From Candidatus Zemynaea palustris (GTDB lineage Bacteria; Vulcanimicrobiota; Vulcanimicrobiia; Vulcanimicrobiales; Vulcanimicrobiaceae), in assembly GCA_003134695.1 (NCBI GenBank), contig PLCB01000006.1:99039-163038 (forward strand): 64,000 nucleotides of DNA, written 5' to 3'. This document shows, piece by piece, positions 1 to 64,000 of this stretch. A program made the position numbers and the translations under genes. Every line of letters starts with the position of its first letter. The first letter of the stretch is position 1. Under the pieces are notes generated by a model. That model searched no databases, had not been told where the DNA came from, and was given only the letters and a program-made list of their open reading frames with translations.

Positions 1-421
1 GAAGGCAGTCTTCGCGCACGATCGTCAAGCCGAAGCGGCGCGCACGGCGCATGCGCTCGAACGCCGGGGCACCGTATTCAATGAGCCCGATCTCGCGCGG
101 CAGCTCCCAGCGAAAGATCGCCCCGGCCGGGGCGACGAACGCAAAGTGCGTGCAGTACGGCAAATAGCGCTCCCACTTGCGATCGGCCAGAAAATCTGCG
201 CGCGACGACTTGACCTCGTAGACGCGTACTTGTCGGGTGTACTTCGCGACCCCGACGACGTCGAAGCGCAGACCGGTGTTGCTCGGTGAGAACTCGGTCG
301 CGACGTACGCGTAGCCGAGCGCGCGCATCCGTTCGCGCGCCAGTGCGCGCAATTCGAGCGTCGCCGGGGACCGCCCCGCGGCCGCGGTGAGTGGGATGTA
401 ATCGACAATGATGCTAGCCAT
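1..421 (-). CDS. MmcB-like DNA repair nuclease-fold protein (3' end cut by window)
   Basis: The visible 140 residues resemble the MmcB family, PD-(D/E)XK-type proteins linked to DNA damage tolerance. Seen: a basic N-terminal helix, then FDVVGV, then VYEVKSSRADFLADRKW and a YLPYCTHFAFV strand. The E-V-K triad inside the alternating strands is the nuclease-fold signature. The ATG at 421 overlaps the last codons of the upstream glycosyltransferase gene by 8 bp, which supports this start and translational coupling. The C terminus lies beyond base 1, so catalytic completeness cannot be judged. Family assignment is by motif memory only; another restriction-endonuclease-like family is possible. Confidence 0.7.
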   Translation of the reverse strand, partial: MASIIVDYIPLTAAAGRSPATLELRALARERMRALGYAYVATEFSPSNTGLRFDVVGVAKYTRQVRVYEVKSSRADFLADRKWERYLPYCTHFAFVAPAGAIFRWELPREIGLIEYGAPAFERMRRARRFGLTIVREDCL

Positions 422-1874
422 CTTTTTCCCAGCGCAGGATCGCGAGGCCGTCCGGCACGAGACCCTCGCACCATGTGAAATAATAGGAACGCGGACCCGT
501 TCCTTTATACCGATACGCGTGCCGCCCGCCGTCGACGACCTTCGCGCACGCGCGCTGGAGCTGCCGGGCGAAGTCGGGCCGGGTCCCGAGCGGCTCCTTA
601 TCGACGAAGAGCGCGCGCTGCGGTCGATTCGCGTCGGGATACCAGGCGCGCGCCTCGCGGCCTTGCCAGTTGTAGCCGATCAAGACCGGCGCGATGTTCG
701 CATCGAAATCCATGACGGCCGAAAAACCGTAGCCGTCGGTCATGACGATGGCGTCGCGTTCGTGCGCGAGCCGCGCGGCGTCGGCGGCGACCATCGAATA
801 GGTCATGATTTCGAAAGGGCCGCCGTTTTCGAGTCGCGCGCCCGCGTTGTGGACGATCAGCCGATACGTTGCGACGGGCGCGAAGGTAAACGCGAACAAC
901 AACGAGAGCATGACCGCCGCCGGTGCGGCCGCCGCGATCGACCAGCCGGTCCGCGCGCGTTGCGAAAGCTTGACGTACGCGACGCCGAGCATCGCGCACA
1001 GCGAGACGAAAAAGCCCGCGATCCATGAGAACTCGACCGGCTCGAAGAGCGAGAGGAGCATCACCAGGATGAATTGCGGGAGCGCGGTCCACGCGAGCAG
1101 CGCGTTCTTCGGCCGGATCGCGCAGACGATCGCCGCCGCCCAAATCCCCGGCGAGTAGCCCGCGACCTGCGCGAGCAAGACGTGGAGCGTCGACGATTCG
1201 TGAACCTGTTCGTGCCGGTGCACGAGTGCGAAGGTGAGTGTCACCCAGTCGTGCGTCGCGTTCCAGATCAAGAACGGCAGCAAGACGACAAACGCGCTCG
1301 CCAGCATCAGCGGCAAGCCGCGCCGCCAGTATCGGCGGTTCTCGCCGAACAGCGAGTAGGCGACGATTCCGAAGGGCAGCGCGAAGCCGAGGACGCGCGA
1401 GAGGAGGACGCCGCCGATCGCAATCCCGAGCAAGACCCAATCGCTCGTGCCATCCCGTTTGAAAGCGCGTGCCGCGAACCACAGCGCCAGCGCCCAAAAC
1501 ATCAGGTACGGCCCGTCAGGCGATGCCGTCCCGAACACGAGCGAAGCCAGCGGTGTCAAGGTCAACGCGAGCGCGGCGATCGCACCGGCGCGCCGATCGC
1601 CGGTCAGCTCGGTGGTCGCAGCCGCGAGCGCCAGCGACGCGACGACGCCGCACAGCACGAAACCCAAGCGCACGAAGCCCGGTTGGTGGCCGAGCCAGGC
1701 GAAGGCGGCGATCGTCCAGGCCACCGCGGGCGGATGATCGACGTACCCGAACGCGAGCCGGCGGCTCCACTCCCAGTAATATGCTTCGTCGCCGGTGAGC
1801 GGCAAGGTGAACGCCGCGACGGCGCGCAGCACGATGACGAGCGCGATCGCGCCCCAAATCAAACGCGTCGTCAC
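414..1874 (-). CDS. GT39/ArnT-like membrane glycosyltransferase
   Basis: A 486-residue polytopic membrane protein of the dolichyl-phosphate-mannose/ArnT glycosyltransferase type (GT-C fold), which moves a sugar from a polyprenyl-phosphate donor to a lipid or protein at the periplasmic face. After the first membrane helix comes the loop LTGDEAYYWEWSRRL, whose Asp-Glu pair is the family's catalytic loop signature, followed by YVDHPPAVAW. About ten hydrophobic segments follow, then a soluble C-terminal domain from about residue 350. The start is a GTG whose last bases overlap the stop of the SDR gene by 4 bp. The acceptor is unknown. Confidence 0.8.
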   Translation of the reverse strand: MTTRLIWGAIALVIVLRAVAAFTLPLTGDEAYYWEWSRRLAFGYVDHPPAVAWTIAAFAWLGHQPGFVRLGFVLCGVVASLALAAATTELTGDRRAGAIAALALTLTPLASLVFGTASPDGPYLMFWALALWFAARAFKRDGTSDWVLLGIAIGGVLLSRVLGFALPFGIVAYSLFGENRRYWRRGLPLMLASAFVVLLPFLIWNATHDWVTLTFALVHRHEQVHESSTLHVLLAQVAGYSPGIWAAAIVCAIRPKNALLAWTALPQFILVMLLSLFEPVEFSWIAGFFVSLCAMLGVAYVKLSQRARTGWSIAAAAPAAVMLSLLFAFTFAPVATYRLIVHNAGARLENGGPFEIMTYSMVAADAARLAHERDAIVMTDGYGFSAVMDFDANIAPVLIGYNWQGREARAWYPDANRPQRALFVDKEPLGTRPDFARQLQRACAKVVDGGRHAYRYKGTGPRSYYFTWCEGLVPDGLAILRWEKDG

Positions 1875-2632
1875 TCGTGCGCTTCCCTCAATCCTCCGCT
1901 GACCGGGATGACGACGCCGTTGATAAAGCCGGCTTCATCGGAAATCAAGAAGCGCACCGCGCGCGCGACGTCTTCCCACGAGCCGGCGTGTCCGGTCGGA
2001 TTCTTCGCGGCGACCTCGCGCGCGGCGGCGCGATCGATCTCCTTGTCGCGAATGTCGCCGGGCTCGATCGCGTTGACCGTGATGCCGTATTTCGCTTCTT
2101 CCAGCGCGAGCGTTCGCGCGAAACTGACAACCGCTGCTTTCGCGGCCGCGTAAAGACTCAGCCCGCGCGCCGGCAGCGTATCGTGCGAACCGTTCATCCC
2201 GAAGAAGACGAGCCGCCCGAAGCGGCGTTCGCGCATCGACGGCAGGACGGCGAACGCTGCCTCGACCGCGCTACGAAAATTCGCGTCGAGCATAGCCCGG
2301 TAGTCGTCGAGCGTGGAGCGCTCGAAGCGGCGGATCAACATCGGCCCGACCGCGTGGACCAGAATGTCGATGCCGCCGAATCCAGATTCTACGGCACGCA
2401 CCGCGCTCGTCATTTCGCCTTCGAGCGAGTGGTCGCAAGCGATGGCGAATGCTTCGACGCCGCGACGCCCCACGGCGGCGAGCGTCTCGTCGGGCGGCGT
2501 CCCGCCCGGCTTGAACGTGAAAGCGACACGATAACCGGCGCCGGCTAAATCGGCCACGATGCCGCGAGCGAGACCGCGCGCCGCCCCCGTAACGAGGACG
2601 GCGCGCGCTGATGGCTGGTTGGTGCCGGTCAT
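1871..2632 (-). CDS. SDR-family oxidoreductase (FabG-like)
   Basis: A classical short-chain dehydrogenase/reductase of 253 residues. The N-terminal nucleotide site is VTGAARGLARGI (near residues 14-25). The active-site set is Asn in LDANFRS, a Ser in the FFGMNGS strand, and Tyr-Lys in LYAAAKAAV. The C terminus FINGVVIPVSGG matches FabG-like enzymes that use NAD(P)H. The substrate cannot be read from the sequence. It is coupled to the downstream glycosyltransferase by a 4 bp overlap. Its first codons exist as a second copy upstream, at 3800-3830 (see repeats). Confidence 0.85.
   Translation of the reverse strand: MTGTNQPSARAVLVTGAARGLARGIVADLAGAGYRVAFTFKPGGTPPDETLAAVGRRGVEAFAIACDHSLEGEMTSAVRAVESGFGGIDILVHAVGPMLIRRFERSTLDDYRAMLDANFRSAVEAAFAVLPSMRERRFGRLVFFGMNGSHDTLPARGLSLYAAAKAAVVSFARTLALEEAKYGITVNAIEPGDIRDKEIDRAAAREVAAKNPTGHAGSWEDVARAVRFLISDEAGFINGVVIPVSGGLREAHE
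2592..2622. repeat. 31-bp direct repeat, copy 1 (inside SDR 5' end)
   Basis: This block lies in codons 4-14 of the SDR gene. Of 31 bases, 29 match the block at 3800-3830, including an uninterrupted run of 23. Same orientation. Read with the stalk-protein duplication it looks like a scar of a tandem duplication. Confidence 0.85.
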
Positions 2633-2667
2633 TGAGAGAGCGGGTTCAGAGCCCGCTTCGGCCGGAC

Positions 2668-3762
2668 CTACTCTATGCGCAGTGTGAGTTGCTGCTGCGC
2701 TGTTTCGTTGGTGAGCGGATCGGTCGAGGTGACGGTCAGTCCCAGTTGCGTTCCGCCCCGACTTTGAAGCGAGAGCGTCTGGGAGAAATACCCGTTGCCG
2801 TCGGCCATCGTATCCCCGGCGAAACTCCCCGCGTTGTACGTGAAGAATCCACCGAGGTTGCCGACCGCGCCGGCGACGATGTGGACCTGCCCGTTCGGAA
2901 CGGTGCGGCCCGCAACCGTGAACGTCAACCCGACGGTCGTCCCGTTAGCGGGTTGCGTCAGGTTGAGGAAGTTCGTCCGAGTCGTCGCGCCGTTGCCTGC
3001 AGCCGAACCCGCCCCGGACGCAAACGTCCAGGAATGACGGAACGGAGCGCCGTTTTGGTCGTTACCGCTTACCATGACGCGGTGCTGCATCGCCTGTAAC
3101 GGCGAGGAGGGTGCGTAGATGATGCCGGTCTGCGAGCGCGTCGTTTGGTTGGTCACGTCGACGCCGTCGAGAGAGACGCGCACGCTGTTCGGATCGACTG
3201 CGCCGTTGAAGTCGGCCCGGATGGTTGGATGATCGGAACGGACGCTCGCGCCATTGTTCGGGCGCTCGTTGTTCAGCTGCATCGAGCTTTGCGCCGGTTG
3301 CTGGGGCGGCACGGACGCGACGTTCCCGCCGCCGCCGTACTGGGTCAGCGCGACCTGCTGGTTGGAATTATCCCAGTTGACCGTCGCACCCAGCGCCTGG
3401 GAAACGAAGCGCAATGGAACGTAGGTGCTCGCACCGATGATGAACGGCGCAACGTCGAGCATCTGCGGCTGCCCGTCGACGGTGGCCTGCGTCGAGCCGA
3501 TGTTGAGGGAGATCGCATGGCGCCGATTGGTCGCGTTGATCTGGCCGTTCGAGTAGACGACGGTCGCTCCGAGTTGTTCGAACACGCCTCTGAGCGGCAC
3601 GAACACGCGGCCCGCGCGCTCGATCGGCGGCGGATTCAGCGGCACGTAGTTGCCGTTGAGCGTCACGGATATCGCTAGGGCGGGTGCCGCGAACAACAGG
3701 ACCGCCGAGACGAGTCCTGCAGTCGCAGCGGCCGCGACCAAACGAGGGCGATTGAAATGCAT
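2668..3762 (-). CDS. secreted stalk-domain protein (copper amine oxidase N-like), long paralogue
   Basis: A 364-residue exported protein. A signal peptide (about residues 1-30, ending ALA) is followed by one copper amine oxidase N-terminal-like domain (about 33-140), with ERAGRVFVPLRGVFEQLG and ASTYVPLRFVSQALGATVNW as its two halves. Next are a linker, an Ig-like domain starting near NERPNNGASVRSDHP (about 165-250), and a second beta-rich domain (about 265-364). Stalk domains of this type are usually cell-surface binding modules; no catalytic residues are seen. The ATG has a good ribosome site (AAAGGAG, 5 bases away). It is a tandem paralogue of the next gene upstream, which lacks the last domain. 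Confidence 0.85.
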   Translation of the reverse strand: MHFNRPRLVAAAATAGLVSAVLLFAAPALAISVTLNGNYVPLNPPPIERAGRVFVPLRGVFEQLGATVVYSNGQINATNRRHAISLNIGSTQATVDGQPQMLDVAPFIIGASTYVPLRFVSQALGATVNWDNSNQQVALTQYGGGGNVASVPPQQPAQSSMQLNNERPNNGASVRSDHPTIRADFNGAVDPNSVRVSLDGVDVTNQTTRSQTGIIYAPSSPLQAMQHRVMVSGNDQNGAPFRHSWTFASGAGSAAGNGATTRTNFLNLTQPANGTTVGLTFTVAGRTVPNGQVHIVAGAVGNLGGFFTYNAGSFAGDTMADGNGYFSQTLSLQSRGGTQLGLTVTSTDPLTNETAQQQLTLRIE

Positions 3763-3799
3763 TGAGTCTCCTTTGAGGGCATGCGCGCCGCCCTCACTG

Positions 3800-3830
3800 A
3801 CGAGGACGGCGCGCGCTGATGGTCGGTTGG
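3800..3830. repeat. 31-bp direct repeat, copy 2 (ghost of SDR start)
   Basis: This is the second copy of the block at 2592-2622, between the two stalk genes. Aligned with the SDR gene at the same offset, the SDR start codon falls on the ATG at 3838-3840. That ATG is now the last Met codon of the short stalk protein, directly before its TAG. The short paralogue therefore ends on what looks like a relic SDR start. Confidence 0.8.
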
Positions 3831-3834
3831 CAGG

Positions 3835-4596
3835 CTACATCCTGCTGCGTTCGGTGGTGAACGTCCACGAGGCATTCACTTGTTGGCCGTTCATGTCTCG
3901 GCCGCGCACGCTCACGGTATGAACCGTCGCTTGCAGCGGTGAGGTTGGGAGATACTCGAAGCCGTTTCGCGTGCGGCTCACTGCCGCAGTAATATCGACG
4001 CCGTCAAGCCGAATGCGGAGGCTGTTGGGATCGACATTCTGGTTGAACTGCGCCGCGATCTGCGGCTCCATCGAGCGAACGACGGCGCCGTTGAGCGGCT
4101 GTTCATTCCTGAGGAGTTGCATGCCGCTCGTGGGCGGCAGCGGTGCGTTTCCTTCTGGTCCCCCGACGCCGTACGACGTCACTGAGGCGAGCTGGTTGGC
4201 GTCATCCCAGTTGACCTGGGCACCGAGCGCCTGCGAAACGAATCGCAGCGGCACGTACGTGCTCGCGCCGATGATGAATGGTGCGACGTCGAGCGTCTGC
4301 GGCTGACCGTCGACCGTGGCCTGCGTCGAGCCGATGTTGAGCGAGATCGTATGGCGCCGGTTGGTCGCGTTGATCTGGCCGTTCGAGTAGACGACGTTCG
4401 CGCCGAGTTGTTCGAACACGCCTCGCAGCGGGACGAAAACTCTACCGGCGCGCTCGATCGGCGTCGGGTTGAGGGCAACAATGTTGCCGTTGATCTGCAC
4501 CGAGATTGCCAGCGCGGGTGCTGAGACGAACAACATCGTCGCGATCAGCGAGGCGCCGCCAAGCGCGGCGGTTATGGTACGGTGGACGAAATGCAA
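3835..4596 (-). CDS. secreted stalk-domain protein, short paralogue
   Basis: A 253-residue paralogue of the neighbouring stalk protein, nearly identical across the copper amine oxidase N-like domain (ERAGRVFVPLRGVFEQLG; ASTYVPLRFVSQALG). It has a signal peptide and one Ig-like domain but lacks the last domain of its sister. I place the start at TTG 4594-4596. It follows AGGAGG by six bases and gives an N terminus (L/M)HF that matches the MHF start of the paralogue; an upstream in-frame ATG has no ribosome site. The C terminus ends at a relic SDR start codon, so the missing domain was probably lost in the duplication. Confidence 0.85.
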   Translation of the reverse strand: MHFVHRTITAALGGASLIATMLFVSAPALAISVQINGNIVALNPTPIERAGRVFVPLRGVFEQLGANVVYSNGQINATNRRHTISLNIGSTQATVDGQPQTLDVAPFIIGASTYVPLRFVSQALGAQVNWDDANQLASVTSYGVGGPEGNAPLPPTSGMQLLRNEQPLNGAVVRSMEPQIAAQFNQNVDPNSLRIRLDGVDITAAVSRTRNGFEYLPTSPLQATVHTVSVRGRDMNGQQVNASWTFTTERSRM

Positions 4597-4611
4597 GGTG
4601 ATCCTCCTGGG

Positions 4612-4641
4612 CTTATACGTGCAAACTCGCACGTGATACAA
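4612..4641 (-). promoter_or_regulatory. putative promoter with palindromic operator upstream of stalk gene
   Basis: On the minus strand, a weak -35 TTGTAT (4641-4636) and a -10 TATAAG (4617-4612) are 18 bases apart. The spacer contains a perfect inverted repeat, ACGTGC and GCACGT with a 6-base loop (4617-4634). An inverted repeat between promoter boxes is a usual place for a repressor. The promoter match is modest, so this is inference. Confidence 0.4.
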
Positions 4642-4721
4642 TCATACCCAGGAAAAGGCTCGTCGCTTGCCGGCAGTTCTGACGAACAGCCGCACGGCGT
4701 CGTTACTACGCGAGCAAGTTG

Positions 4722-7700
4722 CTAGTGCGCCGGCGCCTGCACCGGAACGTCGCCTGGCTCGACCATGTGCTCTTCGAGCAACGCGCGTTTCGCGCCGCGA
4801 CGGCGTTGCCAACGTTCGACACCGCCCATGATCCAGGTGTACATGACCGGAACGAGCGCGAGTGTCAGGATCAAGGAGCTTATCAGACCGCCGATGAGCA
4901 CGGTGCCCATCGAGGCACGTTCTTCCGCCCCCTCCGTGAGGCCGAGCGACAGCGGCAGCATGCCGAAGACCATCGCACACGTCGTCATCAAGATCGGCCG
5001 GAACCGCACGTGCGCCGCCTCTTTCATGGCGGCAACGAGATCGAGTCCCTTCTTGCGTTGTTGATTGGCATAGTCGACGAGCAAGATGCCGTTCTTCGAG
5101 ACCAAGCCGTAAAGCATCACGATCGCGATCATCGAGAAGAGGTTCAAGGTCTGATGCCTGATGGCGATGCCGACGAGCGCGCCGACGATCGCAACGGGGA
5201 CGGAGAACATGATGATGAACGGCTCGACGAACGATCCATACAAAATCACCATGAGCATGTAGACCAGAATCGCCGACGTGACGAACGCGATGAGCATCGC
5301 AGTCATCGTCTGGTTGAGCAGATCTGTGTCGCCTTCGGCGATGTAGCGCACGCCGCTCGGCAAGAAACCGGGCGTGTTGAGCGCTTTTTGGATGACCGGT
5401 ACCAGCTCGCCTTGGGTTACGTGCTGCATTGGATCGATGCCGGCCGTCACGCGAATGACTCGCTCGCGATTCAGGCGTTCGATCTTGGTCGGCGCGATCG
5501 TCTCCGCGAAATCCGCGACGGAAACGAGCGAAACCAACTGTCCGGACGAAGCGCGGATTTGGATCTGCTTGATCGTGGCGAGGCTATTGCGTTGCGCGTC
5601 GGGAAACTCGAGGCGGACGTCGGTGAGACCGGAGGGCAGACGTACCTTGGTAGCAACGACGCCGCCGATCGCAATGCGCGCCGCAAGCGCCGCTTGACCC
5701 GGCTGGATCCCGAGGAACGCGGAACGCAGCGGATCGATGTGAATGTTGAGCCGCGGGCCCTTGGCTTCGGCGGCGCTCTGCGCGTTCACGGCGCCCTTCT
5801 GTTGATCGATGAAAGCGACGAGCTTGTTGGCGCCGGCCTCCAACTCCGCATCGGGACCACTCAACGTAAAGGCGATCGGATCTCCGCCTTCACCCTGCAC
5901 TTGATAGACCGCACCGGGAACCGTCCAGTTCAGTTTGCGCGCAGCTTCCAGAACCCGATTGGTCTCCTTGCGCCGTTTCTTGTCGAGAATCACCGTGAAG
6001 CGGGCGACGTGGCCGCCGATGACGCTTCCGAATCCGGACGGCTTCGCGCCGACCACGCTCGAGACGGAATCCACGGCGTCGATCTTGAGCAGCTCTTTCT
6101 CGAGGCGCGCCATCCCTAGGCCGGTGGTCGCCAGCGGCGTTCCGATGTGATAGGTGAGCGATCCGCGCAGGATACCCGGCTCGCCGTTGGGGATGAACTC
6201 GGTGCCGATCTTCGGCCACAAAAAGATCGAGCACATCGCGAGGCAAGTCGTTGCCACAAATGCAAACGACAGCCATCTGTCCGCGAGGAACTTGAACGGC
6301 CGCCCCAAGGCTTCAAGTAGCGCAGCCTTCTTGCCGCGGCGCTCGCGCCCGCGCGCGGCCCACACGAACAAGGCCGACAAACCCCAAGACAGACCAAATA
6401 CGAAGAGTACGATACCGGCGATGACCGCATTGATGACCACCGCACCAGGCAGTAAAAGAGCACCGAGTGAGATCGGCGGGAACACCAATGTGAACGAATC
6501 TAGGACCAACACCGCGCAAGCAAACGGTACGAAGACGCGATGGTCGAGCGCCCACGGGAGCGCCTTGTTCGCATACCAAGCCGCGAGCGCGTCGAAGCCG
6601 CGCTGGAACCAGCGAGCCCACACCGGCACGGCCGGGCTGCGTCTCTTGACCGACCACCGGCCCGCGAGGAGCGGCGTCAGCGTAAATGAGACGAACAGCG
6701 AGAAGAGCGTTGCGACGACGATGACGACGCCGAATTCTTTCATGTACTTGCCGACGATCCCCGAGAGGAACGCGATCGGTAAGAAGACGACGACGTCGAC
6801 CAGCGTGATCGTGATCGCCGCCTGGCCGATCTCGGTGCGGCCGCTGTAGGCCGCATCGAGCGGCTTTTCGCCCATGTCTCGATGCCGCGTGATGTTTTCG
6901 AGGACGACGATCGAATCGTCGACCAGGATGCCGATCGTGAGCCCAAGCCCCATCATCGAAATCAGGTCGATGGTGAAACCCATCAACTTCATGACGACGA
7001 AGGTCGCGAGCAGTGACGTCGGAATCGAGATCATGACGACCAGCGCGTTGCGCCAGGCGTGCAGGAACAGCAGCATCACGATCGCCGTGAGGAAGATGCC
7101 TTCGAGGAGACTCTGGAACACGCCGTCGATCGAAGCACGCGTGTAGTCGGCATTCGCCTCGACTTCGAAGAACGTCACGTCGGGGAATCGCGTCTTGAGA
7201 TCGGCGAACTTTGCGCGAACCGCCTCGGTCGTCTTGAGTTCGTCGGCGTCGTTTTGACGGTTAATGTCGAGGCGAATCGACGTCAACCCATTGAAATGCG
7301 CCGGCCGGCGGATCTCGACGTGGCCGTCGTCGACCTGCGCCACGTCGCCGATCTTGAGAAACTGCGGCGATCCGGGTGCCGTAAGGGGTATGCTCAGGAT
7401 GTCCTGCGGCTGCACGATGTCTGCGTGCAGGGAGACGGTCGTTTCCTGCGTCGGCGTGTCCATCCGGCCGCCGGGGAGGTTTGCATTGTTGATCCCGAGA
7501 GCCGTGTCGATGTCGGCAAGCGTCGTCTGCGTCCCGAGCAGTTTCGACTGGTCCGGGAAGACGTGGATTTCACGCTGCGCGTCGCCCGACGTGTCGACGC
7601 CGACGACGCCGCTGACGCTCTTGAGTTCCGGAACGACCCGGTCCGTCACGAGGTCGCTCAACGCCGCCAGCGACATCTTGCTGCTTCGAACGGTTTCGGT

Positions 7701-8114
7701 GATGATCGAGTCGCTCGTCGAGGCCTTCTCGACCGTCGGCGGATCGAGATCGCTCGGCATGTTGACGCGCGCGGTGTCGACGCGGCGCTGAACGTCGATC
7801 GTCTCATAATTGAGATCGGTGTCCAGTTTGAAACGCGCGACGACGATCGCCGTCCCCTCCTGGATGATCGCGCGCATCTGATCCATGTTTTCCGTGCCCT
7901 CGAGCTGGTCTTCGATCGGTTTGACGATCAATTTCTCCATCTCAGCGGGTGCGGCACCGGGGTAGCCGACGACCACGAAGGCGACCGGGAAGGCGACGTT
8001 CGGGAACAGGCTCACGCCGAGCGAGAAATACGACATGACACCGTACACGGCGAGGCCGATAAAGACCATCGCGGTGATAACCGGGCGCGTTATCGCGAAA
8101 CGGGTCAGCCACAC
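4722..8114 (-). CDS. RND-family efflux transporter, HAE1/AcrB-like
   Basis: A 1130-residue proton-driven inner-membrane exporter. It begins with the family's N-terminal helix (FAITRPVITAMVFIGLAVYG), then porter-domain text (YPGAAPAEMEKLIVKPIEDQL). The TM4 motif GLTIGILVDDSIVVLENITRH carries the proton-relay Asp pair, and the second half mirrors the first. No membrane-fusion or outer-membrane-factor gene is adjacent, so partners must be elsewhere or it acts alone. Between TM6 and TM7 there are about 100 extra residues with two or three added hydrophobic segments, which AcrB does not have. The start is GTG 8112-8114, with GAGGAG about 12 bases upstream. Confidence 0.9.
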   Translation of the reverse strand: MWLTRFAITRPVITAMVFIGLAVYGVMSYFSLGVSLFPNVAFPVAFVVVGYPGAAPAEMEKLIVKPIEDQLEGTENMDQMRAIIQEGTAIVVARFKLDTDLNYETIDVQRRVDTARVNMPSDLDPPTVEKASTSDSIITETVRSSKMSLAALSDLVTDRVVPELKSVSGVVGVDTSGDAQREIHVFPDQSKLLGTQTTLADIDTALGINNANLPGGRMDTPTQETTVSLHADIVQPQDILSIPLTAPGSPQFLKIGDVAQVDDGHVEIRRPAHFNGLTSIRLDINRQNDADELKTTEAVRAKFADLKTRFPDVTFFEVEANADYTRASIDGVFQSLLEGIFLTAIVMLLFLHAWRNALVVMISIPTSLLATFVVMKLMGFTIDLISMMGLGLTIGILVDDSIVVLENITRHRDMGEKPLDAAYSGRTEIGQAAITITLVDVVVFLPIAFLSGIVGKYMKEFGVVIVVATLFSLFVSFTLTPLLAGRWSVKRRSPAVPVWARWFQRGFDALAAWYANKALPWALDHRVFVPFACAVLVLDSFTLVFPPISLGALLLPGAVVINAVIAGIVLFVFGLSWGLSALFVWAARGRERRGKKAALLEALGRPFKFLADRWLSFAFVATTCLAMCSIFLWPKIGTEFIPNGEPGILRGSLTYHIGTPLATTGLGMARLEKELLKIDAVDSVSSVVGAKPSGFGSVIGGHVARFTVILDKKRRKETNRVLEAARKLNWTVPGAVYQVQGEGGDPIAFTLSGPDAELEAGANKLVAFIDQQKGAVNAQSAAEAKGPRLNIHIDPLRSAFLGIQPGQAALAARIAIGGVVATKVRLPSGLTDVRLEFPDAQRNSLATIKQIQIRASSGQLVSLVSVADFAETIAPTKIERLNRERVIRVTAGIDPMQHVTQGELVPVIQKALNTPGFLPSGVRYIAEGDTDLLNQTMTAMLIAFVTSAILVYMLMVILYGSFVEPFIIMFSVPVAIVGALVGIAIRHQTLNLFSMIAIVMLYGLVSKNGILLVDYANQQRKKGLDLVAAMKEAAHVRFRPILMTTCAMVFGMLPLSLGLTEGAEERASMGTVLIGGLISSLILTLALVPVMYTWIMGGVERWQRRRGAKRALLEEHMVEPGDVPVQAPAH

Positions 8115-8133
8115 AGGGCAGCGTTCTCCTCAG

Positions 8134-8169
8134 CTTGGGCGGGACGGTACGGTCCTTGGTACGCCCAAG
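8134..8169. promoter_or_regulatory. inverted repeat in RND leader
   Basis: CTTGGGCG (8134-8141) and CGCCCAAG (8162-8169) form a perfect 8-bp stem around a 20-base loop containing a smaller GGAC/GTCC stem. It starts about 20 bases before the RND start codon. Farther upstream on the minus strand is TTGACG (8223-8218), a good -35, but the matching -10 (TAGCCG) is poor. It could be an operator or an mRNA leader hairpin. Confidence 0.35.
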
Positions 8170-8255
8170 GTTTCGCGGGTGTTTCGCGTCTGCCCGGCTA
8201 GCGGCGGTCGCTTTTTACGTCAAATATATATAAAATGGCCTCGCCGCCGCCGGCC

Positions 8256-8951
8256 CTAAGGCCCGCCGGAGAACGCGGCGAGGGTCGCGGTCGCGATCAC
8301 GCGACCTTCCTTAACCAGGCTCAAGGAGCGCGGCGCGGCTGAGGTGCGCACGAACAGCGTCGACGTCTGCAGCCCCGCTTGCAGCGGGCCGGCGTCGAAA
8401 TCGCCGGCGCTCGAGCGCGCGACCACGTGGCAGCCTGCGATGTCGGCGTCCACGATGACGTAGTACCACGAGCGATCGCGCGCGTAGAGGACCTTCGCCG
8501 TCGGAGCGCCGGCGACGGCCGGCGTGAAGCTCGCGTGGAGAAAATGCGACGCCGCGACCGCTCTGAGCGCGTCTTCGTCGCGAGTCGAAACGTGGGATCC
8601 GATCGAACGGTCCAGTGCGACGCCGCCGCCGAGGCCGACAACCAGCGCGATCGATGCCGCGAGTGCAAATCGCATCGGCACGCTCGGCCGCGGCCTGAAC
8701 GCGATCACCTTCGCGGGCGCGAGCGCCGCCGCCGAAGCGGCGATGCGGCGACCTAAGGCGGCCGGTGGTTCGACGCGCGGCAGCGTCGCATCGTCGAGCG
8801 CGGCGACCGCTGCCTCGGCGCGCCCGACCTCGCGAGTGCAACGTGCGCACCGCGCGAGATGCCGGTCGATGCCGAGCCGCTCTTCGGGCTCGAGCGCGCC
8901 GAGGGCGTAGAGTTCGGCGTATTCGCCGACGTGATCGCCGAAGGTCATCAT
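8256..8951 (-). CDS. anti-sigma factor, RskA-like with zinc finger
   Basis: A 231-residue single-pass membrane anti-sigma factor that should hold the neighbouring ECF sigma factor inactive. The cytoplasmic N-terminal zinc-binding anti-sigma domain has His in GDHVGEYAELYALGAL and the HLARCARC motif (about residues 31-38). One membrane helix follows (about 92-112, FALAASIALVVGLGGGVAL), then a periplasmic RskA-type beta domain ending SLSLVKEGRVIATATL. Its ATG overlaps the sigma stop by 4 bp, the usual arrangement for such pairs. Release probably needs regulated proteolysis of the membrane part (known for RskA; not visible here). Confidence 0.85.
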   Translation of the reverse strand: MMTFGDHVGEYAELYALGALEPEERLGIDRHLARCARCTREVGRAEAAVAALDDATLPRVEPPAALGRRIAASAAALAPAKVIAFRPRPSVPMRFALAASIALVVGLGGGVALDRSIGSHVSTRDEDALRAVAASHFLHASFTPAVAGAPTAKVLYARDRSWYYVIVDADIAGCHVVARSSAGDFDAGPLQAGLQTSTLFVRTSAAPRSLSLVKEGRVIATATLAAFSGGP

Positions 8952-9496
8952 ACGCTTACCTCCTGGCGGGGCAACATCGTCTGCAAGCGGCGCAGCCCGA
9001 GCGAAATCCGGCTCTTGATCGTCCCGAGTGGGACGCCGAGGCGTGCGGAGATCTCGCGGTGGGAGAGCTGACGGGCGTACGCAAGCGCCAATGCCGAGCG
9101 CTGATCGGGCGGCAGCACGGCGAGCGCGCGCTTGAGGCGTTCGCTCTCCACCACGTCGCGGATCTCGAATTCGTAGGCCGTCGTCTCCGACGCGGCGACC
9201 TGCGTCTCGATCTTGCGATGACGCGTCGCGTCGCGGAGGCGCGTGACCGCTTCGTTACGGATGCAGACCATCAAGTACGCTCGCAAGGAGCCCCGCCCGC
9301 GCTGATATGAATCCGGCCGCTGCCAGAGGCGCAACAGGACGTCGTGAACGCAATCCTGCGCATCGTCGTCGTCGCCGAGCACGTGGCGCGCGACCGAGAA
9401 GAGCGCCGTTCCGTAGGCTTCATACACGGCTTCGAGACCCTCATTGCGCCGTGCGATGAAGTCCCCGACGAGCGCCTCGTCTTCGTGCTCACCCAA
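8948..9496 (-). CDS. ECF RNA polymerase sigma factor (SigK-like)
   Basis: A 182-residue ECF sigma factor with only regions 2 and 4. Region 2: DDDDAQDCVHDVLLRLWQR and the GSLRAYLMVCIRNEAV helix. Region 4: LPPDQRSALALAYARQLSHREISARLGVPLGTIKSRI, the DNA-reading helix-turn-helix. It is translationally coupled to the RskA-like anti-sigma and overlaps the metallophosphoesterase by 8 bp. The two identical promoter-like motifs upstream of the operon (10776-10834) suggest autoregulation, but that is inference. Confidence 0.9.
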   Translation of the reverse strand: MGEHEDEALVGDFIARRNEGLEAVYEAYGTALFSVARHVLGDDDDAQDCVHDVLLRLWQRPDSYQRGRGSLRAYLMVCIRNEAVTRLRDATRHRKIETQVAASETTAYEFEIRDVVESERLKRALAVLPPDQRSALALAYARQLSHREISARLGVPLGTIKSRISLGLRRLQTMLPRQEVSV

Positions 9497-10367
9497 GCGC
9501 CCGATCGGTCACTTTCGTGCCGCCGCCAGTCGCGAGTTCGACGCTCCGATAACCGAGGAAGCTCAGGAGTTTGTCGTCGGGAACTTTGAGCGGGCCCGGT
9601 TTGGCCGCCGTCCCCGGCGCCGGCTGCGGATACGCCGTCGCCGCCGCCGTCGCGAAGCGGATGTTCCCCTCGGTGTGCTGGATAATTTGATGGATGTGGC
9701 CGTTCAGAACGGTCACCGCGTCGAAGCGACGCAGCAGCGCGAGCACCTTCGTTCCGTCTTCGGTCGTCCAGCCCCACTCCGGGTAGAGCGCGTAAAGCGG
9801 GACGTGTCCGAAGACGACGATCGGCGTCGACTTCTTTTGTGCCGCCAGATCCTTTTCCACAAAGTCGATCTGCTCTTGACCCAACTTGCCGTCGATCTCG
9901 AAGTTGAAGACGTTGACCAGCGATACGAAGTGGATGCCGCCCTGGTCGAACGAGAACCAGCCGCTCGGCGCGTCCGTGCGTGCGAAGTTAGCGAAGAAAT
10001 TCTTCGACGAACCGATGACGTCGTGCTCGCCCGGCAGGACGACGAGCGGCGCGCGCAGGGTTCCGAGGAGTTGCTTCGCGTCGTCGAACTCCGTCGTTTT
10101 CGAAAGGTGCGTGACGTCGCCGGTGTGCACGACGAAGGCCGGCTGATTCGGCAGCGCGTTAATGTCCTCGATCGTTTTGCGGAGCGTCCCGGCGACGTCG
10201 GGATTCTCGGGGCGCGTGAAACCGATGTGGCTGTCGCTAATCTGCACGAACGAAAACGGACTTGCGGCCTCGGCAGGTTGTGCGCTCAGCAAGCCCGTCG
10301 CCGAAAGCGACCAGGCGATTCCCGCTCCGGTCCAGCCGACGTGTTCGATGAAATCCTTGCGTCTCAT
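9489..10367 (-). CDS. exported metallophosphoesterase (calcineurin-like)
   Basis: A 292-residue metallophosphoesterase. Metal-binding motifs in order: ISDSHIG, HTGDVTH, LPGEHD, GHVPL and LNGHIHQ, the complete set for a two-metal phosphoesterase. The N terminus MRRKDFIEH followed by a hydrophobic stretch and AEA looks like a Tat-type signal with an R-K variant, suggesting a periplasmic enzyme. It lies between the cupredoxin and the ECF sigma gene in one operon, a common context for this type of cupredoxin/phosphoesterase pair. The substrate is unknown. Confidence 0.85.
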   Translation of the reverse strand: MRRKDFIEHVGWTGAGIAWSLSATGLLSAQPAEAASPFSFVQISDSHIGFTRPENPDVAGTLRKTIEDINALPNQPAFVVHTGDVTHLSKTTEFDDAKQLLGTLRAPLVVLPGEHDVIGSSKNFFANFARTDAPSGWFSFDQGGIHFVSLVNVFNFEIDGKLGQEQIDFVEKDLAAQKKSTPIVVFGHVPLYALYPEWGWTTEDGTKVLALLRRFDAVTVLNGHIHQIIQHTEGNIRFATAAATAYPQPAPGTAAKPGPLKVPDDKLLSFLGYRSVELATGGGTKVTDRALG

Positions 10368-10382
10368 GAGGATGCTCCTTCT

Positions 10383-10742
10383 TTACTGCGCCGGGGCGGG
10401 CGTAACAACGACGACTGCTTTCATGTACGGATGCAGCTCGCAGAAATACTTATAGGTTCCGGGCTTGCTGTAGACGTGTTGCCACGTGTTGCTCGTGTCG
10501 AGTCCTTCCGAATCGTAGGACTGATCGGTTGCCGTCACGGTGTGCGGCTCGTCGTCGTCGTTGACGAAGGTGACGCGGTCGCCGACGTGGATCTTGGCCG
10601 GCGTCGGATTGAACTTGAAGTCCTTGATGTGAATCGTCAGCACCGCCGGCAAGAGCGCCGGCGGGGTTGCGGCGCGCGCGCCGGCGCCGTGGAGCGCGAA
10701 GGTGAGCGCGACGAGCGCGAGACTCGGGATGAGCTTGTTCAC
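10383..10742 (-). CDS. secreted cupredoxin (plastocyanin-like)
   Basis: A 119-residue protein with a signal peptide (to about residue 24, ARA) and a cupredoxin fold. The type-1 copper ligands are visible: His in DEPHTVTA, then Cys, His and Met in FCELHPYMK. It probably carries electrons or buffers copper in the periplasm. It starts with GTG 10742 after AGAGGA and is the first gene of the ECF operon. The promoter motif at 10776-10804 lies directly upstream. Confidence 0.85.
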   Translation of the reverse strand: MNKLIPSLALVALTFALHGAGARAATPPALLPAVLTIHIKDFKFNPTPAKIHVGDRVTFVNDDDEPHTVTATDQSYDSEGLDTSNTWQHVYSKPGTYKYFCELHPYMKAVVVVTPAPAQ

Positions 10743-10775
10743 TGATGTCCTCTCGGTGGGTGGTCTTTCACTGGT

Positions 10776-10804
10776 ACTACGCCGCAGAGCGTGCCGTTGG
10801 ATGA
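10776..10804 (-). promoter_or_regulatory. putative ECF promoter for cupredoxin-sigma operon
   Basis: On the minus strand TCATCC (10804-10799) is followed after 17 bases by CGTAGT (10781-10776), about 34 bases before the cupredoxin start. The same two elements with the same spacing face the other way at 10806-10834. The two -35 boxes form the near-palindrome GGATGACTCATCC. Confidence 0.65.
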
Positions 10805-10805
10805 C

Positions 10806-10834
10806 TCATCCCACCGGGCAGGCTCGTGCGTAGT
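10806..10834 (+). promoter_or_regulatory. putative ECF promoter for small secreted protein
   Basis: TCATCC (10806-10811), 17 bases, CGTAGT (10829-10834). It is the mirror image of the promoter of the sigma operon. The gene at 10888 would start about 50 bases after the expected transcription start. Two exact copies in divergent orientation are unlikely by chance and point to shared control, most simply by the ECF sigma encoded here. Confidence 0.65.
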
Positions 10835-10887
10835 CGGAGCGGAGCCCGAAGCGGCTCCGAACTCCCAGTCACAAGAAGGAACAACCG

Positions 10888-11181
10888 ATGAAACCAATCC
10901 TCACCCTCGTTGCCCTGGCGATCGCGCTCGGCGCACCGCTCGCGACACTTGCCGACGAACGCAACATGCCGTCGAACGCCCCGGCGACGACGGCGATCTC
11001 CAGCAACGCGGCTCCGGCCGTTACGAAGGACAGCGACACGATCAATCTCGTCGCCGTGAAGAGCGTGAAGCGCTCCCCGCTCTCGGACTTCGTGATGCCC
11101 AAGTACCTCACGATCCAGCAAGAGAACGACGCGCATCAGCGCGAGTACGAAGCCCTGTTCGGTCTCAACCACACGCCGTAA
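10888..11181 (+). CDS. small secreted protein, likely ECF target
   Basis: A 97-residue protein with a clear signal peptide (MKPILTLVALAIALGAPLATLA). The mature part is hydrophilic, with a Ser/Ala/Pro-rich start and a charged C-terminal helix (YLTIQQENDAHQREYEALFG). GAAGGAA precedes the ATG. I recognise no domain. The value here is context: it is divergent from the cupredoxin-sigma operon and shares its promoter motif. Confidence 0.65.
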   Translation: MKPILTLVALAIALGAPLATLADERNMPSNAPATTAISSNAAPAVTKDSDTINLVAVKSVKRSPLSDFVMPKYLTIQQENDAHQREYEALFGLNHTP

Positions 11182-11230
11182 CGGCGGAGCCGAACCGCGG
11201 AGCGCTGCGCCGGACGGGACGCCGTCCGGT

Positions 11231-12157
11231 TCAGCCTTTTAGTATGCTGCCGAGCACGAATGCGACGTTGGCCGGCCGCTCGGCGAGACGGCGCATGAAG
11301 TACGGGTACCAGGCGCGTCCGTAGGGCGCCGCGACGCGCACGGGATAACCTTCGGCGATCAATTGCCGTTGCAAGCGCGGACGCACACCGTACAGCATTT
11401 GAAACTCGAAGCGTTCACCGGCGCGCAAGCCCTGCGCTTTGGCGAAGCCGATCGCGTGCCGGATCGCATCCTCATCGTGCGTCGCGATCCCGCTGAAACC
11501 GCCGCCGCGCAGCGCGCGCTCAATCAGCTGCTTGTAGTGATGATCGACGTCGGCCTTGCGCGGATAGGCGACATCGGGCGATTCGAAATACGCGCCTTTG
11601 ACTAATCGTAGGTTCGGCTGAAGCGGCAGCAGATCGTCGAGATCTCCGGGCGTGCGGTACAGATACGCCTGAAGCACGACCCCGACGTTGGTGTAGCCCG
11701 CGCTTCGTAATTCACGGTAGATGCGCAGCGCCGAATCGACGTACCAGGACTCTTCCATATCGATTCGCACGAAGATGCCCAGCGTCGCCGCGTAGTCCAC
11801 GAGCTCGCGGATATTCTTCGCGGCCAATCCCTGGTCGATCGCGAGCCCGAGATGCGTCAATTTGAGCGCGACGTTCGCCGCCAACTTTTCGGCGGAGATT
11901 CGCGCGAGCAGCGCCCGGTACTCGGCGACGACCTCGCGCGTCTCGACCTCGCTCGCGACGCCTTCGCCGAGGATCGCCGACGCGAGCGTGAAGCCGTTCG
12001 CGTTCAACCGGCGAGCGACGGGAACGAACTGTTCGAGCGTCTCACCGGCAACGAAGCGTTTGGCCCCTAGGCGCAAACCGTAACGGCCCGCGAAGCGGTT
12101 GAGCGCCGCATTCCGCGACGCCCCCAGCAAGAGAGCACGTCCGATCGTAACGTTCAC
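11231..12157 (-). CDS. proline dehydrogenase (stand-alone), copy 1
   Basis: A 308-residue FAD enzyme of the PutA/ProDH TIM-barrel family that oxidises proline to pyrroline-5-carboxylate at the membrane. Seen: LKLTHLG, VRIDMEESWYVD, VGVVLQAYLYRT, LRLVKGAYFE, IATHDE, FEFQMLYGVRP and VRVAAPYGRAWYPYFMRRLAERP, the conserved flavin and substrate strands in family order. Start is GTG. A second copy lies at 18045-18911. No pyrroline-5-carboxylate dehydrogenase is in the window. Confidence 0.92.
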   Translation of the reverse strand: MNVTIGRALLLGASRNAALNRFAGRYGLRLGAKRFVAGETLEQFVPVARRLNANGFTLASAILGEGVASEVETREVVAEYRALLARISAEKLAANVALKLTHLGLAIDQGLAAKNIRELVDYAATLGIFVRIDMEESWYVDSALRIYRELRSAGYTNVGVVLQAYLYRTPGDLDDLLPLQPNLRLVKGAYFESPDVAYPRKADVDHHYKQLIERALRGGGFSGIATHDEDAIRHAIGFAKAQGLRAGERFEFQMLYGVRPRLQRQLIAEGYPVRVAAPYGRAWYPYFMRRLAERPANVAFVLGSILKG

Positions 12158-12284
12158 AGACCTTCACGATTTATAGAAACTCGCGCGATAGAATACCCTC
12201 CCCTGACAGCCTGCGCATAGACCGGATTGCCCCTCGCGGGCGCCCGAGCCAATCGACAAGCATCCCAGGCGGGGCGAAAAACGC

Positions 12285-12310
12285 AAAAAGCCTGAGGACT
12301 TCAGGCTTTT
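12285..12310 (-). terminator. rho-independent terminator after tRNA-Leu
   Basis: AAAAGCCTGA and TCAGGCTTTT form a 10-bp stem around a short loop, followed on the minus strand by further Ts. It lies 8 bases beyond the tRNA 3' end. The flanking A and T runs would let it work from either side. Confidence 0.85.
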
Positions 12311-12317
12311 GAGTATA

Positions 12318-12401
12318 TGCGCGAGACTGGACTCGAACCAGCAAGCCCTTGCGGGCGCTAGCACCTCAAGCTAGTGCGTCTACCAATTTCGCCACTCGCG
12401 C
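12318..12401 (-). tRNA. tRNA-Leu (anticodon GAG)
   Basis: The minus strand folds as a class II tRNA of 84 nt. The acceptor arm GCGCGAG pairs with CTCGCGC, the anticodon stem CTAGC/GCTAG surrounds loop TTGAGGT (anticodon GAG, leucine CUC/CUU), there is a long variable arm, and the T-arm is CTGGTTCGAGTCCAG. The discriminator is A, as expected for leucine. CCA is not encoded. It lies between the peptide permease operon and its own terminator. Confidence 0.93.
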
Positions 12402-12450
12402 ACAGAGGCTTCGGCCCGCTATTGCGACACGCCGGGCGGCGCGACCTCTG

Positions 12451-13377
12451 CTACTTCAGCTTCGGGTCGAGCGCGTCGCGCATCCCGTCGCCGAGGTAGT
12501 TGATCGCGAGCACGGTGAGCAGGATGCAGAGGCCCGGAAAGATCGCGACCCACGGCGCGTTCGTCATGTTCGACTCGGCGTTGGCGAGCATGTTGCCCCA
12601 CGACGCGGTCGGCGGCTGAATCCCGAAGCCGAGGAACGAGAGGGTCGACTCCAAGATGATGACGCCGGCGATCTCGAGCGTCCCTTGGACGATGATCGGT
12701 GCGACGGCGTTGGGGAGCAGATGCCGGAAGATGATCCGTCCGTCGCGTCCACCGATCGCCCGCGCCGCTTCACAAAACTCTTTCTCGCGCAAGGAGAGGA
12801 ACGACGCGCGAACGAGGCGCGCCACCGCGGGCCAGGACAGGGCGCCGATGATCACGACGATGACGCCGAAGCTGAGCGACGCACGCGTTGACGTCGCGGC
12901 GACGATCGCCGTGAGCACCAGCAACAGTGGCAAGAGCGGAATCGACAGAAACACGTCGGTGAGCCGCATCAGCGCGTAGTCGATCCAACCGCCGTAATAT
13001 CCAGCGACCGCTCCGAGCACCGTCCCGATCGTCAGCTCCATGATCACGGCGAAGATCGCCACTTGCAGCGAAATCTGCGCTCCGAAGATCAGGCGCGACA
13101 ACAGGTCGCGCCCGTTCTCGTCGGTGCCCAAGAGGTGGCCGGCGATCCCCGGCGCCAGCGGATAGCCTTGCCAGTGAACCTGGTCGATCGCGTTGGGATC
13201 CTGGAGGTGCAGCAGGGGCGCGAGGATGGCGACCAGGGACACGAAGCAGAGCACGAAAGCGCCCGCGATCGCGAGTTTGTGACGGCGGAAGCGTTTCCAA
13301 ACGCCGTGGCGTTCGAGTCGGAAATCTTCTTCATCGGCGGCGAGGGAGAGCGCGCCGGGCGTGAGGGTCGTAGCCAT
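12451..13377 (-). CDS. peptide/nickel-type ABC transporter permease, DppC-like
   Basis: A 308-residue inner-membrane permease of the oligopeptide family. A charged N terminus (HGVWKRFRRHKLAIAGAF) precedes TM1. HLLGTDENGRDLLSRLIFGAQISL is the family signature after TM1, and the ATPase-coupling EAA loop reads EAARAIGGRDGRIIFRHLLPN. The start is the ATG at 13377, which overlaps the DppB-like stop by one base; longer readings upstream belong to that gene. No solute-binding protein or ATPase gene is beside it. Confidence 0.9.
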   Translation of the reverse strand: MATTLTPGALSLAADEEDFRLERHGVWKRFRRHKLAIAGAFVLCFVSLVAILAPLLHLQDPNAIDQVHWQGYPLAPGIAGHLLGTDENGRDLLSRLIFGAQISLQVAIFAVIMELTIGTVLGAVAGYYGGWIDYALMRLTDVFLSIPLLPLLLVLTAIVAATSTRASLSFGVIVVIIGALSWPAVARLVRASFLSLREKEFCEAARAIGGRDGRIIFRHLLPNAVAPIIVQGTLEIAGVIILESTLSFLGFGIQPPTASWGNMLANAESNMTNAPWVAIFPGLCILLTVLAINYLGDGMRDALDPKLK

Positions 13378-14336
13378 CAGTCGTACTTGACGCGCGGATC
13401 GAGCCACGCGTACGCGACGTCCGCGAGGAGGTTGAAAAAGACCACCATGAACGACACCAGCATCAGGTAGCCCATGAGCAGCGAGAAGTCGAACTGCCCG
13501 AGCGCGTTGATGAAGAGCCGCCCCATCCCGGGCCAAGCAAAGATCGACTCGGTAACGATCGCACCGGCGACCAGGCCCGGCAGCGAGAGCGCGACGACGG
13601 TCACGACCGGGATCAGCGCGTTCTTCAATCCGTGGTGGACGATGATGCGCAAGCGATCGAGGCCTTTGGCGGCGGCGGTGCGCATATAATCGGTCTTGAT
13701 TACCTCGAGCATCGAGCTGCGCGTGAAACGGCTCCAGGTAGCGAGGAACAGCAGGCTTAGGACGGTCGCCGGCAAGATCACGTGCACGATGCGATCGCCG
13801 AAGTCGAAGTTGTCGCTTGAGCTGATCCCCGCCGACGGAAGCGCGATGTGATAGCCGAACGCGGTGACGCCGTTCACCGCGAATGCGAGCTGCATCATCA
13901 GCGCAAACCAGAAGACCGGCATCGACTGGCCGAAGAATGCGAAGGTCGTGATGACGTAGTCGAGCAGCGTGTAGGGCTTGACCGCGGCGATGATGCCGAA
14001 CGTCACGCCGACCGAAATCGAAATGACGAACGCCGTCCCCATCAGGAACAAGGTCGCCGGCATGCGTTCGAGGATTGCAGCCGTGACGTACTCAGAATTC
14101 GAGGTGGAGTACCCGAAATTACCCACGACCACTTGGGAAAGCCACCCCAAGTACTGCTTCCACACCGGCTGATCGAGCCCGAGGTTGTGGCTGAGGCGTT
14201 GGATGTCGGCCTGCGTGATGTGCGGGTTCTGCAAATACGGCGCCAGCGGCCCGCCGGGCGCATTGTGCAGGATGGTAAAGATGATGATCGAGATCAGGAC
14301 CAGGAGCGGAATCGCTTCCAAACTCCTGCGCACCAC
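13377..14336 (-). CDS. peptide/nickel-type ABC transporter permease, DppB-like
   Basis: A 319-residue permease partner of DppC. Family text: LDQPVWKQYLGWLSQVVVGNFGYS, six membrane helices, the coupling loop TAAAKGLDRLRIIVHHGLKNA, and the C-terminal FFNLLADVAYAWLDPRVKYD. The start given is GTG 14336. The family usually begins M-x-x-Y-(V/I)-x-R-R, and GGAGGG (14361-14356) lies 7 bases before an in-frame CTG at 14348, so a CTG start four codons earlier is plausible. It is co-transcribed with the DppC-like gene. Confidence 0.9.
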   Translation of the reverse strand: MVRRSLEAIPLLVLISIIIFTILHNAPGGPLAPYLQNPHITQADIQRLSHNLGLDQPVWKQYLGWLSQVVVGNFGYSTSNSEYVTAAILERMPATLFLMGTAFVISISVGVTFGIIAAVKPYTLLDYVITTFAFFGQSMPVFWFALMMQLAFAVNGVTAFGYHIALPSAGISSSDNFDFGDRIVHVILPATVLSLLFLATWSRFTRSSMLEVIKTDYMRTAAAKGLDRLRIIVHHGLKNALIPVVTVVALSLPGLVAGAIVTESIFAWPGMGRLFINALGQFDFSLLMGYLMLVSFMVVFFNLLADVAYAWLDPRVKYD

Positions 14337-14383
14337 GTAGTTGAACAGGTACGTGCCCTCCGGCCAGGTTCGCGAGCAGCCGC

Positions 14384-15217
14384 TTAAGGGGCGGCGCGGG
14401 TGTTTCCTGGTTTGAGCCCGAGCAACGAGCGCGCCTCGGCCGGGGTTGCGATGGGTCGCCCGAGCTCGCTCGCGACCCGCGCGACGCGAGCGACCAGCTC
14501 TTCGTTGCTGGCGAAGCGGCCCTTCGCATAATAGATGTTATCCTCGAGCCCGACTCGCACGTGACCCTCCATCGCCAGCGCCGCAAGCGCCATCGGGAGT
14601 TGTTCGCGCCCGATCCCCGCGACCGACCACGTGCAGCCATTCGGGAGGGCGTCGACGAGGTGCGCGAGGTTGCGCACGCTCGCATCGAGCCCGCCCGGAA
14701 CGCCCAAAACGAAGTCGACGTGAGCGGGAAACTTCAGAAGACCTTCGCGTTCGAGCCGCTTCGCGTTGACGAGGTGACCGGCATCGAAGATCTCGAGCTC
14801 GGGGACGACGCCGTATCTTTGCATCTCGTGTAAGAGGCGGCGCATGATCGGAAACGAGTTTTCGAAGACGTCGTCGCCGAAATTCACGGTGCCGCACGTC
14901 AACGTCGCCATCTCGGGACGCAAGCGCAGCGGCGCGGCGCGCTCTTCGACGCTCATCCCGATCGCGCCGCCCGTGGTGAACTGCACGATCAGATCGCTCC
15001 GTGCGCGAATCGCTTCGAGTGCCTGCGCGAAACGCTCGACGTCGCTCGTATTCGCGCCGTCGTCTTTGCGGCAGTGAACGTGGATGATCGAAGCGCCCGC
15101 AGCCTGACAGCGGGCCGCCGTCTCACCGAGTTGTTGCGGGGTTAGCGGAAGGTGCGGAGTCTGTTCGGGGCTCACTTCCGCGCCGACGGCGGCGACCGTG
15201 ACGATCAACGGCTGCAT
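14384..15217 (-). CDS. 3-keto-5-aminohexanoate cleavage enzyme family (BKACE/Kce-like)
   Basis: A 277-residue beta-keto acid cleavage enzyme. It condenses a beta-keto acid with acetyl-CoA to yield acetoacetate plus a new CoA ester; the classic case is Kce of lysine fermentation. Seen: the zinc-binding IIHVHCRKDDG, TTGGAIGMSVEERAAPLRLRPEMATLTCGTVNF, and the GLEDNIYYAKGRFASNEELV stretch near the C terminus. The start chosen (15217) gives MQPLIVTVAAVGA, matching the family; an upstream GTG at 15259 is possible. The neighbouring KamB-like gene supports a lysine or related amino-acid degradation role, but other beta-keto acids cannot be excluded. Confidence 0.85.
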   Translation of the reverse strand: MQPLIVTVAAVGAEVSPEQTPHLPLTPQQLGETAARCQAAGASIIHVHCRKDDGANTSDVERFAQALEAIRARSDLIVQFTTGGAIGMSVEERAAPLRLRPEMATLTCGTVNFGDDVFENSFPIMRRLLHEMQRYGVVPELEIFDAGHLVNAKRLEREGLLKFPAHVDFVLGVPGGLDASVRNLAHLVDALPNGCTWSVAGIGREQLPMALAALAMEGHVRVGLEDNIYYAKGRFASNEELVARVARVASELGRPIATPAEARSLLGLKPGNTRAAP

Positions 15218-15259
15218 GGCGAAGGGCGTTCTCGTTGGGACCAGAAACCGCCTCGACAC

Positions 15260-16159
15260 TCACGGCGCTTCTGCGCCCGCGTAGACGTCGTACGTAGGCA
15301 GACCGGTCGCCTCCGCAACCGCGCGCAAGAACTGGGCGGGTTCGTAACGTCCTTCCGGTCCGCTCGGGGCCACGGTGCAAGCCACCGGACGCAGCGCGCG
15401 CTCGCAGCGCAAGTCGAGCTGCGCAGCGACCGTAACAAACCTCTTCCCACCGAACGCGACGCGCGTCGGATCCTCGACGATGACCTGACGGTGCTCGCCT
15501 TCGCGAATCAGTTGCGCCGCGTAACTTGCCGTCAACGCGCCATCGATGCGCAGCGCTGGACGGGCGCGATCGGGCTCGGGGAGACGTAGCCGCGCCACGA
15601 GAGCGCTAACGTCTTCGATCGCGCGAGCCTGCGTCGGCGCCGTCGCCCCGACCGCGATCACGATGGCGTCGTCTCGCTTGCGCAGCGCCGCGAGCCGATC
15701 GATGGCTCCGTCGACGACGACGAAGTCGCAGCGCTGCGCGAGGCGCGTCGCGATGCGGTCGAGAGCGCTTGCGCTCGCCGGGCCCGCGACCTCATAGTAG
15801 CCCTGCGCCCGAACGATCGCCAGCACGATCGGACCGAGCGCTCCGCGCTCGGTGGTTGCCTCGATCACCTCGAGGGCCGCACCGCGCGGAACGAGCGCGG
15901 CGGCAGTCGCCAGCAGCGTCCCGGGATAGAGGAAAAATCGCGGTTTCGGCAGGCCGTTGAGGATGTCGAAACGTTCGCCGTCGCGACCCGCGGAGCAGAG
16001 CGCGAACGAAGTCGCTTCCTGATGCAACGCCGCGCAAATCGCGGCGACGTCGACCGACTTGCCGGCGTTCTTACTCGTTCCGACGACCGCGATCGAGCGC
16101 GCGCCCACGGCGCGTGCCCGCGCGATCAGTTGCGCCCCGACGTCCATCGCGCCGGTCAT
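15260..16159 (-). CDS. P-loop protein similar to KamB (lysine 5,6-aminomutase reactivase subunit)
   Basis: A 299-residue protein with an N-terminal P-loop, VVGTSKNAGKS (about residues 25-35), then AGRDGERFDILNGLPKPRFFLYPGTLLATA and VDGAIDRLAAL. I recall this layout from KamB proteins encoded with lysine 5,6-aminomutase, where they help restore the inactivated B12 enzyme. Its place next to a Kce-like enzyme fits. I do not see the aminomutase or the partner ATPase KamC in the window. The ATG at 16159 overlaps the MntP stop (ATGA); readings that start farther upstream run into mntP and are rejected. Confidence 0.6.
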   Translation of the reverse strand: MTGAMDVGAQLIARARAVGARSIAVVGTSKNAGKSVDVAAICAALHQEATSFALCSAGRDGERFDILNGLPKPRFFLYPGTLLATAAALVPRGAALEVIEATTERGALGPIVLAIVRAQGYYEVAGPASASALDRIATRLAQRCDFVVVDGAIDRLAALRKRDDAIVIAVGATAPTQARAIEDVSALVARLRLPEPDRARPALRIDGALTASYAAQLIREGEHRQVIVEDPTRVAFGGKRFVTVAAQLDLRCERALRPVACTVAPSGPEGRYEPAQFLRAVAEATGLPTYDVYAGAEAP

Positions 16160-16722
16160 CCGACGTGGAAGTACTTGAGCGCGCCGAATAAGAGGCCGGT
16201 CAAAATCAAAGCGACCCCGCCCAAGATTCCGGCGCGCTCTTCGGCACGCCGGCCGAGAGCGTGGCCCATTGTCAGACCGAGTGCCGTCGCGGCGATCGAG
16301 AAGCACGCGATCGTGACGAGCGTCACGACCAGCGGGACGCCGATGTAGACGATCGAGAAGCCGACACCGAGCGAGTCGAGGCTGATCGATAGCGACGCGA
16401 CGAACAAGCCGTAACCGCGCGAGAGATCGAAACGCTGTTCCACCTCGCGCACCGTCTCGACGATCATGTAGATTCCGATGGCGACGAGCGCGGCAAATCC
16501 AAGATACCCGGCGACGTCGCCGATCACTTTACCGATCAGCGCGCCGAGCCCGGCGCCGATCAGATTCATCGTCACCTCGGCGGTCGCGAACGCGAGGCCG
16601 ATGCGAATCCTGCCCGCGGCCTGGCCGCGAATTCCGACCCCGACGCAGACGGCGAACACGTCGAGCGCCAGAGAGCCGGCGATCAGGACGACGCGTAGGG
16701 CGGCCAAGAGCATCGCAGCCAC
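16156..16722 (-). CDS. MntP-family manganese efflux pump
   Basis: A 188-residue protein with six hydrophobic segments in two similar halves. Each half carries the family Asp motif: SLALDVFAVCVGVG near the N terminus and SLSISLDSLGVGFS in the fourth helix. This matches MntP (former DUF204), which exports Mn(II). It is translationally coupled to the KamB-like gene, an odd partnership. I see no manganese riboswitch (yybP-ykoY type) in the 42 bases upstream. Confidence 0.75.
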   Translation of the reverse strand: MAAMLLAALRVVLIAGSLALDVFAVCVGVGIRGQAAGRIRIGLAFATAEVTMNLIGAGLGALIGKVIGDVAGYLGFAALVAIGIYMIVETVREVEQRFDLSRGYGLFVASLSISLDSLGVGFSIVYIGVPLVVTLVTIACFSIAATALGLTMGHALGRRAEERAGILGGVALILTGLLFGALKYFHVG

Positions 16723-16764
16723 TACTGCACGAGTCGAGGCGCTCCCCGCGAAGCGCGGGCCGGA

Positions 16765-17184
16765 TTAGACGCTGATGGTCGCGATCGGACGCCCGAGCAG
16801 GAAGCCGATCGTGTGTCGCAGTTGCGCCAACGTGAACGGCTTGTTCAAGAACGCGTCGGCGCCGGCTTCACGCGCTCGCACGTCAATCGACGCGCGATCG
16901 TGGCCGCTGATCATGAGGATCGGCGTTTTCTGCGTGCGCGGCTCGGTGGCGCGAACGCGCTTCACGAACTCGAGGCCGCTGATTCCCGGCAGCATGAAAT
17001 CAGAGATGATCGCATCGAACGGCGGCTCTTCCACGAGCAACGCCAACGCGCTCTCGGCATCGTGCACGGTCGTAACGTGCGCGACGGGACGAAGAACGAG
17101 CGCGAGCAGCGAACAGACCGCGGCGTCGTCGTCCGCGATCAAGACCCGCTGGCGCGCCGGTATGCCGGGTGCGAGAGATTCCAC
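16765..17184 (-). CDS. single-domain response regulator (receiver)
   Basis: A CheY-like receiver domain: the acidic pocket VLIADDDAAV, the phospho-acceptor Asp in ISDFMLPGISG, Ser in LMISGHD and Lys in FLNKPF. No output domain follows. The start is uncertain. The open frame reaches an ATG at 17289, but that would collide with the divergent permease start, so I prefer GTG 17184, 12 codons before the first strand (139 residues). No histidine kinase is adjacent. Confidence 0.75.
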   Translation of the reverse strand: MESLAPGIPARQRVLIADDDAAVCSLLALVLRPVAHVTTVHDAESALALLVEEPPFDAIISDFMLPGISGLEFVKRVRATEPRTQKTPILMISGHDRASIDVRAREAGADAFLNKPFTLAQLRHTIGFLLGRPIATISV

Positions 17185-17287
17185 GGTGAAGGCTTCGGCG
17201 TTTCCGTCCTGCCCGGCCTCGGCAAGCGGGCACGTTGTCCGTAAAGTTTTTGTAGGGATGGGTGCGTCCGGCCTCGCAGAGCGCCGC

Positions 17288-18043
17288 ATGACGCCGATGC
17301 GCGCCGCGCTGCTGCTCCTGCTCGTCCTCTTTTTGGCCCCACTGGTAAATCTGGTGCTGGCCGTGCCGCCCGCCGAAATAGCAGCTGCTATCAGCGCGCC
17401 GGCGACGCTCGCGGCGATTCGCGTCTCGCTGTTCGCGTCGCTGGCCGCGGTCGCGCTCGCGAGCGCGCTCGGCGTTCCGGCGGCTTACGCGCTTTCGCGC
17501 GCGACGCAAACGTGGCGCACCATCTTGTTATTCTTGTTCGCGCTTCCGCTCGCGCTGCCGCCGGTCGCTTCGGGAATCTTGTTGCTCGGCGTCTTCGGCG
17601 CGCGCCGCCCGTTCGGAGCATGGCTCGGCGCGCACGGCATCGGCATCGTCGACACGTTCGCCGGCGTCGCCATCAGCGAGTTTTTCGTCGCCGGTTCGCT
17701 CGTCGCGATCGCTTCGACCGCCGCTTTCAGCGAAATCGACCCGACCTACGAAGAAGCCGCGCGCACGCTCGGCGCTTCCCCGGCACGCGTCTTTCTGCGC
17801 GTCGCGCTACCGCTCGCCGCACCGGGCATCGTCGCAGGGATGCTGCTGGCCTGGCTGCGCGCACTCGGCGAATACGGCGCAACGTCGGTGGTGGCGTATC
17901 ATCCCGCGTCGCTGCCGATTGAATTGTACGTCGCGCTTTCGGCCGACGGCGTGACGCGCGCGCTCGCGCTGGCGGAAGCGTTCTTCGTGCTCACCGCGCT
18001 CGCGATCGGTTCGATCTGGCTCCTGCGAAGGCGCCTAACGTAG
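17288..18043 (+). CDS. molybdate/tungstate-type ABC transporter permease
   Basis: A 251-residue binding-protein-dependent permease of the ModB/WtpB/CysT group, with about six helices and the EAA coupling loop YEEAARTLGASPARVFLRVALPLAAPGI. LRALGEYGATSVVAYHPASLPIELYVAL resembles molybdate and tungstate permeases. No ATPase or binding protein is beside it, so the substrate is unproven. Upstream in-frame sequence belongs to the opposite-strand response regulator; the start is ATG 17288 or ATG 17297, both with weak ribosome sites. Confidence 0.82.
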   Translation: MTPMRAALLLLLVLFLAPLVNLVLAVPPAEIAAAISAPATLAAIRVSLFASLAAVALASALGVPAAYALSRATQTWRTILLFLFALPLALPPVASGILLLGVFGARRPFGAWLGAHGIGIVDTFAGVAISEFFVAGSLVAIASTAAFSEIDPTYEEAARTLGASPARVFLRVALPLAAPGIVAGMLLAWLRALGEYGATSVVAYHPASLPIELYVALSADGVTRALALAEAFFVLTALAIGSIWLLRRRLT

Positions 18044-18044
18044 C

Positions 18045-18911
18045 GTGCTGACGTCGTTGCAAGCGCGCTTCTTCTTTCTCGCCAAGCGATTCGTCGCCGG
18101 CGAGACGATCGATTCCGCCCTCGACGCCGTCCGTGCGCTCAACGCACAGGGTATGACGGCGACCCTGGATTTCTTGGGCGAAGACATCGCCGATTGGACC
18201 GAAGCGCAACGAACGCGCGACGTTTACCTCGAGATGCTGGCGGCGATCGAACGCTCGGGCGTGCAAAGTAACGTGTCGGTGAAATTGACGGCGCTGGGTC
18301 TGTTGGTCGATTTCGATCGGTGCTCGCAACACCTCACCGAAATCGTCGAACGCGCCGCACGCTTGCCCGATCCGTTCGTCCGGATCGACATGGAGGGCTC
18401 GGCCGTCACCCAAGCGACGCTGGACGTCTTCGAGCACGTCTTCACGCAGCATCCCAACGTCGGGCCGGTGCTGCAAGCCTATCTACGCCGTTCGCCACGC
18501 GACGTCGAACGCGCGATCGGACTCGGCGCGCGCGTCCGGCTCTGCAAGGGCGCGTACCGCGAGGCCGCCGAGATTGCGTATCAAGAGATGGCGACGATCC
18601 GACGCGAGTATCTGCGGATGGCGGAAGCATTGCTGTCCCGTGGCGTTTACCCGGCGATTGCGACGCACGACGAGCGCCTGATCGCCGCGGTCAAGACGCA
18701 CGCCGGGGAGAACCGCATCGCTGCCGAGAGTTTCGAGTTTCAGATGCTCTACGGCGTCCGTCCCGCACTGCAGCGGAGCCTGGTAGCCGACGGTTACCGC
18801 GTACGGATCTACGTTCCGTTCGGAACGCATTGGGCCGGCTATTTCTATCGTCGCATCATCGAACGTCGCGAGAACGCGCTCTTCGTCTTACGCTCACTGA
18901 TCTCGCGTTAA
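18045..18911 (+). CDS. proline dehydrogenase (stand-alone), copy 2
   Basis: A 288-residue paralogue of the ProDH at 11231-12157, on the other strand. Same ordered motifs: FVAGETIDSAL, VSVKLTALG, VRIDMEGSAVT, VGPVLQAYLRRS, VRLCKGAYRE, IATHDE, FEFQMLYGVRP, YVPFGTHWAGYFYRRIIERR. It begins with GTG, 1 base after the ABC permease stop, so it is probably co-transcribed with that permease. Its 3' end overlaps the convergent HEAT-cyclophilin gene by 18 bp. Confidence 0.92.
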   Translation: MLTSLQARFFFLAKRFVAGETIDSALDAVRALNAQGMTATLDFLGEDIADWTEAQRTRDVYLEMLAAIERSGVQSNVSVKLTALGLLVDFDRCSQHLTEIVERAARLPDPFVRIDMEGSAVTQATLDVFEHVFTQHPNVGPVLQAYLRRSPRDVERAIGLGARVRLCKGAYREAAEIAYQEMATIRREYLRMAEALLSRGVYPAIATHDERLIAAVKTHAGENRIAAESFEFQMLYGVRPALQRSLVADGYRVRIYVPFGTHWAGYFYRRIIERRENALFVLRSLISR

Positions 18912-20345
18912 GCGCTCGACGCTGATCATGCGATCGCTTTCGATCAGGCGTGCGATCGTATTCATCCCGCTTTCGACCTCGCCGAAAACGGTGAAGTCGC
19001 GGTCGAGATGGAGTTGCGGCGACACCGTGAGGTAGAACTGCGTCCCCGCGGAATCCCGCACGGCGCGGCCGTCCTTGTAATTGAGGCCCATCGAGATGAC
19101 GCCCGTGCGTTGCTCGATCGGATTCTCTTCGGCAGGGATCGAGTAGCCGGCGTCACCCTCGCCGTTGTCGTGCGGATCGCCGGTCTGCACGACGAAATCG
19201 GGGACGATGCGGAACCAGCGGTTGCCGTTATAGTATCCGCTGTCGGCGAGTTTGAGAAAATTCGCGACGCTGATCGGCGCCCATTCCGGATAGAGGCGAA
19301 CGACGATGTCGCCTTTGGTCGTTCGGATGCGGACGCGCGGGTGCTTACCGGGCAGTGGCCCGTTCATCTGCGCGGCGCCCGTCGGAACGAACGGCACCGA
19401 ATCCAACACGTCGCCGAGTCCCGGCGCTTGGGGCTTCGGCGGCGGACCCGGCCTTTGCGGAAAGGCCGTCTCGCGATTGGGCCGATCGGGCGGCGGCAGA
19501 TGCAGATCGGGCGGAAGCGAGGTGAGGTGATCGGTCGGCGGCTGCTTGGCAAGCGCGCGTAACGCTTCGCGCGCCTGGAGTTGCACGCGCCACGATGGAT
19601 CGTTCGTCAGCGGCGTGAGCAGGAGCGTCGCGTCGGCGTCGGTGCGTCTCCCCCAGGCCCGCACCGCTTCGATACGCACCAACTCGCTCGGATCGCCGAG
19701 CGCGCGCGCAAGCGGTTCGCGCTCGACGCGCGTCGCGTATCCGCGGAAAATCGTCCACATCACGTGCCAGCGGACCGTCGTATTGCGTTCGCTCTCGAAC
19801 GCGGTCACGAGGGCCGTCGCGATCGCGTCCGCTTCGCTCGACGTGCGAAACGCGTCGAGCGCCGCCGCGGCATGTCCTCGCACGGCCGGATCCTTGTCAC
19901 CGCGCATCAGCGCGATTAGCGTCTCGGCGGCTCCGCCCGGTGCGGTCGTCTGCGCCGCAGCAATTCTTCCGATCGCATCGGCGGCCGCATAACGAACCGC
20001 GGAATTCGCGTCGTCCAGGGCCAGACGGCGCTCGCCGGCTAGCGCGTCGGGATCTTCTAGCAGGCCGAGCGCGTAGGCGATCATCGCGCGCACCGACGGG
20101 TCGCTCGCTTTCACGAGGTGCGAGCGCAGTGTAGCCCGGGCCGCGGGGCGCTTCGAACGTCCCAGCGCCAGGGCGGCGCGCGCCGCCGTCGCCGGTTGGC
20201 CGTCGAGCAAGACCACGAGCGCAGGGTCGGCCGCCCGGCGACCTTCTGCCGTCAGGATCGCTCGCTCGGTTGGTGGCGGCGCCGCCAGGGCTAGCGCCCC
20301 GCCCAAAAGGGGTACAAGGATGGCGAGGACAGGCATCAACTTCAC
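18894..20345 (-). CDS. secreted HEAT-repeat protein with C-terminal cyclophilin domain
   Basis: About 483 residues. A signal peptide (KLMPVLAILVPLLGGALALA) is followed by 5-7 HEAT-like helical repeats (about 40-270; for example DPSVRAMIAYALGLLEDPDAL), a Pro-rich linker (about 275-330), and a cyclophilin-type peptidyl-prolyl isomerase domain. The latter shows IRTTKGDIVVRLYPEWAPISVANF, NRWFRIVPDFVVQTGDP and FTVFGEVESGM. The HEAT part probably binds a client and the cyclophilin part isomerises prolines in the periplasm; that is inference. The start is GTG 20345 or ATG 20336. Confidence 0.8.
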   Translation of the reverse strand: MKLMPVLAILVPLLGGALALAAPPPTERAILTAEGRRAADPALVVLLDGQPATAARAALALGRSKRPAARATLRSHLVKASDPSVRAMIAYALGLLEDPDALAGERRLALDDANSAVRYAAADAIGRIAAAQTTAPGGAAETLIALMRGDKDPAVRGHAAAALDAFRTSSEADAIATALVTAFESERNTTVRWHVMWTIFRGYATRVEREPLARALGDPSELVRIEAVRAWGRRTDADATLLLTPLTNDPSWRVQLQAREALRALAKQPPTDHLTSLPPDLHLPPPDRPNRETAFPQRPGPPPKPQAPGLGDVLDSVPFVPTGAAQMNGPLPGKHPRVRIRTTKGDIVVRLYPEWAPISVANFLKLADSGYYNGNRWFRIVPDFVVQTGDPHDNGEGDAGYSIPAEENPIEQRTGVISMGLNYKDGRAVRDSAGTQFYLTVSPQLHLDRDFTVFGEVESGMNTIARLIESDRMISVERLTRDQ

Positions 20346-20453
20346 GAAGTCTGGACCAACTTTCCGGGGCGCGACTACGTTGATAATCGCAGGCTCCCGT
20401 CCCCGACCCTCTACGTCAGGGCGAGCGGGCCGAACTCCCCTCAGGAAAAGATA

Positions 20454-20807
20454 ATGGAAGGTACACCCTCGATGGCGACTCCCAAGCGCAAACCCGGCGG
20501 CGGCATGACCGTCCGTGAAGCCGGACAAAAAGGCGGTGAAACCGTCAAGCGCAAGTACGGCCCGGAATTCTACGAACAGATCGGCCGCAAGGGCGGCGAG
20601 GCGACGAAGTTAGCTCACGGCCACGAATTCTACGAACAGATCGGAAAGAAGGGCGGCAAGAAGGGCGGCGAAGCCACGCGCGATCGCTACGGACCGTCGT
20701 TCTATGAAGAGATCGGCCAAAAGGGCGGTCAGAAGGTCAAGCAATTAATCGAGGAAGGCAAGAGGGCCGCAGCTGCGGCCGCGGCACGCGAGAAAAAAGC
20801 CTCGTAG
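20454..20807 (+). CDS. KGG-repeat stress protein
   Basis: A 117-residue hydrophilic protein with repeats of about 20 residues of the form EAGQKGGETVKRKYGPEFYEQIG; the KGG and (E/S)FYE(Q/E)IG cores recur three times. The C terminus is an Ala/Lys-rich helix. It belongs to the GsiB-like KGG family, often induced by starvation, heat or desiccation. Start is ATG 20454, with AGGAAAA before it, or ATG 20472. It overlaps the next gene by one base. Confidence 0.85.
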   Translation: MEGTPSMATPKRKPGGGMTVREAGQKGGETVKRKYGPEFYEQIGRKGGEATKLAHGHEFYEQIGKKGGKKGGEATRDRYGPSFYEEIGQKGGQKVKQLIEEGKRAAAAAAAREKKAS

Positions 20808-21604
20808 TGTACCTTCGCGCGCGCGGCGCGCTGGCCGCGTTGGCTTTCGCGGCGTCAATCTGCGGATCGGCGCCGCCGGCTCACGCCCTCCCCGCACCGG
20901 AACCGCCGCGCGGAAGACCGACGTTCGCACCGACGGCCGTGCCGACGAATGCGCTCGTGTTGCCGGTAGGCTCCCCGATCGATTTCGTCCTCGACGACGT
21001 GATGAGTTCGAGCAAATCGAAGGCGGGACAAACGATTCACATGCACCTGCGCAATCCGCTGGTCCTCAACGGCGTCACGCTCGCCAAGGCCGACACGCCC
21101 GCGACCCTGCGGATTCTCGGAGCGCACCGTGCGACCGCGGGCGACAACGACGGCTCCCTCCAGATCGCGATCCAGCCGCTCGAGCTAGGGAGCTACGGAG
21201 CCCTGCCGATTCGGGCGAATCACGAGTATCTCACGATCGAACACACGGGCGGTCAACTCGCGACGCGCGCGACGAGCGACACGATCACCGACATCTTCCT
21301 TCCGGGCGCCGTCTTGTACAACGCGCTGCGGAAAGGACGCGACTTCGTGCTGCCGGCCGGCGCCATATTGCGGGCACAAACTGCGGCGATGGTCGACGCG
21401 TCCGATCCCAAAGCGGTCTCCATCGTGATCCCGCATCCGATGGTGCTCAACCAGGATACTCCTCACGCGGACTTCACGCCGGCCCCGATCTATACGCCGC
21501 AGCCACCGCCGCCGAAGAAGACTCCGGTTCCGAAGAAGACCGCGCCGCCGCCACCGGCTCCGACCGAGGCGCCCCCCGCGCCCAGCGCGACAGGGACCGG
21601 CTAA
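20807..21604 (+). CDS. secreted protein with Pro-rich C-terminal tail, unknown function
   Basis: 265 residues. A signal peptide (to about residue 28, AHA), a Pro/Thr-rich segment, then a beta-rich globular part (about 45-205; PIDFVLDDVMSSSKSKAGQTIHMHLRNPLVLNGV) and a C-terminal tail of PPPPKKTPVPKK-type repeats. The GTG start overlaps the KGG stop by one base, suggesting one operon. I recognise no catalytic motif. The tail may span or attach to the cell wall. Confidence 0.7.
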   Translation: MYLRARGALAALAFAASICGSAPPAHALPAPEPPRGRPTFAPTAVPTNALVLPVGSPIDFVLDDVMSSSKSKAGQTIHMHLRNPLVLNGVTLAKADTPATLRILGAHRATAGDNDGSLQIAIQPLELGSYGALPIRANHEYLTIEHTGGQLATRATSDTITDIFLPGAVLYNALRKGRDFVLPAGAILRAQTAAMVDASDPKAVSIVIPHPMVLNQDTPHADFTPAPIYTPQPPPPKKTPVPKKTAPPPPAPTEAPPAPSATGTG

Positions 21605-21626
21605 GGACGAGGCGCAGACGGCTCGC

Positions 21627-22280
21627 ATGAAGTGTATTCTTGCGAGCCTCGTAGTCTTTTTCGGAGCCTTCAGCGTCGCGGGCGCGGCCGACACAAAAAT
21701 GTCCGGCATACCGACCGCGAGCGAGGTGCCGTTCGTCGCCAAGATTAGCGCCGATTTGCAGTCGCGCTTCCCGACACTGGATTCCGCGCGGCGTGCCGGC
21801 TACGTTCGTTTTACCAACGAAGATGACACCGGCTCGATCTCGTACGCGAACAACCATTGGACCAGCGTCGATGAGGCGCACCCGAGCCAGCTCTGGTACG
21901 ACGTGAACGGCCGCCTGCTCGGAGCCGATTTCTCGGTGTTGCAAGCCGACTCGGCGGAGGCGCCGCAAAAGTGGGGCGTCGATCCGCGCCGCTGGATCAA
22001 GATCGGCGCGCACGATCACTACGGCCTGGTAGGTCCGAACGGAACGACGATCTACAGCGGCATGGGAATGCGCCGGCTGCCGGCCGGAGCGACGCTGGAA
22101 CATCCGACGCCCGACTTGCTCGTCGCGGCCGGCGTCGCCAAGAGCGTCGCCGACGTGCGCTTCGTCTTCCTCTTCCCCGCGATCTGGGATCTTCAGGTTT
22201 GGGTGCTGCCCAACTCAAACGGCGCCTTCGCCGAAATGAACCCCGACGTGAAACCGGTTAAGGGCGGCGGATCGAGCTAG
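21627..22280 (+). CDS. secreted protein, unknown function
   Basis: 217 residues with a signal peptide (MKCILASLVVFFGAFSVAGA). The body is rich in Trp, Gly and Asp and repeats phrases such as YVRFTNEDDTGSISYANNHWTS and WGVDPRRWIKIGAHDHYGLV, suggesting a beta-sandwich or small barrel. It follows the previous secreted protein by 22 bases on the same strand. No known motif recognised. Confidence 0.7.
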   Translation: MKCILASLVVFFGAFSVAGAADTKMSGIPTASEVPFVAKISADLQSRFPTLDSARRAGYVRFTNEDDTGSISYANNHWTSVDEAHPSQLWYDVNGRLLGADFSVLQADSAEAPQKWGVDPRRWIKIGAHDHYGLVGPNGTTIYSGMGMRRLPAGATLEHPTPDLLVAAGVAKSVADVRFVFLFPAIWDLQVWVLPNSNGAFAEMNPDVKPVKGGGSS

Positions 22281-22310
22281 ACGCGCGGCCCTTCGGCGAC
22301 GTGACATTGC

Positions 22311-23081
22311 CTAGCAGTTGCTAGCGACGACCTCCGCCTTGGTGGTGGCGCTACTCTCGGCGTCGCCGATGCGATCGCGTTGCGTCTGCATCCGCAGATA
22401 GCTGCGGATGTCACGCCGTTCGGCGGGATCCGTATCGATGAAATTGATGTCGCTCGGCGCGCCGACCGCGGGCGGCCCCGGTGTGGTCAGCGTCGGCGTG
22501 GAGGCGGCCAGCATCTGCGTGAACGAGCTCGGACCCTCGCCCTTCGAGGCGGCCATCTCCATCATCACGTGGATCACGGAAAGCGTGTCCAGCTCGATCT
22601 GGTGCTGCCGGTCGTAACTCTTCTGCAGTTGCGCCGCGACCTCGTGAGCTTGCTTCGCTTCTTCCGGATCTTTGGTCAGTTCGGCGGCTCGGCGCACCTG
22701 GTTGATCTGCTCCTGGAGTTGCGGTAGCTGCTGTTGCAGAGCTTTCACGTAGGCCATCAATTTGACGCGATCGTCGGAGAGCACCAAGTCGCCGCCGACC
22801 TGCCGGAAGTGTCTCTCGAGGTTGCCTAGCGTGAAGTCGACGTACGAGATGTCCGCGTCGTTGGCGAGCATGATCCGCGCCGAGTTGTTGAAGCGCGTGA
22901 TGAACGCCTTGCAGAAACTGGTGATCGCTCGGACGCGGCCGATCTCGCGTAGCGGTTCCTTCGGCGTCGCCGTCGGGAGCGGCGCCACACTCGTTTGAAG
23001 CGCTGTAGGGCTCGGAGCCGGTCCGGGCGGTTCGATCACGCCGAGCATCAATGCGCCGGCGACCGCCAACTCCCGTAGCAT
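22311..23081 (-). CDS. exported coiled-coil protein, unknown function
   Basis: 256 residues. A hydrophobic N terminus (MLRELAVAGALMLGVI) and a Pro/Thr linker are followed by a helical middle (about 60-190) with heptad-like text VKALQQQLPQLQEQINQVRRAAEL and a His-rich helix, then a low-complexity tail. It starts 3 bases after rpoD, with GGAG inside the rpoD end, so it is probably co-transcribed with the sigma factor gene. Function unknown. Confidence 0.7.
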   Translation of the reverse strand: MLRELAVAGALMLGVIEPPGPAPSPTALQTSVAPLPTATPKEPLREIGRVRAITSFCKAFITRFNNSARIMLANDADISYVDFTLGNLERHFRQVGGDLVLSDDRVKLMAYVKALQQQLPQLQEQINQVRRAAELTKDPEEAKQAHEVAAQLQKSYDRQHQIELDTLSVIHVMMEMAASKGEGPSSFTQMLAASTPTLTTPGPPAVGAPSDINFIDTDPAERRDIRSYLRMQTQRDRIGDAESSATTKAEVVASNC

Positions 23082-23083
23082 CG

Positions 23084-24256
23084 CTACTCCGAAGACCAGT
23101 AATCCTTGAGGGCCTTCCCTCGCGAGGGATGCCGCAGCTTGCGCAACGCTTTCGCTTCGATCTGCCGGATGCGTTCGCGCGTTACGCCGAACTCCTGGCC
23201 GACTTCCTCGAGCGTGCGCTGATGACCGTCCTCGAGTCCGAAGCGCAAGACCAGGACCTTCCGTTCGCGCTCGGTCAGGTTCTTGAGAACGTCGGCCATC
23301 TTCTCTTTGAGAAGCATGACCGAAGCCGCTTCAGCCGGCGCGACGGCTTCCTGATCCTCGATGAAGTCGCCGAGATGGGAGTCTTCTTCTTCGCCGATCG
23401 GCGTCTCGAGGGAGATCGGCTCCTGCGAGATCTTGATGACCTCGCGAACTTTTTCCGGCGTGAGCCCCATCTCGCCCGCGATTTCCTCGACCGTCGGATC
23501 GCGACCGAGCTCTTGCAGCAATTGGCGCGAGACTTTGATCAGCCGGTTGATCGTTTCAACCATGTGGACCGGGATGCGGATCGTCCGCGCCTGATCGGCC
23601 AGCGCGCGTGTGATTGCCTGACGAATCCACCACGTGGCGTAGGTCGAGAACTTGTAGCCCTTGCGATAGTCGAATTTCTCGACGGCCCTGATCAAGCCGA
23701 GGTTGCCTTCTTGGATGAGATCCAAGAACAGCATGCCGCGGCCGACATACTTCTTCGCAATCGATACCACGAGCCGAAGATTCGCTTCCGTCAGCTTGCG
23801 CTTGGCCTCGAAGCCGCCTTCGATCGTCTCGTTGCTCGCGCTGCCGTTCTTCTGCGCCTCGAGTTCGCCGGCTTCAATCGCCATCGCCAACGTTTTCTCT
23901 TCGTGCATCGAGAGCAGGGGCACGCGTCCGATCTCCTTGAGATACATTCGGACCGGATCGTCGAGCGAAAGGCCGGCAGGCAACGCGCCGGCGTCGTCGC
24001 CATCGGACGCGGGCTTCTCTTCCTTCTGCTCGTCGACGACCTCGATGCCGCGACCAGCCAAATCTTCGAAGAGCTCGTCGATGCGCTCGGGATTGACGTC
24101 CTCGACATTTTCGAAGACGGCGTTGATTTCTTCATACGTCAGCGACTTGAGCCGCTGTCCGCGGTCGATCAGCTTCTTGATCGCTTCTTCGAGCGTCGTC
24201 GGAGCGGGCGCCTCTGCCGCAGCCGACTGCGCGTTATTGGTCTTCTTGCGTGCCAT
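23084..24256 (-). CDS. rpoD: primary sigma factor RpoD (sigma-70)
   Basis: 390 residues with regions 1.1 (short), 1.2, 2, 3 and 4. Region 1.2: [18 protein letters not shown]. Region 2: [63 protein letters not shown] (core binding, -10 recognition and melting). Region 4: [23 protein letters not shown] with helix-turn-helix [20 protein letters not shown]. It is shorter than E. coli RpoD because the non-conserved insert is missing. Start is ATG 24256 with a near-perfect AAGGAGGTGA ribosome site. It follows dnaG on the same strand, the old macromolecular-synthesis order. Confidence 0.97.
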
Positions 24257-24421
24257 ATTCTTGGATCTCACCTCCTTTCGGTTTGAATGGCGGCACACGT
24301 TGCGTGCCGCTTGGCGCTACGTGACGCTTCGCGAACGCTCGCGACGATGCCGCTCGCACTCGCTTGCGTCACTGCACGCCCCCACACCACTTCGCGGCGT
24401 GGGCCCCCATCACTTTGTGGC
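24257..24421 (-). promoter_or_regulatory. structured dnaG-rpoD intergenic leader
   Basis: The 165 bases between dnaG and rpoD hold several inverted repeats. GCGGCAC/GTGCCGC (24292-24312, 7-bp stem, 7-base loop) lies just before the ribosome site. Farther upstream GTGACGC and GCGTCAC form long outer arms around a TCGCGA/TCGCGA hairpin. No clear -35/-10 pair was found. It may hold a processing site or an RNA-controlled leader for rpoD; inference only. Confidence 0.4.
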
Positions 24422-26224
24422 TCACTTTGTTCCGAGTCGCTTGCCGGCGGAGCGGTCGAGTCGCTGGACCAGGCTCTGGTACTCATCCCAGTCTTCCGGC
24501 GGAAGAGGCCGGCCCGCTTCCAGCAACCGGTCGATCCGCTCCGAAAGTTCCTGTTTGCGGCGGTAAAGCTCGGTTTCTTCGAGTCGCTCCACGAGCGCAT
24601 CGAGGTGAGCTCGCCGCGCCGCCGTATCGGGGAAACGTACCTCCGCCGAACGCTGGAGGTTTTGTAGCGCGACGGCGGTTTCGGCCGATTCGCGATCGTC
24701 GCCGAACGCGGCCAGCGCGTCGGTGGCAGTCGTCAGATGGTCGGCGGCGTCGAGCAGCCGGCGATAGATGCCGGCATAACGCTCGTCGCGGAATGTCGCC
24801 GGCGGGATTCGCGCTGCGTACTCGGCGACCAGCGCGGGTTCGTCGAGCAGCGTGCAGAGGATGTCGCGTTCGACGCGCGGGGGTTCGGCGGCGGGGACGA
24901 CGTGGCGCACGAAATTCGGTCCGCCCTGACGCGGTCCGAAGTTCGCCGCATTATCGACGAAGCGGCTCTTGCGCAAGTCGTCGGCCGCCAGACCGAGGCG
25001 ACCGGCGGCGTAAACGCGCCAACGATCCCATTCTTCGCGCGGAAGCGCGCGAACGAGCGACTCGGCGGTGCGCGCCGCATGCGCCGCCGGAAGGCGCTTA
25101 GCCACGATCGCCTCGATCTCGCGGTCGAGTTTGAACTGAATCCAGGGGAGCGCCGCATCGAGCCGAGCCTGGAACTCGGCCGCGCCGTACGTACGAATGA
25201 AGGTGTCTGGGTCCTCGTCGGGGGGCAGCTGCACGATGAAAGCCGCGCAGCCCGCAGCAGTCAACACGTCGATCGACTTGGCGGTTGCAGCCGTGCCGGC
25301 CGAGTCGGCGTCGAAGCAGACGAAAACGCGCTCGGCGTACTTCCGCAACTCGCTCGCCTGCTCGGCGGTGAACGACGTGCCGAGCGAGGCGACCGCATGG
25401 TGAAACCCCGCTTGGTGCAACGCGATGCAATCGAGGTAGCCCTCGACCACGACGAACGCGTCTTTCTCTGCGGCGGCGCGCCGGGCGCGCTCGAGCGCGA
25501 ACAGCGCCCGCCCTTTGGTGTAGACCGGCGTCGTCGTGGTGTTGAGATACTTCGGTTCCGAATCGTCGAGCGCGCGTCCGCCGAACGCCACGACTTCGCC
25601 GGTCGTCGCATAGGTCGGAATCATGAGCCGGCCGCGATAGAAATCGTAGTGGCCGCGCTGCCCCGTCTTGACGAGGCCGGCCTTTTCGGCGATCCGCAGG
25701 TCGATGCCGGTGGAGTTCAAACGTCCGACCAGCGCGTCCCAGCGAGCCGGCGCGTAGCCGAGGCGGAACGAGTCGACGGTCGTCTCGCTCAAGCCGCGTC
25801 CCGCGCAATACTTGCGCGCGATCTCACCCTCGGGCCCGAGTTTCAGGGTCTCGTGAAAGAACGCGGCGGCCGCTTCGTTGGCGGCATAGATCAACTCGCG
25901 ATCCGAGCGCGCCCGAGCCGCCGCCGGCGTTTCCTCTTCGACTTCGACGCCCGCCCGCTTGGCGAGCATCCGCGCGGCCTCGGGGAACGAGACGCCTTCG
26001 AGAAGTTGCACGAATTTGAAGACGTCGCCGCCGACGCCGCAGCCGAAACACTTGAAGAAGCCTTTGTCGGGATGCACGTGCAGCGACGGCGTCTTCTCGC
26101 CGTGAAACGGGCAGAGCCCGACCAGATCCTTGCCGCGCTTTTGCAACGCAACGTAATTGCCGATGAAGCTGCCGATGTCGGTCCGCGCGAGTATTTCGCG
26201 GATCGCGTTCTGATCGATGCGCAC
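24422..26224 (-). CDS. dnaG: DNA primase DnaG
   Basis: 600 residues; makes RNA primers at the replication fork. The zinc-binding CHC2 domain has Cys38, His41, Cys59 and Cys62 (LCPFHGEKTPSLHVH then FFKCFGCG). The catalytic TOPRIM centre has VVEGYLDCIAL and VFCFDADSAG. The C-terminal part is helical, as expected for the helicase-binding domain. Start is GTG 26224, with GGAGA just upstream; extension to an ATG at 26317 would overlap the divergent gene and has no homologous text. Confidence 0.96.
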   Translation of the reverse strand: MRIDQNAIREILARTDIGSFIGNYVALQKRGKDLVGLCPFHGEKTPSLHVHPDKGFFKCFGCGVGGDVFKFVQLLEGVSFPEAARMLAKRAGVEVEEETPAAARARSDRELIYAANEAAAAFFHETLKLGPEGEIARKYCAGRGLSETTVDSFRLGYAPARWDALVGRLNSTGIDLRIAEKAGLVKTGQRGHYDFYRGRLMIPTYATTGEVVAFGGRALDDSEPKYLNTTTTPVYTKGRALFALERARRAAAEKDAFVVVEGYLDCIALHQAGFHHAVASLGTSFTAEQASELRKYAERVFVCFDADSAGTAATAKSIDVLTAAGCAAFIVQLPPDEDPDTFIRTYGAAEFQARLDAALPWIQFKLDREIEAIVAKRLPAAHAARTAESLVRALPREEWDRWRVYAAGRLGLAADDLRKSRFVDNAANFGPRQGGPNFVRHVVPAAEPPRVERDILCTLLDEPALVAEYAARIPPATFRDERYAGIYRRLLDAADHLTTATDALAAFGDDRESAETAVALQNLQRSAEVRFPDTAARRAHLDALVERLEETELYRRKQELSERIDRLLEAGRPLPPEDWDEYQSLVQRLDRSAGKRLGTK

Positions 26225-26285
26225 GTTTCTCCAGGGAGAGGTTGGGCGGGCCGCTGGGCACCTCCCGCGGAAGGCTCCAAATCCT

Positions 26286-26834
26286 ATGACGCGCGAAACG
26301 GTTGCAGGCGGACCCAAGCGTGTGGCCTTGGTGGGCGCGGAGTCGACCGGGAAGACGTCGCTCGCGCAGCGCTTGGCCGAGCACTACCACACCGCGTGGG
26401 TCGGCGAATACGGCCGCGAGTATTCCGAGACCGTCGGGCACCACGTTGGTAAAGGCTACGTCTGGCAGGGGAAGGAATTCGCCGAGATCGCGCGCGTGCA
26501 GCACGAGCGTGAAGAGGAAGCGGCGCGCCGCGCGAAGCGCGTCCTGATCTGCGATACCGACGTGCTCGCGACCGAGATCTGGGAAGAGCGTTATCTCGGA
26601 ACCAGAACACGCTTCCCATACCGGCGCGCCGATTTCTACTTGGTGGCCGATCCGGCCGGTTTTCCGTTCGTGCCCGACGCGATCCGCGACAGCGAGCACT
26701 TACGCGCTTGGATGACTCAGCGCTTCACCGAAGCGTTGACCGAAGAACGATTGCCGTTTGAAATGCTGAGGGGGTCGCCGGACGAACGCTTCGAACAGGC
26801 GCGAGCCGCGATCGACAGGTTGCTGGCCGGATGA
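26286..26834 (+). CDS. NadR-like nucleotide/nicotinamide riboside kinase domain protein
   Basis: 182 residues with P-loop VALVGAESTGKTSLAQRLAEHY and TAWVGEYGREYSE, as in the C-terminal kinase domain of NadR. ICDTDVLATEIW and DFYLVADPAGFPFVPDAIRD are the Walker-B and lid regions. The family phosphorylates nicotinamide riboside in NAD salvage; the adenylyltransferase and DNA-binding domains of NadR are absent. Start is ATG 26286 after GGAAGG. The stop overlaps the HD-domain gene by 4 bp. Confidence 0.8.
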   Translation: MTRETVAGGPKRVALVGAESTGKTSLAQRLAEHYHTAWVGEYGREYSETVGHHVGKGYVWQGKEFAEIARVQHEREEEAARRAKRVLICDTDVLATEIWEERYLGTRTRFPYRRADFYLVADPAGFPFVPDAIRDSEHLRAWMTQRFTEALTEERLPFEMLRGSPDERFEQARAAIDRLLAG

Positions 26835-28060
26835 GCATCTCGGCGAAGCGGATCTTCGATCCCGTCCATCACTTCATCGAACTCGACGCGAGCGAGGTCG
26901 CACTGCTCGACACGAGGCCGATGCAGCGCTTGCGCCGCTTGCGCCAATTGGGACTTGCCTACTTGGTGTTTCCAGCGGCGGAGCATTCGCGCTTCAGCCA
27001 CGCTTTGGGCGCGCTCGCGATGGGCGAGCGCGTCTTCGCAGCCCTGCGCGGCCATGACGGGGGCCCGTTCGCCGACGAGCGCGACTACCACGCGCAACGC
27101 CGGCTACTGCGCGTCAGTTTGCTCTTGCACGACATCGGACACGGGCCGTTCAGTCACGCTTGCGAAGCCGTCCTCGGAGTTCGGCACGAGGCGCGGACGC
27201 GCGCGATCCTCGCGCTCGGCGAGATGCGGGCGGCACTCGAAGCGCTCGAGGTCGATCCACGCGAGGTGCTCTCGCTCGTCACCGGGGATCCGCCGCCGCA
27301 GAACGCCGTGCTCAAAGAGTTGGTCAGCGGCCCAAACCTCGACGCAGACCGGATGGACTACCTCCAGCGCGACGCGTACTTCACCGGCGTCGCCGGCGGC
27401 CGGTACGACGTCGACCAACTCGTCGGCTCGCTGCGCGTTTTCGACGTTCGCGGCCAACCCGTGCTCGGCGTCGACGGACGCGGCATCGTCGCGCTCGAGT
27501 CGTTCGTCCTCGCACGCTATATGATGTTCGCGACGGTCTACTTCCACCATACGACGCGCATGTTCGAGCGCGTGCTCCAGGAAGCGTTGCGCGAGATCTG
27601 GCCCGATCCGCGCTCGCTCGATCCGATCGAGACGTTTCTCGAGTGGGACGACGCCCGGGTGTTCGAGGCGCTGCGGCGCGCGCGGGGTGAAGCCGCCTCG
27701 GCGCTGCGTGAGCGCCGTAAACTCTACGGTCTTGCCGTCGAGTTCAACGCCGAACGGGACCTGTCGGCCTACGACGCCTGTTTGCTCGCGCTGCGCAAAC
27801 GGTTCGGCGACGCGATCTGGGCCGACGAGCAGCACCAGCTCATGCACCGGCTCCCGCTCTTGCACGAGGGCGACGCCGCGACCGTCCCGGTGCAGACACA
27901 CGCCGGCGTCGTCGACGCGACGCGCGCTTCGGACGTCATCGCGAAACTCTCGGGTCCCGCCTACTGGCGCAAAATCTTCGTCCGGCGCAACGCCGCCGAC
28001 TTAGATGAAGCCCGCCGCCTGTGCCGCGCGATCGTCGAGGGCAGCGCCCGGCGTCAATAG
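26831..28060 (+). CDS. HD-domain phosphohydrolase (dNTPase/SAMHD1-like)
   Basis: 409 residues. N-terminal IFDPVHHFIELDASEVALLDTRPMQRLRRLRQLG, then SRFSHALGALAMG, the metal pair LLHDIGHGPFSH and the later Asp in LDADRMDYLQRDAYFTGV, the complete HD set of SAMHD1-like proteins. Such enzymes cut dNTPs to nucleosides and triphosphate; activity on other nucleotides is possible. It is coupled by a 4 bp overlap to the NadR-like kinase, suggesting nucleotide metabolism. Its 3' end overlaps the convergent epimerase by 7 bp. Confidence 0.88.
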   Translation: MSISAKRIFDPVHHFIELDASEVALLDTRPMQRLRRLRQLGLAYLVFPAAEHSRFSHALGALAMGERVFAALRGHDGGPFADERDYHAQRRLLRVSLLLHDIGHGPFSHACEAVLGVRHEARTRAILALGEMRAALEALEVDPREVLSLVTGDPPPQNAVLKELVSGPNLDADRMDYLQRDAYFTGVAGGRYDVDQLVGSLRVFDVRGQPVLGVDGRGIVALESFVLARYMMFATVYFHHTTRMFERVLQEALREIWPDPRSLDPIETFLEWDDARVFEALRRARGEAASALRERRKLYGLAVEFNAERDLSAYDACLLALRKRFGDAIWADEQHQLMHRLPLLHEGDAATVPVQTHAGVVDATRASDVIAKLSGPAYWRKIFVRRNAADLDEARRLCRAIVEGSARRQ

Positions 28061-29085
28061 ATCGAAGCGAAGCCGCGCTGCGACGCATGGATTTCTTCCA
28101 GCAGCGTCATCCAGCGAACGTTGTAGTATTGCGGATTGGCCAGTTCTTCGGGGGGCGGCAGTTTACCGATCATGTTTTCGATCGACTCGAGCACCGTGAC
28201 CGAGGGCGTGAAGCCGAGCGCCTGGGAGAGTTTCGCATTGCTCATCCGATAGTTGCGAACGAGTTTCGGCAACGGCATCTCGACCAGATCGATCTGCGCG
28301 TCCTTTAGCGCGAACGAACCCGCGACGAGCATGGCGAGTTGGCGAATCTGATAATTCTCTTCGAGAACGTTGAAGATCTGGCCGCGGATGCGATCGAGCG
28401 GCGCTTCGAGCGCCATCATGTGGACGCGGGCGCAGTCGTTCACGTCGACGAGCGGTCGCCACATCCAACCGCCGCCATGCAGATAGAGGCGCTCGTGGAT
28501 GACCGCGTCTTTGATAAAGGTGTTGACGACGAGATCGAAACGCATCCGCGGGCTCCAGCCGTAGACCGTGCCTTGCCGAAAAATCACGGGCGCGAACGTT
28601 TCGTCCGCCGCCGCAAGAATCGCTTTCTCGGCATACACCTTCGAGAGCGAATACGCGCCCCGCGGTGCGAGCGCGGTCGTTTCGTCGCACATGCTCGGCG
28701 TACGCTCCATTTCGCTCGCCGACAGTTCGGTGTCGTAGACGGAGGCACTCGAGGCAAACGTGAAACGCTTGACGCCGCGGCGCTTGCAAAGTTCGACGAG
28801 CCGTTCGGTCGCGACCGCGTTCATCTGCCAATTCGCCTCGGTATTGTATTCGGCGGTCGGGTCATTGGAGAGGCCGCCCAGATGCATCACCGCGTCGATA
28901 CCGTCGAGCCATTCTTCGCGCGCTTCGCGCAGATCGGCGGCGATCGTCTCGACCTGCAAATGCGCCAGCGCCTTGCGGCCCCAAAAGAAACGATCGAGCA
29001 CGACCGGGTGATGGCCAGCTCGCACCAGATGTTCGGTCAACACGGCGCCGATGTAACCGGCACCGCCCGTCACCAAGACGCGCAC
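28054..29085 (-). CDS. NAD-dependent sugar epimerase/dehydratase (extended SDR)
   Basis: 343 residues. Rossmann start RVLVTGGAGYIGAVLTEHL, Ser in TFASSASVYD, and catalytic Tyr-Lys in YSLSKVYAEK; WRPLVDVNDCARV is the sugar-binding region. Closest in feel to GalE/UDP-sugar epimerases and dTDP-sugar dehydratases; the exact sugar is not readable. Start is GTG 29085. It is divergent from the RmlC-like gene 94 bases away, so both may serve the same surface polysaccharide. Confidence 0.85.
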   Translation of the reverse strand: MRVLVTGGAGYIGAVLTEHLVRAGHHPVVLDRFFWGRKALAHLQVETIAADLREAREEWLDGIDAVMHLGGLSNDPTAEYNTEANWQMNAVATERLVELCKRRGVKRFTFASSASVYDTELSASEMERTPSMCDETTALAPRGAYSLSKVYAEKAILAAADETFAPVIFRQGTVYGWSPRMRFDLVVNTFIKDAVIHERLYLHGGGWMWRPLVDVNDCARVHMMALEAPLDRIRGQIFNVLEENYQIRQLAMLVAGSFALKDAQIDLVEMPLPKLVRNYRMSNAKLSQALGFTPSVTVLESIENMIGKLPPPEELANPQYYNVRWMTLLEEIHASQRGFASIY

Positions 29086-29179
29086 GCCGCCGTGTTAGCC
29101 GCGGCGTTGCGCGGCGCCTATCGCGGCTATCATCGGCCGGGGCAGGCCGAATCCGGTCGAGACGCCGAAGGCGCTCGCC

Positions 29180-29701
29180 ATGCCGATCAACGTGTTCGAT
29201 ACCGATTTCACCGAAGCAAAGATCTTCGTTCCGGAGGTCTTCGAAGACGAGCGAGGTTTTTTCAAAGAGACGTACTCAACGGTGAAATACCACGCGCTCG
29301 GTCTGGCCGATGAGTTCGTCCAAGACAGCGTCTCGTTCTCCAAGAAGAATGTGATTCGCGGTTTGCATTACGATCGGCGGATGTCGAAATTCGTCCAAGT
29401 GCTGCGCGGCCGAATCTTCGACGTGATCGTCGACCTGCGCGAGGGTTCGCCGACCCATTTACGCTGGCAGGGCTTCTACCTCTCCGAGAACGATCACCGC
29501 CAACTCTACGTGCCGCCGGGCTTCGGGCACGGTTTTCTGGCCCTCAGCGACGACGTCGTGTTTTTGTACAAGCACGGAGCGCTCTACGATCCGGCCAACG
29601 AGGCGGCCGTACGCTGGAACGATCCGAAACTCGCGATCGCGTGGCCTCTCGACGGCCAACCGATCTTGTCGGCCAAGGATCGTGCCGCGCCGTTCGTCTA
29701 A
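29180..29701 (+). CDS. rfbC: dTDP-4-dehydrorhamnose 3,5-epimerase-like (RmlC)
   Basis: 173 residues of the RmlC cupin family: EDERGFFKETYS, the catalytic His region VIRGLHYDRRMSKFVQVLRGRIFDVIVDLR, LYVPPGFGHGFLAL and YKHGALYDPANE. It inverts C3 and C5 of dTDP-4-keto-6-deoxyglucose on the way to dTDP-rhamnose, or a related sugar. rfbA, rfbB and rfbD are not in the window. LHYD replaces the more common LHYQ, so a different sugar is possible. Confidence 0.87.
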   Translation: MPINVFDTDFTEAKIFVPEVFEDERGFFKETYSTVKYHALGLADEFVQDSVSFSKKNVIRGLHYDRRMSKFVQVLRGRIFDVIVDLREGSPTHLRWQGFYLSENDHRQLYVPPGFGHGFLALSDDVVFLYKHGALYDPANEAAVRWNDPKLAIAWPLDGQPILSAKDRAAPFV

Positions 29702-29720
29702 AACCAAGGCTTATGAGGCG

Positions 29721-32375
29721 CTAACGTTGCTCTAACACAGCCTGCGCGGCGGCGAGTCGGGCGATCGGGATTCGGTACGGCGAAGCCGAGACGTAATCGA
29801 GCCCGATCTCGTGACAGAACTTCACGCTCGACGGCTCGCCGCCGTGCTCTCCGCAAATGCCGATCTTGAGATCTCGCCGCGCCGCGCGGCCGCGCTCGAC
29901 GCCCATGCGCATCAAGTGGCCGACGCCGGTGCGATCGAGCACTTGGAACGGGTCTTCGCTCAAGATCTTCAGCTCGAGGTAGCGCGGAATAAACGTCGCT
30001 TCCGCGTCGTCGCGCGAATAGCCGTACGAGGTCTGCGTCAGATCGTTGGTTCCGAACGAGAAGAACTCAGCGTATTCCGCGAGTTCGCCGGCGACGACGC
30101 AGGCACGCGGCAGCTCGACCATCGTCCCGATCTTGTATGCGACGGGGACGCCGCGCTCCGCAATGACCTTATCGGCGACCTCCTTCGTGGCTTCGTAGGT
30201 GGCGCGCATCTCTTGACGCGTGCCGACGCCGGGGATCATCACGTCGGGCCGCACGTCGACGCCACGCGCGCGCAGTTCGCAGGCGGCTTCGAAGATCGCC
30301 CGCACCTGCATCGCGTAGATCTCCGGATAGAGTAAACCGAGACGGCACATACGCAATCCGAGCATCGGGTTGATTTCGTGCATCGCCTTCACGCGAGCGA
30401 GGACGGCCATCTGCGCGCGGTAGTGGGGATCTTCAGTTCCCTTGGTCAGCCGCAACTCGGTTGTCTCGACCAAGAGATCTTCGAGCGACGGCAAGAACTC
30501 GTGCAGCGGCGGATCGAGCAGACGGATCGTCACCGTCAAGCCCGCCATCGCTTCGAGGATGCCGACGAAGTCGGTGCGCTGGAACGGCAACAGTTCGGCC
30601 AAAGCCGAGGCACGCGCTTCGGAGGTGTCGGCCAGAATCATCCGCTGCACGACCGGCAGGCGCTGCGGCTGCATGAACATGTGCTCGGTGCGGCAGAGGC
30701 CGATCCCGCCCGCGCCGAGTTCGCGTGCCTTGCGTGAATCCTCGGGGGTATCGGCATTGGCCCAAACGCCGAGCGTGCGCGTCTCGTCCGCCCAACTCAA
30801 GAATTCGGCCAGCCATGGCGGCAATTCCGAAGGCGGATCGATCAACTTGAGCGCACCGTCGATCACGACGCCGTGCGTCCCGTCGATCGTGATCGAATCG
30901 CCCTCTTTGAAGGCTTTGCCGGAGATGGTCGCGGTGCGCGCTCGCATGTCGATCACGAGCGCTTCGCAGCCCGCGACGCACGGCAACCCCATCCCGCGAG
31001 CGACGACGGCGGCATGCGAGGTCGCGCCGCCCTTCGCGGTGAGCACGCCTTTTGAAGCGATCATTCCGTGGACGTCGTCCGGCGCAGTCTCTTCGCGCAC
31101 GAGGATCACCGGGCCGCGCTGCGCCATCTCGACGGCGGTGTCGGGATCGAACGCGATCGCTCCGGCGGCCGCGCCCGGCGACGCGTTCAGGCCTTTGCAG
31201 AGTACTTCGTACGATTCTTTCGGATCGATTCGAGCGTGGAAGAGCTGGTCGAGCGAGTCCGCGTCCACGCGGCGCAGCGCGCTGGCACGATCGATTTGGC
31301 CTTCTCGCACCATGTCGAGCGCGATCTTGACGGCGGCTTCGGCCGTGCGTTTCGCGCTCCGCGTTTGCAGCATGTAGAGTTTGCCGCGTTCGACCGTGAA
31401 CTCGAGATCTTGCGCGTCGCGATAGTGCCGTTCGAGTTGATCGGCGTACTTGACGAATTCACGATAGACCTCGGGCTGCATCTTCTCTAAATCCGAGATC
31501 GGAACGGGTGTGCGGATTCCGGCGACGACGTCTTCGCCCTGCGCGTTGCGCAAGTATTCGCCGAAGAGTTTCTTCTCGCCCGTATTCGGATCGCGCGTGA
31601 AGGCGACGCCGGTCCCTGAGTCCTCGCCCATGTTGCCGAAAACCATCGTCATAATGTTGACGGCAGTTCCCCAGTCGTCGGAAATCTTATTGAAGCGCCG
31701 GTAATCGATCGCGCGCTTCGCATTCCAGGAGTCGAAGACGGCTTCGACGGCAAGATGGAGCTGCTCGCCGACGTCTTGCGGAAAGTCTTTGCCGGTCGCG
31801 GTGCGGATGATCTCCTTGTCGTTCGCGACCACACGCTGCCATGCGGCAGCATCGAGTTCGGGATCGCTCGAAACGCCGGCGGAGCGTTTCTCGTCCGAGA
31901 TCACGTGTTCGAAGCGATCCTTTTCGACGCCCAGCACGACGCTGCCGAACATTGCGACGAAGCGCCGGTACGCGTCCCACGCGAAGCGCGGATTTTCGGT
32001 CAGGCGCGCGAGCCCGACGACGGTTTGGTCGTTGAGACCGAGGTTGAGGATCGTGTCCATCATCCCGGGCATCGAAACGCGCGCGCCGCTGCGCACGGAG
32101 ACCAAGAGCGGATCGGCGGAGGAGCCGAAACCTTTGCCGGTGCGCTTCTCGAGTTCGCGCATCGCACTTTTGATCTCGTCGTTGAGCCCGTCCGGAAAGC
32201 GCCGCCCAAGTTTATAATAGTCGAGACAGGCTTGCGTCGTAATCGTGAAGCCGGGCGGAACCGGCATCCCGGCGCGCGTCATCTCGGCGAGCCCGGCGCC
32301 TTTGCCGCCGAGCACTTCCTTCATCTCGAGGTTTCCCTCTTCGAAGAAGTAGAGACGCTTCGCCGTGATCAGCAA
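29721..32375 (-). CDS. ppdK: pyruvate, phosphate dikinase
   Basis: 884 residues, the normal PPDK length. It interconverts pyruvate, ATP and Pi with phosphoenolpyruvate, AMP and PPi. The N-terminal ATP-grasp has LGGKGAGLAEMTRAGMPVPPGF; the swivelling phosphohistidine domain has AKGGATSHAAVVARGMGLPCV with the catalytic His; the C-terminal PEP barrel has GIGLCRTEHMF and GTNDLTQTSYGYSRDDAE. The start is TTG 32375, 10 bases after GGAGG. No regulatory kinase (DUF299) is next to it. Confidence 0.97.
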   Translation of the reverse strand: MLITAKRLYFFEEGNLEMKEVLGGKGAGLAEMTRAGMPVPPGFTITTQACLDYYKLGRRFPDGLNDEIKSAMRELEKRTGKGFGSSADPLLVSVRSGARVSMPGMMDTILNLGLNDQTVVGLARLTENPRFAWDAYRRFVAMFGSVVLGVEKDRFEHVISDEKRSAGVSSDPELDAAAWQRVVANDKEIIRTATGKDFPQDVGEQLHLAVEAVFDSWNAKRAIDYRRFNKISDDWGTAVNIMTMVFGNMGEDSGTGVAFTRDPNTGEKKLFGEYLRNAQGEDVVAGIRTPVPISDLEKMQPEVYREFVKYADQLERHYRDAQDLEFTVERGKLYMLQTRSAKRTAEAAVKIALDMVREGQIDRASALRRVDADSLDQLFHARIDPKESYEVLCKGLNASPGAAAGAIAFDPDTAVEMAQRGPVILVREETAPDDVHGMIASKGVLTAKGGATSHAAVVARGMGLPCVAGCEALVIDMRARTATISGKAFKEGDSITIDGTHGVVIDGALKLIDPPSELPPWLAEFLSWADETRTLGVWANADTPEDSRKARELGAGGIGLCRTEHMFMQPQRLPVVQRMILADTSEARASALAELLPFQRTDFVGILEAMAGLTVTIRLLDPPLHEFLPSLEDLLVETTELRLTKGTEDPHYRAQMAVLARVKAMHEINPMLGLRMCRLGLLYPEIYAMQVRAIFEAACELRARGVDVRPDVMIPGVGTRQEMRATYEATKEVADKVIAERGVPVAYKIGTMVELPRACVVAGELAEYAEFFSFGTNDLTQTSYGYSRDDAEATFIPRYLELKILSEDPFQVLDRTGVGHLMRMGVERGRAARRDLKIGICGEHGGEPSSVKFCHEIGLDYVSASPYRIPIARLAAAQAVLEQR

Positions 32376-32451
32376 AGCGGGGACGCCTCCGTCGCGGCGC
32401 GCAGATTCATGCGAGTCAGATTGGCGGGCGCCGGAATCGCTCCTGGAGGGC

Positions 32452-32628
32452 TTAGTGCCCGCGCCGCTCGACGGGGTTTTCTTCGGGCGAAGGCTCGTCG
32501 AGTGAGAGACCTTCGTCGATCTCTTCCTTGACGATGTCCGCCTCGTTGCGCACGAGCCCGGTGTCGTCGGCGTCGAGGATGCCCTCAGCGAAGTCCTCGT
32601 CTCGGCGGCCGCGTTTGTTTTCAGTCAT
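32452..32628 (-). CDS. small acidic protein, 58 residues, unknown
   Basis: A short frame upstream of ppdK: MTENKRGRRDEDFAEGIL, then a run rich in Asp and Glu (IVKEEIDEGLSLDEPSPEE), ending VERRGH and TAA at 32452-32454. Very charged and probably soluble. The codon pattern is GC-rich at third positions like its neighbours. The ribosome site is weak. It is close to ppdK on the same strand, so it may be co-transcribed. Confidence 0.5.
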   Translation of the reverse strand: MTENKRGRRDEDFAEGILDADDTGLVRNEADIVKEEIDEGLSLDEPSPEENPVERRGH

Positions 32629-32742
32629 GTTTGCAGCTTACCCGTTTTCGGCGTCGTGCGTCCTGTGGAAGCGGAGAGCGGAGGCGACGCCGTTTCGGGC
32701 GGGGAATAGCGACGGCGGCGCGCCTGTGCCGAGTGAGGGACG

Positions 32743-33297
32743 ATGAAGTACGATCCGTTCGCCACATTCATCAACGACGTGGAGTCGATGCGTCGGACCA
32801 TCCCCTCCGAGGCGGAACTTGTCCAACACGTCGCGTCGCGGCTCGCGCATCTCAATCGCGACACCCATTGGCTTCCCGTCAGCGCGCGTCAACCGAGTGA
32901 TGAAGGCTATGTCCAGCACGTTCTGCACGTGGCGCCGGACGGAGGCTTCAGCGTCTGCGCACTCGTTTGGAAGCCTGGGCAGTCGACGCCGGTGCACGAT
33001 CACGTCGCGTGGTGCGTCGTCGGCGTGTATGAAGGCGTCGAGCGCGAGATTCGTTACCGCCTCGATCGGAGCGGCGCGTCACCATGTTTAGTTCAGTGCG
33101 GGACGTGCACTGCCACGGCGGGCGAAGCGGCCGCGATGCTCCCCGACGGCAAGGATATCCACTCGGTGATCAACGCGGGCGATAGCGTCGCAATCTCGAT
33201 CCACGTGTACGGTGCCGATCTCAACAAGCTCGGCTCGAGCATCAACCGGCGCTTCGATCACCTCCCGATCCGCGGCACGGCGCCGACCGCGCTCTAA
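32743..33297 (+). CDS. cysteine dioxygenase-like cupin
   Basis: 184 residues. The cupin core has WKPGQSTPVHDHVAWCVVGVYEGVEREI with the first two iron-binding His, and VAISIHVYGADL with the third. This is the layout of type I cysteine dioxygenases and related thiol dioxygenases, which add O2 to a thiol to form a sulfinate. Thiol specificity (cysteine versus 3-mercaptopropionate) cannot be decided by eye. It is a single gene, convergent with the protease. Confidence 0.8.
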   Translation: MKYDPFATFINDVESMRRTIPSEAELVQHVASRLAHLNRDTHWLPVSARQPSDEGYVQHVLHVAPDGGFSVCALVWKPGQSTPVHDHVAWCVVGVYEGVEREIRYRLDRSGASPCLVQCGTCTATAGEAAAMLPDGKDIHSVINAGDSVAISIHVYGADLNKLGSSINRRFDHLPIRGTAPTAL

Positions 33298-33299
33298 GC

Positions 33300-34196
33300 T
33301 CAGATGGCTTTGCGCCGAGGCGGCGCCGAGATGGCGATGGCGTCGTTGGCGTAGGCGCGTATGTACTGGAACGACACAAATCCGTAACCCTTGTTACCGA
33401 AGCTCGGGCCGAAGCTGTTGCGAAACACGAAATACCCGCCGCCGGGGAACGAGCGCGATTCGCGGAAGCCGACGAGGTCGATCGAATGACCGTCGAACAT
33501 CGGCGGGTTGGGGCCCGAGTTGGCGCTCCGCGGATAGTCCTTGAGCAGTGGAACGCCGTCGACGGTCAGCGTGGCGAAGTTATTGAGCCACCAGATTCCG
33601 GTGGCCACCGGACGCCCGGAACGCAGGATAGCGAGCGTGTTTTGCAACTCCGCAGCGGTCATCCCCGTCGTGTTGTCCCAGACCTTAACGGTGGTGAACG
33701 GATACTTCAGCGGGAACATCGCCTGAGCCGCAGCAACGGTGGCCTTGCTCGGCGTTGCGGGGTGTTGGGGATCGTACGTCGCGCGATAGGGCATCTCTCG
33801 TGCGGTGGCAATGCCCCACGCCTGATACCCGCTTATGAACTTGGTGAAGAATCCGCCGTCGGCATCTTCGTTGGTTGCCTTGTTGCCGGCCCAGTTGAGA
33901 TACTCTTCCGACAGATTGCGCCCCCCGCGCGCGCCTAGCATCCCGGCCTTCTGGTATTCGATCAGAAAGGTCGTGGCAAAGACGGTGCAGGTGCCACGGT
34001 TACCCTGATTGCGCACGTTCAATCCGCGTTGCGTGATCTTGGGCCGCAGATCGACTTCCGGCGCGAGACCGGAAACGAAATGCTCGATGAAAACGCGAAG
34101 GGTGGGTACAGCGGGGCGCCACGCGGGCGACGCGGCCGGCGCGACGCCGGTGAGCAGAAATGTCAACGCGAGGAGCGAAGCGGGAACCTTGTACAT
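33300..34196 (-). CDS. secreted papain-like (C1-fold) peptidase
   Basis: 298 residues with a signal peptide (to about residue 21, APA). The catalytic Cys lies in VRNQGNRGTCTVFATTFLIEYQ (papain NQGxCGSCWAF), the His in MFDGHSIDLVGF, and the Asn in YFVFRNSFGPSFGNKGYGFVS. All three catalytic positions are present. Little of a pro-region is visible (about 25 residues), so control may differ from plant papains. GGAGG precedes the ATG. It is followed, in transcription order, by the cysteine dioxygenase on the opposite strand. Confidence 0.85.
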   Translation of the reverse strand: MYKVPASLLALTFLLTGVAPAASPAWRPAVPTLRVFIEHFVSGLAPEVDLRPKITQRGLNVRNQGNRGTCTVFATTFLIEYQKAGMLGARGGRNLSEEYLNWAGNKATNEDADGGFFTKFISGYQAWGIATAREMPYRATYDPQHPATPSKATVAAAQAMFPLKYPFTTVKVWDNTTGMTAAELQNTLAILRSGRPVATGIWWLNNFATLTVDGVPLLKDYPRSANSGPNPPMFDGHSIDLVGFRESRSFPGGGYFVFRNSFGPSFGNKGYGFVSFQYIRAYANDAIAISAPPRRKAI

Positions 34197-34239
34197 TAGC
34201 TTGCCTCCTTACCGATGAGCTCAACTTCTCCGCGGCGCA

Positions 34240-34656
34240 CTACTTGGCTGCGATCGGAGGACCCGTATGCGACCAGTCGCCGGGTGGGTCGGGGACCGTC
34301 ACGAAGTTGAGATAATAATTGTCCTTGAGCGTGCAGATCTGGTTTAGGCCGGCGCCCAGGACAGCGATCGACGAGTTACACGCGACGTCGGGCTTTCTCT
34401 GCACGACGAGCGTGGCCAGGGAGTGGCCGTGATGGTAGTAGACGTTTTGAAATTCTTTGTCGTTCGATTGCAGCAAACCCACGGCGTGTTCCAGAGCCGC
34501 AACGCGAGCGTCCAACGTCGCGACGACCGGCGCGTTCGGCATGGCGCCCCCCGCGGGGGCCGCCGATGCGACCGGCCTCACGAACTGGACCATCTGTAGT
34601 CCGAACAAGACGATGACCACCCAGCGCAGGGCGGCGAGCTCGACCGATGGCTTCAT
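34240..34656 (-). CDS. membrane-anchored or secreted protein, unknown
   Basis: 138 residues. The ATG at 34656 has an excellent AGGAGG site. One N-terminal hydrophobic segment (LRWVVIVLFGLQMVQFV), a short coiled stretch (ATLDARVAALEHAVGLLQS), then a domain with two Cys (VACNSSIAVLGAGLNQICTLKDNYYLNFV), perhaps disulfide-linked. It lies 43 bases upstream of the papain-like peptidase on the same strand, so a role as its partner or inhibitor is conceivable; nothing in the sequence proves it. Confidence 0.7.
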   Translation of the reverse strand: MKPSVELAALRWVVIVLFGLQMVQFVRPVASAAPAGGAMPNAPVVATLDARVAALEHAVGLLQSNDKEFQNVYYHHGHSLATLVVQRKPDVACNSSIAVLGAGLNQICTLKDNYYLNFVTVPDPPGDWSHTGPPIAAK

Positions 34657-34737
34657 TTGAGTTCCTCCTAATTCAGCAAATCTACGGCTACGCATTCGGG
34701 CCCACATGGCGCGCGGTCCCCCATCCGAGCGAAGACC

Positions 34738-35523
34738 TCAAGCGGTAACGATCGTTCCGCGTCCGGCGAGCGCGCCGGCGAGCGCATCGGGCCCTGAGCC
34801 GCAAACGATCGCTCGTTTCGCGCCGCGCGAGAGCGCATCGAGGACGCTCTCCATCTTCGGCGCCATCCCGCCATCGAAGGTCCCGTCGCGCAAATACGCG
34901 CGCGCCCGCGCTGCGTCGAGCCGCTCGATGCCGCTCGACGGATCGTCGACGCGCGTGCGCACCCGGTCGACGTTGGTGATCACCACGTAGAGGTCGGCGC
35001 CGAGCGCTCCCGCGATCGCGCCCGCAGCGGTGTCGGCGTTGACGTTGAGCGCCGTGACTGCGTCGGTCGAAACCGCGAGCGGCGCGACGACGGGCGTGAA
35101 GCCGGCCTCCAAGAGCGCCGTCAAGAGCGGGATGCGCACGTTCGAGATCTCGCCGACGAAGCCGAGCGATTTTCCGCCGATGGGCGCGATCGGGCGCGCG
35201 ACCAGGACCCCTCCGTCCTCGCCGCTGATCCCGGCCGTCTCGATCCCGCGCCGCAACAGTGCGCGCACGAGCGATTTGTTGACCGCGCCGCAGAGGACGC
35301 GCTCGGTGACCTCCAGCGTCACCGCGTCGGTGATCCGTAGGCCCGCGATCCGCTCGCCTCCGATGCCCCGACCCGCCAGCTCGGCATCGATCTGCGGCCC
35401 GCCGCCGTGGACGAGCACGACGCGGTCCCCGGCGTTGACCCGCCCGGCGACCCCGTCGAGCAGGGGGTCCGGCGCATCCGGCCCGCCCATCGCGTTGCCG
35501 CCGTACTTCAGAACGAGGAGCAT
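34738..35523 (-). CDS. argB: acetylglutamate kinase ArgB
   Basis: 261 residues of the amino-acid kinase family; phosphorylates N-acetylglutamate, the second step of arginine synthesis. Seen: VLKYGGNAMGG, VLVHGGGPQID, the substrate loop GLRITDAVTLEVTERVLCG, LNVNADTAAGAIAGALGAD and GGMAPKMESVLDAL. Start ATG 35523. It is divergent from the rest of the arginine genes across the ARG-box region. Confidence 0.95.
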   Translation of the reverse strand: MLLVLKYGGNAMGGPDAPDPLLDGVAGRVNAGDRVVLVHGGGPQIDAELAGRGIGGERIAGLRITDAVTLEVTERVLCGAVNKSLVRALLRRGIETAGISGEDGGVLVARPIAPIGGKSLGFVGEISNVRIPLLTALLEAGFTPVVAPLAVSTDAVTALNVNADTAAGAIAGALGADLYVVITNVDRVRTRVDDPSSGIERLDAARARAYLRDGTFDGGMAPKMESVLDALSRGAKRAIVCGSGPDALAGALAGRGTIVTA

Positions 35524-35555
35524 GAGCCGAATTTCAGGCGCCTCCCGCCGAACCC

Positions 35556-35592
35556 CTTGCATTTTTATGCGTTTTATGAATAAATATGCATT
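35556..35592. promoter_or_regulatory. two ARG-box-like operators between argB and argF
   Basis: Two palindromic sites resemble ArgR operators (TGAAT-N4-ATTCA type): TGCAT-TTTT-ATGCG at 35558-35571 and TGAAT-AAAT-ATGCA at 35577-35590. They are 19 bases centre to centre, in the only AT-rich stretch of the region. A -10-like TAAATA (35581-35586) lies inside the second box, 7 bases before the argF ATG. ArgR, encoded two genes on, would therefore block both divergent promoters. Confidence 0.75.
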
Positions 35593-36564
35593 ATGCTCGC
35601 CTCAGCGGCAGACATCGCGCTCCGCGGCCGCAATTTTCTTCGGGTCAGCGACCTCTCGCCGCTCGAGATTGGGATGGTCCTGGCCGTCGCAAGCCATCTC
35701 AAGGGGGGCCGGGGCGCCGATCAACTTCCGCTCCTGCGGGGGCGCACGCTCGGGATGCTCTTCGAGAAGCCCAGCCTGCGAACGCGCGTTTCGTTCGAAG
35801 TCGCGATGACGCAACTCGGCGGCCACGCGATGATCGCGCAGGGGCAAGATTTCTTGGTCGGCTCGCGCGAGACGCCGGAGGACGCGGCGCGAGTTCTGTC
35901 GCGCTACGTCGACGCGATCGTCGTCCGCACGCACGCGCACGAACCGCTCGAACGCTTCGCGGCGGCCGCGACGGTACCGGTCATCAACGGGCTCTCGCAA
36001 ACCGCGCATCCCTGTCAAGCACTCGCCGATCTGATCACGGTCAAGGAACGCTTCGGAACGCTGACCGGCTTGCGTTTGGCCTATCTCGGCGACGCGCGCA
36101 ACAACGTCGCCGCGTCGCTGGCCGAGGCCGCGATGATGTGCGGAATCTCGGTCACCTTCGGCTGCCCGCCGTCGCATCGTCCGAGCGAAGCTTTTCTCGC
36201 GCACGTTCAACGCCTCGGGAAGCCGCACGGCGCGACGGTCCGCGCGTTCACGAGCGCGGTGCGCGCGGCGCGCGACGTCGATGTCGTCTACACCGACGTC
36301 TGGACGTCGATGGGCGAAGAACATCTGGCCGAACGCAACGTGGCGGCACTGCTGCCGTATAGCGTCACGCCCGAGCTGATGGCCGCTGCCGCGAAGCATG
36401 CGCTCTTCATGCACTGTCTGCCCGCGCATCGTGGCGAAGAAGTCAGCGCCGCGGTGATCGACGGCAAGCAGAGCGTCGTCTTCGACCAAGCCGAAAATCG
36501 GCTGCACGCCCAAAAAGCGCTCCTCGTCGCGCTTCTCACCGATCTCAGAGGGATTCCGGTATAA
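35593..36564 (+). CDS. argF: ornithine carbamoyltransferase ArgF
   Basis: 323 residues. Carbamoyl-phosphate loop FEKPSLRTRVSFEVA, HPCQALAD, ornithine-side motifs DVVYTDVWTSMGEE and FMHCLPAHRGEEV; the pattern is ornithine rather than aspartate transcarbamylase. No ribosome site precedes the ATG. With the -10-like box 7 bases upstream, the message is probably leaderless or nearly so. First gene of the plus-strand arginine operon. Confidence 0.95.
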   Translation: MLASAADIALRGRNFLRVSDLSPLEIGMVLAVASHLKGGRGADQLPLLRGRTLGMLFEKPSLRTRVSFEVAMTQLGGHAMIAQGQDFLVGSRETPEDAARVLSRYVDAIVVRTHAHEPLERFAAAATVPVINGLSQTAHPCQALADLITVKERFGTLTGLRLAYLGDARNNVAASLAEAAMMCGISVTFGCPPSHRPSEAFLAHVQRLGKPHGATVRAFTSAVRAARDVDVVYTDVWTSMGEEHLAERNVAALLPYSVTPELMAAAAKHALFMHCLPAHRGEEVSAAVIDGKQSVVFDQAENRLHAQKALLVALLTDLRGIPV

Positions 36565-37038
36565 ATGAAAACGCTGCGCCATCGCGCGATCCTGTCGATC
36601 ATCGCAACGCGTCCCGTCCACTCACAAGAAGAGCTCACGCGCCTGCTGCAAGAGGGGGGCTACGAAGCCACCCAAGCGACGGTGTCGCGCGACATCAAGG
36701 AACTCGGCCTGGTCAAGGTGCCGCTCAAGAACGGCAACGGTAACGGGACGCACTTCAAATACATCGAGCCCGGCTTCGGGAAGACATACGAGAGCCGATT
36801 GCATCGAGTGGTCGCCGATCTCGTGCGCAACGTCAGCGGGAGCGTGAACGATATCGTTTTGCGGACGCCGCCCGGCAGCGCGATGCTGGTCGCCTCCGCG
36901 ATCGACGAAGCGGCTTGGAGTGAAGTGATCGGAACGGTCGGCGGCGACGATACCGTGCTCGTCATCCTCGACGACCCCGCGCATCTGCCCGTGGTCAAGC
37001 AGCGCTTCCAAGACATGCGCTCGGAGAATCCGTTATGA
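36565..37038 (+). CDS. argR: arginine repressor ArgR
   Basis: 157 residues. The N-terminal winged helix has TQATVSRDIKELGLVKV; the C-terminal oligomerisation and arginine-binding domain has GSAMLVASAIDEAAW and GTVGGDDTVLVI. It starts directly after argF's stop and overlaps argG by 4 bp, so it is autoregulated within the operon it controls. Confidence 0.95.
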   Translation: MKTLRHRAILSIIATRPVHSQEELTRLLQEGGYEATQATVSRDIKELGLVKVPLKNGNGNGTHFKYIEPGFGKTYESRLHRVVADLVRNVSGSVNDIVLRTPPGSAMLVASAIDEAAWSEVIGTVGGDDTVLVILDDPAHLPVVKQRFQDMRSENPL

Positions 37039-38258
37039 GCACCATCGTTCTGGCATATTCCGGCGGGCTCGACACGTCCGTCTTACTGAAGCGCCATATC
37101 CTCGAGGGCAACAAGGTCATCGCGATGACGCTCGACCTCGGGGAGAGTGACGGCACCGCCGGCGAAGGCGCGCCGGCGGTGCTCGAAGCGGTGCGCAAGA
37201 AAGCGCTTGCGCTCGGCGCCGAAGCGGCGCTGTTGATCGACGCGAGGGAGCGCTTCATCGAAGAGATGGCGCTGCCGGCGCTGCGCGCCAACGCGTTATA
37301 CGAAGGGATGTATCCGATGTCGGCGGCGCTTTCGCGCCCGCTGATCGCGGCGCTCTTGGTCGAGACGGCGCACGAATACGCGGCTGACGCGGTTTCACAC
37401 GGCTGCACCGGGAAGGGCAACGATCAGGTGCGCATCGAGATCGCCGTTAAAGCGCTCGATCCCGCGCTCACCGCGCTCGCGCCGCTGCGTGAGAAACCGC
37501 TGTCGCGTCCCGATGCGATCGCCTTCGCGCGCGCCAACGCCGTCCCGGTTCCGCATACCGTCGAGCAGCCGTACTCGGTCGACGCAAATCTCTGGGGCCG
37601 TTCGATCGAAGCCGGCGTGCTGGAAGATCCCTGGACGGCGCCGCCGGAAGATGCGTACGCCTGGACCGCGTCGCCCGACCAACGGCCGGCGGCGCCCGAC
37701 ACCCTCGTCGTCGATTTCGAAGCCGGCGTCCCCGCGTACGCGGGCTTGCGCGGCGCGCGGTTGCTCGCGGCGCTCAACAAGCATGCCGGGATGCACGGCG
37801 TCGGCCGGATCGACTTGGTCGAGGACCGCATCGTTGGCGTCAAGTCGCGCGAAGTGTACGAGTGTCCCGGGTCGATCGCGCTGATCACCGCTCACAAAGC
37901 GCTCGAACGCCTCGTGTTGACGCGCGACGAGTTGCGCTTCAAGATGCTGCTCGACCAAAAGTGGACCGAGTTGACCTACGACGGCTTGTGGCCCTCACCG
38001 CTGCGTAAAGCGATCGACGCGTTCAACGCCTCGCTTGCCGATCGCATGACCGGACGCGTGCGCTTGCGCCTACACCAGGGGACGTGCGTCGCGGAAGGTT
38101 CGAGCTCGCCGTTCGGCCTCTATGACGAGCGACTCGCCACCTACGGCCGCGACGACAAGTTCAAGCACGATGCCGCCGGCGGCTTCATCCATCTCTGGGG
38201 CCTACCGGTCGAACTCGCTGCGCGCGTGGCCGGCGAAGCGCTCACGCCCGCCCCGTGA
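37035..38258 (+). CDS. argG: argininosuccinate synthase ArgG
   Basis: 407 residues; joins citrulline and aspartate using ATP. The ATP pyrophosphatase loop is VLAYSGGLDTSVLLK; SHGCTGKGNDQVRIE and EQPYSVDANLWGRSIEAGVLEDPW are diagnostic, and SREVYECPGSIALI lies in the tetramer region. Overlaps argR and argH by 4 bp each. Confidence 0.96.
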   Translation: MSTIVLAYSGGLDTSVLLKRHILEGNKVIAMTLDLGESDGTAGEGAPAVLEAVRKKALALGAEAALLIDARERFIEEMALPALRANALYEGMYPMSAALSRPLIAALLVETAHEYAADAVSHGCTGKGNDQVRIEIAVKALDPALTALAPLREKPLSRPDAIAFARANAVPVPHTVEQPYSVDANLWGRSIEAGVLEDPWTAPPEDAYAWTASPDQRPAAPDTLVVDFEAGVPAYAGLRGARLLAALNKHAGMHGVGRIDLVEDRIVGVKSREVYECPGSIALITAHKALERLVLTRDELRFKMLLDQKWTELTYDGLWPSPLRKAIDAFNASLADRMTGRVRLRLHQGTCVAEGSSSPFGLYDERLATYGRDDKFKHDAAGGFIHLWGLPVELAARVAGEALTPAP

Positions 38259-39673
38259 GCGACTCCCTGCAGTGGGGCGGGCGCTTTGAGGCCGCCCCCG
38301 ATGCGCCATTGCTGGCGTTCGGATCGTCGCTCGAAGACGACTTGGTGCTCGCCGCGTTCGACGTCGCGTGCTCGCAGGCGCACGTCGCGACGCTGGCCGC
38401 GTCCGGGATCATCGACGTCGGGACGGCGCACGCGCTCGACGCGGCGCTGCGGATGATCGCCGACGAGATTCCGTCGGGCGAGTTCGCGGCGCAGGCGCGC
38501 GCCATCGGAGCCGAAGACGTCCACGGCGCGATCGATGCGCGCGTTCGCACGATTGCGCCGGCGGCGGGTGAATGGCTGCACGCGGGACGGAGCCGCAACG
38601 ATCAAGTCGCGACGACGCTCGCGCTCTACGCACGCGACCGGGCGACCCGTGGGGCGCGCATCTGCGCGACGATCGCGCAGTTTGCGCTCGCGAGTGCCCG
38701 GGAAGCGCTGGCCGACGAAACCGTGCTCGCCGCGACGACCCATTGGCAGCCGGCGCAACCGATCTTACTCGCGTTTTGGCTCGGCGCCGTCGCGGAGATG
38801 TTCCTCCGCGCGACGCGCCGCTTCAACCGCGTCGCCGCCGATGCGCGCGAATTCTGTCCGCTCGGGTCCGGCGCGTGCAGCGGGTCGACGTTACCGCTGG
38901 ATCGCGGCGTCGCCGTCCTCGAACTCGCTTTTGGCGCGCCGTCGCGCAACGCGCTCGACGCTATCGGCGACCGCGACGTCGCGCTCGACTTGCTGCACGC
39001 GGTCGCGCGCGCGACGCTCTCGGCTTCGCGAGTCAGCGAAGAATTGGTTCTGTGGTGCGCGCCGGCGTTCGGCTATGCGCAGCTCGACGACGCTGCTTCG
39101 ACCGGCTCGAGCTTGATGCCGCAGAAACGCAATCCCGATCCGTTCGAATTGGTGCGCGCCGCCGCATCCTCGGCGAATGGCTCATATACGGCCGCACTCG
39201 CGTCACTCGACGGTCTCGCGCTCTCGTATCACCGCGACCTGCAAGAGACCAAAGCGCAAGTCATTCGCGGGACCGAACGAGGTCTCGCGGCACTTGGGGC
39301 TTTCGCCGCTGCGTTACCACACGTTCGCTGGAACGCCGAAGCGATGGAAAGCCGCGCCGGCGACGGCTACGTCGTCGCGACCGATATCGCCGACGCGCTG
39401 ATCGCGTGCGGCGTCAGTCCCCGCGAGGCGCACGCGCTCGTCGGGAACGCGGTCGGCGTCGCCGAAAAGGCGGGGCGCGCGCTTACGCAACGTGACCTGA
39501 CCGCGCTGGCGAAGGCGGCAAAATTAACGGAAACCTTGAAGGCACCGCTCGACGCGCTCGCCTCGGTGCGCGCGAAGCAGACGAGCGGGTCGACGTCGCC
39601 AGATGCGGTCGAACGCGCGCTCGACGAGCTCGAAGAAGTGCTCGAGCGCGAAACCGGGAACAGTCCAAGATGA
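38255..39673 (+). CDS. argH: argininosuccinate lyase ArgH
   Basis: 472 residues of the fumarase/aspartase superfamily; releases arginine and fumarate. Seen: LQWGGRFEAAPD at the N terminus, GEWLHAGRSRNDQVATTLAL, THWQPAQPILLAFW with the general-acid His, and the signature GSSLMPQKRNPD with the catalytic Ser. GTG start inside a 4 bp overlap with argG. Confidence 0.95.
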   Translation: MSDSLQWGGRFEAAPDAPLLAFGSSLEDDLVLAAFDVACSQAHVATLAASGIIDVGTAHALDAALRMIADEIPSGEFAAQARAIGAEDVHGAIDARVRTIAPAAGEWLHAGRSRNDQVATTLALYARDRATRGARICATIAQFALASAREALADETVLAATTHWQPAQPILLAFWLGAVAEMFLRATRRFNRVAADAREFCPLGSGACSGSTLPLDRGVAVLELAFGAPSRNALDAIGDRDVALDLLHAVARATLSASRVSEELVLWCAPAFGYAQLDDAASTGSSLMPQKRNPDPFELVRAAASSANGSYTAALASLDGLALSYHRDLQETKAQVIRGTERGLAALGAFAAALPHVRWNAEAMESRAGDGYVVATDIADALIACGVSPREAHALVGNAVGVAEKAGRALTQRDLTALAKAAKLTETLKAPLDALASVRAKQTSGSTSPDAVERALDELEEVLERETGNSPR

Positions 39674-40650
39674 CGCGCGTCCACGTCGTCGGGGCGGCCG
39701 GCTATGCCGCCAGCGAACTCATTCGCCTTCTGGAGCGACATCCGCACTTCCAACTCGGCGCGCTCGAAAGCGCGTCGCATGCGGGTCAACCGATCGCCGC
39801 GCACGTTCCGCTGCTGCGCACCTTCGATCGCGCCTTCGATCCGCCCGGCACCGCCGACGCGCTCCTGCAAACGGGGGATGCGGTCGTGCTGGCCGGTGGC
39901 GCGGAGAGCGCGCGCGAGCAGGCCCCGAGGTTCTTGGGAAAGGGCGCGCGGGTGGTCGATCTTTCCGGCGCATTTCGTCTGCACGCACACGCGGGCGAAG
40001 CCGTGTACGGTCTACCCGAACGCCACCGCGACGCGATCGCGCGTGCGCGGCTCGTCGCAAATCCGGGCTGCTACCCGACGGCGACGTTGCTCGCGCTCCT
40101 GCCGCTCGCGCCGTTCGCAAGCGATATCGTTCAGCTGATCGTCGACGCGAAGAGCGGCATCACCGGCGCGGGGCGCAATCCGACGACGGGCTCGCTCTTC
40201 GGTGAGGTCGACGGTGACGTTCGCGCCTACGGGCTCGACGGCCACCGGCACCAACCGGAGATCGAACAGGAGTTGATCGGCGCAGGAATCGTCGCACCGC
40301 TCGTCTTCACGCCGCACGTCGTTCCGCTGAAGCGCGGAATGCTCGCCGACTGTTACGCGCTCTTCGCACGCGAGCCAAGCGACGACACGATCCAAGCGGC
40401 GTACCGCAAAGCGTACGACGGGAATTCCTTCGTTCGGCTTCTCCCGGCGGAGCGCGCGCCGAGTTTGGTCGCGCTCGCAGGGACCAACGACGCCGAACTT
40501 CACATCAGCCGTCGCGGGCGCGTCGTCCGCGTGCTCTCGGCGCTCGACAACCTAGGGAAGGGCGCCGCGGGCGAAGCTCTTCAGAACCTCAACCTCATGT
40601 TCGGTTATCCGGAGGAGTGTGCACTCAATGATTGCGCCATCGTCATCTAA
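39670..40650 (+). CDS. argC: N-acetyl-gamma-glutamyl-phosphate reductase ArgC
   Basis: 326 residues; reduces the product of ArgB with NADPH. Rossmann start VVGAAGYAASELIRLLERHP, the catalytic Cys in LVANPGCYPTATLLAL, and TPHVVPLKRGMLADCYA. The usual LALPHG segment reads VVLAGGAES here, a local departure. Overlaps argH by 4 bp and argJ by 23 bp. Confidence 0.95.
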   Translation: MTRVHVVGAAGYAASELIRLLERHPHFQLGALESASHAGQPIAAHVPLLRTFDRAFDPPGTADALLQTGDAVVLAGGAESAREQAPRFLGKGARVVDLSGAFRLHAHAGEAVYGLPERHRDAIARARLVANPGCYPTATLLALLPLAPFASDIVQLIVDAKSGITGAGRNPTTGSLFGEVDGDVRAYGLDGHRHQPEIEQELIGAGIVAPLVFTPHVVPLKRGMLADCYALFAREPSDDTIQAAYRKAYDGNSFVRLLPAERAPSLVALAGTNDAELHISRRGRVVRVLSALDNLGKGAAGEALQNLNLMFGYPEECALNDCAIVI

Positions 40651-41860
40651 CGGGCAGCGCGAAGCGACCCGGTTGATCGAACTGCGCGGCGGCCTCGGCG
40701 CCGTCCCCGGCGTGAAACTTGCCGGCGTGCACGCCGGAATCAAGAAGCGCAAGCCCGACCTCGCGCTGATCGCGTTCACCGAAGATCAGAACGGCGTCTC
40801 GGTCGTGACGACCAACGAAATCAAGGCGGCGCCGCTTCTCGTCAGCGAGGAACATCTCGGAACGAGCGGGACCAAGATGCGCGCCGTCGTCTGCAACTCC
40901 GGCTGCGCCAACGCGTGCACCGGCGAGCGCGGCGACCGCGACGCGCGCGCAACGGCGCGTCAAGCCGCGGCCCTGCTTGGCGTCAAGCAAACCCAAGTCG
41001 TCATCGCCTCGACCGGTGTCATCGGCATCTATCTCCCGATGGATCGCGTCGCCAAGGGTCTCGAGCGCGCGGTGAAGGATCTCGAAGAGGGGATGGAAGC
41101 GTCGTACGACGCCGCCGAGGCGATCATGACGACCGACAACGAGCCGAAACTCGCCGCGTACGCATTTTACGACGGCGAACAGCGTTACGTCGTCGGCGGG
41201 ATCGCCAAAGGCTCGGGGATGATCGCGCCCAACATGGCGACGATGCTTGCCTTCGTGGCGACCAACACGCCGATGTCGCGCGAGGCGTTGCAAAACGAAC
41301 TGCGCGCCGCCAACGAGACGACCTTCAACATGATCTCCGTCGACGGCGACATGTCGACCAACGACGCGGTGTACCTGTTCTCACCGCGCGGCAAGGGTGA
41401 CGCGCCGCCGGGGTTCGCCGAGACGTTGCGCACCGTGATGCACGATCTGGCGTATGCGATGGTTCGCGACGGCGAAGGCGCGACCAAGACTGTCACCATG
41501 CTCGTAAGCGGCGCGCGCAACGATCTTCAGGCGCGATCGGTCGCGCGCGCGGTCATCAACTCGAACTTGGTAAAGACCGCGCTGCACGGCGAGGATCCGA
41601 ATTGGGGGCGCGTCATCGCCGCCGCAGGCAGCGTCCACGCCGGCCTCGACCCAGACACGTGGTCGCTCTACCTCAACGAGAAACTCTGGGTCGATCGCGG
41701 CGCGATCGAAGTTCTATCGGAGGCCGAGGCCCACGGTGAACTCGAGCAAACCGCCGTCCACCTGCGGCTCGATCTCGGTATCGGGGAAGCGACGGCGACC
41801 GCGTGGGGCTGCGATCTGTCCAAAGACTACGTCCGCATCAACGCGAGCTACCGCACCTAA
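40628..41860 (+). CDS. argJ: bifunctional ornithine acetyltransferase/N-acetylglutamate synthase ArgJ
   Basis: 410 residues. The self-cleavage site between the alpha and beta chains is in GSGMIAPNMATMLAFVATN (cut before Thr). VCNSGCANACTGERG and the C-terminal WGCDLSKDYVRINASYRT are typical. It moves the acetyl group from acetylornithine back to glutamate, so the pathway is cyclic. I chose ATG 40628, which lies 10 bases after GGAGGAG, over an upstream GTG. Whether it also uses acetyl-CoA cannot be told. Confidence 0.94.
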   Translation: MIAPSSSNGQREATRLIELRGGLGAVPGVKLAGVHAGIKKRKPDLALIAFTEDQNGVSVVTTNEIKAAPLLVSEEHLGTSGTKMRAVVCNSGCANACTGERGDRDARATARQAAALLGVKQTQVVIASTGVIGIYLPMDRVAKGLERAVKDLEEGMEASYDAAEAIMTTDNEPKLAAYAFYDGEQRYVVGGIAKGSGMIAPNMATMLAFVATNTPMSREALQNELRAANETTFNMISVDGDMSTNDAVYLFSPRGKGDAPPGFAETLRTVMHDLAYAMVRDGEGATKTVTMLVSGARNDLQARSVARAVINSNLVKTALHGEDPNWGRVIAAAGSVHAGLDPDTWSLYLNEKLWVDRGAIEVLSEAEAHGELEQTAVHLRLDLGIGEATATAWGCDLSKDYVRINASYRT

Positions 41861-43143
41861 TGCGCGATTTCACGCCGAAGGCGGCGGTCGTGGCGCCGGC
41901 CCCGTCGCAAGAACGAGCCGAGTACGAGCATCCGCACCTGTTGCAGAATTACCGGCGCACGCCGATCAATATCGTGCGGGGCGAAGGCTGCGAACTCATC
42001 GACGATCGCGGCAACCGCTATCTCGATTTCGTCGCCGGAATCGCGGTCTGCGCGCTCGGGCACGCGCACCCTGCGATCGCGAAAGCAATCGGCGCGCAGG
42101 CGGCGACGCTCGTCCAGGCGAGCAATCTCTACCACCACGAACCCGCGGGCATGCTCGCGACCGAGTTGGCGCGCCGTTCCGGATTCGGACGCGTCTTCTT
42201 CTGCAACTCCGGCGCTGAGGCGAACGAGGCGGCGATTAAACTGGCGCGCAAACTTGCGTTTCGCAAAGGCGAAACCGAGCGCCGCACGATCCTCGCCTGT
42301 CGCGGTTCATTCCACGGCCGCTCGCTCGGAACGCTGGCGGCGACCGATAATCCAAAATATCAAGAGGGGTTCGGGCCGCTGCCCGCTGGGTTTGCGTTCA
42401 CGCCGTTCAACGATATCGCGGCGCTGGACAAGGCGCTCGATCGGAGTGTCGCCGCCTTCATCGTCGAGCCGATTCAAGGCGAGAGCGGCGTCCATCCAGC
42501 GGATCCCGCGTTCTTGGCGGAAGCGCGGCGCTTGTGCAGCGAACGCGGTGCGCTTCTGATCTTCGACGAGATCCAGTGCGGGATGGGCCGTCTCGGGACG
42601 CTCTTCGCGTTCGAGACGTTCGACGTGCGACCCGATGTCGTGACGATCGCGAAGGCGCTCTCGAACGGGTTGCCGATCGGCGCGATGCTGATCGACGAGC
42701 AGGCGGCGAGCGGCCTGCAGCCGGGCGATCACGGGACGACGTTTGGCGGCTCGCCGGTCCCGTGCGCGGCGGGCCTCGCGCATTTGCTGTTGCGCGACCA
42801 GTTGGACCTTGACGCGCACGTCAAACAGGTCGGCGCGCTCTTATGGGACGGTCTCGTTTCGCTGGCTGCCGATTTCCCGCAAGCGTTTGCGCCGCCGCGC
42901 GGACGCGGCCTCATGCTCGGTCTTCCCGTACGCGAGCCATTCGAGGCAAAGTCGTTCATGGAGGCGGCCCGTCTCGAGAAGAAACTGCTGATCAATGCGG
43001 CCGGCAACAACACGATTCGGATCATCCCGCCGCTGATCGTCAGCGCCAAACAAATCGAAGACGGATTAGCCCGCCTCCGCGCTGCGACTCAAAGCGTTCT
43101 CGCCGCCTCGATAGCCGCGAGTCAGAGCCGCTCGGCCACGTAA
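41860..43143 (+). CDS. argD: acetylornithine aminotransferase ArgD
   Basis: 427 residues, class III PLP aminotransferase: FCNSGAEANEAAIKLARK, RGSFHGRSLGTLAAT, LLIFDEIQCGMGRLGTLFA, and the PLP Lys in VTIAKALSNGLPIGAM. It converts acetylglutamate semialdehyde to acetylornithine. Start is ATG 41860, sharing a base with argJ's stop (TAATG). Last gene of the operon; its 3' end overlaps glyS by 22 bp tail to tail. Confidence 0.94.
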   Translation: MRDFTPKAAVVAPAPSQERAEYEHPHLLQNYRRTPINIVRGEGCELIDDRGNRYLDFVAGIAVCALGHAHPAIAKAIGAQAATLVQASNLYHHEPAGMLATELARRSGFGRVFFCNSGAEANEAAIKLARKLAFRKGETERRTILACRGSFHGRSLGTLAATDNPKYQEGFGPLPAGFAFTPFNDIAALDKALDRSVAAFIVEPIQGESGVHPADPAFLAEARRLCSERGALLIFDEIQCGMGRLGTLFAFETFDVRPDVVTIAKALSNGLPIGAMLIDEQAASGLQPGDHGTTFGGSPVPCAAGLAHLLLRDQLDLDAHVKQVGALLWDGLVSLAADFPQAFAPPRGRGLMLGLPVREPFEAKSFMEAARLEKKLLINAAGNNTIRIIPPLIVSAKQIEDGLARLRAATQSVLAASIAASQSRSAT

Positions 43144-44453
43144 TCTCGGAGCGAGTCGAACGAGACGCGTTGTTGCTGCATCGAGTCGCGGTCGCGGACG
43201 GTGATCTTGTGGTCGTCGAGGCTTTCGTAGTCGAACATGAGGCAGAACGGCGTCCCGATCTCGTCTTGGCGCCGATAGAGCTGGCCGACGTTCCCTTCGT
43301 CGTACTGCGTTCGAAAATGAGGGCGTAACTCTATCTCGAGCGCTCGCGCCCGCTCGACCAGTTCAGGTTTGTTGCGCGCGAGCGGAAAGATCGCGACCTG
43401 AACCGGCGCGATCTTCGGATGGAACCGGAGCACGATTCGCTTCGTTTCTTTCCCGTTTTCGACGATCGTCTGGACGTCGTAGGCATCGATCAGCATCGTC
43501 AACGCCGTGCGGTCCATCCCGGCCGAGCTTTCGATCAGGATCGGCGTGTACTTGGTCTTGGTCGCCTCGTCGAAAAACTGTAAATCCTTCCCCGAGAGCT
43601 TCATGTGCGCGTCGAGATCGTAGGTGCCGCGATGCGCGATCGACTCGAGTTCGCCCCAGCCCCACGGGAAAAGGTACTCGACGTCGATGCCGGCCTTCGC
43701 GTAATGCGGCCGCTCCTCGGGCGTCAGCTCGTAGAAGCGCAGGCGGTCATCCTTGACGCCATAATCGCTGTACCACTTCTTGCGCGCTTTAACCCACATC
43801 TCGAAGCACGCCATGTCGCCGCCGTCGTCGGGGACGAAAAATTCGAGTTCGGCCTGCTCGAACTCGCGCACGCGAAACGTAAGGTTGCCGGGCGTGATCT
43901 CGTTGCGGAACGACTTGCCGATTTGCGCGATGCCGAAGGGCGGCTTCTTGCGCGCGCTCTGGTAGACGTTCTTGAAGTTGACGAAGATGCCCTGAGCCGT
44001 CTCGGGCCGCAGATAGGTTTGCGAAGCCGAATCTTCCATCGGCCCCACGAAGGTCTGCATCATCAAGTTGAAGTTTCGCGGCTCGGTAAGCGTTCCAGTC
44101 ATTCCGCAGTCCGGACATTTTTCGAGCGATTTCAGGTGGTCGGCGCGAAAGCGATGCTTGCAATTGCGGCAATCGATCATCTTGTCGTGAAAGGCGGCGA
44201 CGTGGCCGGAGGCGACCCACGTGTTCGGGTGCATGACGATCGACGAATCGAACGCAACCACGTCGTCCCTCAGTTCGACCGTCTCGCGCCACCAGGCATC
44301 CTTCACATTGCGCTTGAGGACGGCGCCGAGCGGGCCGTAATCGAAGAAACCGCCGATCCCGCCGTAAATCTCACTCGACTGAAAGATGAAACCGCGCCGC
44401 TTGGCGAGCGCGGTAATTTCCTCCATCGTTACGCGGGCTTGATCCGTCGCCAT
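43122..44453 (-). CDS. glyS: glycyl-tRNA synthetase, single-chain (alpha2) type
   Basis: 443 residues, class II synthetase of the homodimeric GRS1 type. Motif text: ALAKRRGFIFQSSEIYGGIGGFFDYGPLG, ETAQGIFVNFKNVYQSARKKPPFGIAQIGKSFRNEITPGNL, the four-Cys site CRNCKHRFRADHLKSLEKCPDC, and the C-terminal anticodon domain ending VTVRDRDSMQQQRV-like text. Start is ATG 44453; a longer reading to 44789 runs through the YjbR-like gene and is rejected. Confidence 0.96.
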   Translation of the reverse strand: MATDQARVTMEEITALAKRRGFIFQSSEIYGGIGGFFDYGPLGAVLKRNVKDAWWRETVELRDDVVAFDSSIVMHPNTWVASGHVAAFHDKMIDCRNCKHRFRADHLKSLEKCPDCGMTGTLTEPRNFNLMMQTFVGPMEDSASQTYLRPETAQGIFVNFKNVYQSARKKPPFGIAQIGKSFRNEITPGNLTFRVREFEQAELEFFVPDDGGDMACFEMWVKARKKWYSDYGVKDDRLRFYELTPEERPHYAKAGIDVEYLFPWGWGELESIAHRGTYDLDAHMKLSGKDLQFFDEATKTKYTPILIESSAGMDRTALTMLIDAYDVQTIVENGKETKRIVLRFHPKIAPVQVAIFPLARNKPELVERARALEIELRPHFRTQYDEGNVGQLYRRQDEIGTPFCLMFDYESLDDHKITVRDRDSMQQQRVSFDSLRDYVAERL

Positions 44454-44494
44454 CGTGCGCAGATTAGGGCTACGCGCGTGAAGGTCCCGCTTTT

Positions 44495-44899
44495 TTATCG
44501 TCCTTTGGAATCCCGGCGGCGCAGAAACGCCGTCACGGCGCGCTTGGGCGCACGCGCGAGCCACGCCTCGAGGATCACGTCCTTGAGTTTCCTCGGCGCG
44601 ATCTTGCCGAGACGAACCAGCACCGCGGGATAACCATTGAAGTGCGGCGTCGTGAAGAAAACGCCCGGATCGCTCGCGAGTAAGACGTCCTTCATCTCGA
44701 GGTCGGCGGTTCGAAGGCCCAGGATTGGCCCCGTCGGCGCGTCGCGTCCGAGCGCCGCGAGGTCCGCGCGTCGCAGCGGTCTCTCCCACGTGAAAAATTT
44801 CTTGTTGACAATCCAGGAGAGAGTGCCGCTCGGCGATTTCTCTTCGCTTGTGCCGGGCAAGGAGAGCGCGAACCGGCGCACGTCACCCCAAGAAGCCAC
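44495..44899 (-). CDS. MmcQ/YjbR-family protein
   Basis: 134 residues: WGDVRRFALSLPGTSEE, the WIVNKKFFTWERP strand, DPGVFFTTPHFNGYPAVLVRLGKI and EAWLARAPKRAV. This matches the small YjbR/CyaY-like-fold family, often called a DNA-binding protein, whose true function is unclear. Upstream of glyS on the same strand and 9 bases after rlmN, so probably one transcript. Confidence 0.8.
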   Translation of the reverse strand: MASWGDVRRFALSLPGTSEEKSPSGTLSWIVNKKFFTWERPLRRADLAALGRDAPTGPILGLRTADLEMKDVLLASDPGVFFTTPHFNGYPAVLVRLGKIAPRKLKDVILEAWLARAPKRAVTAFLRRRDSKGR

Positions 44900-44908
44900 G
44901 CTGGAACT

Positions 44909-46003
44909 TCAGCTTGCTTTGGCGCGGGGCTGGGTTTCGGCGCGGAGCTGACCGCAAGCGGCGGCGATGTCGCGACCCATCGGGACTCGCACGGTCGCTG
45001 GGATGCCCGCCTCGTCGAGAATCTTCTGGAAGGCGCGGATACGCGCTTCCGGTGTGCCCCCGAATGCGGCATCAGGCGTCGCATTGTATGGGATCAAGTT
45101 GACGTGGTACAGATGGCCGCGCATCAGCCGAGCGAGGCTGCGCGCCGTCTCGTCGTCGTCGTTGACGCCCGCGAGCATGACGTATTCGAAGAAGATCTTG
45201 CGCCGCGTCTTTGCGGCGTAGCGCGCGCAGGCCGCCATCAACTCGGCGATGGGGTAGCGCCGGTTGACCGGCATCAGCGCCGAGCGCTGCGCGTCGGTTG
45301 GCGCGTGGAGTGAGATCGCGAGATTGACCTGCAAGCCTTCGTCGCCGAAGCGGTCGATCTCTGGGACGAGACCGACCGTCGAGATCGTGATATGACGGTG
45401 ACCGAGCCCGAAGCCGTGCGGATCGTTGAGCAGCCGCACCGCGTCCATCACCGCAGCGTAATTGTGAAACGGCTCGCCCATCCCCATGAACACGATGTTG
45501 GTGGTGTGCTTATTCTTCTTCTTCAATTCACGTGCGAAGAAGCGCGCTTGATCGAAGATCTCGACGGCGTCGAGATTGCGCGTAAAACCGGCCTGGCCCG
45601 TCGAGCAGAACCCGCACTTGAAGGCGCAGCCGGCTTGGCTCGAGATGCAGACGGTGGTCCGGCCGCCGAAATGCTCCATGCAGACGGCTTCGACTTCGTT
45701 GCCGTCGTGCAACCGAAAAAGGCCCTTCGTCGTCTGCCCGTCGTTCGAACGTTGAACCGTGACCGGCTCGAGCGACTCCAGCCGAAAGTTCTCGGCGGCA
45801 AGGGCCGAGCGCAGCTCGGCTGGCAGGACCGTAATCGCATCGAGAGCGTCGACCAATTCCTTCGTCGCGGCGCGGTAGAGTTGCGTCACGCGGAACGGCT
45901 TGAGGGCGTGCGCTTCCGCGAACGCCGCTCCGCCGGAATAACCGGCCGCGCGCGCCTTCTGATCGATCCAGAGGTCTTGGATAGGACTGGTCAAGACATT
46001 CAA
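44909..46003 (-). CDS. rlmN: dual-specificity 23S rRNA/tRNA adenine C2-methyltransferase RlmN
   Basis: 364 residues, radical SAM enzyme for C2 methylation of A2503 in 23S rRNA and A37 in tRNAs. The 4Fe-4S site is SSQAGCAFKCGFCSTG (CxxxCxxC), the SAM site includes NIVFMGMGEPFHNY, and the C-terminal resolving Cys is in AAACGQL. The start is weak: TTG 46003 with no good ribosome site, preceded by a TATAGT box, so the transcript may be leaderless. Confidence 0.94.
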   Translation of the reverse strand: MNVLTSPIQDLWIDQKARAAGYSGGAAFAEAHALKPFRVTQLYRAATKELVDALDAITVLPAELRSALAAENFRLESLEPVTVQRSNDGQTTKGLFRLHDGNEVEAVCMEHFGGRTTVCISSQAGCAFKCGFCSTGQAGFTRNLDAVEIFDQARFFARELKKKNKHTTNIVFMGMGEPFHNYAAVMDAVRLLNDPHGFGLGHRHITISTVGLVPEIDRFGDEGLQVNLAISLHAPTDAQRSALMPVNRRYPIAELMAACARYAAKTRRKIFFEYVMLAGVNDDDETARSLARLMRGHLYHVNLIPYNATPDAAFGGTPEARIRAFQKILDEAGIPATVRVPMGRDIAAACGQLRAETQPRAKAS

Positions 46004-46016
46004 CTATAACACGGCG

Positions 46017-46907
46017 TCATTCGGGCGGGCGCGTAAGACGCTCGAGCAGCCAGCGCACCCGGTCGTCGATCGCGAGCCGCGAACGCAGGCCGTGGTCGTC
46101 GTCGTAGAAGGCGAGCGTCTTCGGCCCCGGCGACGCGTCGAAAAACGCGCGCGCCTTCGGAATCGGAACGTAACGGTCTTTGAGGGCGAACTGATAGAGG
46201 TAGTCGCTTCCCATCGACTCGCGTAGATACGCGAGCGGATCGAGGGGCGTCATCTGCCGGACGTACGCGGGGACATCGGCCGGCTTCGCGCCGAGCAAAT
46301 ACCACTCGGAAAACGTCGGCACGCCCGCGATGAAGACGTAATAGCGCGGACGGTGATCGAACCCCGCGAGCACGGCGCCGTACATCGCACCGAAGTCGTG
46401 CCCGACGAACGCCATCTTCGCGGGATCGACGTTGGCGCGCGCGACCAGCGCATCGAGCGCGCCGCGGAGCTGCGCGACTTGGCGCAACGAGTCGTCGTAG
46501 TCCGTTTGCGGCGAGCGGCCCTTCTCGAACCAGTCGGGCTTCGCCCAGAACGCATCGATCATGAGCGACGTCACGCCCTTGCCGCCGAGCGTTATCGCCT
46601 CCGCGGCGAATTCGGTCATGTTGGTGGTCTTCGGATCGCCGAGCCAGTGAACGAACAGCACGCCCGGATGTCGCGTACCGGTATCCGGCTCGACGAAACG
46701 CCCGCGCACGACGTCCTTACCAACATGGATGCGCACGTCGACGGCGTGAATGCCGGGCATGAGCGGAATCTGCCCGTCGGCGTCGACGGTCACCGCACTC
46801 GACGGAACAAATGGAAACGCAGAAGCCGCAAGAGTCGACGCCGCACTCGACGGCGCCGCGAGCGCCAGGACAAACGTCAACGCAATTCCACCAATGATTC
46901 TCTTCAT
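46017..46907 (-). CDS. secreted alpha/beta hydrolase with Asp nucleophile-type elbow
   Basis: 296 residues. A signal peptide (MKRIIGGIALTFVLALAAPSSA) and alpha/beta fold of dienelactone-hydrolase flavour (HPGVLFVHWLGD, then VTSLMIDAFW). The nucleophile elbow reads AFVGHDFGAMYG, with Asp where Ser or Cys is usual; GHDxG is the elbow of epoxide hydrolases and haloalkane dehalogenases. Candidate acid and base: LKDRYVPIPKA and YDDDHGL. ATG 46907 follows GGAGGAAAGCG. A 17-bp tandem repeat lies just upstream. Substrate unknown. Confidence 0.8.
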   Translation of the reverse strand: MKRIIGGIALTFVLALAAPSSAASTLAASAFPFVPSSAVTVDADGQIPLMPGIHAVDVRIHVGKDVVRGRFVEPDTGTRHPGVLFVHWLGDPKTTNMTEFAAEAITLGGKGVTSLMIDAFWAKPDWFEKGRSPQTDYDDSLRQVAQLRGALDALVARANVDPAKMAFVGHDFGAMYGAVLAGFDHRPRYYVFIAGVPTFSEWYLLGAKPADVPAYVRQMTPLDPLAYLRESMGSDYLYQFALKDRYVPIPKARAFFDASPGPKTLAFYDDDHGLRSRLAIDDRVRWLLERLTRPPE

Positions 46908-46916
46908 CGCTTTCCT

Positions 46917-46950
46917 CCAACATCCACATTCCACCAACATCCACATTCCA
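46917..46950. repeat. 17-bp unit repeated twice in tandem
   Basis: CCAACATCCACATTCCA occurs twice without a gap at 46917-46933 and 46934-46950. On the minus strand it reads TGGAATGTGGATGTTGG and its last copy ends in the ribosome site of the hydrolase gene (GGAGGA). It may be a protein-binding pair or a slippage product. Confidence 0.8.
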
Positions 46951-46964
46951 CGCTTCGAGAACCT

Positions 46965-47648
46965 TCAATCGGCGGCGTCGGTAGAGAACAGGTCGATCTG
47001 TTCGACGGGCGCCGGCGCCGCGTCCCCCGACTTCAGGTCGTCCAACTTGGCGCGGACCGCTTTCAGATCGTCCCACACGAGACGTTTTACTGCGGTCAAT
47101 TCGCCGCCGGTCATTCGCAAGAGGTACGCGGGGTGGAACGTGGCGATCAACGGTGTGCCGCGCGGACCTTCGTACCACTGCCCGCGTTGCTTCGTGATCG
47201 AAAACGTCGCGCCCAAAAACGATTTCGCAGCCGGCGCGCCGAGCGCGAGCAGAACGCTCGGTCGGATGATCTCGATCTGCTCGTCGAGGTACGGGCGGCA
47301 GTTCGCCAGTTCGCTCGGATCGGGGGCGCGATTGCGCAAGCGTTGACCGTCGTCAAATGTCGGCCGGCACTTGACGGTATTGCAGATGTAGACGTGTTCG
47401 CGCGGCAAATCGATCGCCAGCAGCATTCGATCCAACAGCTCGCCGGCGCGGCCGACGAACGGGCGGCCGAGCAAGTCTTCGGTCTCGCCTGGACCCTCGC
47501 CGACGAGCATCAGCTCCGCGCACGAATCGCCTTCTCCGTAGACGCTGTTGCGACGGGAGCTGCCGATCGCGCACTTGCGACAGCGTTCGACGCCCGCCGC
47601 CGCATTGGCGAGCCGTTGCTCGCGAGAGGAACGCTCCGCCAAACTCAT
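46965..47648 (-). CDS. type-4 (Fe-S) uracil-DNA glycosylase
   Basis: 227 residues. Four cluster Cys: CRKC near residues 23-26, NTVKCRP and LANCRPYLDEQ. Active site: MLVGEGPGETEDLLGRPFVGRAGELLD; the LIATFHPAYLLR loop carries the DNA-reading His-Pro. It removes uracil from deaminated DNA. The ATG at 47648 overlaps the glycosyltransferase stop (ATGA), so the two are coupled. Confidence 0.9.
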   Translation of the reverse strand: MSLAERSSREQRLANAAAGVERCRKCAIGSSRRNSVYGEGDSCAELMLVGEGPGETEDLLGRPFVGRAGELLDRMLLAIDLPREHVYICNTVKCRPTFDDGQRLRNRAPDPSELANCRPYLDEQIEIIRPSVLLALGAPAAKSFLGATFSITKQRGQWYEGPRGTPLIATFHPAYLLRMTGGELTAVKRLVWDDLKAVRAKLDDLKSGDAAPAPVEQIDLFSTDAAD

Positions 47649-48538
47649 CGATCGCGAGAGAACCATCGGTGCAACGCGAAAACGGCGGCGACCGGCGCAG
47701 CGAGATACACAAGAAAACGCGCCAGCAACGCACCGACCAGCGTTCCATACCAGAGCGGACCGTGGTGCTTGAGCCAGTACGCGCGCCGCGACCGTTGCTT
47801 GCGCCGTTCGACGTTGTAAAGCCCGCGCGCGCTGCCCATCCCTTCGTGGACGGCCTCACTTGACGGAACATACCAAATCTCCCAGCCTGCGGCGTCGGCC
47901 CGCTTCGCGAGATCGACTTCCTCATGATAGAGGAAAAAGCGCTCGTCGAAGGCGCCGATCTGGTCGAGCATCGCGCGTCTGATCGCCATCGCGGCCCCAA
48001 TCACGAGGTCGACGCGGCGTTCGCCCTCGTAATCCCACCCGCGCAGGATCGCGCCGTTCGCGAAGCGGCGAAAAAGCGGCAGTTCACCCCAGGCACTCGA
48101 GCGCAAGAACGCGCCGGTCCAGGTATCAAACTCGCCGCACGACTCTTGGATCGTCCCGTCGAGATTGTAGATGCGCGAGCCGGCGATCCCGCAGTGCGGC
48201 GAGCTGTCGAGAAAGGTGACGATCGTCGAGAGCGCGCCGTCGCGTAACTCCGCGTCGGGATTGAGCAAGTAGATGTAGCGCGACTGGGTCGCCGCGAACG
48301 CCCGGTTGCAGCCCGCGGCGAAGCCGAGGTTGGCGCCGTTTTCGACGATCTTCACGCCGTCGCCGTAACGTTCGCGGATGAACTCGCGGCTACCGTCGCT
48401 CGAGCCGTTGTCCGAGACGACGACCCGCGCGAACGACGGATCGTTTCGGACTTCCGAAAGCGCGAACACCGAGTCGAGCGCCATCGCGATCCTCTCCTTG
48501 TCGTTCCAACAAACGACGATGACGTCGACTACCGCCAT
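47645..48538 (-). CDS. family-2 glycosyltransferase (rhamnosyltransferase-like)
   Basis: 297 residues. N-terminal VDVIVVCWNDKERI, the nucleotide-sugar Asp in VVVSDNGSSDGSREF, IYLLNPDAEL (DxD-like) and ERFFLYHEEVDLAKRADAAGW, a layout like WbbL/RfbF rhamnosyltransferases. A hydrophobic C-terminal stretch (FLVYLAAPVAAVFAL) may tether it to the membrane. The ATG at 48538 overlaps the end of prfB by 10 bp. It could add sugar to cell-surface polymers; an RmlC-like gene lies 18 kb away. Confidence 0.85.
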   Translation of the reverse strand: MAVVDVIVVCWNDKERIAMALDSVFALSEVRNDPSFARVVVSDNGSSDGSREFIRERYGDGVKIVENGANLGFAAGCNRAFAATQSRYIYLLNPDAELRDGALSTIVTFLDSSPHCGIAGSRIYNLDGTIQESCGEFDTWTGAFLRSSAWGELPLFRRFANGAILRGWDYEGERRVDLVIGAAMAIRRAMLDQIGAFDERFFLYHEEVDLAKRADAAGWEIWYVPSSEAVHEGMGSARGLYNVERRKQRSRRAYWLKHHGPLWYGTLVGALLARFLVYLAAPVAAVFALHRWFSRDR

Positions 48539-49633
48539 CGCCCGCGCTGCTGCAGGTACGGCCAAACGAACGTCTCGATCTGGCCGTCGAGGACGGCCTG
48601 GACGTTGCCCGTCTCGACGTTGGTGCGATGGTCTTTGACGAGTGTGTACGGTTGCAGGACGTACGAACGGATCTGCGAGCCCCATTCGTTCGCGCGACGC
48701 TCGCCGCGCAGTTCGGCCAACTTCGCTTCGCGCTCTTCGAGCTCGCGTTGAACCAACTTCGCGCGCAGAATATTCATGGCAACGTCGCGGTTCTGCATCT
48801 GCGAACGTTCCTGCTGCGAGGCGACGACGATACCGCTTGGAATGTGTGTGATGCGAATGGCGGACTCGGTCTTGTTGACGTACTGACCACCGGCGCCGCC
48901 GGATTTGAAGGTCTCAACTCGCAAATCTTCCGGCTTGATCTCGGTTTCGATCTGCTCGTCGCTCGCGATCTCGGGGAGGACGTCGACCGACGCGAACGAC
49001 GTATGCCGCCGATGTTGCTGGTCGAAGGGCGAGATGCGCACGAGACGATGAACGCCACGCTCGCTCTCGAGCATCCCGAACGCGTTCCTGCCGTGCACGA
49101 AGAACGTGACCGACTTGAGCCCGGCTTCTTCGGCGGGCGATTCGTCGGCGATCTGCGTCCCGAAGCCCTTGGTCTCCGCCCAGCGCAAGTACATGCGCGC
49201 CAGCATCTGCGTCCAGTCGGCGGCGTCGACGCCGCCGGCGCCGGCATGAATGGTCACGATGGCACCGTGCGCGTCGTACTCGCGGTCGAAGTTGGCCGCC
49301 ATCTCGAGTTGATCGAGTTTCGTTTCCGCGGCGGCCAGAAGCCGGTCGACCTCTTCGGTCGCTCCGGCTTCGTCGCCCAGGACCTCGAGGGTTTCGCGAG
49401 ACTCGTCAAGTGACTTGCCGACGCCGGCGATCTCGTCGACCTCGGCGCGCAGGTCGGCGATTTCTTTCATCGTCTTCTGCGCCGCCGATGGATCGTTCCA
49501 AAACGACTCGGCGTGAGTCTTCTGTTCGAGTTCCCCTAAAGCGCTGGTCTTGCGATCGTAGTCAAAGCCGCACCTTGAGCGCATCGAGACGCTCCGTCAG
49601 GCGCGATAATGTGGTCAGCTGAGCGTCACTCAT
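48529..49633 (-). CDS. prfB: peptide chain release factor 2, with programmed +1 frameshift
   Basis: RF2 recognises UGA and UAA stop codons. The first 23 codons (ATG 49633 onward: MSDAQLTTLSRLTERLDALK then VRL) end at an in-frame TGA at 49564-49562. The rest continues in the +1 frame (DYDRKTSALGELEQK) to 48529, total about 367 residues, the normal RF2 length. RISPFDQ is the RF2 tripeptide Ser-Pro-Phe region, and SGGAGGQYVNKTESA holds the GGQ catalytic loop. Because RF2 itself reads the TGA, low RF2 favours the shift: autoregulation. A start at 49584 in the second frame would be an artefact. Confidence 0.95.
49561..49576 (-). promoter_or_regulatory. prfB +1 frameshift signal
   Basis: Minus strand reads AAGGTG CGG CTT TGA C. 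The slippery CTT and stop TGA followed by C match the classic RF2 site. AAGGTG acts as the internal Shine-Dalgarno-like stimulator exactly three bases before CTT, the same spacing as in E. coli (AGGGGG TAT CTT TGA C). Confidence 0.95.
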
Positions 49634-49659
49634 CTTGTTGCGCGAGGCCCTTGCGCGGG

Positions 49660-50750
49660 TTAACGGAACCTTGTCGAGAGAATCAGACTGTACGTCGGGG
49701 GTCCTAGGACGTTGCCAACCGTCGCTGCGCTCCCCCCGCCTACGAGCGGGATCGGCACGCCGCCCCCGTAGATCGGTAGAAAGCCCGGATAGGCGCTAAA
49801 GATATTGTCGCCCGATAGCTGCAGAAACCAGTGTTCCGCGACCGGCGCCCGCAGCGTCGCGTGGGCGATGAGGAATGCCGGTTCGTTGAGCGAGTTGTTA
49901 TTCCCGAAGTACGTCTCGCCGAACGAGGCGTACGCGCCGCCCTTAAGTGTGTACGAGATCTCCGCATAGCCCTGCGAGTACGGAATGCGCATGTTGCCAT
50001 TGTACGAGAGTCCGCCGATGCCGACGCCGACGCCGTTGGTATTCTGGCCCGAGATGATGTTGAGGTTTTGATTCTGGGTGCAGCCCGGCCCCGGAATCGA
50101 ACAGTAGAAATTCGCGGGCAAATCGTAGTAGTAGCCCTTTTGGAGCGCTCCGGAGAGCGTATATCCGAATCCGACGGGTGGCGCGCGGCGGATCGCAAGC
50201 TCGATGCCCTCGAAGCGTGCGTTACTGATGTTGACGTTGGTTTGATTCAAGATCGGCGTCCCCGCGGGTGCGCCGCCTGTGCAGTTTGCAGCACCGCAAA
50301 CCTGACCGGTGTCAACGGTCTGCCCGAAGAAACGATTGAAGAGATTGGTGAAATAGAGGTCGCCCGAGATGACGGTCGTCCGGTCTTTGAGGCGCACGTC
50401 CGCACCGAGATCGTACCCGAACCCCGTCTCAGGTTTGAGATTGCCGTTGCTCTGCTGTTCGATCGCCACGTGATTCGTACCGTCGTAGGCGGGCGTCGAG
50501 GTGATTTGGTTGAGCAGGCCGAGGAACGGCGGCGCGATCGAGCTTCCGGCGGCGAACCGGATCGCCGCTGCGTCGTTCGGCCGATAGACGAGACCAATGC
50601 GCGGGTCGTCGTGCGTATTGCGCGTCGTGCCGAAGATGACGCCGATTCCGTTGACTGCCGCGTCGGCGGTGGCGCAACCGCCCGCCGGACAGCCGATCGG
50701 ATACGTGCTGCGGTAGGTGTTGAAATAGTTGCTCAGGGTAACGTCGAGTC
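49660..50750 (-). CDS. TonB-dependent receptor, C-terminal part (after frameshift)
   Basis: About 360 residues of outer-membrane beta-barrel, open in this frame from near 50750 (TLSNYFNTYRSTYPIGCPAG) to the stop at 49660. Barrel strands alternate (IGLVYRPNDAAAIRFAAGSSIAPPF; GFGYDLGADVRLKDRTTVISGDLYFTNLFNRF) and the chain ends ILSTRFR, with the C-terminal aromatic typical of barrels. No start codon of its own is convincing; it continues the frame-shifted N-terminal part. Together they make about 941 residues, a normal receptor length. Confidence 0.85.
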
Positions 50751-52484
50751 GCGAACCACGAAGAAGTGGCCGCGTAAGAGATAGGTTGTGAGGAGTTGCG
50801 ACGTTCCCGGCGGTAGATTGAACGAATAGAACGGGCCGGGAAAGACCGAGTAGTCCGTGCTCTGTGACGCCGTTTGGTCGACCGCGAAGGTCAGCAACCC
50901 CTCCCCCATCGGATGCTGGTACTGGAACGACCAGCCCGAAAGCTTGTCAACCTCGGGCTCTTGGTAGTAATCGTTGAAGCCGACGCTCGCCGGAGTTCCG
51001 TTGAACGTCTGGTTGACGTTCCCCGAACCGGATGAAACGCCGTATAAGTTAACATTGTTAAAGTCGGGGTTGTTCGGGTTGAAGCCTTGGAACTGATACC
51101 GCGTGATCGACGCGTGGTAATACCGAGCGAGCAACGTATCTTTTCCAAGCGTGCTTGAGAGTTCGCCCTGGAAGATCGGCTCGTTGTTGTTCTCACCATT
51201 GAATGCTCCCGGGAAAACGCTAGCCACCTGGATCGCTCCCGGCGCTAACGAGCCGTTGTAGCTTGGATCGCCTGGGACGAATTGCCCGTTCGTGAAGTCA
51301 GAGGTGTTGCCGTTCTGGTCGCTCAAGGTCTGGCTACCGAGATAGCTCACCGTCGCGATCGTCACCGGTGAAAAATTGTAGCGGAGTTTGAGTAGCTCCG
51401 CAGCTTGATCGAGATTGCCCGCGAGCATATAGCAGCAGGCGAGCAGCGGATAGCCGGTGGTAATGAAGCTGTTGGTATTTCCCACCTTCGAAGAGGTCGC
51501 GTTACCCTGTAACGTACCGCCGTTGTACGACCCGAAGCTCGGATCGTAGTAGACCGATCGTCCGTTGAGCGCCGACGGATTGTGGTTGGTCGCGTAGTCG
51601 ACGACGAAGCCCAAGCGGCCGATCGTATCGGAGAAGCCGAGGTTCGTGAACGTGCCGCCACGATTGTCGACGCTGAAGAGCAGTTCCGGCTTCGGCGTTA
51701 GCGTCGGGTCCTTGGTGCGAAAGTTGGTGGTGCCACCGATAGCATTGTTGACGACGGACGAATCGGCACCGGGGCCTTTGATCACCTCGGCGCTACGGAA
51801 CATGAAGGTATTGAGGAACGTCGTGACGTTGTCGCCGTACTGTCCGACCGAGATCGGGTGACCGTCGATGAGCGAGGCCGTTTCATACGACGTCGCACCA
51901 CGAATATTTGGAATGGTGATCGAACCGGGCGAGGCCCCGTTGGACGAGTTGGACGGAAACGAGATTTGGAGGCCCGGGATCTGGCTGAGGACGCGCGTCA
52001 CTTGCGGCTGGGCCTGATCGACAAAGGTCTGCGACGTGACGACGCTGACCGAAGCCGCTGAGGTGTTAAACGTACCACGCCCCGTCGCCTGAACGCTGGC
52101 GATCGTCCGTAACGATGAAAAGGTCGCTTGATCGATTCGAACGGTGAAGTCTTGCGTCTGGCCGGCAAGCACGACGACGTCATTTTGGATGGCGGTGCTA
52201 TAGCCGGGCTTGTTGACCGTGAGCACGTAAATGCCCGGCGTGACGCCCGGTACGGAGAACATCCCTTTTCCGTCGGTCGTCGCCGTGTATGTCATCGGTC
52301 CGCGCAGTACGACCGCGGCGCCCGCGACGGGTTCGCCCGTTCCGTCGCTCACCGTGCCGGATATCGAGGTGGCAGCCTGCGTGGCGGTCGTCTGGGCCAT
52401 CGCCGGCATCGGCGCGTGCAACAACGCAAAAAGGGCCACGATCATACCGCAGGCGGCAGCGCGCGAAAAGGTCCGTCCGATCAT
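50733..52484 (-). CDS. TonB-dependent receptor, N-terminal part (carboxypeptidase-regulatory + plug)
   Basis: 583 residues to a premature TGA. Signal peptide (to about residue 31, AMA), a carboxypeptidase-regulatory-like beta domain (SGTVSDGTGEPVAGAAVVLRG to about 115), a plug domain (SVVTSQTFVDQAQPQVTRVLSQIPGLQI, IPNIRGATSYETASLIDG, VIKGPGADSSVVNNAIGGT), then the first barrel strands. ATG 52484 follows AAGGATG. The frame breaks in the barrel strand VVRDSTL; adding one base near 50733-50750 restores reading into TLSNYFNTY. Either a fresh pseudogene or a sequencing deletion. The ligand is unknown. Confidence 0.85.
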   Translation of the reverse strand: MIGRTFSRAAACGMIVALFALLHAPMPAMAQTTATQAATSISGTVSDGTGEPVAGAAVVLRGPMTYTATTDGKGMFSVPGVTPGIYVLTVNKPGYSTAIQNDVVVLAGQTQDFTVRIDQATFSSLRTIASVQATGRGTFNTSAASVSVVTSQTFVDQAQPQVTRVLSQIPGLQISFPSNSSNGASPGSITIPNIRGATSYETASLIDGHPISVGQYGDNVTTFLNTFMFRSAEVIKGPGADSSVVNNAIGGTTNFRTKDPTLTPKPELLFSVDNRGGTFTNLGFSDTIGRLGFVVDYATNHNPSALNGRSVYYDPSFGSYNGGTLQGNATSSKVGNTNSFITTGYPLLACCYMLAGNLDQAAELLKLRYNFSPVTIATVSYLGSQTLSDQNGNTSDFTNGQFVPGDPSYNGSLAPGAIQVASVFPGAFNGENNNEPIFQGELSSTLGKDTLLARYYHASITRYQFQGFNPNNPDFNNVNLYGVSSGSGNVNQTFNGTPASVGFNDYYQEPEVDKLSGWSFQYQHPMGEGLLTFAVDQTASQSTDYSVFPGPFYSFNLPPGTSQLLTTYLLRGHFFVVRDSTLP

Positions 52485-52627
52485 AGTACATCCTTAAAAG
52501 CCGGGGGTGCGGCTCGGGTAGCAACGACTATTGAACCACTATACTACGACGTTCGGCATGATTCGTCGTTTTCCCCGTAAAACTTAAGCAGAGCGCACGC
52601 ATGCGCTGCGTCGAAAGGGAACACCCT

Positions 52628-53668
52628 ATGCGAAGCCTGAGGATCGTGCGCAACATTACCGGATTGACCGCTTGCATCGCCGCCGTCGTAACTGTTTGCA
52701 TGCCGGCATCTGCGTGGGGCACGAAGGGGCACAACCTTGTAAACCATCTCGCCGCCGTTTCGCTCCCAACGAGCGTTCCGGCATTTATGCGAACGCAGGT
52801 GGCCGTCGAGGAACTGAGTGATCTGGGCATTGAGCTCGATCTTCTCAAAGGCGCGGGTACTGAATGGGACTCAGAAAACGATCCGGGTCATTATATTAAC
52901 CTCTCCGTGAACGACACGATCGCCGGCTTGCCGCTCCAGAACTTGCCGGCAACACGCGAAGCTTACGACTCGGCCCTGCGGGCTCGCGGAAGCGACCAAT
53001 ATAAGTCGGGCTATCTCCCCTATTCCATCTTGCAAGGGTGGGAGCAGCTGCGCATGGAGTTTGCATATTGGCGAGTGGACGGGTATGAAGCGATGCATGC
53101 AAAAACCACCGCCCTCAGAATGAAGGGAGCCACCCATCGTGGGATCGACGAAACGATCATCCTGCGAGATGCCGGGGTGTGGGGCCATTTCGTCGCCGAT
53201 GCATCGCAGCCGCTGCATATCAGCGTGCATTTTAATGGCTGGGGCAACTATCCCAACCCTAACGGCTACTCCAACTCCAAACATATTCACGATCTTTTTG
53301 AAAGCACGTACGTCGACCGCTACATCACCCAGCCCGCCGTCGCGCGGTTCCTTTTACCACTGACGGTGCCGCGCGCGGGAACACTCGTTAGCGGAGCAGA
53401 GGCAATGCGCAGCATCGCCCGCTACCTGAGTGCGTCGAATGCAACCGTCACGGAGCTCTATAAGATCGAAAAAGCGGGAGAGTTCGAGCACGCTACCCCC
53501 GAGGCGACGTCATTTGTTGCGGCGCGCCTGGCATTCGGCGCCGGCGAGCTGCGAGACCTCATTGCCTGGGCGTGGGAAGACAGTCTCAACGAAACCATCG
53601 GCGACGACCTCCCGCAGCGCGTACGCGATATCGTAATCGGCGGCGCCACGTATCAGGGCCTCAAATGA
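52628..53668 (+). CDS. secreted S1/P1 nuclease-phospholipase C superfamily enzyme
   Basis: 346 residues. A signal peptide (to about residue 28, ASA) leaves a mature N terminus beginning WGTKGH: in S1/P1 nucleases the N-terminal Trp and nearby His bind zinc. Further ligands: NDPGHYINL, GVWGHFVADASQPLHISVHFNG (H-x3-D and H), and KHIHDLFES. All three zinc sites look filled, so it is probably active on single-stranded nucleic acid 3'-nucleotides or phospholipids. ATG 52628 follows AAAGGGA. Divergent from the TonB receptor, coupled to the serine hydrolase by ATGA. Confidence 0.8.
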   Translation: MRSLRIVRNITGLTACIAAVVTVCMPASAWGTKGHNLVNHLAAVSLPTSVPAFMRTQVAVEELSDLGIELDLLKGAGTEWDSENDPGHYINLSVNDTIAGLPLQNLPATREAYDSALRARGSDQYKSGYLPYSILQGWEQLRMEFAYWRVDGYEAMHAKTTALRMKGATHRGIDETIILRDAGVWGHFVADASQPLHISVHFNGWGNYPNPNGYSNSKHIHDLFESTYVDRYITQPAVARFLLPLTVPRAGTLVSGAEAMRSIARYLSASNATVTELYKIEKAGEFEHATPEATSFVAARLAFGAGELRDLIAWAWEDSLNETIGDDLPQRVRDIVIGGATYQGLK

Positions 53669-55089
53669 AGGCGGTGCTTGTAGCACTCGCAATCTTCTCA
53701 CTAGGCGTCGCGCCGATCGGCGTGTGCGCGGCGTCGCTGCCGTCCAACACCGCCTTCACGTTCGGGCCGAAGGTCGATGCGGTCGTCGAGCAGTCGATGA
53801 AGGTGCAGTCGGTGCCCGGCGTTTCGATTGCGATCGCGCGCGACGGCGTCATTGAGTACGCCAAAGGCTACGGCTATGCCGATACGGCCGAGCAGAAACC
53901 GGTCGATCCCGCGACCTATTTCGAGATCGGTTCGATCACCAAACAGTTCACGACGGCGGCGATCGCCCTGCTCGTGCGCGATGGCAAGCTCCAGTTCGAC
54001 CAGCGCGTCTCGACGATTCTTCCCGACGCGCCGCACGCGGCCGAGATCACGATTCGCCAATTGATGACGCACACGTCCGGCTTGCCCGAGTTTCTCGCGA
54101 ACCCTCAGGCCGCTCCATTCCTCTACTCGACCACCGCGAAACCGGCCGACATCTACGGTCTGGAAGCCACTCAGCCGCTCAATTTTCAGCCCGGCGTGAA
54201 GTACGAATACAGCAACACGAACTACGTGATCTTGGGCGCGATCATCGAAAAGATTAGCGGCATGACGTACGGGCAGTTCTTGCGCAAACGCATTCTTGAC
54301 GGGACGCCGTTCGCGGGCATCTCATACGGGGTCCCGGCGGGCACGACCGCGCACGGCTACAACTCCGCCGACGACAAGACGGCCTTGCCGATCTGGTCGT
54401 CCAACGTAACCTATGCCGCCGGCGCGTTGTACTCGACGGCGAGCGACCTCACGCGCTGGGACGACGCATTTTTCAAAGGACGCGTCGTGCCGCAGCCGAT
54501 GGTGGCCGAATTGACGACGCCGGTGAGCCTTCCGGCCACGCCGCAGAACAGCTACGCCGCCGGCTGGATTGCGGGTGAACTCGATGAGCATAAAGAGATC
54601 TGGCACAACGGGGGATTACCGGGATTCAATACGCGGAACGCATATTTTCCGGCCGAGCGATTGGCGATCGTCGTGTTAGGCAACACGGTCAAGTTCGACG
54701 AGAGTGCGATCGTCAAGGGGGTGTTTCGCACGCTCTACCCGCCAACTGCGGCGCAATTGGCAGTCGAACTCCAATCGGCTCCCGGTGAAGATCCCGCCGT
54801 CACCGCTCGCGTGCGTGACGCGTACGCGCAGTTTGCCGCGCTCAAGCTCGACCGGACTCAGTACGCGCCCGCTGCCGTCGCAGCACTGACGGATGCCATC
54901 GTCACCCAGGTCGGCTCTCAACTGAGTTCGCTCGGCACCCCGACGGCGTTCGTCTACCTGTCGAAAATCGCGGCGAGCGGAAGCACCGCCTACGTCTACC
55001 GCGTCGTCGCGCCCGGCGGCAACCTCCGCATGACGGCCAGCTTCAACCCCGACGGAAAGATCGACGGAATCTACTTCGCCCCGATCTGA
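53665..55089 (+). CDS. secreted class-C serine hydrolase (beta-lactamase/PBP family)
   Basis: 474 residues with a signal peptide (to about residue 21, CAA). Catalytic motifs: Ser-x-x-Lys in FEIGSITKQFT, Tyr-x-Asn in YEYSNTNYVIL, and HNGGLPGF in place of KTG. This is the broad class-C group, including D-aminopeptidases and esterases; true beta-lactamase activity is not implied. The last ~130 residues form an added domain (AVTARVRDAYAQFAALKLDRTQYAP onward), common in these family members. Coupled to the S1/P1-like gene, so the pair may degrade material outside the cell. Confidence 0.87.
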   Translation: MKAVLVALAIFSLGVAPIGVCAASLPSNTAFTFGPKVDAVVEQSMKVQSVPGVSIAIARDGVIEYAKGYGYADTAEQKPVDPATYFEIGSITKQFTTAAIALLVRDGKLQFDQRVSTILPDAPHAAEITIRQLMTHTSGLPEFLANPQAAPFLYSTTAKPADIYGLEATQPLNFQPGVKYEYSNTNYVILGAIIEKISGMTYGQFLRKRILDGTPFAGISYGVPAGTTAHGYNSADDKTALPIWSSNVTYAAGALYSTASDLTRWDDAFFKGRVVPQPMVAELTTPVSLPATPQNSYAAGWIAGELDEHKEIWHNGGLPGFNTRNAYFPAERLAIVVLGNTVKFDESAIVKGVFRTLYPPTAAQLAVELQSAPGEDPAVTARVRDAYAQFAALKLDRTQYAPAAVAALTDAIVTQVGSQLSSLGTPTAFVYLSKIAASGSTAYVYRVVAPGGNLRMTASFNPDGKIDGIYFAPI

Positions 55090-55189
55090 CCAGTGGTGGG
55101 ACCCGTACCCCGGCGGCGCCCTAGCAGGAGCACGCTCAGATACGGGCAACAGACCGCCATCTTCCGACCGTTCTGATGAGGTTTCGAGC

Positions 55190-56089
55190 ATGCGTTTCGT
55201 TGGAGCCCTGGCCTGCTTTGCATTCGTAATTTCTACAACTGCGTCGGCGCGCGCCGACTTCGTTACGATTCCGTCAAAGCAGACGACGACCGGGTCTCCC
55301 ATTTTCATCACGCAAACGTCGGTTTTCGTCGATCCCAACAATTCGAGTTCATTTCGCGCGTGCGTGAGCTTCAAGAACATCGCTCCGAAGCCGGCAAACT
55401 TCGTGACGTTCACCTTCAGATTTGACGATATGCTCGGGAACCCGATCGCCGAGCAACTCCTGCATCGAACTGGTTCCTTCGGGCCGGGGATCGTCATTGA
55501 AGGCAAAATGACGGCTTTAGGCGGGAACTCGGACTCGTTTAACAACTGCGTCAATGTGTCGATGACGAGCATACAACCAAGGCTGGAAACCATCGGCGTC
55601 ACCGAAGTCCGCTTCGAGGACGGAACGAGTTGGAAGAAGGGCGATCCGATGCCGGGTGCTCAGCCGGGTAACCAGCCCGGGGGCGGCGGCGCCGGAAACT
55701 CATCGGTGAACGTGAATGGCGCGACCGGCGCCGGTATCGACCTCGCGGGCGCCGGCGGGACGTTCGGAACCATTGCGTGGGTGCCTGGATCGCGCAGGCT
55801 GATCGCCTCGGACCTCGACGAGCCAAACCAAACCGATGCCGACTACGGGGCCCTCTCCAAGTGCAATACGCTCAACGGCGGCGGCACGGCCTGTAAGGTC
55901 ATCGTGCGAATGTTCGGCCCTCAAAATAGATGCGGCGCGGTCGCGCTGGATGACGTCAACGTAAAAGCCGCTTCGGCCCGCGGGCCAAACTCGAACGACA
56001 CGATCAAAGCGGCGCAGGATGCGCTGGTAAAGAGCGGCGGCACGCTCGCAGCCAACAGTATCGTAACCGTCGTCTGCAATACGAAGTAG
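55190..56089 (+). CDS. secreted protein with DUF4189-like C-terminal domain
   Basis: 299 residues. A signal peptide (to about residue 23, ARA), an Ig-like N-terminal part (FRACVSFKNIAPKPANFVTFTFRFDD), a Gly/Asn linker with GNQPGGGGAGN, then a domain beginning GTIAWVPGSRRLIASD. Its spaced Cys (LSKCNTL, TACKVIVRMF, NRCGAVALDD) resemble DUF4189. Likely extracellular or periplasmic. GAGG precedes the ATG. No catalytic set seen. Confidence 0.65.
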   Translation: MRFVGALACFAFVISTTASARADFVTIPSKQTTTGSPIFITQTSVFVDPNNSSSFRACVSFKNIAPKPANFVTFTFRFDDMLGNPIAEQLLHRTGSFGPGIVIEGKMTALGGNSDSFNNCVNVSMTSIQPRLETIGVTEVRFEDGTSWKKGDPMPGAQPGNQPGGGGAGNSSVNVNGATGAGIDLAGAGGTFGTIAWVPGSRRLIASDLDEPNQTDADYGALSKCNTLNGGGTACKVIVRMFGPQNRCGAVALDDVNVKAASARGPNSNDTIKAAQDALVKSGGTLAANSIVTVVCNTK

Positions 56090-56090
56090 A

Positions 56091-58243
56091 CTACTTCTCC
56101 CGAAGCATCGCCTCGAGTTCGTTGCGCGTACGTACGGTATCACGATGCTCGAGGCCCAAGCTTTTTTCCCGAATTTCCAGCGCGCGGCGAAAGAACGGCT
56201 CGGCCTCAGCGGGCCGATCGGTGTCACGGTGCAACAGCGCGAGATTGTGGAGCGTGAACGCAGCATCGCGATGCTCCGGTCCTAAGCTCGCTTCCTGAAT
56301 TGCGAGCGCGCGCCGCAACGGCGTCTCCTCGTCGGCGAAGCGGCCCGATTTGTGGTACAGAGTCGCGAGATGGACCAGCGCGATAGCGACGCGGGGATGC
56401 TCGGTCCCCAAGATCGTCTCCTGAATCGCGAGGGAGCGTAGGATCAGGCGCTCCGCCTCTTCAAGCCGCCCGCTCTCGCGCAGAACCGCCGCGAGGTTCA
56501 AGGCAGACCATGCGACCTCGGGGCTATCGGGACCCAGCGATGCTTCTCGGATCGCGAGTGCTCTGCGATATATAGGTTCCACTTCGGCGGTCCGATCGGT
56601 GTGGCCGAGCACGACCGCGATGTTGTTAAGGACGGAGGCGACGTCGGGGTGCTCGGGACCCGAGATCGTCTCAACGATCTCGAGCGAGCGGCGAAAGAGC
56701 GCCTCCGCTTCCACGAAGCGGGCCATGTCGGCGAGCAGCGTCGCGAAGTCGTTGAGTATTTGGGCGGTGTCGTGATGCTCCGGACCCAAGGTTGCTTCGA
56801 TGTTCAGGAGCGCGCGGCGGTAGAGCGGTTCCGCTTCGGCCATCCTGTCCGTGCGGTGTAGGATGGACGCCAGCCGCGCGAGCGCGAACGCAACCTCGGC
56901 GTGCTCGAGCCCCAAGACGCTCTCACGAATCGCTAACGCCCGTCGCAAGAGCCGCTCGGCGTCACCGAATGCGGCGCGCTCCTCCAAATAGCAACCGCAG
57001 GAAACCAACAGTCGAGCCGCCGGCAGAAAGGTCGTGTTTGCCGGCAGCGCATCGAGCGCGACCCGAGCGTGTGGAAGAAGCTGCTCGCATTTCGGCCACG
57101 ATGCGAACATCGTCCCCGGCGCGGCCCCGTCCGGGAAGAGCGAGTCGAGTACCGCGACGGCGGCCTCCGCCCATTGCTCGAGGCTCTCGCCCGCGAGATC
57201 GCGTGCCGCGGCTTGTACCAGACGGTGTACGGTGAAGGAACGTGTTGCGGAGCGGAAGTTGACCAGCGAGAGTCGATCGAGCGCCCCGAGCGCTTCTTCG
57301 ACGCTCGCCGCGTCGGCAACGGTCGAGCGCAGATCGTGCACGGGGAGCGCCGCCTCGGGCAAGATCGGACGAAGGTTCTCGGGGCAGATGTCGGTCGGCT
57401 GCCCGAACAGCGCTTCGGGGATCTCATCGGAAGCGCACAGGCTGGCCAAACACATGACGGCCGCCGCTCCTGGAGCCTCCGACTCCGCCTTGGCGATCGC
57501 CGCGCGGAACGTCGCGAATACCGCCTGCGGATACTCGGCTTGGCGAGGGGCCAGCGCTAGATGACGTCCGAGTCGCGCGAGATAGCTCTGCACCGTCACC
57601 GTCTGCGTGTTGCGCAGATATGCGGCGGCGTGAGCCAGCGCCAGCGGCAAACCGTCAAGCGCAGCTATAAGCTGCTGCGAATCGGGCTCGCTCAGGTCTA
57701 CCCGTCCGCTTTCCCGTTGCAGGTAGGTCGTCGCGGTTGCGCTCGACCACGTCCCTAATGCGATGGGCGCGATGTCGCCGCCCCAGTGCGCCGAGCGCGA
57801 CGTGATGAGCACATGCGCCCGATCGGGCGGCTGCCAGGTGCGCAGCAACCGCTCGTCTTCGAGGTTATCGAAAACGAGCAAGATCGGCTTGGAAAAACCT
57901 CCGAGCATGCTCGTGAGCACCTGCTTCGCGGCGTCGGCGCGACGGGCCAGCTCGTTGAGCCCGCGAACGAAAAGCGAGCCAAGGGTTACGAGCCCCTCGA
58001 TGACCCCATCTTCGGTTTCGGCGTCAAGCCACCAAACGATCGCGTGACCTTCTCGCTCGCGCCAGGCGTACTCTCGCGCTAGCGATGATTTTCCCATGCC
58101 GCCCATGCCGACGATCGCAACCCGATCGTAATCCCGAAATGCGGCAACGATCGTCGTCAGTTCGTTGTCACGGCCGGTAAAATTCGGCGTCGGGTGGATC
58201 GCCGCGCTGTCGAAGATGACGCGCGACTCTCGCCAGTACGCCC
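56091..58243 (-). CDS. NB-ARC-TPR part of a TIR-NLR-like protein (frame-shifted from TIR part)
   Basis: Open from the homopolymer at 58241-58244 (GAYWRESRVIFDSAAIHPTPNFTGRDNEL) to the stop at 56091; the first ATG is 58106. STAND ATPase motifs: P-loop VAIVGMGGMGKSSLAREYAW, Walker B PILLVFDNLEDE, sensor VLITSRSAHWG, and GLPLALAHAAAYLR. A winged-helix region follows, then about seven 42-residue TPRs of the kinesin-light-chain type (AEAEPLYRRALLNIEATLGPEH pattern) from about residue 385 to the end. STAND proteins sense a ligand with the C-terminal repeats and oligomerise to switch on the N-terminal effector, here TIR. Confidence 0.85.
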
Positions 58244-58675
58244 CTGAGTTGCGCCGGAACCGCGCTGATCTTCTCCGACGGCGCTGCGAACGATCTCGGC
58301 AAGCAGCGGCCGATTGTCGCGGATCGGGACGAGATCCCAGTATGCGAGCCCGGCGAGGAGCCCGCGGGGCTCACATTCGGCGACCCGCAGCAGAACGAGC
58401 CGGTGCGTCTTATTGAGTGGATCGTCGGCGATTGCGTTCTGCCATTCAGCTTGGCAATGATCGCTGGCGAGGTATTCGGGCGACAATAACGCCACGACGC
58501 GCGCCCCCTCGGAGAGTGCCGTGTGCATCCGCTCCATGAAGTTCGCGTTGGAAAAGTCCCACTGCTGCAGGACGACGCCATATCCCGCCTCTTCCAAGAT
58601 CAGGCCGATCTCGGCGGAAAAAGGCGCATCGGCGCCGGCCCGGCTTATGAACAGCTGTTTGTCCGTCGATGCCAC
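58157..58675 (-). CDS. TIR-domain part of a TIR-NLR-like protein
   Basis: GTG start 58675. Residues 5-115 form a TIR domain: QLFISRAGADAPFSAEIGLILEEAGYGVVLQQWDF, then VALLSPEYLASDHCQAEWQNAI, where Glu77 is at the position of the NADase catalytic Glu, and GLLAGLAYWDLVPIRDN. After about residue 144 (GEDQRGSGATQ) the frame becomes Arg/Ser-rich nonsense. One extra G in the GGGG run (plus-strand CCCC, 58241-58244) would read on into GAYWRESRVIFD of the NB-ARC part, giving one 861-residue protein. So either a recent frameshift or an assembly error. Confidence 0.85.
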   Translation of the reverse strand: MASTDKQLFISRAGADAPFSAEIGLILEEAGYGVVLQQWDFSNANFMERMHTALSEGARVVALLSPEYLASDHCQAEWQNAIADDPLNKTHRLVLLRVAECEPRGLLAGLAYWDLVPIRDNRPLLAEIVRSAVGEDQRGSGATQGRTGESRASSSTARRSTRRRILPAVTTN

Positions 58676-58763
58676 CTATCGAGACGCCTCGCGAACGTGA
58701 GAGGAGACGCATGCGTTCGCTGCAAGAACTCTTCGGAAGCCCACGTTAAGAGTCGAGGCCGTT

Positions 58764-59780
58764 ATGCGTTTCACACCCCGGGCAGCCGCACTGCTGACCA
58801 TCATACTCCTCGCTGCTCCGGCTGTCGCCGCCGCGGAACCGCCCAATCCGATGGCGACGCCGACGCCGACTCCCGGGCTGAAGATTAACACCGAGGTTGC
58901 TCCGAGAATACTCCTCCGATCGCCGAAGCCGACGGCGTGCCCGGGGGCCAAGTCGACGGACTTTCTTCTTTCGTCGTGCAGCGGCGCTCCAGGGACACAC
59001 CTGACGCTAACGACGACGCTTGCAAGCATCCAAATACCGGGAGTCGGACTCGTTCGGATAACCCCGACGTTTGTTCTATTCACTCAAATAGTCACCACTC
59101 AAAAAGCCCCCAGTTCACCAAAGGCCGCCCCCAACAACGGGGTCTATGACGCACCGGTTGAGCTTATCGCCGGAGCATACGCGCTGACCGTGCCGCAACT
59201 CTCCTGTAAGGCGATAATGGGGGCAGCCTTTAATGGAGGCAGCCTTTCGTTCGGCCTCACTGTCGCAGCGCCCGCGATGGATCAAATGTGGGTTAGCCCA
59301 AGCCTTGGCACGTTCAAGGTGATTTGTGCGACGGCCGCACCAACCGCGACGCCGGCAGTGACCCACACACCAACCGCGACGCCATGGCCGTATGGGACCG
59401 CTTTTAGCAACTGCGGGCTGAACTTTGTATCCTACCCCTCAGGTGTGGGACCAGAACCTTTTGTTCTTTCGTCATGCAGTGGCGCGCCCGCGACAAAAAT
59501 AACGCTGAAGGGCGGGTCGATCGGGAACGGCCAGCTTTCTTTCAGTTTCGGTTACCAGTATCCAGGCGGTCCCAATAGCGCACCCGTCAACCCCTGGGGC
59601 AGCAATCTAGGCAAATCTGGTATATTTGCAACGCTTGTGAGCAGCGCACCCGGAGTATACACGTTTATCGTGCCGCAGCCGCAGCAAGTGCCGCAGCTCC
59701 AACTCTGTAACCTTTTGGTCCCCCTTTTCTTAGGTAACACACCGCTTGGTCAATTCATGGTACGCTGCCCCGGCTCCTAA
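58764..59780 (+). CDS. secreted protein with two copies of an unrecognised Cys domain
   Basis: 338 residues: signal peptide (to about residue 24, AAA), Pro/Thr linker, domain 1 (about 60-190, starts LLSSCSGAPGTHLTL, ends GTFKVIC), a Thr-Pro linker (ATPAVTHTPTATPW), and domain 2 (about 215-338, starts VLSSCSGAPATKITL, then PGVYTFIVPQ, LCNLL, ends GQFMVRC). The two halves align with each other and with the N-terminal half of the protein at 62176. No known family recognised; probably disulfide-linked beta sandwiches. Confidence 0.7.
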   Translation: MRFTPRAAALLTIILLAAPAVAAAEPPNPMATPTPTPGLKINTEVAPRILLRSPKPTACPGAKSTDFLLSSCSGAPGTHLTLTTTLASIQIPGVGLVRITPTFVLFTQIVTTQKAPSSPKAAPNNGVYDAPVELIAGAYALTVPQLSCKAIMGAAFNGGSLSFGLTVAAPAMDQMWVSPSLGTFKVICATAAPTATPAVTHTPTATPWPYGTAFSNCGLNFVSYPSGVGPEPFVLSSCSGAPATKITLKGGSIGNGQLSFSFGYQYPGGPNSAPVNPWGSNLGKSGIFATLVSSAPGVYTFIVPQPQQVPQLQLCNLLVPLFLGNTPLGQFMVRCPGS

Positions 59781-59834
59781 AGCTACTCAATTTTACAACG
59801 GCTGCTCGCCGCGGCTGATGGATTACCGTGGGCG

Positions 59835-60089
59835 CTACTTGAGCTCTACGAATATGAGGTGAATCGGTTTATCGAGCCTGTTCTCCGGAAGATGCTCGAT
59901 TGCAGGGAACCACATCGCTTGCCCGGCTTTCATGTCGACCTCTTCCGTTTTTCCGTCTGGATAGGTGAACTTTGCCCCAGCATCGGCTAGGAAGACACCT
60001 ACTGCGTTGGGGTGTCCATGCATGATCGACTTCTCACCGATACCGTAGCTAATCCGAAGAACGCGAACCTTGTCGTTCTCGAACTCCAC
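59835..60089 (-). CDS. short cupin protein, probably N-terminally truncated
   Basis: 84 residues of a one-domain cupin: FENDKVRVLRISYGIGEKSIMHGHPNAVGVFLADAG, KFTYPDGKTEEVDMKAGQAMWFPAIEHLPENR. It covers most of the barrel with the metal-type His (MHGHP, EHLPEN). Related cupins have some 20-30 residues before VEFEND; here an in-frame TAG lies three codons before the GTG start. Either a short form or a decayed gene. No ribosome site is apparent. Confidence 0.6.
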   Translation of the reverse strand: MEFENDKVRVLRISYGIGEKSIMHGHPNAVGVFLADAGAKFTYPDGKTEEVDMKAGQAMWFPAIEHLPENRLDKPIHLIFVELK

Positions 60090-60343
60090 CGTCCACTAGT
60101 AGTCGATACGCGCCAGTCCAGGCACTTGTAGCTTTCCTTACGGGAAAAAGGCGTGAGTTGCGCTAGGTTTAGGTCCCTTCATCGGGCTCGTCACCAACGC
60201 GCCGGGCCCAATTGTCAAGACGGCGACACACAATTTGCGGCCGAAAAGCTAGGCCATATGTGGGATATCGGTTTAGATGGGTTCTGGTCGCCCGGCGGAA
60301 AGGTGGTCTGCTGGAAGCCATAGCCCAAAGGAGAGAAGTCGCG

Positions 60344-61168
60344 CTGCATGTCCGCGTCGGCTGCGCGTTCGAATACGAGTTCGAGCGCGCGACGCCGGCC
60401 GTCTTCCTTGTCCGCCCCGAAGACGGGGGAGGCCATCACGTGATTCGCGAGCAGTGGGCGACGCTGCCCGACGCGATCTATCACGACTACACCGATCTGT
60501 TCGGCAATGCGTGCAGACGCCTTACGCTGCCGGAAGGCAGTGTCTCGGTGCACTACGATGCGACGGTACAGACGTCGTCACAGCTCGATGCCGTTGATTG
60601 GAACGCGGAGCAGCATCTCGTACAGGACTTGCCTGATGACGTTCTCGTCTACACCTTGCCGAGTCGCTACTGCCTTTCGGACGTCTTGGGCGACCACGCG
60701 ATGCGGCTCTTCGGGTCGGCTCCGCGAGGGCGCGGCTGCGTTCAGGCGATTTGCGATTGGGTGCACGCGCACGTCAGCTTCATCGCAGGGACGAGCACGC
60801 CGCTCACGACGGCGGTCGATGTATTTGAAAGCGGGCGAGGCGTGTGCCGCGACTACGCGCACTTGGCGATCACGTTTTGCCGCGCGATGAGCATTCCGGC
60901 ACGCTACGTCTGCGGGTATCTCCCCGATATCGATGTGTCGCCGCCCTATCCCCCCATGGATTTCTGTGCGTGGTTTGAAGCCTACCTTGGCGGGATGTGG
61001 TGGACGTTCGATCCACGCAACAACGAGCAACGCAAGGGCCGCATTCGGATCGCGCTTGGGCGCGACGCCCTGGACGTCGCGACGGTCACTACGTATGGCG
61101 CCTCACAATTCAAGGCTATGAGCGTTTGGGCCGATGAGGTAAGTGATGGCGGAACATCGGCTAGATAG
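60344..61168 (+). CDS. transglutaminase-like protein 1
   Basis: About 274 residues. An N-terminal beta domain (HVRVGCAFEYEFERATPAVFLVRPE) and a transglutaminase core: SGRGVCRDYAHLAITFCRAMSIPARYVCGYLPD with the nucleophile Cys, and MDFCAWFEAYLGGMWWTFDPRNN with the Asp. The place of the catalytic His (HAWVE in the next gene) is Cys here. The open frame reaches a TTG at 60212, but AAAGGAGAG lies 9 bases before an in-frame CTG at 60344, where homologous text begins, so I place the start there with reserve. It overlaps the next gene by 23 bp. Confidence 0.72.
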   Translation: MHVRVGCAFEYEFERATPAVFLVRPEDGGGHHVIREQWATLPDAIYHDYTDLFGNACRRLTLPEGSVSVHYDATVQTSSQLDAVDWNAEQHLVQDLPDDVLVYTLPSRYCLSDVLGDHAMRLFGSAPRGRGCVQAICDWVHAHVSFIAGTSTPLTTAVDVFESGRGVCRDYAHLAITFCRAMSIPARYVCGYLPDIDVSPPYPPMDFCAWFEAYLGGMWWTFDPRNNEQRKGRIRIALGRDALDVATVTTYGASQFKAMSVWADEVSDGGTSAR

Positions 61169-62051
61169 CGTGGACCTGCGACAGATTGAGTTCATCGACG
61201 AGAGCACCGTCGATTGGAAGTCCGTCAGCGAAGTCACCTACATCGTTTACCAGCACATCCGTTACGAATATCCCGGGCCGATCACCGACCTGCGGCAGCG
61301 CCTGATGATATCTCCGCGAGACGGTCATGGCGGTCAGCGCCGTATCGTGCAGCGGCTTGATGTTTTTCCGCAGATGCCGGCCAAAGCGCATCGCGACGCC
61401 TTTGGTAACAGCGTCGTCGCGATGGTCGTCCCGCAGCTTGATTGCGGCATTGATTTCGAATACTGGGCGATCGTCGAACGCGAAGCCTGGGTTACGGAAC
61501 ATCGGGAACAGCGCAGTGTCTTGGAGATGCCCAGCCTGCTCCGTTCGAGTTTGCTCACGCGCGCTGACTCAAATCTACGTGAAGCCGCGGAGCAGCTACG
61601 GGCCGCCAACCGGGATCCCCTCGAACTCGCTCACGCGATCAATCACTTCGTGTTTAAACACATGAGGTATAAAGCCGGCGCTACCGACATTCGTACGACC
61701 GCTGCGGTCGCATTCGGGCTCGGCAAAGGCGTCTGCCAAGACTACGCGCACGTGATGATTGCCTTGGCCCGCCATTGCGGCCTAGCGGCACGATATGTCT
61801 CGGGCCATCTTTTGGGTGAGGGCGGGACGCACGCATGGGTTGAGATCATCCTGCCCGACCGCGACGATTCGCTGGTGATGGCGTTCGATCCGACGCACGA
61901 TCGTGTCGTGACGATGAAGTATATCGTCGTTGCGGTCGGTCGCGACTATGCCGACGTCGCACCGACTTGTGGCGTCTTTACCGCGTCGTTCGCCGGCGAG
62001 CTCTCCGTTCATAAGCGTGTGGGTGTCACCGACGTCCGCTACGCCGCTTAG
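61146..62051 (+). CDS. transglutaminase-like protein 2 (intact triad)
   Basis: 301 residues. An N-terminal Bact_transglu_N-like domain (VSEVTYIVYQHIRYEYPGPITDLRQRLMISPRD) and a full catalytic triad: Cys in GKGVCQDYAHVMIALAR, His in GGTHAWVEIILPD, Asp in MAFDPTHDRVV. This family includes proteases and amide-cleaving enzymes rather than protein cross-linkers. No signal peptide, so cytoplasmic. ATG 61146 follows GAGGT. Coupled to its divergent paralogue just upstream; such pairs often sit with alpha-E and ATP-grasp genes, which are absent here. Confidence 0.85.
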   Translation: MAEHRLDSVDLRQIEFIDESTVDWKSVSEVTYIVYQHIRYEYPGPITDLRQRLMISPRDGHGGQRRIVQRLDVFPQMPAKAHRDAFGNSVVAMVVPQLDCGIDFEYWAIVEREAWVTEHREQRSVLEMPSLLRSSLLTRADSNLREAAEQLRAANRDPLELAHAINHFVFKHMRYKAGATDIRTTAAVAFGLGKGVCQDYAHVMIALARHCGLAARYVSGHLLGEGGTHAWVEIILPDRDDSLVMAFDPTHDRVVTMKYIVVAVGRDYADVAPTCGVFTASFAGELSVHKRVGVTDVRYAA

Positions 62052-62175
62052 CGCAAAGCATCGCGTTTGCTGGGCCGCGCTACGCGATCGGCGCGCGGCG
62101 CGGCTCGCCTACAGGGGCTGGCCGACGCCCTCGACAAGTGGAACGCTACTAAGCAAGAGCTTTGGAAGGCGCCTT

Positions 62176-62859
62176 ATGCGATATTTCACCGGAGGCTTGA
62201 TCGTCTCTATTCTTACGATCGTAGCCTTCAGCCTGAAGCCTGAGCCTGCGCTCGCTGCCGGCTGCCCCGGATATAGTTCGAGCGCTGCGACGATTTCGCC
62301 GTGCGTTGGTCCGCCGAACTCAATTGTGGTCGTCACGATGCGCCGCAGGAACATCGTTCCGCAAGCCGTTTCGTTTCACACCGGTGTGAAAAACGGCATC
62401 GCGGTCGGGGGATTGACGACGGTTACCCAGGGCGCAGCCGGCTATACATTCGTCGTTCCAGCCGCGCTCTGCGCCGCCGGTTCGGGCAGCCAATTCGCCG
62501 TAAAGCTTTCCGGCGCGAACAACCAAGATGAAGGCGAGATCGGACGCTTCACGATCGATTGCCGCGCGCGCCTCGTCAGCGGCCGGTATCGCGTCGTATC
62601 CGGCGTATTTGTCGCGATGTTCAGCCTGACCGTGAACACTAGCAACATCACGGGTACGGCGAAGTGGCAGGGTTACGCGGGGATCGATACGCTGCGAGGC
62701 AGCATCAACGGTGATCGCGTGACATTCCGACGCGACTGCAGACCCCAGAGTGGGTACAGTTCATGCAGCCAGACGTGGATTGGAACCATTCGCGGTAAAG
62801 TCATCACCGGAACGTGGACCGGGACCGGCGGAAACGGTTCCTGGACGCTCCAGCTTTGA
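62176..62859 (+). CDS. secreted protein: Cys domain plus barrel-like C-terminal domain
   Basis: 227 residues. A signal peptide (to about residue 27, ALA). The first half (about 29-130: TISPCVGPPNSIVVV, then AGYTFVVPAALCAAG, ending IGRFTIDC) follows the same plan as both domains of the protein at 58764. The second half (about 132-227) is a small beta domain with repeated G-x-W phrases (ITGTAKWQGYAGIDTLRGSI, GTWTGTGGNGSWTLQL). Good ribosome site GGAAGG, 6 bases before ATG. Confidence 0.7.
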   Translation: MRYFTGGLIVSILTIVAFSLKPEPALAAGCPGYSSSAATISPCVGPPNSIVVVTMRRRNIVPQAVSFHTGVKNGIAVGGLTTVTQGAAGYTFVVPAALCAAGSGSQFAVKLSGANNQDEGEIGRFTIDCRARLVSGRYRVVSGVFVAMFSLTVNTSNITGTAKWQGYAGIDTLRGSINGDRVTFRRDCRPQSGYSSCSQTWIGTIRGKVITGTWTGTGGNGSWTLQL

Positions 62860-62930
62860 TAGGAACCTTCGCCGGATCTCGAACGTTACGGGCACACGGG
62901 CCGCTTTGCCGGCTCGCAAGGAGTTCCAAG

Positions 62931-63479
62931 ATGCGTCTTGCATTCGCCGCGTTTTTCGCTACAGCGTTGTTAGCCGTGCCGTCCCTTTCGGGTGCAGCAC
63001 CGCCGCCGCTTGTCAGTGTGTCGGCCTACCCCACCACAGCTGCAGGGTCTGTCGTACGTTGTCCGGTGACCCTCAACTTCCAAGGGGCAATCAGCGTGTC
63101 CAACTGGCCCGCGAGCCCACCCGGCCGGATATTCCAGTACACGTGGATCGCCAACAAAGGCGCGGCGGGGCCGCCTCACGTTTTGAGGAACCAGCCAAAC
63201 GCGTTCATAGTGAGCCCAACGTACACGGCGACGCTCGGCGTGAACGGCACATATTGGTTAGCGCTTCAAGCCACCGCTCCGCGGCCCACCAACATCAACG
63301 TCACCTCGAACCATATCACTTTTACGCTGACCTGTCCCATCATCGTCCCAAAGACGGGCAGGGTGATTCCGGGAAGTCTCACGTTCCCGCTTACTCAGGC
63401 TCCAATAACTCCGGGCGTGACAGCTCCGTACGCGCGGCCGTCGTTTTTTAATCCGCCGAGGCCCGTTCCGACAAAGTAG
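62931..63479 (+). CDS. secreted Ig-like protein
   Basis: 182 residues with a signal peptide (MRLAFAAFFATALLAVPSLSGA). One Ig-like domain (about 25-140): VVRCPVTLNFQGAISVSNW, FQYTWIANKGA, YTATLGVNGTYWLALQ and FTLTCPI, with a Cys pair (RCP and TCP) that could form the Ig disulfide. A Pro-rich tail follows (ARPSFFNPPRPVP). AAGGAG precedes the ATG by 7 bases. Same strand as the preceding secreted protein, 71 bases apart. Confidence 0.7.
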   Translation: MRLAFAAFFATALLAVPSLSGAAPPPLVSVSAYPTTAAGSVVRCPVTLNFQGAISVSNWPASPPGRIFQYTWIANKGAAGPPHVLRNQPNAFIVSPTYTATLGVNGTYWLALQATAPRPTNINVTSNHITFTLTCPIIVPKTGRVIPGSLTFPLTQAPITPGVTAPYARPSFFNPPRPVPTK

Positions 63480-63622
63480 ATACTCGCGCCTAGTTGCCGC
63501 TACTTCGTGGCGTTTGGCACTCCGAGCTCGACCAGCAGCCGAACGCCCCCGTTCTCTTACTTGCGCACGCCACCTTGCCCGGCGCGCAGCATTGTCCGTT
63601 GTAACACTGACTTCCCTTGTCG

Positions 63623-64000
63623 CTAATGCGGTACGACTTGCAGGTGCACGGGGCTGCGGATCGGGCCGACGCTAATGACGCAGTTTCTTGGCGTGAGAAG
63701 GCCCGGAAACAGTAGCCCGACCGCGAGCGAGCTTTCTATGGGTACGTTTTGAGTGCTACTCGGAACCGGCGGAGTCGGAAACATGACTTGGACCTGCCCG
63801 CCCGGATCCAACGGCTTCTGGAATGTATAGCTGCCGCTGTGGGGGGCGAACGTGTAAGACTGACCCTGAATCGTGACGGGGCCCGCCGGGACTAGCCATT
63901 GTGCGATCGTTCCGGCAGGGACCGGCGCGTCGCCGACATCAGATATTTCAACCAGCGTCTCCCCGATGCCGAGGCATTTGAGCTTGAAAGTTTTGATCGG
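63623..64000 (-). CDS. secreted-type Ig/CARDB-like protein, N terminus beyond window
   Basis: The frame is open from the right edge to TAG at 63623 (125 residues visible). It reads TFKLKCLGIGETLVEISDVGDAPVPAGT, TIAQWLVPAGPVTIQGQSYTF and FQKPLDPGGQVQVMF, a beta-sandwich pattern like CARDB adhesion-type domains, then CVISVGPIRSPVHLQVV. The true start and any signal peptide lie past base 64000. It converges on the Ig-like protein; the 143 bases between them show no clear terminator. Confidence 0.6.
   Translation of the reverse strand, partial: PIKTFKLKCLGIGETLVEISDVGDAPVPAGTIAQWLVPAGPVTIQGQSYTFAPHSGSYTFQKPLDPGGQVQVMFPTPPVPSSTQNVPIESSLAVGLLFPGLLTPRNCVISVGPIRSPVHLQVVPH

Follow-up and report, generated by a model that had tools for sequence, protein, structure and literature searches.

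The window, a 64,000-nucleotide stretch of a Candidatus Zemynaea palustris contig, carries a four-gene operon on the minus strand and, divergent from it, a small gene on the plus strand. The first operon gene encodes a secreted cupredoxin whose PDB matches are amicyanin/plastocyanin-like chains and whose GTG start codon at 10742 has GAGAGGACATCA before it. After a gap of 15 bp comes the gene for a calcineurin-like metallophosphoesterase (MPE), a protein with a twin-arginine-like signal (RRKDF, recognised by eye) at its N-terminus and with PDB relatives of the cyclic-nucleotide phosphodiesterase type, such as Rv0805. The third protein contains Sigma70_r2 (residues 25-92) and Sigma70_r4_2 (119-171) and no other domains, which makes it an ECF (group IV) sigma factor; its nearest PDB chain is R. 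sphaeroides RpoE (2q1z, 1e-17), followed by others that include SigK (4nqw). The fourth is a zinc-finger anti-sigma factor that scored above the cut-off for zf-HC2 (2.4e-5) and just below it for RskA_N (8.7e-6; 26.3 bits against a cut-off of 27), with no other RskA domain reported. Pfam identified no regulator gene in the operon besides those for the sigma and anti-sigma factors. The small secreted protein on the other strand had no match in Pfam or NCBIfam. Its conserved C-terminal part reads PKYLTxQQxNDAxQRxYEAxF, and a search of 99 family genomes returned one convincing homologue, at the same locus in genome G031.

Features of the locus, with positions given in the window. Promoters are predicted.

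8256-8951, minus strand: zinc-finger anti-sigma factor, 231 aa, one hydrophobic stretch; 4-bp overlap with the sigma gene
8948-9496, minus strand: ECF sigma factor, 182 aa (Sigma70_r2 2.5e-18, Sigma70_r4_2 8.6e-15); start overlaps the MPE gene by 8 bp
9489-10367, minus strand: calcineurin-like MPE, 292 aa (Pfam Metallophos 6.8e-15)
10383-10742, minus strand: secreted cupredoxin, 119 aa, GTG start, first gene of the operon (Pfam Cupredoxin_1 6.2e-11, Copper-bind 8.1e-8)
10776-10804, minus strand: promoter P- of the cupredoxin-MPE-sigma-anti-sigma operon; -35 TCATCC 10804-10799, 17-bp spacer, -10 CGTAGT 10781-10776
10807-10799, minus strand: extended -35 box of P-, GAGTCATCC
10799-10811, no strand: palindromic centre GGATGACTCATCC; the two 9-bp extended -35 boxes have GASTC (10803-10807) in common
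10803-10811, plus strand: extended -35 box of P+, GACTCATCC
10806-10834, plus strand: promoter P+ of the small secreted protein; -35 TCATCC 10806-10811, 17-bp spacer, -10 CGTAGT 10829-10834
10888-11181, plus strand: small secreted protein, 97 aa, signal-peptide-like N-terminus; ATG at 10888 after AAGAAGGAACAACCG

A two-box motif upstream of related sigma operons

The original prediction for this locus held that TCATCC-N17-CGTAGT occurs once on each strand, with the same boxes and spacing, and that it is a likely motif of an ECF sigma factor. Scanning the window for TCATCC-N15-19-CGTAGT returned two matches only, 10806-10834 (+) and 10776-10804 (-), which are mirror images of each other and both have an N17 spacer. 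Shuffled windows gave an expectation of 0.03 matches, and no shuffle contained two.

The motif also proved to be a property of related sigma operons. Relatives were fetched with the sigma protein, which found some match in 92 of 98 genomes; 40 loci were read, 38 of them usable. TCATCC-N16/17-CGT was present on the coding strand, no more than 200 bp upstream of the operon's first gene, at 23 of the 38 loci, against 0.1 expected from its rate in the remainder of this DNA; the exact upstream motif was absent from 15. The sequences flanking these sites revealed an extended -35 box, GASTCATCC, and a -10 box, GCGTW(C)T, 17 of 24 sites having A at the second position and 18 of 24 having C or G immediately before TCATCC. 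Gathering the sites by their core pattern predetermines the core itself, but it predetermines neither the enrichment nor the flanking bases. When a matrix built without the window was run over every window position on both strands, P- ranked first (21.8 bits) and P+ second (19.5 bits), with the next position at 14.9. The same two-box motif thus lies upstream of the sigma factor's own operon in relatives. We infer, with good support from these comparisons, that P+ and P- are ECF-type promoters and that the operon is autoregulated.

Two loci showed other arrangements. In the window's own genome, a sigma paralogue with 47% identity and an anti-sigma gene of its own (L063, G000:C32:39901-40404) lacks the TCATCC-CGT motif upstream. 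At L055 (G039:C146) the order looks rearranged, the anti-sigma match preceding the sigma gene, and a TCATCC promoter lies upstream of that anti-sigma match.

Geometry of the predicted promoter pair

The near-palindrome described at the centre of the pair was found at 10799-10811. It is a 13-bp dyad, GGATGACTCATCC, perfect except for its central base and situated between divergent genes that start at 10742 (-) and 10888 (+). The same centre, ATGACTCAT, is the yeast GCN4/AP-1 site, a resemblance that we regard as coincidence. The cores of P+ and P- abut or overlap, with -35 boxes at 10799-10804 and 10806-10811. Thus, the claim that the -35 boxes are separated by 1 base is correct for the 6-bp boxes but not for the extended ones: because the extended box is GASTCATCC and GASTC is symmetric except for its central base, the two extended boxes overlap by 5 bp and are fused.

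Transcription would be expected to start about 7 nt past each -10 box, which from the geometry puts roughly 70 bp between the two start points. A polymerase usually covers about -55 to +20, so this distance leaves no room for two of them, and it is plausible on geometric grounds that polymerases exclude one another from P+ and P-. We also looked for a sigma-70-type promoter near P+ and P- and found none.

Conservation of the paired promoters

Apart from the window's genome, only G031 had a small-protein gene that could be recognised, in the same neighbourhood, so that the divergent pair with this gene is known from two genomes. Gene order in G031 is as in the window (proline dehydrogenase, small gene, cupredoxin, MPE, sigma, anti-sigma), and the two top matrix positions at its locus form a divergent pair directed toward the same two genes, with 24.2 and 18.5 bits and the next position at 10.5. 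These promoters read GAGTCATCC-N15-GCGTA and GAGTCATCC-N16-GCATA. The boxes of the two genomes were compared by position, since the intergenic gap differs; in G031 the TCATCC boxes lie 26 bp apart. Paired promoters are therefore retained in G031, and the fusion is not.

A variant of the layout appeared in genomes G059 (L056) and G043 (L057), where cupredoxin-MPE and sigma-anti-sigma are separate divergent units. Their common upstream DNA contains GGATTGGTGGGCCATCC and GGATGAGTCGGCCAATCC, pairs of ATCC-type -35 boxes separated by 5 and 6 bp; at N16 on either side stands GCATATG, GCATATC or GCATTTC (GGCATWT-type -10 boxes). The two loci, which were read by eye, count as weaker evidence but are consistent with each other, and they suggest the same layout with a variant motif. 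The sigma factors of G059 and G043 have NREMLKAYL where most others have RGSLRAFL; a further sigma factor (L058) has residues of the G059/G043 type and a GCGT -10 box, making the link between residues and -10 box imperfect.

A secreted-protein-like small reading frame also lies divergent from a cupredoxin-MPE-sigma-anti-sigma operon in genome G007 (L070:2680-3111, minus strand, oriented coordinates), with no detectable similarity to the 97-aa protein of the window. Within the genus, the one further genome searched, which is 74% complete, had no close sigma orthologue.

These comparisons bear on the original prediction. The assignment of one promoter to the cupredoxin-phosphoesterase-sigma-anti-sigma operon and the other to the small secreted protein gained support, as both recur at the orthologous G031 pair. 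Lack of conservation of the boxes in related genomes had been named as grounds for rejecting the idea; the boxes turned out to be conserved, the spacing between them not. Competition between the promoters remains plausible from their geometry, but the 1-bp arrangement behind it is unconserved (26 bp in G031, 5-6 bp in G059 and G043), and since a gap of 26 bp implies weak exclusion, competition is not conserved either. Paired divergent promoters look selected, and the 1-bp gap would be one variant of them.

The predicted regulon

A wider regulon, for which a genome scan had been proposed, found no backing. In the 2.7 Mb assembly, GASTCATCC-N16-GCGTW had exactly two perfect matches, P+ and P-, and TCATCC-N15-19-CGTAGT had one match beyond the window pair, with an N19 spacer. 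The relaxed pattern TCATCC-N16/17-CGTW matched 18 times, against 4 in a reversed control, and nearly all of these matches are intragenic (one of the 18, L105, was left unassigned to a gene). One-mismatch extended matches in this genome (G000) and in G031 also fell inside reading frames except at the two divergent pairs. We therefore rejected a wider regulon in the organism's own genome. Because the extended motif is exact only at P+ and P-, the predicted regulon is this one divergon; most economically, it would be confined to a single locus and comprise the four operon genes and the small secreted protein.

Besides P+ and P-, two relaxed matches lie outside reading frames near a start, at C14:2893 and C45:174214, both without GAS before TCATCC. 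The first (L104, G000:C14:2893-2919) has the form TCATCC-N17-CGTT, and six bases separate it from the start of a gene for a 191-aa membrane-like protein. This site is a weak candidate for a further, possibly leaderless, target of the sigma factor, as is the intergenic site at C45:174214.

The genome holds 11 matches to the operon's sigma factor, so another ECF sigma factor could read P+ and P-. There is fair support for the one in the operon being the cognate sigma factor.

Fused centres in other genomes

In the window's class, a search of 117 genomes found a fused centre with one -10 box nowhere besides the window. Searching 84,980 species genomes for a fused centre that has a -10 box on either side, ACGC-N15/16-GGATGASTCATCC-N15/16-GCGT, returned two records (L122, L123), a number near chance level by our own rough estimate of around one. 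Both records, L122:6160-6210 and L123:660-710, come from the same orthologous intergenic region of Brevundimonas-type Alphaproteobacteria, between divergent genes that are FAD-dependent oxidase-like and CFA-synthase-like (we named them by reading the sequences and by reference to the published RpoE core regulon). A third genome retains the palindrome, and in a fourth one half is altered (AGATGACTCATCC); with a mean column identity of 85%, the species are too close for conservation among them to be more than weak evidence.

The core ECF11 regulon includes CFA synthase and a flavin oxidase (PMC5507510), which makes an ECF promoter likely at the Brevundimonas-type divergon. ECF genes were found in these genomes, none of them with the motif upstream. 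Like the window, this divergon has the GGATGASTCATCC centre, GCGT -10 boxes on both sides and divergent genes; unlike the window, it has unrelated target genes and belongs to a distant phylum. A fused palindromic -35 may be a recurrent design of ECF divergons that arose independently in the window lineage and in Alphaproteobacteria, offering one sigma-4 site in two orientations and coupling the outputs through common initiation events, an idea that we consider possible but somewhat unlikely.

Comparison with known systems

Two sigma-anti-sigma systems resemble the window pair. The window's anti-sigma factor has a sub-threshold resemblance to RskA_N at its N-terminus, which points to pairs of the SigK-RskA type (ECF18/ECF19; PMC7509140), and the sigma factor matches both the NCBIfam SigK model and PDB 4nqw, although the family-model matches of the pair fall below curated cut-offs. 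For the sigma factor, PRK09646 (SigK) scored 89.9 bits against a cut-off of 226, and PRK12519 scored higher, 110.9 against 222, so the sigma factor falls short of the SigK model. The -35 box of M. tuberculosis SigK is CCATCC and its -10 box is CCGAAT, the latter differing from the CGTAGT of the window. M. tuberculosis SigK has two conserved cysteines, 133 and 183 (PMC7509140). Unlike SigK, the window system has no Mpt70/83-like target.

The mapped promoters of ECF11, the group of the RpoE-ChrR systems (R. sphaeroides, P. syringae PSPTO_1043, S. oneidensis RpoE2), have the form TGATCC-N16-CGTA (PMC5507510, PMC4336711), which differs from the motif TCATCC-N16/17-CGTA in a single -35 base. As in ECF11, the sigma gene is autoregulated (here by prediction), and the nearest PDB relative of the window's sigma factor is R. 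sphaeroides RpoE itself. ChrR is cupin-bearing and cytoplasmic, whereas the window's anti-sigma factor is of the zf-HC2/RskA_N type with a hydrophobic stretch; the ECF11 core of photolyase and CFA genes likewise contrasts with a predicted regulon of one locus. Two features spoke against ECF11 membership: at E <= 0.001 the anti-sigma factor had zf-HC2 and RskA_N only, with no cupin-like ChrR domain, and the promoters of 23 loci have TCATCC with N16 or N17, one fixed base off the published consensus. As the sigma factor did not pass the SigK model and its anti-sigma partner was not recognised as ChrR, we file it as an ECF sigma factor with an ATCC-type -35 box, without a group number.

A comparable layout is described for divergent ECF-controlled loci such as PhyR/NepR-EcfG, in which promoters of one sigma factor transcribe both its own operon and a partner gene divergent from it (PMC8103513). 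This is the arrangement predicted for the window, except that the passage in question describes two transcription units and no common palindromic -35 box. Our literature searches found nothing on point for overlapping divergent ECF promoters, and no work joining an ECF sigma factor, a cupredoxin and a metallophosphoesterase. Warman and colleagues are said to have described bidirectional promoters that arise from -10 symmetry, with a second transcript that is largely incidental. Such promoters resemble the window pair in having a symmetric sequence of which one element is used in two directions; the symmetry lies in the -10 box there and in the -35 box here, and in the window both directions lead to genes.

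Discussion

We conclude, with a probability of about 0.77, that P+ and P- are real promoters read by the operon's ECF sigma factor or a close paralogue, and that they form a single-locus autoregulatory divergon serving one polymerase at a time. Once released by the anti-sigma factor, the sigma factor would bring RNA polymerase to the common palindromic centre, to be bound in either orientation. One orientation would lead to transcription of the cupredoxin, phosphoesterase, sigma and anti-sigma genes, and hence to positive and negative feedback; the other would lead to transcription of the small secreted protein gene. With five base pairs common to the extended -35 boxes and start points about 70 bp apart, only one polymerase could sit at the centre, so the two outputs would be co-induced yet draw on common initiation events.

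A stronger form of this reading makes the common centre a functional switch under selection, by which the sigma operon and the small protein would be transcribed in a fixed ratio or in mutually exclusive bursts. We consider it unlikely: the 5-bp overlap of the extended boxes, the close divergent pairs in G043 and G059 (5-6 bp) and the fused centres with both -10 boxes in Alphaproteobacteria all speak for it, but the gap differs between the few known cases and reaches 26 bp in G031.

It is improbable that only the operon-side site works, with the plus-strand site a mirror copy that arose by chance or is decaying, and with some other mode of expression for the small gene. Such a reading would accommodate the rarity of the small gene (one homologue in 99 genomes), the weaker -10 box (GCATA) of its G031 promoter and the operon-side promoter standing alone in most relatives. 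However, both window sites are full matches with equal spacing, the plus-strand site at 19.5 bits is far above the next window position, and G031 retains a divergent site toward the orthologous gene even though the spacing between its promoters has changed.

A 13-bp dyad between divergent genes has the classic look of an operator, and a similar palindrome recurs in Brevundimonas-type divergons, but a site for a dimeric repressor or activator (a copper or redox regulator, for example) between ordinary promoters, with the ECF -35 likeness secondary, is very unlikely, as an operator needs both halves whereas in relatives TCATCC is single, in one orientation and at a fixed 16-17 bp from GCGTW, the G031 halves lie 26 bp apart, each with its own -10 box, and the operon has no regulator gene apart from sigma and anti-sigma.

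The autoregulatory divergon thus remains our preferred reading, and it predicts one sigma factor, one locus and two outputs. The motif TCATCC-N16/17-GCGTW, with its extended -35 box GASTCATCC, is here defined from sequence alone; the ECF group to which it belongs occurs widely in the lineage and is uncharacterised in the literature we searched. Relatives provide a partial natural series of -35 gaps (1, 5, 6 and 26 bp), and the common -35 centre would offer a compact natural test of whether polymerase competition for one landing site links two divergent genes.
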